Shown: piece after piece, positions 1 through 24,007 of the stretch
Layout of the letters: every line of letters starts with the position of its first letter
How positions within the stretch are numbered: position 1 is the stretch's first letter
IMG/VR virus record: IMGVR_UViG_3300031696_000059
Span: 1 to 24,007 of that record
From: a virus
Reading direction: 5' to 3' (one strand)
DNA length: 24,007 nucleotides
Notes under the pieces: model-generated
Told to the model about the DNA's origin: nothing
Database searches by the model: none
What the model saw: only the letters and a program-made list of their open reading frames with translations
Translations under genes and position numbers: made by a program

Positions 1-5
1 AGATA

Positions 6-146
6 ATGGCTAAGAAATTTAAAACCGATACAGTTGTACATGAAAAAATAAAAAAGGGAACAAGTATAGGAAGAAGACCTAATATGAGTTCTATGAATAA
101 AAATAAAAAAAGAAATTTAAAATTGTATAAGGCTCAAGGAAGATAA
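6..146 (+). CDS. Small basic hypothetical protein (46 aa)
   Basis: An ATG overlaps the TAA (4-6) of a gene lying upstream of the window, a TAATG coupling typical of phage operons. The 46-residue product is very basic: Lys/Arg-rich N-terminus, then a GTSIGRRP segment and a NKNKKRNLKLYKAQGR tail. From memory, small proteins with a similar Gly-Thr-Ser and Tyr-x-Gly-Gln-Gly-Arg pattern occur in marine phages near structural genes, but their role is unknown to me. The charge suggests nucleic-acid contact; this is inference. It is followed one base later by the next gene. Being short, it is called on coupling, position and composition. Confidence 0.7.
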   Translation: MAKKFKTDTVVHEKIKKGTSIGRRPNMSSMNKNKKRNLKLYKAQGR

Positions 147-147
147 T

Positions 148-321
148 ATGAGAAAAAAATCAGCTCAAGAAGTTAAAATAGATTTTATCCTTAGAGAAGT
201 TAAGGAAAACAAAAGTGAAATTAAATCTCTTCGTTCTGATATAAATAAAGGTAAGGGTGCTATTTGGTTATTAACTATGTTAGCTTTTTTAGTTACAGGT
301 ACATTTAAATATTTTGATTAA
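148..321 (+). CDS. Small protein with helical region and C-terminal membrane segment (57 aa)
   Basis: The ATG is preceded by AAGGA about six bases upstream and lies one base after the previous stop. Residues 1-37 are charged and helical, with EVKENKSEIKSLRSDI suggesting a short coiled coil. Residues about 38-54 (GAIWLLTMLAFLVTGTF) form one membrane segment and the protein ends with FKYFD. The layout (soluble coiled coil, then a C-terminal anchor) recalls XhlA-type haemolysin/holin-accessory proteins, but there is no motif that proves it. A role in the virion or at the membrane is possible. It ends two bases before the next start codon. Confidence 0.7.
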   Translation: MRKKSAQEVKIDFILREVKENKSEIKSLRSDINKGKGAIWLLTMLAFLVTGTFKYFD

Positions 322-323
322 TT

Positions 324-2438
324 ATGATATATAACGTAAAAAGAAAGAATATGAAAAAAATAAAAAGAAAAAAATATGCAGCTGGTGATGAGGCTAGAAA
401 ATTTGAAAACATTCCTACAGCTTCTCAACCTCAACAACAAAAATTAGGAACTAATCAAGAGTTTGCTGATAAATATGTTACATCTCAAATTACTTCTCCT
501 GAATTAGCTACTTCAGCTACACAAAATTATACAGCTCAAAATTTACAAACAGATGAATTATTAACTGGTACTACAATGGATGCACCTACAGATTTAGGAG
601 CAACTTCAATTACTGGTCAAAGTATATCTACACCAACTACAGGAACATCTACACAAGTAGCTACTCCATCATCTTTAACTGCAGCTCAAATGACAGCTCA
701 GACAGGAACAGCTCAAAGTGGTACTGCTCAAAGTGGTACAGTAAGTTCACAATCTCAAGTAGGTGCAATCACAGGAACATTAAGTGGAACAGCAATAGGT
801 TCTACAGCAACTCCAACAAGTTCAGCAATAGCCCAAGCAGCACAAGGACAATTATCTGCAGGAGCTTTAGCTCAGGTAGTAAGTGGAACTGCAGCAACAG
901 TTAATGGACAAACAGCAACTTTACCTGCGGATATTCAAGCAGCAGTTGCAAGTAATCCTTCTCAAATTACAGCTACAATTATGAGTCAGCCGACAGCAGT
1001 TCAAGCTTCAATTGCTTCATTACCAACAGATGCTTTGGTATCTACACAAATTAATACTTTACTAACTGGAATTGATACAGGAGAAATTCCTACATGGGCA
1101 AGAGGTGCTGTTGAAAATGTTGAAAAGAATTTAGCAGCTAGAGGTTTAAGTAAATCTACAATAGGTAGAGATGCTTTAGTAAATGCTATTATACAAAATG
1201 CTTTACCAATTGCACAATCAAATGCTACAGCCTTACAACAAAGAGCTTCACAAAATTTAACAAATGAACAACAAGCTAGTGTTTTAACAGCACAACAAAA
1301 TTTTCAAACTCAATTAGTTAATGCTGAGAATGATATGAAAGCTAAGATGTTAACTGGGCAGTATGCTCAAGAGATAGTTAAGCTTAATTCAATGAGTGAG
1401 CAACAAGCTATTTTAGCTTCTGCTAACCAACAGCAACAAGTCAGACTTTCTAATTTAGCTAATTTACAACAAGCTGGTTTAACTAATGCACAGTTACAAT
1501 CACAAATGTCTTTAGCTAATTTAAATGTTTCTCAACAAACATCATTAGCAAATGCTCAAACAACAGCAGGAATGGATGTTTTAAATTTAAACAATACACA
1601 ACAAACTGCTATATCTAATTCTAATTTATTTAGAACTTTTGAATTACAAAATTTAAATAATAGTCAACAAGCTACTATGCAAAATGCTGTACAGTTAGCG
1701 ACTATGGATATGACAAATGTTACTAATGCTCAACAAAGAGCTATATTAAATGCTCAATCTTTTTTAAAGATGGATATGTCTAACTTAACTAATGCTCAAC
1801 AAACTGAAGTATTAAACACACAGAATAGACAACAATCAATGTTAACTGACCAAGCTGCTGCGAATGCTTCTCAACAATTTAATGCAACAAGTGAAAATCA
1901 AACACAACAATTTGTTCAAAGTTTAGCAACAACTATTACAACTCAAAATGCTGCAAGAAATGATTCAATGACACAATATAATATTTCTGAAGCAGATAGA
2001 GTTGCAGCTTTAAATCAAGGAAATAATTTAGAGGCTCAAAGATTACAGAATACTTTAAATACACAGATTAGTCAATTTAATGAGCAATTAGATTATAATA
2101 GAAATCAATTTAATACTCAAAATTCTTTAGCTATAGAACAAGCTAATGTTTCTTGGAGAAGAAATTTAAATACAGCGAATACAGCAGGAACTAATGCTGT
2201 TAATCAAGCTAATGCAATGAACTCTTTTAATTTAAGTAATCAAGGATTATCTTTTATATGGCAAGAGATGAGAGATTCTGCTAAATGGGAATATGAATCA
2301 GCTCAAAATGCACAAGAAAGACAAACAAATTTAGCGATTGCTGCTTTAGGAAATGAAGCGGCAGCCGACCAAGGTAGAGCAGATACTCTTAAAACTTTAG
2401 GTGGATTTGCAATTGATATTTGGAGTAAAATTAAATAA
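324..2438 (+). CDS. Ala/Gln/Asn/Thr-rich repetitive virion protein, probable internal or ejection protein (704 aa)
   Basis: A large low-complexity protein, almost free of Cys and rich in Gln, Asn, Ala, Thr and Ser. Residues 1-20 are basic. Residues 60-245 are Ser/Thr/Ala/Gly-rich with short repeats such as GTAQSGTAQSGT. Residues 246-300 look globular (PTWARGAVENVEKNLAARGLS). Residues 311-508 are nine tandem 22-residue units, annotated separately. Residues 509-704 are helical and end in FAIDIWSKIK. The position ahead of the core/ejection genes suggests a virion protein, perhaps serving in T7 gp14/gp15-type ejection; this is inferred from context, not homology. ATG 324 follows the previous stop by two bases but has no clear Shine-Dalgarno. 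ATG 351 (MKKIKRKKYAAG) is an alternative start. Confidence 0.85.
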   Translation: MIYNVKRKNMKKIKRKKYAAGDEARKFENIPTASQPQQQKLGTNQEFADKYVTSQITSPELATSATQNYTAQNLQTDELLTGTTMDAPTDLGATSITGQSISTPTTGTSTQVATPSSLTAAQMTAQTGTAQSGTAQSGTVSSQSQVGAITGTLSGTAIGSTATPTSSAIAQAAQGQLSAGALAQVVSGTAATVNGQTATLPADIQAAVASNPSQITATIMSQPTAVQASIASLPTDALVSTQINTLLTGIDTGEIPTWARGAVENVEKNLAARGLSKSTIGRDALVNAIIQNALPIAQSNATALQQRASQNLTNEQQASVLTAQQNFQTQLVNAENDMKAKMLTGQYAQEIVKLNSMSEQQAILASANQQQQVRLSNLANLQQAGLTNAQLQSQMSLANLNVSQQTSLANAQTTAGMDVLNLNNTQQTAISNSNLFRTFELQNLNNSQQATMQNAVQLATMDMTNVTNAQQRAILNAQSFLKMDMSNLTNAQQTEVLNTQNRQQSMLTDQAAANASQQFNATSENQTQQFVQSLATTITTQNAARNDSMTQYNISEADRVAALNQGNNLEAQRLQNTLNTQISQFNEQLDYNRNQFNTQNSLAIEQANVSWRRNLNTANTAGTNAVNQANAMNSFNLSNQGLSFIWQEMRDSAKWEYESAQNAQERQTNLAIAALGNEAAADQGRADTLKTLGGFAIDIWSKIK
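1254..1847 (+). repeat. Nine tandem 66-bp/22-residue helical repeats inside the 704-aa protein
   Basis: Residues 311-508 of the 704-residue protein divide without gaps into nine 22-residue units, starting at residues 311, 333, 355, 377, 399, 421, 443, 465 and 487. Every unit begins with Asn, and most carry QQ at unit positions 6-7. Examples are NLNNSQQATMQ, NVTNAQQRAIL and NLTNAQQTEVL. Most units split into two 11-residue halves, the second usually starting with Asn or Ala. An 11-residue period is the hendecad, which forms a long amphipathic helix or a right-handed coiled coil. Divergence at DNA level shows the repeats are old rather than recent slippage products. Confidence 0.88.
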
Positions 2439-2445
2439 TTAAGTA

Positions 2446-2474
2446 TTGACAATGGTCAGTAATAGTGATATAAT
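2446..2474 (+). promoter_or_regulatory. Perfect consensus sigma-70 promoter, extended -10
   Basis: TTGACA (2446-2451), a 17-base spacer, and TATAAT (2469-2474) preceded by TGa. Both hexamers match the consensus exactly. The -35 lies eight bases after the stop of the 704-residue gene, and the spacer covers the ATG at 2452 of the HlyC-like gene. Transcripts from it would therefore start inside that ORF and serve mainly the downstream core genes. Confidence 0.8.
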
Positions 2475-2898
2475 AGAAGTAATAAAACTTTATAGAAACT
2501 TTGTTAGATATAATAAATTTTCCGATAAAGAAATAGCCAAGTCAATTATTCCTTCTTTATCATTAAATCAATTTAATATTTTTAGATACCCTACTACTAG
2601 TGTTGCTTATGCATTTACTAACTGGGCATTTTTAAATAAAGAGGTGGAAAAAAGATTCAAGATACATGGAGTACTTGATAGTTTAGATTGGAATAGTGGA
2701 GATATTTGTTGGCACATAGAAACAATTAATACTGCACAAGACAAAATAAATAAAATATACAAATGGACAGCTAACAGATTATCTAATGATATAGGAGAAG
2801 ATAAATATTGTCATTGGATTAGAACAAATAAATCAGGTATAGGAATAAAAAGAATTAATAAAATGAAAATATCAACAGGAATAAAAAAATTTAAATAA
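2452..2898 (+). CDS. HlyC-family (RTX toxin-activating) lysine-acyltransferase-like protein (148 aa)
   Basis: HlyC-type enzymes move a fatty acyl group from acyl carrier protein to lysines of a target protein. Here residues 34-53 align without gaps, from memory, with the HlyC segment ending in PVAY. They are followed by TNWAFLNKEVEKR (56-68), then L-x-x-LDWNSGDICW (75-87), which matches the family's DWTSGDRKW block. In this alignment the HlyC catalytic His23 falls on Tyr20 and Asp92 on Glu90, so acyltransferase activity is uncertain. Start: ATG 2452, with no Shine-Dalgarno; TTG 2446 is an in-frame alternative but belongs to the promoter. HlyC-like genes are known beside virion genes of marine phages, where modification of an ejection protein has been a natural guess. 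Confidence 0.8.
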   Translation: MVSNSDIIEVIKLYRNFVRYNKFSDKEIAKSIIPSLSLNQFNIFRYPTTSVAYAFTNWAFLNKEVEKRFKIHGVLDSLDWNSGDICWHIETINTAQDKINKIYKWTANRLSNDIGEDKYCHWIRTNKSGIGIKRINKMKISTGIKKFK

Positions 2899-2906
2899 GG
2901 AATATT

Positions 2907-4121
2907 ATGGGAAGTATCGCAAAAAAAATTATAAAAGTAACAAAAGCAGTAACTAAACCTGTAAGCAAAGCTTTTAAAAATGTAGCTAAAGGTATATTAA
3001 AAGTTGGTAAAGCAACTATGCGTGGGATTGCAAAGGTATCAAATAAATTAGGACCAATAGGTACGATTGCTTTGGCTATTGCTATGCCTTATGCATTAGG
3101 TGGCTTAAGTACTATGACTACTGCCGCCATGAATAGTCAGAATCTTTTTCTTCAAAGTATAGGTAATGTTGGTAATGCTATTAGAACTGGTTATAATGCA
3201 TTTAACTTAGGCATTAAAAAAGGTTTTAATACAATTACTAAAAGTATTACAAAAAGTTTTTCTAATTTTGCTCCTAAAGGAAGTAATAATATATTCTCAA
3301 GAATTTCTAAAGGTGCAAAAGATTTATACAAATCAGCTAAAGCTACAATGAAAAAATATACTCCTAAAGTTAGAGATGCTAAAGGTGGAAGTGTAGAATT
3401 TTTTGGAAGTGCAGACCCTGGTGTAGGTGTTATGTCTAGTACAGATGCAGCTACTGCTCTTCAAAAAGGAACATTAAAAGCTGCTGATTTAGGTAAACAA
3501 ACTTTATCAGAATCTGGCGGATGGTTTACTAGAGCAAACTCTATTGGAACTCAAGCAGATAAATATGTAACTGAAACTATTAATAATGCATATAAAGAAA
3601 GATTAAATGGTTTTGGAACTAATGCAACAAGAATGTTTACAGATGTTAAAAATCAAGCATTAGAATTAGGAACATATACTAATGATGAAGCTATTGGTTC
3701 TTTTGTAGAAAATAATTCTGCAACTAAACAGTTGCTTAGTCCTGATTATAAAATTTCTACAAATATTGAAGACTTAACTAAAACAAAAGATTATATTACT
3801 AATGGTCAAGGAGGCTATAGATATACTGGTGATGAAACATTTAAACAACTTGAAGTACCTAAGAAGAATCTTACGAGTATAGCTAAAAAAAGTCTTTTAG
3901 GATTTAAGGATAAACTACTTGCAGATACTCCAAGAGTTGAATCTAATATAGATATGACTTTAATGGGTAATATGACTAGGGATTCTAATTTTGCTAATGC
4001 TTCTTATGGGAGTACAGATATAAAAGGTACAGCAGGTGGTTCATTTATTACAAAAGTTTTTGGTGAAGCCGCTTCAAGTCAAGCACAAAATTATTATAAA
4101 AATATGAATTTATTAGTTTAA
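2907..4121 (+). CDS. Putative internal virion/ejection protein with amphipathic N-terminus (404 aa)
   Basis: The N-terminal 48 residues are strongly basic and amphipathic, with repeated K-x-x-K/VTK and VGK patterns. They are followed by a hydrophobic stretch at about 49-66 (GPIGTIALAIAMPYALGG) that could insert in a membrane. The remainder is polar, with Gly, Asn, Lys and Ser, and has no enzyme motif. I recall marine phage proteins with the same design (basic helix, then GPIGT and a hydrophobic patch) beside internal-core genes. A membrane-penetrating ejection protein, comparable in role to T7 gp14, is the best inference. An AAGGA Shine-Dalgarno lies six bases before the ATG, and the gene starts eight bases after the HlyC-like gene. 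Confidence 0.8.
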   Translation: MGSIAKKIIKVTKAVTKPVSKAFKNVAKGILKVGKATMRGIAKVSNKLGPIGTIALAIAMPYALGGLSTMTTAAMNSQNLFLQSIGNVGNAIRTGYNAFNLGIKKGFNTITKSITKSFSNFAPKGSNNIFSRISKGAKDLYKSAKATMKKYTPKVRDAKGGSVEFFGSADPGVGVMSSTDAATALQKGTLKAADLGKQTLSESGGWFTRANSIGTQADKYVTETINNAYKERLNGFGTNATRMFTDVKNQALELGTYTNDEAIGSFVENNSATKQLLSPDYKISTNIEDLTKTKDYITNGQGGYRYTGDETFKQLEVPKKNLTSIAKKSLLGFKDKLLADTPRVESNIDMTLMGNMTRDSNFANASYGSTDIKGTAGGSFITKVFGEAASSQAQNYYKNMNLLV

Positions 4122-4139
4122 TATAAATAGAAAAATAAT

Positions 4140-4724
4140 ATGGCAGAAAAATTAAAACAAAATCAATTTGATGAAGTAGGTGTTAATCCTTTTAATGCTC
4201 CTATTCCAGGAGAATCTTTAACAGCATCACCTGATACTCCTAAAGCATGGGAAAGACCTCCTGAACTTACAGACCAAGAAGAAGCAATGGAAGCTGTATA
4301 TATGGAATTAACAGAACAAGATACTTTAAGAAAACTAGTTACTATTATTGGAGAAGGTGTTGCTTTAGATGAGTTAGCACAAGTTATTTTATACAAAGGA
4401 TATACTGAAGGAAAATTTAATCCTGATATGATGTTAAACTTAGCAGAACCTACAATCTATTTATTAATAGCTATTGCAGATTATGCAGAAATAAAAGATT
4501 ATGTTTTATATGATGGAGAAGAAGATGACCCTGATGGACAAATTCCTGATGATGATATATCTCCGATTGATATGGATGGAGATGGCATAGAAGATGAACC
4601 TAAAACTAAAGCTGAACCTAATGATAAGTCAGTAAGCTCAAGTTTGTTATCAAAAATTAAAACAGAATTACCTTCTAAGGTAGAAGAAGTTATAGATACT
4701 GAAATTACAGAGGAGTTAGAATAA
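4140..4724 (+). CDS. Acidic hypothetical protein of a marine-phage structural-region type (194 aa)
   Basis: Very acidic. The N-terminus carries NPFNAPIPGESLT followed by PKAWERPPELTDQEEAM (about 35-51), then a helical domain containing ILYKGYTEGKFNPDMML. From memory, a family with the layout GESLT, then WERPPxxTDxEEA, then GxxEGKxxPD is common in marine phages, where its role is not established. Residues 125-150 are Asp-rich, with DMDGDGIEDEP resembling a single calcium-binding loop of the thrombospondin/dockerin kind. The last 40 residues are helical and charged. The TAA overlaps the next ATG by one base, so translation is probably coupled with the 547-residue gene. A chaperone or scaffold-like partner of the core proteins is possible but unproven. 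Confidence 0.8.
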   Translation: MAEKLKQNQFDEVGVNPFNAPIPGESLTASPDTPKAWERPPELTDQEEAMEAVYMELTEQDTLRKLVTIIGEGVALDELAQVILYKGYTEGKFNPDMMLNLAEPTIYLLIAIADYAEIKDYVLYDGEEDDPDGQIPDDDISPIDMDGDGIEDEPKTKAEPNDKSVSSSLLSKIKTELPSKVEEVIDTEITEELE

Positions 4725-6367
4725 TGAAAATTACTTTAGGAGATTTAGGAAGTTTTGCAACAGGGGCTATTGAAAGAGATAGAGAACTTACTTCAGAAAA
4801 ATTTGCTATTAGAGCTGATGAATTAAAAGCTAATAGAGATATGGTTATTGCCATGAAAAAAGATAAGTATGCTGCAGACATAGCTGAATATAAAATTGAA
4901 AACGAAAAAGCAAAAGAAATAAAATCTTTAAATGCTACCGCTTCAACTGCTGCTGGTAAAATGAGTAATGAATCATATGCTAAAAGATTTTTAATGGCTG
5001 AATTAGGAGCTGCTAAATATAAAATTCTTCAAGAAACAGATAAAGAAGGATTCAATGATATGATTGCAAACTATGCTTCTCTTGGAGCAAGAAAATATAA
5101 TAATACTATTGATAGAGATTCTTTAGATACAAACTTTAAAGCTGATTCGGCAGTTATTGCTAAAACATTTGCTAATGAATTGGAAGCTGCAAAAGGAGAT
5201 AGTTTTTTAATTAATAAAATATTAAGAAGAAAAGCAAATGTAGAAAGTAATCTTTCAGATGTAGTTGAAGAAAAAATTAATGCTTCTAAAAAAGTAGTAG
5301 ATAGAGATGAAGTAGATATTGATAAAATTCAATTAGCTGAAACTATGAAACGCCCAAGGAAACCACCTGAACCATTTCAAACTGCTTTTACACAAGCTTT
5401 TGATAAAGTAAAATTTACAAATTTAATGACGGATGATAATTTTAAAGCAATAACAGATGCTAGTAGTATTATAGGTTTTGATGAAGGAAAAAATTGGAAG
5501 TTTAATAAAACAGATAATAAAATTGATGGACTAACAGCTAGTTCACAAGCTTTTATAAATAGTTATCAAAATATTTACAATCAAGTTGCAAAAGATATGT
5601 ATGATGTTACAAAAATATATAACTTAAACACAAAAAACAAAGGTGATTTAATAAAAATTATTAGTAGAACTGATATAGAAAAAGAAGTTAGAAATATTTT
5701 AATCTCAAGACAAGCCCAAATAAAAGATTTAGATAATGGAAAAGGATTCTCTTTTGGTGCTGGAAAATCAAATTTAGTTTCTATTATACCTTTAACTATT
5801 ATAGATAAAAATAATATGTTAACAGATGCAAATGGAAAACAGTATGATTTAAGAGGTAAGTCAGGTAAGGTTCAAGAAATTTATAACAAGTTTTTACAAT
5901 CAAGAGAATTTGGAAATCTAGGTAAGTATGATTTACAACACGCAAAAGCTTTACAAGGTTTAGTTGAAGGAGGTGCGAAGGATATAAGTAATACTTTAAA
6001 AGAAGAAATAATTAAACAATTAAAACTTAATGAATCGCCTACAACAATTGAAAAAAGTACTACACCCAAAGAAGCTGTACCTAAAGACCCTATTAAAAAA
6101 TCAGGAACATCAATTCAAGAAAATGGTATAGCAGATGGAGCAGGAAGTATTTTAACATGGAAACAAATTGAAGACTCAAATCAAATTGATAAATTAAATC
6201 CTGAACAAAAAATTGCCTATGATAACTGGAAAGCAAAACAAACACCAACAAGCACTAATATAGAAGATGCTCCAAAATTAAAAGCTGGTGATATAAGTTT
6301 TAAGGATATGACTAGTATAATAGAAAATGATATTACAGGTAAAAAAAAATTAAAAGCTAGTAGGTAG
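4724..6367 (+). CDS. Putative internal virion protein, coiled coil at N-terminus (547 aa)
   Basis: It starts in a TAATG overlap behind a GAGGAG Shine-Dalgarno. Residues 1-75 are highly charged and helical (ERDRELTSEKFAIRADELKA and onward), predicting a long coiled coil. Residues 75-440 are mixed helical without recognisable motifs. About 440-480 is a Pro/Thr/Lys linker, and the C-terminus is short and polar. It sits between the acidic 194-residue protein and the 1485-residue glucosaminidase protein, the place where T7-like phages keep the gp15-type core protein. The function is therefore inferred from order and size class, not sequence. It is followed after eight bases by the next gene. Confidence 0.8.
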   Translation: MKITLGDLGSFATGAIERDRELTSEKFAIRADELKANRDMVIAMKKDKYAADIAEYKIENEKAKEIKSLNATASTAAGKMSNESYAKRFLMAELGAAKYKILQETDKEGFNDMIANYASLGARKYNNTIDRDSLDTNFKADSAVIAKTFANELEAAKGDSFLINKILRRKANVESNLSDVVEEKINASKKVVDRDEVDIDKIQLAETMKRPRKPPEPFQTAFTQAFDKVKFTNLMTDDNFKAITDASSIIGFDEGKNWKFNKTDNKIDGLTASSQAFINSYQNIYNQVAKDMYDVTKIYNLNTKNKGDLIKIISRTDIEKEVRNILISRQAQIKDLDNGKGFSFGAGKSNLVSIIPLTIIDKNNMLTDANGKQYDLRGKSGKVQEIYNKFLQSREFGNLGKYDLQHAKALQGLVEGGAKDISNTLKEEIIKQLKLNESPTTIEKSTTPKEAVPKDPIKKSGTSIQENGIADGAGSILTWKQIEDSNQIDKLNPEQKIAYDNWKAKQTPTSTNIEDAPKLKAGDISFKDMTSIIENDITGKKKLKASR

Positions 6368-6375
6368 GAGCTAAT

Positions 6376-9300
6376 ATGTCAAGTGAAACTTTTAATCTTG
6401 AGCAATCTCTATCTAACAATTCTCAACTAACACAACCTGAAAAAGAAAAAGAAATTTCTGAATTAGACTTTTCTCTTGCTGAACCATTACCTGAATCTGA
6501 AACTTTAATAGAAGTAAAAGATGAAGTTAAAGATGATAGTAATGTAGAAGCTTTAGTTTCAACACAAGAGACAGAAGGTAGTTTAGATTTTTCTCAAGGC
6601 GAAGAAGTTAAGGTAAGTAATCTTGAAAAATTAGAATACGCTTTTGATAAAAATACTCAAATTATAGGTAATGTTTGGAGAATTAGTAAGGCTAAAGTTC
6701 AAGATATATTTGATGATGAAAAAACATTTAAAGATTATATACTATCAAATAGAGCAACAGAAGAAAAAGATATTTACAAAGAACATTGGAAGTTTAAATC
6801 AGGTAAATATGATGATGATGGAATTGTTAAAGCAGGAGAAATAGCAACTTTAATGTTAGACCCTGGTTATATATTGGCTTATGCTACACCTTGGGGAAGA
6901 GCAGCTTTAAAAAGTTATAAGATGGCTTCTTTAATGGGAGGTTTAACTATTGGTGCTGATGTTGCTTTAAGAGATTTAGCTACTAAAGGTGAGATTAATT
7001 ATGGTAAGGTTGGAATATCTAGCACACTTGGTGTAGTACTAGGACCACTTGCTCCTGCCGTTACTAAAATATTTAAAAAGTTTGCACCTCAAAGTTCACA
7101 AAAACAAATAGACGAAGTTGTTGAATATATAGATACTAAGATTGCTAAAAGAGAAGGAATAACTAAAAAACAATTATTTAATTTAAGAAATGTTTCTCAA
7201 GATGCAGAAGTTATAGCTGCAAATAAAAATTTATCAACTTGGTCGAATGCTAATTTCATGTCTCCTGTTGTTAATGAGATTAAAAAAGTTAAAGGTTTAG
7301 AAAAAATTATTAAAGAAAAAAATGAAGCGTTAAGAATATTACATACTTCTACAAAGGGTACTAAAAAAGCTAAAGGAAAAGTTCCTGGTATGTTAAAACC
7401 TACTAGAACATTTAGACAAACAATACTTGATAATAGAGCAAAAGTTAAAGAAGCAAATATAGCCTTAGAGGCAGCTAAAGTACAAATTTATAAAAATCAA
7501 ATTCCTAAAATTAAAAAGTATTCAGAATTAGTAGCTACAAGAGATACTCTTATTTTAGAAAAACTACAAGCAACAGAAAGTAGTCTTGATTTTGCTGTTA
7601 GATATTTAGTATCAGCAACTATTAAACCATTAGGTTTTGGTGCAATGGGTGTATCTGCAGGTGTAATATTTGGTGATGAAGATACAAAATTAATTAACTG
7701 GTTTATTGGTGGAGCAGTTATAGGTAAAACTCAAAAATATATTCAAGCTAGTAAAAAATTTAAACTAGCTGACAAGAATAAAGTTTTAGGTATTATAGAT
7801 AGTGACTATGTAAAATATACTTTACAACAATTAAGAAGTATGACATCAGCTACTTCCTCTACAAAACTTAATAGCTATGGTGGGGCAACAGAAAGAGTAG
7901 GAAGAATGTTATTAGAAACAATAGATTCTTCTGTTTCTCAGAAATCAGTTATTGCAAATGCTGAAAGATTACAAAGAGAATATACTGCAAAAGCTTTTAA
8001 TCTTGTTCAAGGTTTTTCTGCAGCAGAACAATCTTCAGCAGTTTCTATAGTTAGAGGAAAAAAAATTACAACTGATACACCTCAAAATGTTGTTCAACTG
8101 TCAAAAAATATTCAAACATATTTAGATGAATTTAAAACTTTATATAATGATTCAGGGTTTTTTTCTAAAACAGAAATAAGTGATTACTTTCCTAGAGTAT
8201 TGAATTGGGAAAAAATTAATAGGAATGAAAAAGGTTTTCAAGAAGTATTAACAGGAATTTTTAAATCTTTAAAAGCTAAAGACCCTACAAAATCTGCTAA
8301 AGATTATATGCAAGGACATAAGTCAGGTTCAGATTCTGTATTTAATAGAGAAGCATTAGAAGAATTATTTCAAGGATTTTCTAAGACAGGAGCAAGTAAA
8401 AATAAACTAGGTAAAGAATTTATTTATACTCCTATAAGTGAACATATTGCCCATGAAAGAAGTTTGAATGGACCTTATAAATTAGTAGAAGAAATATTAG
8501 AAAAAAATGGTTACTTAGTAAATGATGTTGCAAGTATTTTAACTAATCTAACAACTAAATCAATGCGGTCAATTTCTTTCACTAGACAATTTGGAGAGAA
8601 TGGACAATTATTAAAACCTTTTTTTAAAGAAATTAGAGATAAGTATATTGCTTCAGGAATGAGTGCAAGGGATGCTAATATTGCCGCAGCTAAAGAAGGT
8701 AACTTAGTTGCTAATACTGTTGATGCTTATTTTGATAGGTATGGAACAAGTTTAACAGGCTCATCAAAACAAATAGCAGTAGTACTTTCAACTTTATCTA
8801 ACTTAAATATGCTAGGTAGAGTAACAATATCTTCATTGGGAGATTTAGTTCAACCTTTTCAAAACTCATCTCAATTTAGTTCTTGGTTTAAGGCGTTGCC
8901 TGTAGTCGGAGTAAAAGGAACTAGAACTGCTTTAACTGCTAAAGGAGAAACAGGTATTTCTAAAGATTTAAATTATGCAATAACAAATGAAATTAGAGTT
9001 GGGTTAAGTAAACCTTTAGCTACAGAACAATCGAATCTTGCACTAAATACAAGTTGGATGGGGGAAGGACCAATAACTTCTAAAATTAATAACGTAGCTT
9101 TTAAAGCTTTAGGTTTACAATGGCTAACAGGATTTGCAAGAAGATTTGCATATAATGTAGGAGCAGGAGATATTTTTGGATTATCTAAAAGTTTAGCAAA
9201 AGTTGTTAAAGCTCAAGGTATCGATAGCAGAAAAGCTCAATTAATAATTGCTGATTTATCTAAGTATGGTGTTAAACCATCTGAGGCATTAAACTTATCT

Positions 9301-10833
9301 AAATTTACAAGTATGGATTTAGCAATTAAAAATGCAGTAGCGAAGAAAACATTAGGTCAAGCAGGTATAGTTACCTCAAATAGAGATGCTTTAGTTCCAC
9401 AATTATCTAATAGATTATTATTTACCCAAAGTCAGAATCAAGCTTCAAGATTAATGGGGCAATTTATGTCTTGGGCTATGGCAAAATCTGCACAAACAAA
9501 TAAAGTTATAGGTAGAATAGAAAATGGAAACACTAAAACTTTACTTAAAACTTTAGCTGTGATTCCTGTGTATTCAGCTATTGCAAATTTAAGAGAATTA
9601 GCAAAGTATGGAACAATTATAACTGATTATAATGAAGATAATAAAAGATGGTGGGCTGAAGGATTAAGGTTATCAGGTATGCAAGGAATCTTAGCTGATT
9701 TAGTTGTTAATAAAACAGTAGGACCTGGAGGAAGAGACCCTTGGTTTTTAATTGCTCCTTCTTTTCAAATTGCAAAAGCAATAGGAGAAGTTCCTATAGA
9801 ATTACTGAAGGGTAACACAGACAGAGCATTAAGAATTTTCTCGCAAAAAATAGCACCTCTTCCAAATTGGAGAAATTCATTTAGTAAATGGTGGTCGAAA
9901 AGTAAACCTCTTCCTGCTAATAAAAATTTAACAAATACTATTAAGCCTCTTAATTTTAATTCAGGAGATATTGTTACTTTAGAAAAAAGTTTAGTAAATA
10001 ATGAGTTAATAAATAATGAAAAACAAAATATAAATTTAGTAAAAGAAAAAAATGAAAAGCAAATATCAAAGACAGAAATAAAAAAACAAGCAGAGAAATC
10101 TATGAAAGAAGGATTTCCTATATATGAAAATAAAAAAGGTGAAAGAATTTCGCTTGAGCAAATGCAAAAAGAAATACAAGGAGAGAAAGAAAAAAATATG
10201 AATATAAAAGATGTGGCAAAAGTAGGTGCAGTTGTTACTGGTTTAGCAACAGGTGTTAATGCTGATGTTGTTAAGAAAACTTTACCTGTGGAACAAAACA
10301 AAACAGAAGTAATAAGTAAAAGAATAGATTATAACAACCTACCTGAGTTAGCAAAAGATAAACAAAAATTTTTATTAGATGCAGCTTCAGTTATTTATCA
10401 AAATAATAAAGGCAAAGATGTACCAAATGATATTTTATTAGCAATAGCTATAGAAGAAACTGGTTATGGTACAGGAAGATTTTATAAGGAAGGTAATAGT
10501 TATTTTAATATGATTGCAGAAAAAGGAGATAATAGGATTAAAGCAACAGGAGATAGTACACAAGTTGCAAAGTTTGAAACTCCTGCAGGAAGTTTAGAAA
10601 AGTTCTATACTTGGGTGGAAACTAAACCTCATTACAAAGGAGTACGAGAAGTGCTTCAAAAATATAAAGATGGTGAAGCTACTAAGAATGATATTATAGA
10701 CGCAATATCAGACACAGGATGGGCAGAGAATAAAAATTGGGGAGATAGTGTTAAAAGTATTCTTAAAAAAAGAGTAAATGGTAAGCATTCTAAGGAATTA
10801 TTACTACTTGAAAATTCTTTATTTAAAAAATAG
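6376..10833 (+). CDS. Giant internal virion/ejection protein with C-terminal glucosaminidase domain (1485 aa)
   Basis: The likely counterpart of T7 gp16: a very long protein ejected with the DNA and carrying a cell-wall-opening enzyme. Residues 1-75 are acidic and disordered-looking. The middle (about 150-1170) is long and helical, with Ala/Gly-rich hydrophobic patches near 170-240 and 405-450. Residues 1195-1290 form a charged linker. About 1325-1480 is a glucosaminidase domain (GH73/Bax-like): AIEETGYGTGRF with probable catalytic Glu1361, GNSYFNMIAE, and then SLEKFYTWVETKPHYKG. The domain would cut peptidoglycan glycan chains during DNA entry. Start: ATG preceded by TAGGAG at good spacing. 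In T7 gp16 the lytic domain is N-terminal and of the transglycosylase type, so both place and family differ here. Confidence 0.88.
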   Translation: MSSETFNLEQSLSNNSQLTQPEKEKEISELDFSLAEPLPESETLIEVKDEVKDDSNVEALVSTQETEGSLDFSQGEEVKVSNLEKLEYAFDKNTQIIGNVWRISKAKVQDIFDDEKTFKDYILSNRATEEKDIYKEHWKFKSGKYDDDGIVKAGEIATLMLDPGYILAYATPWGRAALKSYKMASLMGGLTIGADVALRDLATKGEINYGKVGISSTLGVVLGPLAPAVTKIFKKFAPQSSQKQIDEVVEYIDTKIAKREGITKKQLFNLRNVSQDAEVIAANKNLSTWSNANFMSPVVNEIKKVKGLEKIIKEKNEALRILHTSTKGTKKAKGKVPGMLKPTRTFRQTILDNRAKVKEANIALEAAKVQIYKNQIPKIKKYSELVATRDTLILEKLQATESSLDFAVRYLVSATIKPLGFGAMGVSAGVIFGDEDTKLINWFIGGAVIGKTQKYIQASKKFKLADKNKVLGIIDSDYVKYTLQQLRSMTSATSSTKLNSYGGATERVGRMLLETIDSSVSQKSVIANAERLQREYTAKAFNLVQGFSAAEQSSAVSIVRGKKITTDTPQNVVQLSKNIQTYLDEFKTLYNDSGFFSKTEISDYFPRVLNWEKINRNEKGFQEVLTGIFKSLKAKDPTKSAKDYMQGHKSGSDSVFNREALEELFQGFSKTGASKNKLGKEFIYTPISEHIAHERSLNGPYKLVEEILEKNGYLVNDVASILTNLTTKSMRSISFTRQFGENGQLLKPFFKEIRDKYIASGMSARDANIAAAKEGNLVANTVDAYFDRYGTSLTGSSKQIAVVLSTLSNLNMLGRVTISSLGDLVQPFQNSSQFSSWFKALPVVGVKGTRTALTAKGETGISKDLNYAITNEIRVGLSKPLATEQSNLALNTSWMGEGPITSKINNVAFKALGLQWLTGFARRFAYNVGAGDIFGLSKSLAKVVKAQGIDSRKAQLIIADLSKYGVKPSEALNLSKFTSMDLAIKNAVAKKTLGQAGIVTSNRDALVPQLSNRLLFTQSQNQASRLMGQFMSWAMAKSAQTNKVIGRIENGNTKTLLKTLAVIPVYSAIANLRELAKYGTIITDYNEDNKRWWAEGLRLSGMQGILADLVVNKTVGPGGRDPWFLIAPSFQIAKAIGEVPIELLKGNTDRALRIFSQKIAPLPNWRNSFSKWWSKSKPLPANKNLTNTIKPLNFNSGDIVTLEKSLVNNELINNEKQNINLVKEKNEKQISKTEIKKQAEKSMKEGFPIYENKKGERISLEQMQKEIQGEKEKNMNIKDVAKVGAVVTGLATGVNADVVKKTLPVEQNKTEVISKRIDYNNLPELAKDKQKFLLDAASVIYQNNKGKDVPNDILLAIAIEETGYGTGRFYKEGNSYFNMIAEKGDNRIKATGDSTQVAKFETPAGSLEKFYTWVETKPHYKGVREVLQKYKDGEATKNDIIDAISDTGWAENKNWGDSVKSILKKRVNGKHSKELLLLENSLFKK

Positions 10834-10862
10834 TTGACACAAGATAGTTTTTTATCTATAAT
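10834..10862 (+). promoter_or_regulatory. Perfect consensus sigma-70 promoter for the distal late module
   Basis: TTGACA (10834-10839) begins at the first base after the TAG stop of the 1485-residue gene. A 17-base spacer leads to TATAAT (10857-10862). Both hexamers are exact. Transcription would start near 10869, giving a leader of about 60 nt before the holin-like gene. Confidence 0.85.
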
Positions 10863-10890
10863 AACAAGAGGGTATCAAGATTTATCATTA

Positions 10891-10905
10891 GCAGACTTGC
10901 TCTGC
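10891..10905 (+). promoter_or_regulatory. Short leader hairpin before the holin-like gene
   Basis: GCAGA-CTTGC-TCTGC is a perfect 5-bp inverted repeat in the leader of the transcript from the promoter at 10834-10862. It is followed by CC and AT-rich sequence, not a T run, so it is not a terminator. It might stabilise the mRNA. The Shine-Dalgarno AGGAG lies downstream and is free. Confidence 0.45.
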
Positions 10906-10927
10906 CCTTATAATTAATAGGAGTATT

Positions 10928-11296
10928 ATGTTACCATATAAATTATTATTCAACTTAGGTTCTAAAGCTGTTGGAACTTTTGTACAAAGACGTAAAGAAA
11001 AAAGTGAAAGAAAACATAATATTGCTTTACAAGAAATGGCTACTGGAAATGAGAGAGCTAAAAGAAATGGTTCATTATTTTTAGATTTAATATTAGGTGC
11101 ATTTATATTAGCACCCTTAGGTATACTTGCCTATGCTACATTCTATGGAGATATAGATATGTTAACTAAAGTAGAATTTTATTTTGAGCAATTAAAAAAT
11201 ATACCTGAAGTATATTTATATTTAATATTTATAGTGGTAGGGGGTAACTATGGAATATCAGTTACTAATTTATTAACAGGAAAGAAATTTAAATAA
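10928..11296 (+). CDS. Holin-like membrane protein (122 aa)
   Basis: A basic amphipathic N-terminus (residues 1-48, with RRKEKSERKHNIALQEM) is followed by two membrane segments, at about 50-72 (SLFLDLILGAFILAPLGILA) and about 95-115 (VYLYLIFIVVGGNYGISV). The C-terminus is short and basic (NLLTGKKFK). This resembles the design of the GTA/3TM-type holins found in alphaproteobacterial phages: a charged helix, hydrophobic segments and a Gly-rich last segment before a Lys-rich tail. Holins form inner-membrane lesions that time lysis. An AGGAG Shine-Dalgarno precedes the ATG, and the gene is first after a consensus promoter. No separate endolysin gene is visible nearby. Confidence 0.65.
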   Translation: MLPYKLLFNLGSKAVGTFVQRRKEKSERKHNIALQEMATGNERAKRNGSLFLDLILGAFILAPLGILAYATFYGDIDMLTKVEFYFEQLKNIPEVYLYLIFIVVGGNYGISVTNLLTGKKFK

Positions 11297-11308
11297 TGGA
11301 TATAGATT

Positions 11309-11377
11309 ATGCTCGGATATTTAAAAAAACTATGGGGAAAATATATTGATTGGTTGTTTGATGGTTTTTATAAATAA
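11309..11377 (+). CDS. Possible 22-residue amphipathic peptide
   Basis: ATG 11309 opens a 22-codon ORF in the gap between the holin-like and SET genes. The product begins MLGYLKKLWGKYIDWLF and ends in DGFYK, with aromatic and hydrophobic residues spaced for one amphipathic helix. A GGA lies eight bases upstream as a weak ribosome site. A second 17-codon frame starts at 11295, overlapping the holin stop. A membrane-active peptide in a lysis neighbourhood is plausible, but the ORF is too short to be sure of. Confidence 0.35.
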   Translation: MLGYLKKLWGKYIDWLFDGFYK

Positions 11378-11405
11378 ACAATTATATTTAATTAATTAAT
11401 TTTAT

Positions 11406-11690
11406 ATGAGTTATACTCCTTTACCTATTGAATGTACTATAAGACCTAGTTGGATTGAAGGACTTGGTGTATTTGCAATTAAAGAAATTAGAAATGATAT
11501 AGACTTAGGTGTGTCTCACATAGAATTTGAAAATGAATTATATAGAACTCCATTAGGAGGTTTTTTAAATCATTCAGACAAACCTAATTGTATTCGAATT
11601 AAGAAGGGTAATAAATGGTTTGTTAAAACTATAAAAGATATTTTTCCTAACGAGGAATTAACTTTAACATATAGACTCTACAAAGTTTAA
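11406..11690 (+). CDS. Compact SET-domain protein, putative protein-lysine methyltransferase (94 aa)
   Basis: SET domains transfer a methyl group from S-adenosylmethionine to lysine side chains. The signature blocks appear in order: GLGVFA (19-24; the G-x-G SAM-contact strand), a short SET-N/I region, GGFLNHSDKPNC (51-62; the NHSxxPNC pseudoknot motif with Asn55 and His56), and PNEELTLTY (81-89; the EELTxDY motif with Tyr89, where the usual Asp is Thr88). At 94 residues it is shorter than the small viral SET protein vSET (about 119), because the SET-I insert is minimal and no post-SET Cys cluster exists. The substrate is unknown. It has no clear Shine-Dalgarno and lies in the late distal module. 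Confidence 0.85.
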   Translation: MSYTPLPIECTIRPSWIEGLGVFAIKEIRNDIDLGVSHIEFENELYRTPLGGFLNHSDKPNCIRIKKGNKWFVKTIKDIFPNEELTLTYRLYKV

Positions 11691-11693
11691 GCT

Positions 11694-12059
11694 ATGAAAC
11701 TATCAGATAAAACAGAAGTAAGTATGCCAATCAAAAATATGCTTGGAATAATTTTAGCTATTATTGCAGGTGTGTTTGCATACACAGAAATTACAGCAAG
11801 ACTTACAAGTTTAGAAACATCAAGAGAATTGTTTCAAGCTGACTTACTTAAAAAATCTCAACAATTGCCTGTGGACCAAGAACAATTTATGTTGATTGAA
11901 GATATATATAAAACTGTAGAGAAGTTAGAAAAGACACAAGAACAGAATATGACTAACAAAGTTAACATACAATTTTTAAGAGAACAGTTAGAAAAAACTT
12001 TAATAGATGTTGAAAGTTTAAAAGATAAAGTTAGAAAAAATGGTAATGGAGTACACTAA
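11694..12059 (+). CDS. Membrane-anchored coiled-coil protein, spanin-like topology (121 aa)
   Basis: A short cytoplasmic start (MKLSDKTEVSMPIKN) is followed by one membrane segment at about 15-31 (NMLGIILAIIAGVFAYT). A long charged helical region (35-115) with heptad-like leucines would face the periplasm. The layout matches an inner-membrane spanin (Rz type), and the neighbours (holin-like gene upstream, exported Cys proteins downstream) agree. I also recall a family of marine-phage proteins with a similar SMPxKN-TM-coil design of unknown role, so the spanin call is only a hypothesis. It starts three bases after the SET gene, and its TAA overlaps the next ATG. Confidence 0.75.
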   Translation: MKLSDKTEVSMPIKNMLGIILAIIAGVFAYTEITARLTSLETSRELFQADLLKKSQQLPVDQEQFMLIEDIYKTVEKLEKTQEQNMTNKVNIQFLREQLEKTLIDVESLKDKVRKNGNGVH

Positions 12060-12274
12060 TGATTGAAACTGTAGTTGTTTTATTAATGTTTGTAGGTGCT
12101 GAAATTAAAGAGCATAGAATACAACCCTCTATGTCTGAATGTTTAAAAGGTAAACGTCATGCTAGTCGTAATATTTCTGACAATGTAGAATTTAAATGTA
12201 TTAAATCTAAAGCAGAATTAGAAACTAATATTGATGGTAGCCAAAGCATTAAAAGTCTTATATTAAATCCTTAA
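12059..12274 (+). CDS. Small exported or anchored protein with a Cys pair (71 aa)
   Basis: The first 14 residues (MIETVVVLLMFVGA) are hydrophobic but short. The rest is polar, with Cys at residues 28 and 47 (SMSECLKG and EFKCIKS), suiting a periplasmic disulphide. Spacing and order (hydrophobic start, EC, then FKC near the C-terminal third) resemble the next gene, which suggests the two may be distant relatives. The start lies in a TAATG overlap and the stop overlaps the next ATG in the same way, so the three genes are translated together. Function unknown. Confidence 0.72.
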   Translation: MIETVVVLLMFVGAEIKEHRIQPSMSECLKGKRHASRNISDNVEFKCIKSKAELETNIDGSQSIKSLILNP

Positions 12275-12486
12275 TGAAATTTGAATTAATAATGTTGATA
12301 TGTTCTGTCTTGGCTGGTAGTTGTAGTGAACCAGTAAAACAAACTCCTTTATTTATAAATCATTATGAATGTGCAACTGTAGGTTATCTAAGAGCATTAC
12401 AAATATTAGATAATTTAGGAGCAGATATAGTTAATAATAATAAAGTTATTGTTAGTTTTAGGTGCGAAGAAATTAGAAGTTCTTAG
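12274..12486 (+). CDS. Small exported Cys-rich protein, possible lipoprotein (70 aa)
   Basis: The N-terminus MKFELIMLICSVLAGSCSEP looks like a signal peptide. Cys17 sits in LAGSC, a weak lipobox because Ala is at -3. Other cysteines are at 10, 33 and 63 (YECAT and FRCEE). Similar small proteins with an ICSVLAxxC start, a YxC and a late F-x-C are familiar from marine phages, without known function. If lipidated, it could act as the outer-membrane partner of the coiled-coil protein two genes upstream. Its TAG stop overlaps the stop of the convergent minus-strand gene by four bases. Confidence 0.72.
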   Translation: MKFELIMLICSVLAGSCSEPVKQTPLFINHYECATVGYLRALQILDNLGADIVNNNKVIVSFRCEEIRSS

Positions 12487-12737
12487 GCGAGATACTTAGC
12501 TATCTTTTCTAATAAGATATGCATATCAGAAAATTTTACTTTAGCTTCTCTTAACATAGCATGAATTATTCCTGAGTTTTGTTTTTTAAAATGTAAGGAA
12601 ATTTTATCCATAGGATATAACGATTGTTCAGTAATAAATTGTCCTTGATTATTTATTATTAACTTAAAGGTTGCAAGGTCAGCCTCTCTTTTCTTTACTC
12701 GTTTACCTGTCTTCTTTATTTTTCGAGGTCTCTGCAT
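12483..12737 (-). CDS. Basic hypothetical protein, last gene of the minus arm (84 aa)
   Basis: A Lys/Arg-rich N-terminus (MQRPRKIKKTGKRVKKREAD) is followed by a mixed domain with FKLIINNQGQF and a helical C-terminus. No family recognised. An AAGGA Shine-Dalgarno lies six bases before the ATG. It overlaps the 112-residue gene upstream by 35 bases in another frame. Its TAA (complement of 12483-12485) lies inside the end of the convergent plus-strand gene. The basic tail suggests nucleic-acid binding; this is inference only. Confidence 0.75.
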   Translation of the reverse strand: MQRPRKIKKTGKRVKKREADLATFKLIINNQGQFITEQSLYPMDKISLHFKKQNSGIIHAMLREAKVKFSDMHILLEKIAKYLA

Positions 12738-13041
12738 TTTGTTTCCTTAATAAATCTACTAAAAAATCATCATCTTTTTTTTCAGTACGAATTTTTGTTA
12801 TCGGTTTTTCTGTCGCTGTATAAACTTCGACAGTTTGAATACGAGTAGGACTAGTCATAAAGACAGGAAACTTAGGATTGTTTTTGGTTTTAACCATGAA
12901 GAAACCATCTTCAGCAACACCAAAAGTGTCAATATTTTTTATATCTAAATCATCTGAGCCTAGTAAACAAATTCTTAAATTATATATAGGAGTTGTTGTA
13001 TTGACAGTTTGTCCATTCATATTATAAATTTTACCTGTCAT
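12703..13041 (-). CDS. Hypothetical protein (112 aa)
   Basis: Residues 1-85 look like a beta-rich fold (MTGKIYNMNGQTVNTTTPIY; FGVAEDGFFMVKTK; TRIQTVEVYTA). The last 27 residues are charged and helical (KKDDDFLVDLLRKQNAETSK). No family recognised. It begins two bases after the preceding gene's stop and overlaps the following gene by 35 bases. Replication-arm context suggests an accessory role, but nothing specific can be said. Confidence 0.75.
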   Translation of the reverse strand: MTGKIYNMNGQTVNTTTPIYNLRICLLGSDDLDIKNIDTFGVAEDGFFMVKTKNNPKFPVFMTSPTRIQTVEVYTATEKPITKIRTEKKDDDFLVDLLRKQNAETSKNKEDR

Positions 13042-13043
13042 AA

Positions 13044-13289
13044 TTAACCTACACTTCCATCATCATCAACTAAACTATCTATACTTTCAGTATAAAAACC
13101 ATTTAGCTTCTCATTATTTTTTTGAATTTTTTTCTTAAGATGGTCTTTTAAATCTTCAATCTTTACATACAACATTTTATCAATGGTGGCATTAATTCCA
13201 TACATTGGTAAATCATTTAATGAAGATATGATTCTTCTAAATCCTCTTGCTCTTTTTTCTAATTGTGTTATTGTACTTTCATTAATCAT
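13044..13289 (-). CDS. Hypothetical helical protein (81 aa)
   Basis: A GGAGAG ribosome site precedes the ATG. The product is largely helical and charged (QLEKRARGFRRIISSL; KIEDLKDHLKKKIQKNNEKL) and ends in an acidic tail (DSLVDDDGSVG). It overlaps the upstream DUF3310 gene by eight bases. No family recognised. An acidic tail is common in proteins that contact DNA-binding partners, but this is not diagnostic. Confidence 0.75.
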   Translation of the reverse strand: MINESTITQLEKRARGFRRIISSLNDLPMYGINATIDKMLYVKIEDLKDHLKKKIQKNNEKLNGFYTESIDSLVDDDGSVG

Positions 13290-13521
13290 AATCTCTCTCC
13301 AATATCATTTCAAGATAGTGAATAGCTTTTTCAATATCTTTTTGTTTTCCTTTTGATTTATGTCGACATATATATTTAATTGCATTGCCTTCTGCAAATG
13401 GTAAATTATTTTCATTAATGAAATAAGCAGGTTGAATTTTCATTTTACTATAATGATTTCCGTCTACTTGTTTATCTAATGAATCATAAGTACTACCTTT
13501 AAATAAATCTTTATGTGTCAT
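13282..13521 (-). CDS. DUF3310-family protein (79 aa)
   Basis: It shows the family pattern: GNHYSKMKIQPAYFINEN (21-38; the HY followed by Pro-x-x-[FY]), then GNAIKYICRHKSKG (45-58) and DIEKAIHYLEMIL (62-74). DUF3310 proteins are small phage proteins that are often encoded with replication and nucleotide-metabolism genes. Some are annotated as nucleotide-kinase-like, but the biochemical role is not established. It overlaps the upstream gene by 11 bases and the downstream one by eight, so it lies in one translational unit. Confidence 0.88.
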   Translation of the reverse strand: MTHKDLFKGSTYDSLDKQVDGNHYSKMKIQPAYFINENNLPFAEGNAIKYICRHKSKGKQKDIEKAIHYLEMILERDYD

Positions 13522-13828
13522 TTTTAATTGGTCCTTCCTTAATCATTTTATATCTTCTTATATCTCTTTCAGTAGGTTGTAACATAGCATTTAATTCATC
13601 ATATGTCAACAAAGGATTTTTTTTTAATTTTTTTACTATCCACTTTAAAGACCATGGTTGTAACTTAAGAGAGTCTCCGTTATAGTAATGGGTTTGATTA
13701 GGCAATAAACTAAATACATTTTTAATTGTAACATTGGCTTGTTCTTTTTTATTCAGTAATCCCTTTATCCATATAACAAGAAAAGTAACTGCCTTCCTTC
13801 TTATCTTACTCATTTTTTTAGTATTCAT
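13511..13828 (-). CDS. Basic hypothetical protein (105 aa)
   Basis: An AAAGGA Shine-Dalgarno stands six bases before the ATG. The N-terminus is basic with a hydrophobic patch (KIRRKAVTFLVIWIKGLL). The C-terminal half contains WSLKWIVKKLKKNPLLTYDELNAML and PTERDIRRYKMI, which may be a small helix-turn-helix-like segment. No family recognised. It follows the exonuclease gene after 17 bases. A possible internal promoter for the genes downstream lies within it. Confidence 0.72.
   Translation of the reverse strand: MNTKKMSKIRRKAVTFLVIWIKGLLNKKEQANVTIKNVFSLLPNQTHYYNGDSLKLQPWSLKWIVKKLKKNPLLTYDELNAMLQPTERDIRRYKMIKEGPIKNDT
13581..13609 (-). promoter_or_regulatory. Possible internal promoter, minus strand
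   Basis: Read on the minus strand: TTGACA (13609-13604), a 17-base spacer, TATGTT (13586-13581) with TGc before it (extended -10). The -35 is perfect and the -10 matches four of six. It lies inside the 105-residue gene and would serve the four small genes at the arm's end. It could be chance in an AT-rich gene. Confidence 0.35.
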
Positions 13829-13845
13829 TTATTTCCTTTTAAAGT

Positions 13846-14784
13846 TTATGCATATTTTTTATTATGATGCTTTAACTCATTTGTAAATTTAGATGTTATC
13901 TCTTCTACTTGTGGCTGTTTGTTTACTTCAGCAAGATAGACATTCTTGTTTGAATATTTAAATACTCGCAAACCTTTTTTATCATTTGCATCTTTATAAC
14001 ATTCCCATTTATGATTACAGAATTGACAACCAATAGGTAATTCTTTATTACCTCCTTTTGTTGAAGATAATGAATAACATTTATCAACAGGGGGTTGTTT
14101 TAATTCTAAAGTTTCTCTTAATCGTTTGATTAAATCTTTAGGATTTGGCTTAGCTAATTCATCAGGTTTATATAAACAAATGTCTCCAGTACTTTTATCA
14201 ATAACTAGGAAGCCACCTTTAGATGTACCTTCTGCTTGTTCATATCCTGCTAACTGTGCATGATAACCAAAGGGGTCGTCTCCATATAAATCTCCACTCG
14301 CAAATTTTTTAAAACTAAATGATGAAGCTGACTTCACATCACAAATTTCTCCATTAATTTTACTATCTATATGTCCTGTGATACCATCTATCTCAACTTT
14401 TTTTTGTTGGTCTTCAATCTTATGACCTGCTAGTTCAGCAAGAAACAAAAGTAAATGTTCTAGTATATGTCCGTATAAAAATTTTAAATTTAAACTATCA
14501 TCTCCTGCAATATATTTTTTAGGGCTATGTCTATCATACCATAATTGCCTAGGTGGTTTACCTAATACACTCATCCTTAACATACCTGCTTTTTGTCTTA
14601 CAGGATTGTTCCATGAATTAAATGCATCTTTAATATTACCAAGAAATATATTCATTTGTTCTTCACTAACTTTAGCAGACTTGCCTTTTGATATATTAGC
14701 TATTAATTGTTTTATATCTATAGCTAAAGTATCTAAACTCTTAGTGTGTTTCTGACCAGTTGTTTCCGACTTTGTATTTTCCAT
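13846..14784 (-). CDS. PD-(D/E)XK exonuclease, Cas4/RecB-like, with Cys cluster (312 aa)
   Basis: Probably a replication or recombination nuclease taking the place of T7 gp6. Motifs in order: LRMSVLGKPPRQLWYD (69-84; the Cas4-like R-x-S-x-x-G-x-x-xRQLWY entry), FLYGHILEH with Glu109, GHID with Asp140, DVKS with Asp149 and Lys151 (the D-x-K active site), and YHAQLAGY with Gln177. Near the C-terminus, Cys236 and Cys253-x2-Cys256-x5-Cys262 resemble the Cas4/AddB iron-sulphur ligands, although the lone Cys normally lies N-terminal to the nuclease domain. The gene overlaps the polymerase gene by 44 bases, so the two are co-expressed. ATG 14784 has no good Shine-Dalgarno. Confidence 0.88.
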   Translation of the reverse strand: MENTKSETTGQKHTKSLDTLAIDIKQLIANISKGKSAKVSEEQMNIFLGNIKDAFNSWNNPVRQKAGMLRMSVLGKPPRQLWYDRHSPKKYIAGDDSLNLKFLYGHILEHLLLFLAELAGHKIEDQQKKVEIDGITGHIDSKINGEICDVKSASSFSFKKFASGDLYGDDPFGYHAQLAGYEQAEGTSKGGFLVIDKSTGDICLYKPDELAKPNPKDLIKRLRETLELKQPPVDKCYSLSSTKGGNKELPIGCQFCNHKWECYKDANDKKGLRVFKYSNKNVYLAEVNKQPQVEEITSKFTNELKHHNKKYA

Positions 14785-16429
14785 CTAATGGACACCTTAT
14801 ATTTAATTGTTTACCTGCATCTATTATTGATTGAACAGCTAACTTTCCAAACTCTTCTGCTCTATCTTCTTGAACTTCATATTGAAATTCATCATGCACA
14901 TTCACTACAGGGAATGCTTTGATTTGTTTACTTATAACATATTCTTGTAGTAATGTCAACGATTTTTTCATAACTACAGCACCTGCACCCTGCAATAAAG
15001 TATTTAATGCAGAGTATTGATGTCTTATTATTATTTTTCTTTGGTCAAGTCCTTTGACCCATCTTCTTTTAGCCACTCTATCCACCTTTTCTCGTAGTCG
15101 TTTAAGACTTGGTGTACCTCTAAGAAATTTTTCTTTAATTCTTTCTCCATCTCGTTCCGTACCTTTAATGATACTTCCGATTTTTCTGTTACCTGCTCCA
15201 TAGATGAATGCGTAAATAAAAGTCTTCGCCTCATCTCTTGACCCCAAACCAGCAGTAGTTTGATTTGCTGTGTGTATATCTCCATTAATGATTTCATATA
15301 TATAATCCTTATCGTTCATGTAGTGGGCTAACATCCTTAACTCTAAGCCTGATGCATCAACCCCTACTAATTTATACCCTTTTTCTACTATCCATAATTC
15401 TCTACATTCTTTTCCGTAGGTTGAATGCACAGCAGGAACTTGAGCCATATTGGGCGATTGATGACTCATTCTCCCTGTAATTGTACCATTGGTTATTACT
15501 TTGCCATGCACTCTACCATCTTCTCTAACTGCTTCAATCCAGGAGGAAACTTGGGCGATTCTTTTTTGAAGCATTAGAAACCTGTTAATTAATTTAGCCT
15601 CAGGAATATTTTTTATCGCTGATAATACTTTCTCATCTACAATAATATGTCCTTTGTCAGTTTTCTTTTTTGGTTTCCATCCTAGCCTAACTAATCGTTC
15701 TGCTATTTGTTGACGTGAGCCTAAATTAAATTCTTTAATTTTTACTTTTATAAAAGGTACACCTTTAACATACCCTCTAGCTTTATTGTTAGACTTAGGA
15801 ATAAACTCTTCTTCTAATCTTAAAGGTGGAAAAGTTTCTCTTACTTTGTTTTGTAAATCTGTCATGTCTTCTTGAAATTTACTTTGTAACATATAAGCAC
15901 CAACAACGTCTAGCTTAAAGCCTCTCTCATGTTGTCCTTGTATGATGGTCGCAACCTCATGTTCTAACTCTATAGAGTCTCCAAAGTTTTTCATCTTAAT
16001 CATTAAGAATTTATAAAGTCGTTCAGTTAACTCAACATCATTCCTACAATATTCCAACATCTCTTTACTTAGGTAATCAAATTGTTCGAATTGTATTTTC
16101 TGTTGTCCAAGTTTTAAACCCCAGTTCTTTAATGAATGTCCACCATCTATAACTGGGTTGAATACCCTTGATAAAACTAATGTATCTGTAATTTTACAAT
16201 TTGTAAATAAATCCTTACCAAAAAATTTATTTAATACTGGTACATCAAATCCAATTATATTATGTCCAATAAATTCTTTTGTTTGTTTAGCAAACTCTTC
16301 AAATCTATTTAGATTATGTCCATCTTTAAATTGATAATAAGTATCTTGATGTTTACAAATGATACACCATACCTTATCTGCTGTCATGGTAGTCTCAATA
16401 TCAAATACTACTTTATCAAATTTCATCAT
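14741..16429 (-). CDS. T7-like family A DNA polymerase with 3'-5' exonuclease (562 aa)
   Basis: Replicates the phage genome. Numbered from ATG 16429. Proofreading domain: FDIET (Asp10, Glu12), HNIIGFD (Asn57, Asp62) and YCRNDVEL (Tyr127, Asp131). Polymerase: motif A DASGLELR (Asp358), motif B RDEAKTFIYAFIYGAG (Lys402, Tyr406) and motif C VNVHDEF (His512, Asp513). The C-terminus GNNWSETH matches T7 gp5's GPNWAICH, down to the last His. It is about 140 residues shorter than T7 gp5 (704); some of that loss should fall in the thumb, where T7 binds thioredoxin. Tyr406 is at the Pol I 762 position. An in-frame TTG at 16432 is a weaker start. It overlaps the primase-helicase gene by 14 bases. Confidence 0.96.
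   Translation of the reverse strand: MMKFDKVVFDIETTMTADKVWCIICKHQDTYYQFKDGHNLNRFEEFAKQTKEFIGHNIIGFDVPVLNKFFGKDLFTNCKITDTLVLSRVFNPVIDGGHSLKNWGLKLGQQKIQFEQFDYLSKEMLEYCRNDVELTERLYKFLMIKMKNFGDSIELEHEVATIIQGQHERGFKLDVVGAYMLQSKFQEDMTDLQNKVRETFPPLRLEEEFIPKSNNKARGYVKGVPFIKVKIKEFNLGSRQQIAERLVRLGWKPKKKTDKGHIIVDEKVLSAIKNIPEAKLINRFLMLQKRIAQVSSWIEAVREDGRVHGKVITNGTITGRMSHQSPNMAQVPAVHSTYGKECRELWIVEKGYKLVGVDASGLELRMLAHYMNDKDYIYEIINGDIHTANQTTAGLGSRDEAKTFIYAFIYGAGNRKIGSIIKGTERDGERIKEKFLRGTPSLKRLREKVDRVAKRRWVKGLDQRKIIIRHQYSALNTLLQGAGAVVMKKSLTLLQEYVISKQIKAFPVVNVHDEFQYEVQEDRAEEFGKLAVQSIIDAGKQLNIRCPLDGKYKVGNNWSETH
14931..14959 (-). promoter_or_regulatory. Possible internal promoter within the polymerase gene
   Basis: On the minus strand: TTGACA (14959-14954), a 17-base spacer ending in ATATGT, and TATAAG (14936-14931), eleven of twelve consensus bases. 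It would boost the exonuclease and distal genes. The bases also encode LTLLQEYVIS, so coincidence cannot be excluded. Confidence 0.4.
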
Positions 16430-18059
16430 CAACCATTTGAACTTCGTTAAGTCTACCAGTATCTACATCATATTTTAAATCACAACATGGTCCAGTTAAT
16501 CCTGAGAACCTATTTTTTAATACTCTTATTCTTGTTGTATTTCTAATATCAGGGTCGCTATTCTGAGCGTCTCTCTCTAATCCGATTACCATATCACTAA
16601 GTTGTCCTATACTTGCTGAACCTCTTAGTTGTGATAGGGAAGTTGAAGCACCTTCTTCATGTCCTTTACCCTCAGGTCTTCTTAAATGAGATACAACAAT
16701 CATAGATAAGCCTGTTTCTTGAACAAGTGTTCTAAGCCTAGTCATAATTTCATCTAATGCTCTTCGTTCATCTCCATGTGATTGGTCTGATACAATAATA
16801 CTAACATGGTCTATTATAACATACTTACAATCTAATCCTTTAGCTAAATATCTAACTCTTGAAACTATATTATCAATTGAATTAGAACCGAAGTGGTCAA
16901 ACATAAATACTCTGCCAGTACCTACTGTTGCATCAAAGTAAGTCTTCATCTCTTCTTTACTTACATGAACGTCAGGCAAATGTAATCTTTGATTAGCTTC
17001 TATACTCATTAAACCTTTGGAAGTTATTACTGGAGTTTCCTCTAGCATTAACAAACCTATATTATCTTTAGTTGATTTAATTATATGATGTACAATCTCT
17101 CGCATCACTTGTGTTTTACCTAGTCCACTACCTGCTGTAAAGGTAACTAACTCTGATGGTCTTAATCCATATGTTATTTTGTTCATTCCTTCAAAAGGAT
17201 ATTGAACAAATGATTTTAATGTTGGTTTAGTTATCTCATCAAATAATATATTTGCATTTATAATACCATCAGGAGCATATAACTTTGCACCCCAAAAAGC
17301 TTTGGTATATATTTGTAATTTATTTTTACTTAAACAATCTGAGGCATCCTTATATCCCTCAGGTAAATGCATAACCTTACATTTTCCTGGAGAAAAAAGT
17401 TCAGCTACTTTCATAGCCCCTTCTTGTCCTTGCTTATCATTATCAAAATTAATAATAACATTATCAAACTGTTCTAAAAAATCTAAACTTGTTTTAATAT
17501 CTTTAACAGCAGAAGTAATACCATTCTTAATACTTACTACTGGAGTTTCATATTTATCTGTTTTAAATATTTGATAAGCTGATAAACAATCCAACTCACC
17601 TTCTGTTATAATTATATACTTATTTTTAGAGAAGAGATGTTCCCCAAACAAACCTGAGTTCTTTGTGTTTCCTTGAATACTAAATTCTTTTAACTTAGTA
17701 TATCTAGTTTTGGTTGCAATCTTTGCACCTTGCTTATCATGGTAGGGGTAATAGTGATTGGTAATAGTACCAACACTATCCATCTTAACTGTAACCCCAA
17801 ACCTTTTACAAGTTTGTTCTCTTATATTTCTATCTATAATTTCTGCAAAGTTAGATTGTTTTAAATAATCTTTAACCTCATATTCGTTTGCTGAATTAGT
17901 TGTATTAACTTCTTGTGCTTCCATATTATATTCCTTTATATATTCTTGACAGGAGAAACAATATGCCGAACCATCCTTATTCATTGATACCGCATCACTA
18001 CTAGAACATAGTGGACATGGTAGATGGTACTTTATAAACCCATTATTATCTGTTTCCAT
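16416..18059 (-). CDS. T7 gp4-like bifunctional primase-helicase (547 aa)
   Basis: Makes primers and unwinds DNA at the fork. Numbered from ATG 18059. An N-terminal zinc finger has Cys15-x2-Cys18 and Cys34-x2-Cys37 (CPLC and CFSC). The TOPRIM primase domain has TEGELD (Glu153) and NFDND (Asp206, Asp208). The RecA-like helicase has Walker A GSGLGKT (310-316), Walker B YVIIDHVS (Asp417), VVSHLRRP and SQLRGSASI. Length is close to T7 gp4 (566). I chose ATG 18059 because GAGGG lies six bases upstream; ATG 18071 would add four residues and lacks a ribosome site. A strong terminator lies 25 bases upstream, so expression depends on read-through. Confidence 0.96.
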   Translation of the reverse strand: METDNNGFIKYHLPCPLCSSSDAVSMNKDGSAYCFSCQEYIKEYNMEAQEVNTTNSANEYEVKDYLKQSNFAEIIDRNIREQTCKRFGVTVKMDSVGTITNHYYPYHDKQGAKIATKTRYTKLKEFSIQGNTKNSGLFGEHLFSKNKYIIITEGELDCLSAYQIFKTDKYETPVVSIKNGITSAVKDIKTSLDFLEQFDNVIINFDNDKQGQEGAMKVAELFSPGKCKVMHLPEGYKDASDCLSKNKLQIYTKAFWGAKLYAPDGIINANILFDEITKPTLKSFVQYPFEGMNKITYGLRPSELVTFTAGSGLGKTQVMREIVHHIIKSTKDNIGLLMLEETPVITSKGLMSIEANQRLHLPDVHVSKEEMKTYFDATVGTGRVFMFDHFGSNSIDNIVSRVRYLAKGLDCKYVIIDHVSIIVSDQSHGDERRALDEIMTRLRTLVQETGLSMIVVSHLRRPEGKGHEEGASTSLSQLRGSASIGQLSDMVIGLERDAQNSDPDIRNTTRIRVLKNRFSGLTGPCCDLKYDVDTGRLNEVQMVDDEI

Positions 18060-18084
18060 TGTCGCCCTCATTAATAGTTAGTCT

Positions 18085-18123
18085 AAAAAAAAGAGAAGGC
18101 AACCTACTACAAGTCGCCTCCCC
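18085..18123 (-). terminator. Strong intrinsic terminator between the SSB and primase genes
   Basis: On the minus strand GGGGAGGCGAC (18123-18113) pairs over 11 bp, with some G-U pairs, with GTTGCCTTCTC (18103-18093) around a nine-base loop, directly followed by eight T (18092-18085). It is the only clear rho-independent terminator seen in the window. It acts only in the minus direction because the other side has no T run. Confidence 0.88.
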
Positions 18124-18163
18124 CAAGGAGTAGTCAAATGAACAGCTGTATTATTCATTTAAC
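18085..18163 (-). ncRNA. Candidate ~80-nt structured RNA or attenuator leader
   Basis: On the minus strand the predicted start (near 18162) of the promoter at 18169-18197 coincides with a 10-bp hairpin. GTTAAATGAA (18163-18154) and TTCATTTGAC (18142-18133) pair around an 11-base loop with one G-U pair. A nine-base linker TACTCCTTG follows, then an 11-bp terminator hairpin and eight U. The fit of promoter, 5' hairpin and 3' terminator suggests a discrete small RNA, or an attenuator for the primase-polymerase genes that begin 25 bases later. The linker's CUCC can instead pair with GGAG at the terminator's base, a possible switch. No known RNA family recognised. Confidence 0.6.
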
Positions 18164-18168
18164 ATCTG

Positions 18169-18197
18169 ATACTACTAAAAATCTTCCTTGATGTCAA
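18169..18197 (-). promoter_or_regulatory. Promoter for the two-hairpin RNA upstream of primase
   Basis: Minus strand: TTGACA (18197-18192), a 17-base spacer, TAGTAT (18174-18169). The -35 is perfect and the -10 matches four of six. The -35 is inside the last codons of the SSB gene and the -10 lies just after its stop. The expected start near 18162 falls at the foot of the first hairpin, which supports the call. Confidence 0.55.
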
Positions 18198-18624
18198 CAC
18201 CATTTGAAGATTCTTCTATGGTAAAATCTTCTCTTGGTTGATACTCAATTAAGTCTACTACTTGTACCGCCTGTAAGTCTAAGCCTACACCTGTCTTACC
18301 TTTATAATTCCAATCATAAGACTTGTACATAACTTTAACCTTACTACCATTACCAACAATTTTATCTAATGGTTTTTTCTCTGCATCTACTAAAGTAGGT
18401 TGTGAGTTTTTATCACCATTGGCTTTTGAAACTTTACGTTTAAATGTAACCATATTCTTAATAGGCTTATCATCAACAACACTTTCTTTGAGAACGATAC
18501 CTTTGCTCTTAAGGTCTTCGGCTGAAGCTTCATCTAATGATAAGTCAACTCGCCACATGGGTTCAAACTTTTCGTTTGGTCTTGTTAAGGATGCCCAGTA
18601 AGCTATGCCTTCTACTATTGCCAT
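18175..18624 (-). CDS. T7 gp2.5-like single-stranded DNA-binding protein (149 aa)
   Basis: Coats single-stranded DNA at the fork and contacts the polymerase and helicase. The start AIVEGIAYWASLTRPNEKF and the late strands VKVMYKSYDWNYKGKTG and GLDLQAVQVVDLIEY fit the OB-fold layout of the gp2.5/DUF2815-type phage SSBs. The C-terminal tail is acidic and ends in KEDF; T7 gp2.5 likewise ends in an acidic tail with a final Phe needed for partner binding. The size (149) is smaller than T7 gp2.5 (232). It has its own promoter immediately upstream, GAGGT as a ribosome site, and precedes the structured RNA and primase gene. Confidence 0.82.
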   Translation of the reverse strand: MAIVEGIAYWASLTRPNEKFEPMWRVDLSLDEASAEDLKSKGIVLKESVVDDKPIKNMVTFKRKVSKANGDKNSQPTLVDAEKKPLDKIVGNGSKVKVMYKSYDWNYKGKTGVGLDLQAVQVVDLIEYQPREDFTIEESSNGVDIKEDF

Positions 18625-18668
18625 ATATATTTTACCTCTATTTTTATTTGTTATTATTTAATAATGAA

Positions 18669-18697
18669 ACTGTATCACAATTATTCCTCATTGTCAA
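18669..18697 (-). promoter_or_regulatory. Promoter of the SSB gene
   Basis: Minus strand: TTGACA (18697-18692), a 17-base spacer, TACAGT (18674-18669) preceded by TGa (extended -10). It straddles the end of the 92-residue gene and the 56-base gap before the SSB gene. The start would be near 18662, giving a leader of about 38 nt. Confidence 0.6.
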
Positions 18698-18959
18698 CAA
18701 CTTTATCTTCTGAATGTAATGCTTCATCAATTTTTTGATTAATAATTCTTTTGATTGAATCTTTTTTTTTAGCCTGTGATTCTACTTCATGTACTTTTTT
18801 ACCTAAAGTTTGTACATCATCATTAGCTTGTTCCAATTGAATTAATAATTTTTTAATTCTTAAATCTTTTTCTTCAGTTAATCTTATTAAAGATTGTTTC
18901 TCATCTGCTAATGATTTTAACTGTTCTTTATATTCTCTGATTAAATCTTTACTACTCAT
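18681..18959 (-). CDS. Coiled-coil hypothetical protein (92 aa)
   Basis: Almost entirely charged helix with heptad-spaced hydrophobics (LIREYKEQLKSLADEKQSLI; LRIKKLLIQLEQANDDVQTL), ending in an acidic tail (EDKVVDNEE). It has no Cys and no enzyme motif. The ATG lies six bases after the nuclease gene's stop and lacks a clear Shine-Dalgarno. Dimeric coiled coil predicted; function unknown. It sits between the nuclease-like gene and the SSB gene, so an accessory role at the fork is possible. Confidence 0.75.
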   Translation of the reverse strand: MSSKDLIREYKEQLKSLADEKQSLIRLTEEKDLRIKKLLIQLEQANDDVQTLGKKVHEVESQAKKKDSIKRIINQKIDEALHSEDKVVDNEE

Positions 18960-18964
18960 AATTT

Positions 18965-19351
18965 TTATAAACTATAGCACCTCTCATTAAATATTTCTTT
19001 TATTGGTATGACCACACACTTACTGGCTCTATAGTCTCCTATACTTTTTGTGTGTGTCTTCTTATACTTCTTAACAATTTTTTTTAAAGTTGGAACTCTA
19101 AAGACTAACATACAATATTCCTTATTAGCTTGTTCAAGAATATGAAACCACCATTTAGCTTCTGTTTTTTCTATACCGCTTGGCTTCCCTCTATACTCAT
19201 ACTCAATAGCAATGTTACCTGTTTTTCTCCACCAACTACGTTCAGTTTTTATTTCTATCTTATCACCACCTAATAGTTTAGCTACTCTTTTCTCTCTAAG
19301 TTGACCATACTTTAGGTCAATATCAAATTTAGAATTATTATTTAGTTTCAT
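18965..19351 (-). CDS. PD-(D/E)XK nuclease-like phage protein (128 aa)
   Basis: It carries YGQLREKRVAKLLGGDKIEIKTE, split here as a helix with Glu (YGQLREKRVAKLL) followed by the strand KIEIKTE, whose E-x-K is the core of PD-(D/E)XK nucleases. Then come WRKTGNIAIEYEYRGKPSGI and a helix with KTEAKWWFHIL. From memory, the GN-x-x-[VI]EYExRGKPSGI block marks a small nuclease-like family widespread in phages; its substrate is not firmly known, and a structure-specific or degradative role in replication is likely. I take ATG 19351 (GAAAG eight bases upstream, four bases after the previous stop). ATG 19366 and TTG 19372 are in-frame alternatives lacking a ribosome site. Confidence 0.78.
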   Translation of the reverse strand: MKLNNNSKFDIDLKYGQLREKRVAKLLGGDKIEIKTERSWWRKTGNIAIEYEYRGKPSGIEKTEAKWWFHILEQANKEYCMLVFRVPTLKKIVKKYKKTHTKSIGDYRASKCVVIPIKEIFNERCYSL

Positions 19352-19355
19352 TTTT

Positions 19356-19703
19356 TTAACTTTCATTTTCAAATGTACAAAAGTATTCTAATAAAAATTT
19401 ATTTAAGTTCTTGTGTTTAAATAAATCTTTTACGTTTGCCTTTTTTATTTTTATAAATAGTAGATGGACAAAATAAGGTGTCATGTTTGCGAATGAACAG
19501 ACATCTACAAAGTATTGGTTTTTAGTATTGAACCATGCATCTGCTTCTTCCACAATATGTTTTCTGCTTTGCCCCCATGCGTGTATATCAACATCAAGAG
19601 AATCCATAATCGCCCTGACTATAACATTTCTCCACAGTAAAACTTCAGGTGTAATAAAGAATGCTTGTCCTTTTCCTTCTAGTAAAGTGTCGTTAAGTAT
19701 CAT
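19356..19703 (-). CDS. Hypothetical protein with a W-F-x-x-VC pattern (115 aa)
   Basis: A GAGGA Shine-Dalgarno lies eight bases before the ATG. The centre reads LLWRNVIVRAIMDSL and then ADAWFNTKNQYFVDVCSFANM, a pattern (Trp, then F-x-x-VC-x-x-A-x-x-x-P-x-x-V) that I associate with small phage and prophage proteins of alphaproteobacteria, without known function. The C-terminus is Lys-rich and helical. The gene lies two bases after the 85-residue gene and four bases before the nuclease-like gene's preferred start, so it belongs to the same operon. Confidence 0.78.
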   Translation of the reverse strand: MILNDTLLEGKGQAFFITPEVLLWRNVIVRAIMDSLDVDIHAWGQSRKHIVEEADAWFNTKNQYFVDVCSFANMTPYFVHLLFIKIKKANVKDLFKHKNLNKFLLEYFCTFENES

Positions 19704-19705
19704 GT

Positions 19706-19963
19706 TTAATCTTCCTCAATATCTGAAAACGATACTGTTTTTTGTTTTGCTTTATCGGTATATTGTTTAGCAATCTTTTTGTTATAAGCCTTCTCATCTA
19801 TTTCTTCTACAGTACTTCGTGATAGTTTAACATCACGATTAATTATATTAGAATAATTACTAAACTTAATTTTACTTAATATCTTTGGCTCTTCTTTTGC
19901 TGTAAAATAATCTTCAATAGTTAGATGCATACTTACGTGGCTCTTCTTTATAAAATATTTCAT
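19706..19963 (-). CDS. Hypothetical protein (85 aa)
   Basis: The start MKYFIKKSHVSMHLTIEDYF is followed by a charged region ending in SFSDIEED. No family recognised. AGGG lies three to four bases before the ATG, inside a structured leader. It is the first gene after the LexA-like regulator and appears to head the operon that leads into the nuclease, SSB and polymerase genes, so control of its leader may matter for the replication genes. Confidence 0.7.
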   Translation of the reverse strand: MKYFIKKSHVSMHLTIEDYFTAKEEPKILSKIKFSNYSNIINRDVKLSRSTVEEIDEKAYNKKIAKQYTDKAKQKTVSFSDIEED

Positions 19964-20060
19964 ATTCCCTTTGACTAAATTGTTTAACGAAGGTCAGGCT
20001 TGAGGACATTCCCCTGTTCTTTAACCGAAAGTGTTTAGACTTCGACCTGACTATATACTT
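19964..20060 (-). promoter_or_regulatory. Structured 5' leader of the 85-aa gene, with a motif shared by the lipoprotein leader
   Basis: Read on the minus strand, GTCAGG (20051-20046) and CCTGAC (19998-19993) close a multi-branched region. Inside are a hairpin CGAAGT/ACTTTCG (20044-20026) and a GGGGA-ATG-TCCTC hairpin. The segment after the first hairpin, GGTTAAAGAAC, recurs as GGCTAAAGAAC after a similar hairpin in the leader at 21372-21399. A 31-codon frame starts at 20009 within the element. No terminator U run follows, and no known riboswitch class fits. Confidence 0.45.
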
Positions 20061-20279
20061 TTAGTACTCGTATTCTTTAATAATTTGTATTGCTCGAGCA
20101 TGGGCAGGATGTCGTTTAATATATCCCTTCCACTCTATATAATGTAGTATATTAAATATACTACTCTTAGATTTATTACCCATAAACTTCATCATATCTT
20201 CAAAGGTTGGCATAATTTTATTTTTCTTTGCGTAAGCTTTAAGAAAAGAGTATAGCTTATATTGTTTTTTTGTCAACAT
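20061..20279 (-). CDS. LexA-type winged-helix DNA-binding regulator without protease domain (72 aa)
   Basis: The whole protein corresponds to the LexA N-terminal DNA-binding domain: LTKKQYKLYSFLKAYAKKN (2-20), IMPTFEDMMKFMG (22-34; helix 2), NKSKSSIFNILHYIEWKGYI (35-54; recognition helix and wing) and RHPAHARAIQII. The Ser/Lys autoproteolysis domain of LexA is absent, so it would not be cleaved in an SOS response. It likely represses or activates early promoters. Its own start region has an extended -10 and three AACAT repeats at 16-bp spacing, pointing to autoregulation. It has no Shine-Dalgarno; the predicted transcript starts at or next to the ATG. Confidence 0.87.
   Translation of the reverse strand: MLTKKQYKLYSFLKAYAKKNKIMPTFEDMMKFMGNKSKSSIFNILHYIEWKGYIKRHPAHARAIQIIKEYEY
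20249..20276 (-). promoter_or_regulatory. Possible second promoter inside the start of the LexA-like gene
   Basis: Minus strand: TTGACA (20276-20271), overlapping codons 2-3, a 16-base spacer, TATACT (20254-20249). Eleven of twelve consensus bases match. Transcripts would begin inside the regulator gene and serve the genes after it. It may be occluded when the AACAT repeats are bound. Confidence 0.4.
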
Positions 20280-20317
20280 AAATTAAGTATAACATATTTT
20301 TGTGGCAACATTATGTT
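20275..20317. repeat. Three AACAT direct repeats at 16-bp spacing over the regulator promoter (candidate operator)
   Basis: On the plus strand AACAT begins at 20275, 20291 and 20307, each preceded by C or T. The third is part of a perfect palindrome AACAT-T-ATGTT (20307-20317). The middle copy contains the extended -10 region and the first covers the start codon. The string AACATATTTTT of the second copy recurs at the lipoprotein promoter (21437-21447). Confidence 0.5.
20286..20294 (-). promoter_or_regulatory. Extended -10 promoter of the LexA-like gene
   Basis: On the minus strand TGtTATACT, with no good -35 at 17 bases. The hexamer ends seven bases before the ATG at 20279, so the transcript would begin at or next to the start codon. 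This agrees with the missing Shine-Dalgarno. Confidence 0.5.
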
Positions 20318-20486
20318 AGGTCTTAGTGTTACAACTACAAAGCTTATGGTATTCTTTTCCTCCTGTTCTTAACTGTCTCTCATATTTAACTTCTGCTTTT
20401 AAATTTTTTACCTCTTCTCTTAAGGAAACAATTTCTTTAGAAAGTTTTTTTTCATTTTCTATTTGTGTTAGATATGGGTCGTTCAT
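20316..20486 (-). CDS. Small coiled-coil protein with C-terminal Cys motif (56 aa)
   Basis: The ATG overlaps the upstream TGA (ATGA arrangement), so it is translationally coupled to the 55-residue gene. Residues 8-40 are a charged coiled coil (QIENEKKLSKEIVSLREEV). The tail has TGGKEYHKLCSCNTKT with Cys-x-Cys. No family recognised. The opposite strand is also open here, but the coupling, the strand of its neighbours and heptad-like spacing favour this frame. Confidence 0.65.
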   Translation of the reverse strand: MNDPYLTQIENEKKLSKEIVSLREEVKNLKAEVKYERQLRTGGKEYHKLCSCNTKT

Positions 20487-20650
20487 GTTTTTTCCTTTGC
20501 CTTCCTACCCTTTACAATAGACCAGTAAATATGAGTTAGGTGGGGGTTCGTTCCCCAATTTGTTTTCCATAAATAATTTTTAATCGTATCTAATATTCTC
20601 TTATCACAATGCACCTGTTTTTTAATTATATTTCTTATATCTCCACTCAT
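20483..20650 (-). CDS. Small basic hypothetical protein (55 aa)
   Basis: The product starts MSGDIRNIIKKQVHCDKRIL and contains two Trp-rich turns (YLWKTNWGTNPHLTHIYW) before a Lys-rich tail. It begins two bases after the stop of the 73-residue gene and ends in an ATGA overlap with the next. GAGGT(AATTAAAA) in the minus-strand mRNA lies upstream as the ribosome site. No family recognised. Confidence 0.65.
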   Translation of the reverse strand: MSGDIRNIIKKQVHCDKRILDTIKNYLWKTNWGTNPHLTHIYWSIVKGRKAKEKT

Positions 20651-20652
20651 TT

Positions 20653-20874
20653 TTAATTACCTCCATCTTGTTCATTTAAACTATATGCAACAGATTGCTC
20701 GAATAAATAATAATTATTTTTATCATACTCCTCTGTCTTCATCATAAGTTTAGCATAAACATCTGCATCTTCTCTTGTTGCAAATCCTTTTTGTGAATAG
20801 AAAGTAGTCTGTCCATCTAGCTTTGACATAACTATATATCTATTTGCATTTACATTTTCTTTTTTCCCAAACAT
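20653..20874 (-). CDS. Hypothetical early protein (73 aa)
   Basis: A GGAGGA Shine-Dalgarno precedes the ATG. The sequence includes ANRYIVMSKLDGQTTFYSQK and FATREDADVYAKLMMKTEEY, a strand-helix pattern like small proteins that display a modified loop, and ends in NEQDGGN. No family recognised. The acidic, small and strongly translated character fits an early host-interaction protein. Confidence 0.75.
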   Translation of the reverse strand: MFGKKENVNANRYIVMSKLDGQTTFYSQKGFATREDADVYAKLMMKTEEYDKNNYYLFEQSVAYSLNEQDGGN

Positions 20875-20905
20875 TTATATCCTCCTATATTCCTTGAGTA
20901 ACTCT

Positions 20906-21163
20906 TCACTCAACATTAACTTTAATACTTTTTTTGCTATCTTTTTTTTCTTCTTTAGTTTTGTTTTCTTTTTTATTTTTTTTAAAAGTTTCATAAACAT
21001 TTCCTTTAATATCTTTCTTGGTTGTTATTATGGTCATCATGTCTACACCATTGTATGCTTTGGCATAGACACTTTGTGATGCTACAACTCCTGCTCCGCT
21101 TGATAAGAACAGTAGTTCACTACAACTATTTAATAATAAAAGAAATATTATATACTTAAACAT
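20906..21163 (-). CDS. Small lipoprotein (85 aa)
   Basis: The signal peptide MFKYIIFLLLLNSC has a lipobox L-N-S-Cys14, and Ser at +2 predicts outer-membrane sorting by the Lol rule. The mature part begins with a Gly/Ala-rich stretch (SSGAGVVASQSVYAKAYNG) followed by VDMMTIITTKKDIKGNVYE and a highly charged Lys/Glu tail of about 25 residues. No family recognised. It starts nine bases after the preceding lipoprotein gene, with no clear Shine-Dalgarno, so it is probably read through from it. Early phage lipoproteins such as T5 Llp block receptors against superinfection; that role here is inference. Confidence 0.75.
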   Translation of the reverse strand: MFKYIIFLLLLNSCSELLFLSSGAGVVASQSVYAKAYNGVDMMTIITTKKDIKGNVYETFKKNKKENKTKEEKKDSKKSIKVNVE

Positions 21164-21172
21164 TTTATATTA

Positions 21173-21349
21173 TTAGCATTGGTCTTTAGATGCAGGTAGT
21201 CCATCTTCTTTATCATATAACCACACATAAGAGTATGATACATGAGTATCATCTTCTATACATTTTTTTCCTAAACTTAATCTAGGGTTTTGAATACTGC
21301 TACATCCTATTAAAGTCATAGCAAATAAAATTATTAGTATTGGTTTCAT
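21173..21349 (-). CDS. Small lipoprotein with a C-terminal Cys pair (58 aa)
   Basis: ATG 21349 follows AAAGGAAAAAA as a ribosome site. MKPILIILFAMTLIGCSSIQ is a textbook lipoprotein signal peptide with lipobox L-I-G-Cys16; Ser at +2 predicts the outer membrane. The mature protein is only 43 residues and carries Cys30 and a C-terminal Cys58, likely a disulphide, around SYSYVWLYDKEDG. No family recognised. It has its own promoter and structured leader and is followed nine bases later by a second lipoprotein gene. Surface exclusion or envelope change early in infection is a reasonable hypothesis. Confidence 0.8.
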   Translation of the reverse strand: MKPILIILFAMTLIGCSSIQNPRLSLGKKCIEDDTHVSYSYVWLYDKEDGLPASKDQC

Positions 21350-21371
21350 TTTTTTCCTTTTGTTTATACTT

Positions 21372-21413
21372 CAGTTCTTTAGCCAAAGATTTAACTTTGT
21401 AACAGGGTTACTG
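21372..21413 (-). promoter_or_regulatory. Structured leader of the lipoprotein genes
   Basis: Minus strand, in order: GTAAC-CCT-GTTAC (a 5-bp hairpin, 21413-21401), CAAAG-TTAAAT-CTTTG (21400-21385) and GGCTAAAGAACTG. The second hairpin plus GGCTAAAGAAC resembles the element in the leader of the 85-residue gene at 19964-20060. It lies between the promoter at 21432-21460 and ATG 21349. No U run follows, so it is not a terminator. Confidence 0.45.
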
Positions 21414-21431
21414 TATCGCCTTTGAATTTAT

Positions 21432-21460
21432 ATCTTAACATATTTTTTAATAGAAGTCAA
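21432..21460 (-). promoter_or_regulatory. Promoter of the lipoprotein genes
   Basis: Minus strand: TTGACT (21460-21455), a 17-base spacer, TAAGAT (21437-21432) preceded by TGt (extended -10). It lies in the gap after the 100-residue gene and gives a leader of about 75 nt. The sequence around the -10 shares AACATATTTTT (plus strand) with the regulator gene's promoter. Confidence 0.55.
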
Positions 21461-21463
21461 GTA

Positions 21464-21766
21464 TTAATTTATTATCTTTGCCTTACATAAACCACTTTCT
21501 ATCATGTGCTTGGCTGTTTCTCCATACCAATCTTGTAGTTGCCAAACTGCTCCTATGTCTATAAGGTATTGCCATGCCCCTATCTCTTCTCTTGCTGTGG
21601 CTGATACAATAAATCCCTCACATATTCCAACAGCTGTATGAGTTTTCTTTAATATATTTTTAGGTAGTTTCATTTTTTTATATCTCTTATAGTATTCTAC
21701 CTCCAACTTACTATCAAAAACTCTACGATTATATATAGCTTTTTTTATTCTTATTTTTTTAAACAT
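21464..21766 (-). CDS. Early protein with a DUF7417-like C-terminal motif (100 aa)
   Basis: Residues 64-93 read AWQYLIDIGAVWQLQDWYG followed by ETAKHMIESG, matching a short motif I recall from small phage proteins (aWQxLIDtGxxWxLQGxYGRxAxxLIxxG, DUF7417). Those proteins are usually near 60-70 residues; here a 45-residue basic N-terminal part (MFKKIRIKKAIYNRR; YYKRYKKMKLPKNILKK) is added. The role of the family is unknown. The gene follows the 63-residue gene with one base between them and is the last gene before the lipoprotein promoter. Confidence 0.72.
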   Translation of the reverse strand: MFKKIRIKKAIYNRRVFDSKLEVEYYKRYKKMKLPKNILKKTHTAVGICEGFIVSATAREEIGAWQYLIDIGAVWQLQDWYGETAKHMIESGLCKAKIIN

Positions 21767-21767
21767 C

Positions 21768-21959
21768 TTATAGTTTCTCTATCATCTTTTTTTTTATTTG
21801 AAAACCACCCTCGGAATCCCATAGTCCATATGTTTCTCCTTCTACCCAATCGTCAATGTTAGCATCATGTGATTTTTGATGTGCCTCATTCTTATTCTTA
21901 GCTTCTATGTCTAAGTAATAAGGTACTGTTTCATATCCCCACACTCTATACTTATTCAT
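21768..21959 (-). CDS. Small early protein, possibly DpnD/PcfM-like (63 aa)
   Basis: The pattern MNKYRVWGYETVPYYLDIEA-KNKNEAHQKSHD (strand, strand, helix) resembles the small DpnD/PcfM-like domain (V-x-E-x-x-x-x-x-V-x-A-x-s-x-x-E-A). It is followed by an acidic and aromatic end (WVEGETYGLWDSEGGF). The resemblance is modest. It overlaps the upstream 103-residue gene by eight bases and is followed after one base by the next, so it is part of the early operon. Confidence 0.7.
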   Translation of the reverse strand: MNKYRVWGYETVPYYLDIEAKNKNEAHQKSHDANIDDWVEGETYGLWDSEGGFQIKKKMIEKL

Positions 21960-22263
21960 CCTTTGTATCGCCTTCCACTTCTATTTGTGTATCATCCCCA
22001 TATTCAACTCCATTAAATAAAACTTTACATTTAGGATAGTCTTCATGTTCTACAATGGAAGTTTCACCTTCAGTAAATGAACCCCAATCCACTCCTATCT
22101 CTCGTACTTCTTCTTCAGTTAATTGTTTAGGTGAAGTTATAGTCCACTCTCTTACATCAACTGATTGCTCTGTATATTTATATTCATACTCACTCTTAGG
22201 CATAGGCACTCCTGCGTTTCGATACTCTTCCTCTTGTGTCATTGGTATTCTTTTTTTGTCCAT
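21952..22263 (-). CDS. Acidic early hypothetical protein (103 aa)
   Basis: An AGGAG Shine-Dalgarno precedes the ATG. Strongly acidic: PMTQEEEYRNAGVPMPKSEY, QLTEEEVREIGVDWGSFTEGE, and an end VEGDTKDE. No family recognised. Acidic small early proteins of phages often act as DNA mimics or inhibitors of host enzymes, but no motif shows that here. It overlaps the next gene by eight bases. Confidence 0.75.
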   Translation of the reverse strand: MDKKRIPMTQEEEYRNAGVPMPKSEYEYKYTEQSVDVREWTITSPKQLTEEEVREIGVDWGSFTEGETSIVEHEDYPKCKVLFNGVEYGDDTQIEVEGDTKDE

Positions 22264-22285
22264 CTTTCTACTCCTATTTGTTTGA

Positions 22286-22534
22286 TTAAACTAATCCTAA
22301 TTCTTTTAGTATAGTAGCTTTATCTTTTGTTATCTCTTGCACACTATGAACTTCTATTGAATTCTCCATTGCATTATCCCAATAAGTTTCATTATCTACA
22401 ATAAGTTTCTTACTCAAACACCAAAAAGATTTGCAATACCCATAGTCCGATAGCTTTTTATCAAACAAAGCTACATCACTATGTTCATAGTCTCCTATTC
22501 TCATATCAAATGTTACCAATATATTCTTTTGCAT
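22286..22534 (-). CDS. Early hypothetical protein (82 aa)
   Basis: An AGGAG Shine-Dalgarno is present. The sequence begins MQKNILVTFDMRIGDYEHSD, continues KLSDYGYCKSFWCLSKKLI and ends QEITKDKATILKELGLV. The alternation of strands and helices with a Cys pair suggests a small alpha/beta fold, loosely like toxin-antitoxin VapD/Cas2-type ferredoxin folds, but I cannot support a family. It is separated from its neighbours by 12 and 22 bases. Confidence 0.72.
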   Translation of the reverse strand: MQKNILVTFDMRIGDYEHSDVALFDKKLSDYGYCKSFWCLSKKLIVDNETYWDNAMENSIEVHSVQEITKDKATILKELGLV

Positions 22535-22546
22535 TTATTATTTCTC

Positions 22547-22912
22547 CTATATTTTAGTTCCAAATACTGAGTACTCTTCCTCAGGTTCATCATCCATGTA
22601 ACTAAACTTTATTCCTTTTGGTTCTTCCTTTTTCTTGGGAGGGAAATGTTCATCAAACTCTTTAAACCAATCCTCTTTTTGATATTCAATAGTATCATTC
22701 CACACTTGGGAATATCCTTCTTCATCTAATCCCCACGATATTTTAATCTCACAATCATCCTCATTAAAAGCTAACTCATCTACCCTTGCCCAACCATCTT
22801 TGTATAGAGCATCCGACCTAAAACTTTCTGCTGTATATTCTGCCCATAAAGTTAAGTTGTCTTCTGTCCATTCTCTTTTTAATTTATCTACATCAAAATA
22901 AAAACTTGCCAT
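22547..22912 (-). CDS. Acidic early hypothetical protein (121 aa)
   Basis: A GAGGAG Shine-Dalgarno is present. Rich in Trp, Asp and Glu: KREWTEDNLTLWAEYTAESF, ELAFNEDDCEIKISWGLDEE and an end with PPKKKEEPKG and DDEPEEEYSVFG. No family recognised. It lies two bases after the preceding gene. The composition fits the set of early acidic proteins. Confidence 0.75.
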   Translation of the reverse strand: MASFYFDVDKLKREWTEDNLTLWAEYTAESFRSDALYKDGWARVDELAFNEDDCEIKISWGLDEEGYSQVWNDTIEYQKEDWFKEFDEHFPPKKKEEPKGIKFSYMDDEPEEEYSVFGTKI

Positions 22913-22914
22913 TA

Positions 22915-23178
22915 TTACTCCTCCTCTGTTTGCTGTTCGCCTTCCATGTCTCTATACTTAGACATAAGATGGTCATTGTTATCATCTACATTACATTCTA
23001 TTTCTTCTGCTATCTCAGGTATATCAAATTTTTTAATGTCATACCCTTCACTCTTACATCTGCTAAGAAATTCTTCTGATACAGTAGCACCACTTGCCAT
23101 ATACTCTCCATCTCCTAACTCTCCACTCTTATATTCTCTATAACAATCATCAGCTATTGTCATAATTTCTATAGGCAT
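22915..23178 (-). CDS. Acidic early hypothetical protein (87 aa)
   Basis: AAGG lies just before the ATG, which overlaps the previous stop by one base (TAATG). It starts MPIEIMTIADDCYREYKSGE and ends in an acidic stretch (DMEGEQQTEEE). No motif recognised. It is co-translated with the 60-residue gene upstream and the 121-residue gene downstream. Confidence 0.72.
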   Translation of the reverse strand: MPIEIMTIADDCYREYKSGELGDGEYMASGATVSEEFLSRCKSEGYDIKKFDIPEIAEEIECNVDDNNDHLMSKYRDMEGEQQTEEE

Positions 23179-23360
23179 TATACCTTCCTCTTAGTGTTAG
23201 CGGTTAATACATATAGATAACCTTTTTCATTAACTATTATTTCTTCTTTTAAATATTTAACTATATCTAATGCATCATCACAATCATAAGCTAGTATTTT
23301 AATAGTCTGTGTAGCTGTCTTGAACAGATACTCTGATTGTTTTTGTTTTTTATATGCCAT
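23178..23360 (-). CDS. Small early hypothetical protein (60 aa)
   Basis: AAAGGAGG, one of the strongest ribosome sites in the window, precedes the ATG. The sequence is MAYKKQKQSEYLFKTATQTI, then KILAYDCDDALDIVKYLKEE, with a strand-helix-strand look, ending LYVLTANTKRKV. No family recognised. It overlaps the 72-residue gene by 11 bases. Confidence 0.72.
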   Translation of the reverse strand: MAYKKQKQSEYLFKTATQTIKILAYDCDDALDIVKYLKEEIIVNEKGYLYVLTANTKRKV

Positions 23361-23568
23361 CTAGTTCCTCCTTTATTTTTTTATATGAACTCTCTATTAC
23401 ATCTTTATCTATTAGATAAGGGTTGTCATTCTTAAAAAAGTACTCTAAATTTAAAGATACCTTTATGTAATCTAGGTCAGGCTCATCCGTCTGAGTGACC
23501 TTAGGGTCTGTTAGTATTTCACGGATGGCTTCTTCGACTTCGTATATGGCTTCTTTAACTTTGCCCAT
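23350..23568 (-). CDS. Small early hypothetical protein (72 aa)
   Basis: The ATG follows AAGGAGG at seven bases. Helical, with GKVKEAIYEVEEAIREIL, then DPKVTQTDEPDLDYIKVSLN and a second helix (DVIESSYKKIKEELDGI). No family recognised. Its first 58 bases overlap the end of a 51-codon frame on the same strand. Confidence 0.72.
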   Translation of the reverse strand: MGKVKEAIYEVEEAIREILTDPKVTQTDEPDLDYIKVSLNLEYFFKNDNPYLIDKDVIESSYKKIKEELDGI

Positions 23569-23666
23569 TCTTCTACCTCCTTGTCTGTTATATTTAATTT
23601 TTCTTTTAAGCCTTTAACTTTCCAACTTTTCTCTGCTATAAGTTCTCTCATTGTTTTCTTTTCCAT
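23511..23666 (-). CDS. Possible small basic protein overlapping the 72-aa gene (51 aa)
   Basis: ATG 23666 overlaps the TAA of the first early gene (TAATG). The product is basic: MEKKTMRELIAEKSWKVKGL, KEKLNITDKEVEEWAKLKKP, then YTKSKKPSVKY. The middle could be a small helix-turn-helix. The last 58 bases overlap the 72-residue gene in another frame, and the Shine-Dalgarno of that gene lies inside this one. Coupling to the upstream gene supports it; the overlap and short length weaken it. Confidence 0.5.
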   Translation of the reverse strand: MEKKTMRELIAEKSWKVKGLKEKLNITDKEVEEWAKLKKPYTKSKKPSVKY

Positions 23667-23866
23667 TATACTAACCCCCAAAAATCAAACTCACTCTCTA
23701 AGATTTCAAACTTCTCATCAAGTGTCTTATCAAAATAATCTTCCTCATAAAAATTAGATACCTCTTCTTCTAATATAGATTTATCTAGCTTACCTTTTAT
23801 AATATCACACAACAATTTAATTTCATTATCTGAAAAGTGTTGCTTGATTTCTGTTAGTGTTTTCAT
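23666..23866 (-). CDS. First early gene of the right arm: acidic hypothetical protein (66 aa)
   Basis: AGGAG lies before the ATG. The protein is helical and acidic (MKTLTEIKQHFSDNEIKLLC; SILEEEVSNFYEEDYFDKTL) and ends EFDFWGLV. No family recognised. It is the first gene after the promoter/operator region at the right edge of the window and is coupled to the next frame by TAATG. Position at the head of the early arm suggests action right after DNA entry. Confidence 0.75.
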   Translation of the reverse strand: MKTLTEIKQHFSDNEIKLLCDIIKGKLDKSILEEEVSNFYEEDYFDKTLDEKFEILESEFDFWGLV

Positions 23867-23885
23867 ATTGCTCCTGTTTATTTAA

Positions 23886-23905
23886 TCACTATCATATGAT
23901 TGTGA
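23886..23905. promoter_or_regulatory. 20-bp near-perfect palindrome in the early leader (candidate operator)
   Basis: TCAC-t-ATCATATGAT-t-GTGA is symmetric apart from one opposed T/T pair, with a perfect 10-bp core ATCATATGAT (23891-23900). It lies between the predicted promoter and the first early gene, 20 bases before the start codon. A DNA-binding dimer site or an mRNA hairpin are both possible. Confidence 0.5.
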
Positions 23906-23913
23906 CTATTGTG

Positions 23914-23925
23914 TGGCGAAAGCCA
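23914..23925 (-). promoter_or_regulatory. Short leader hairpin
   Basis: TGGC-TTTC-GCCA on the minus strand, a 4-bp stem with a tetraloop, between the early promoter and the first gene. There is no U run. It may protect the 5' end of the early transcript. Confidence 0.3.
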
Positions 23926-23930
23926 TGTTA

Positions 23931-23958
23931 ATTTTACATAGCTACTATGTGATAACAA
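23931..23958 (-). promoter_or_regulatory. Candidate right-arm early promoter with an operator-like inverted repeat in its spacer
   Basis: Minus strand: TTGTTA (23958-23953), a 16-base spacer, TAAAAT (23936-23931); nine of twelve consensus bases. The spacer contains a perfect inverted repeat ACATAG-3-CTATGT (23936-23950), a layout typical of repressor control. AACATAA just upstream (23957-23963) echoes the repeats at the LexA-like gene. Other AT-rich alternatives nearby make the exact hexamers uncertain. Confidence 0.45.
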
Positions 23959-24007
23959 CATAACTAAAGTTCTATTTATGTTTTTATAATGTTCACTTTT
24001 CTTATAA

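Follow-up and report, generated by a model that had tools for sequence, protein, structure and literature searches.

A conserved hairpin–linker–hairpin unit between the SSB and primase genes of HTVC103P-type pelagiphages: a putative small RNA with an anti-Shine-Dalgarno seed

Does the short region between the SSB gene and the primase-helicase gene of a marine phage encode an RNA that acts on its own, or a leader that controls the replication genes behind it? The question is raised by the window, i.e., the whole stretch of 24,007 nucleotides analysed here, which represents part of an HTVC103P-type pelagiphage genome, HTVC103P and HTVC104P being the closest isolates (~78–79% identity across the SSB–primase region). 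On the minus strand of the window, small early genes are followed by the gene of a Gp2.5-like SSB (18175–18624; phrog_112, E 1.7e-11), the primase-helicase gene (16416–18059; phrog_239, E 5.9e-182), and the genes of a DNA polymerase and a Cas4-type exonuclease. An earlier note had described a promoter, two hairpins and a terminator in the SSB–primase gap, and had read them as a phage small RNA or, alternatively, as an attenuator. We assign a probability of about 0.52 to a stand-alone phage small RNA whose CUCC seed would block the GGAG ribosome sites of early genes, with the replication genes escaping.

All elements of the unit are present on the minus strand of the window and are conserved in relatives. 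The −35 element TTGACA (18192–18197) lies within the 3′ end of the SSB gene, in the codons GTT GAC ATC (Val-Asp-Ile), and a 17-nt spacer separates it from the −10 element TAGTAT (18169–18174), which is located immediately 3′ of the SSB stop codon. The start predicted from this −10 element, near 18162 as the earlier note had placed it, coincides with the foot of hairpin 1 (18133–18163), and the predicted RNA covers 78 nt (18162–18085), in line with the approximately 80 nt first estimated. Hairpin 1, previously read as 10 bp, comprises 12 bp in the fold, and the unpaired linker UACUCCUU (18125–18132), with the anti-Shine-Dalgarno core CUCC at 18130–18127, measures 8 nt instead of nine. Hairpin 2 (18092–18124) is the terminator stem, for which 11 bp had been given and which has 15 pairs, 6 of them G-C; the U-tract behind it (18085–18091) does hold eight U when the last stem base is counted. 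Between the terminator and the primase ATG at 18059 we counted the same 25 nt as the earlier note; this ATG is the conserved primase start, and an in-frame ATG upstream of it (18071) is missing from many relatives.

In AT-rich DNA a single promoter match carries no weight, as the window scan returned 83 sites against 78 expected in shuffles, and conservation was therefore tested. The terminator at 18124–18092 was by far the strongest in the scanned half of the window, all others having at most 7 pairs, and the 83-nt RNA folded at −28.5 kcal/mol compared to −16.0 ± 2.8 kcal/mol for shuffles (z −4.5), none of the 200 shuffles being as good. The SSB–primase gap was taken from 157 sequences, which without HTVC115P correspond to 62 distinct sequences, and the order hairpin–linker–hairpin was found in all 62 of these gaps of HTVC103P-type pelagiphages, with a predicted RNA length of 69–87 nt in the relatives that have a U-tract. 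The linker contains UCC in every one of them and an exact CUCC in 58, the other four having AUCC. Folded from the predicted start, the linker motif is predicted to be unpaired in all 62 (mean unpaired probability 0.98); when upstream DNA is included in the fold it becomes partly paired in some relatives, with the unpaired probability falling to 0.34, an outcome that speaks for transcription starting at the hairpin foot.

The covariance of the hairpin pair in relatives, which the earlier note had named as a check, is seen for both hairpins. The alignment fitted to the model comprised 46 distinct rows. In it, 97.2% of the cells of hairpin 2 were paired and 9 of its 13 pairs had both-sided changes; for hairpin 1 the paired share was 77.8%, with such changes in 7 of the 8 modelled pairs. 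The covariation score of the structure was 0.499 versus 0.261 for shuffled alignments, and slid partners reached at most 0.179. An alignment fitted to no model still showed both-sided changes in 12 of 22 pairs, and unfitted clade-by-clade alignments agreed. MAFFT/RNAalifold over all 62 rows recovered only 5 pairs because the length of hairpin 1 varies between clades, a problem that was resolved by the clade-wise alignments and the model.

The promoter and the U-tract were followed in 92 haplotypes of the SSB gene plus gap. TTGACA with the 17-nt spacer occurs in 67 of them, the −10 position being mostly TAnnnT or TAnAAC, and a run of at least 6 T is present at the U-tract in 75. Where the Val-Asp pair of the −35 region is present, Val is encoded by GTT in 72/72 haplotypes (42% elsewhere in SSB) and Asp by GAC in 65/72 (32% elsewhere), a contrast that carries no p-value since the haplotypes are related. 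HTVC103P and HTVC104P have an indel in the SSB tail (VDNIKEF vs VDIKEDF), yet TTGACA still stands exactly 17 nt before TATAGT. The −35 element is thus, at the level of sequence, conserved as DNA beyond coding need in most clades and is a real DNA-level signal. Promoter and U-tract occur together in 72/92 haplotypes, which thereby possess the conserved promoter and terminator of their own expected of a stand-alone small RNA; both are missing in 15 and they are discordant in 5. With 4 and 3 changes on the primase tree, the events are too scarce for a statistical test of joint loss. Besides, no T7-type RNA polymerase gene was found in HTVC103P, HTVC104P, HTVC115P or the long contigs tested, two control pelagiphages being positive, and host sigma-70-type promoters are therefore expected in HTVC103P-type phages.

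The haplotypes without these signals include a sub-clade formed by L024, L028, L031, L034 and their relatives, which lacks the −35 element and the U-tract and keeps both hairpins and the ACUCC linker. Six double-changed pairs indicate that compensatory changes maintain the hairpins there, with hairpin 2 covarying as well. Considering that hairpins and linker are kept where the U-tract is missing, selection probably maintains the RNA structure and the seed for a role besides termination. Processing of the SSB–primase transcript might release the RNA in this sub-clade. Most of its members also carry an exposed CCUCC in the hairpin 2 loop, which could serve as another anti-Shine-Dalgarno seed.

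Attenuator leaders place a promoter, a hairpin and a terminator ahead of an operon. The unit has the same succession of elements before the replication genes, and it might be a cis attenuator in which read-through of the leader sets the expression of primase, polymerase and exonuclease and the free RNA is a mere by-product. The terminator ends 24–31 nt before the primase start in nearly all relatives, which leaves no space for a second full promoter, and read-through is required under any model, so that this part of the earlier note is borne out as far as can be judged from sequence; the exceptions are relatives with a short extra ORF at this place (L051, HTVC103P, HTVC104P). The switch proposed at the time, in which the CUCC of the linker pairs with GGAG at the base of the terminator and opens it, was not supported by folding. 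It is possible in the sequence of the window and is neither conserved nor competitive, as the GGAG at the terminator foot is missing in 31 of the 62 relatives, which keep the linker motif, and the pairing with GGAG (or GGGG) is 5.7–7.3 kcal/mol worse than the terminator fold. Unlike in attenuator leaders, we found no conserved mutually exclusive fold, in a search aimed mainly at the CUCC–GGAG pairing. An attenuator by itself also leaves unexplained both the conserved unpaired CUCC and the hairpins kept by compensatory change without a U-tract. We thus consider it unlikely, whereas the small-RNA half of the earlier proposal is upheld by the promoter, the start, the two covarying hairpins, the unpaired CUCC and the terminator. 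In L002, L003 and L051 a short ORF of ~30–38 aa with a hydrophobic stretch starts right after the U-tract, before primase, and the clade that includes L056/L063 retains only its first codons (ATGAACGAATTT), apparently as a deletion remnant.

For the stand-alone small RNA, we propose that host RNA polymerase would start a ~78-nt RNA at the sigma-70-type promoter, which reaches into the 3′ end of the SSB gene, and that the intrinsic terminator would stop it, both steps being suggested by sequence and conservation. The two predicted hairpins, which covariation supports, would cap the RNA and keep the short linker open, and the CUCC of the linker would act as an anti-Shine-Dalgarno seed. It is more likely, on this reading of the sequences, that CUCC pairs in trans with GGAG Shine-Dalgarno sequences than in cis. 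By pairing with GGAG ribosome sites, found mainly in early genes, the RNA would block the loading of ribosomes, and SSB, primase and other replication genes would escape through sites without GGAG, so that translation would shift from early to replication proteins. Some polymerases would pass the terminator into primase. Hfq (PF17209) was found in none of ten SAR11 genomes (G023–G032) and in 5 of 14 control genomes, including Caulobacter; the reading as an Hfq-bound RNA was dropped because the host lacks Hfq, and pairing by the small RNA would have to work without it.

The linker provides an accessible seed with predicted complementarity to ribosome sites. In the window, the predicted targets, all on the minus strand, are AGGAGUAG (22268–22275), the site of the early gene 21952–22263 and an 8-nt perfect complement of CUACUCCU (−12.5 kcal/mol); AGGAGUA (22916–22922), the site of the early gene 22547–22912 and a near-perfect complement (−11.4 kcal/mol); and AAGGAGGUAG (23573–23582), the site of the early gene 23350–23568, likewise near-perfect (−13.7 kcal/mol). 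Among annotated genes, GGAG sites occur in 19 of 33 early genes and 0 of 9 downstream genes of HTVC103P (p 0.002), and in 17/34 and 0/9, respectively, of HTVC104P (p 0.007). Pooled over 23 contigs, the counts are 254/499 for early (51%), 16/196 for downstream (8%) and 60/298 for late genes (20%), figures that are a description only, as the contigs are related and non-independent and the choice of starts was biased towards strong ribosome sites. GGAG is also present in late genes, in HTVC103P in 12 of 34 annotated ones, and in HTVC115P, which is without the unit, the difference between early and downstream genes has the same direction and is weaker and not significant (downstream 3/12, early 10/21).

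GGAG is absent from all 36 distinct SSB ribosome sites of phages with the unit and present in all 12 of the sister clade and all 5 of other pelagiphages, a contrast that essentially represents a few lineage-level differences; in unit-bearing phages the site is mostly AAGGAAA or GAGGUA, and that of the window is also without GGAG. The primase site reads AGGG (AGGGCGAC) in phages with the unit, including the window, and GGGG in all 13 gap types of the sister clade. Considering these two sites, the replication genes look as if they had been moved out of the reach of the seed. The stronger proposal, that one small RNA reads GGAG as the mark of a class and thereby lets the phage silence the translation of its own early genes, is tentative and, in our estimate, rather less probable than its being wrong. 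Seed variants (UACUCC, UACCUCC, UAUCUCC, UUAUCC) do not track the variants of ribosome sites within the same genomes, i.e., seed–target covariation is absent. The predictions single out no gene family as a specific target, and none of the orthologous early genes ranks first throughout.

Alternatively, the main targets of the same small RNA could be mRNAs or ribosomes of the host. As an anti-Shine-Dalgarno core CUCC is generic, the 16S tail of the host carries CACCUCCUUUCU, and the search for phage targets returned no single conserved one; set against this, unit-bearing phages avoid GGAG both in SSB and in the replication genes behind it, which suggests selection on the phage side to escape, and we judge a mainly host-directed role improbable. 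It is still less probable that the unit is a processing or stability element, in which the hairpins keep the SSB and primase mRNAs apart and shield them, and CUCC is a mere spacer. The persistence of the hairpins in the sub-clade without promoter and U-tract would agree with such an element, but the letters of the linker are better conserved than the hairpin sequences and the −35 element is kept as DNA in most clades. A replication primer or origin transcript, for which position next to the replication genes is the one argument, is very improbable given the 3′ terminator hairpin with its U-tract, the trans-type seed, and the complete absence of the unit from a sister clade with the same replication genes.

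In that sister clade of HTVC115P, the SSB–primase gap measures 21–34 nt in all 13 types. A covariance model (R1) finds the unit once per genome within its own lineage: 22 long contigs gave one locus and only weak extra matches, and second matches at 53277 of HTVC103P and 12615 of the window (15–18 bits) look like chance. The model gave no credible match in nine other phages (HTVC115P, six Autographiviridae pelagiphages, one uncultured phage and one Pseudoalteromonas phage) and no match in 127 SAR11 genomes, the larger run on the latter having stricter filters and no positive control. A primase search of genome contigs returned no relatives. Rfam 15 gave no family at or above the gathering threshold (best weak match E 0.12), and no regulatory RNA is reported for any pelagiphage in the open-licence literature searched. 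The unit would thus define an RNA family that is conserved, has no entry in Rfam, and comes with a clear seed and an equally clear prediction for the whole genome.

Among known RNAs, the cyanobacterial Yfr1 has a 5′ stem-loop, an unpaired middle with the undecamer ACUCCUCACAC, and a 3′ GC-rich terminator hairpin with a U tail, in a length of 54–69 nt (PMC2190773, PMC6778093). The unit shares the two stem-loops flanking an unpaired region, the 3′ stem being the terminator, and an ACUCC in the unpaired middle, the sole part of the undecamer common to both. In contrast to Yfr1, its linker is shorter, its predicted RNA measures 69–87 nt, and it is a pelagiphage gene, not a cyanobacterial one. With the undecamer missing and the lineage different, the unit is not a member of Yfr1 and at most works like it; the similar shape would mean that two unrelated lineages have converged on one design. 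In phage T4, the endoribonuclease RegB cuts GGAG in early Shine-Dalgarno sites, which leads to early shut-off and passage to later stages (PMC9409239). The proposed outcome is alike, as early mRNAs would be inactivated via GGAG in their Shine-Dalgarno sites, but RegB is an RNA-cutting protein and the pelagiphage unit a proposed base-pairing RNA. A RegB homologue (PF10715) was found in none of 13 records, in a weak test where control genomes themselves gave only sub-threshold matches. The OOP RNA of lambda is a phage small RNA antisense to cII, and like it and other phage small RNAs the unit would give a short RNA near replication genes with its own promoter and terminator (PMC12197685); the pelagiphage RNA, on the other hand, is intergenic, lies on the same strand, and has a generic anti-Shine-Dalgarno seed.

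If early genes are indeed shut off by this small RNA, the genome would be written around it, with a mark borne by the early genes and lost by SSB and the replication genes, and the RNA would be a counterpart of T4 RegB in a host without Hfq. It would also mean that a phage without its own RNA polymerase can order expression by the class of ribosome site, not by promoters, and that the genes of an entire set can adapt jointly to a single small RNA. SAR11 bacteria are among the most abundant in the sea, and their phages are very numerous.

Other sites in the window deserve mention. An intergenic RNA candidate (19975–20055, minus strand) lies between the gene of a LexA-like repressor and the next ORF; its GUCAGGU..GCCUGAC encloses 2–3 small hairpins, and CGAAG..CUUCG could form an extra pseudoknot. 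It is confined to near-identical contigs, has no Rfam match and folds no better than shuffles. Just 5′ of SSB (18697–18669, minus strand) there is another promoter-like site, TTGACA-17-TACAGT, whose −10 is preceded by TG. On the plus strand, a perfect consensus promoter, TTGACA-17-TATAAT (10834–10862), stands between the genes 6376–10833 and 10928–11296 and is the sole 12/12 match within the scanned region of the window.
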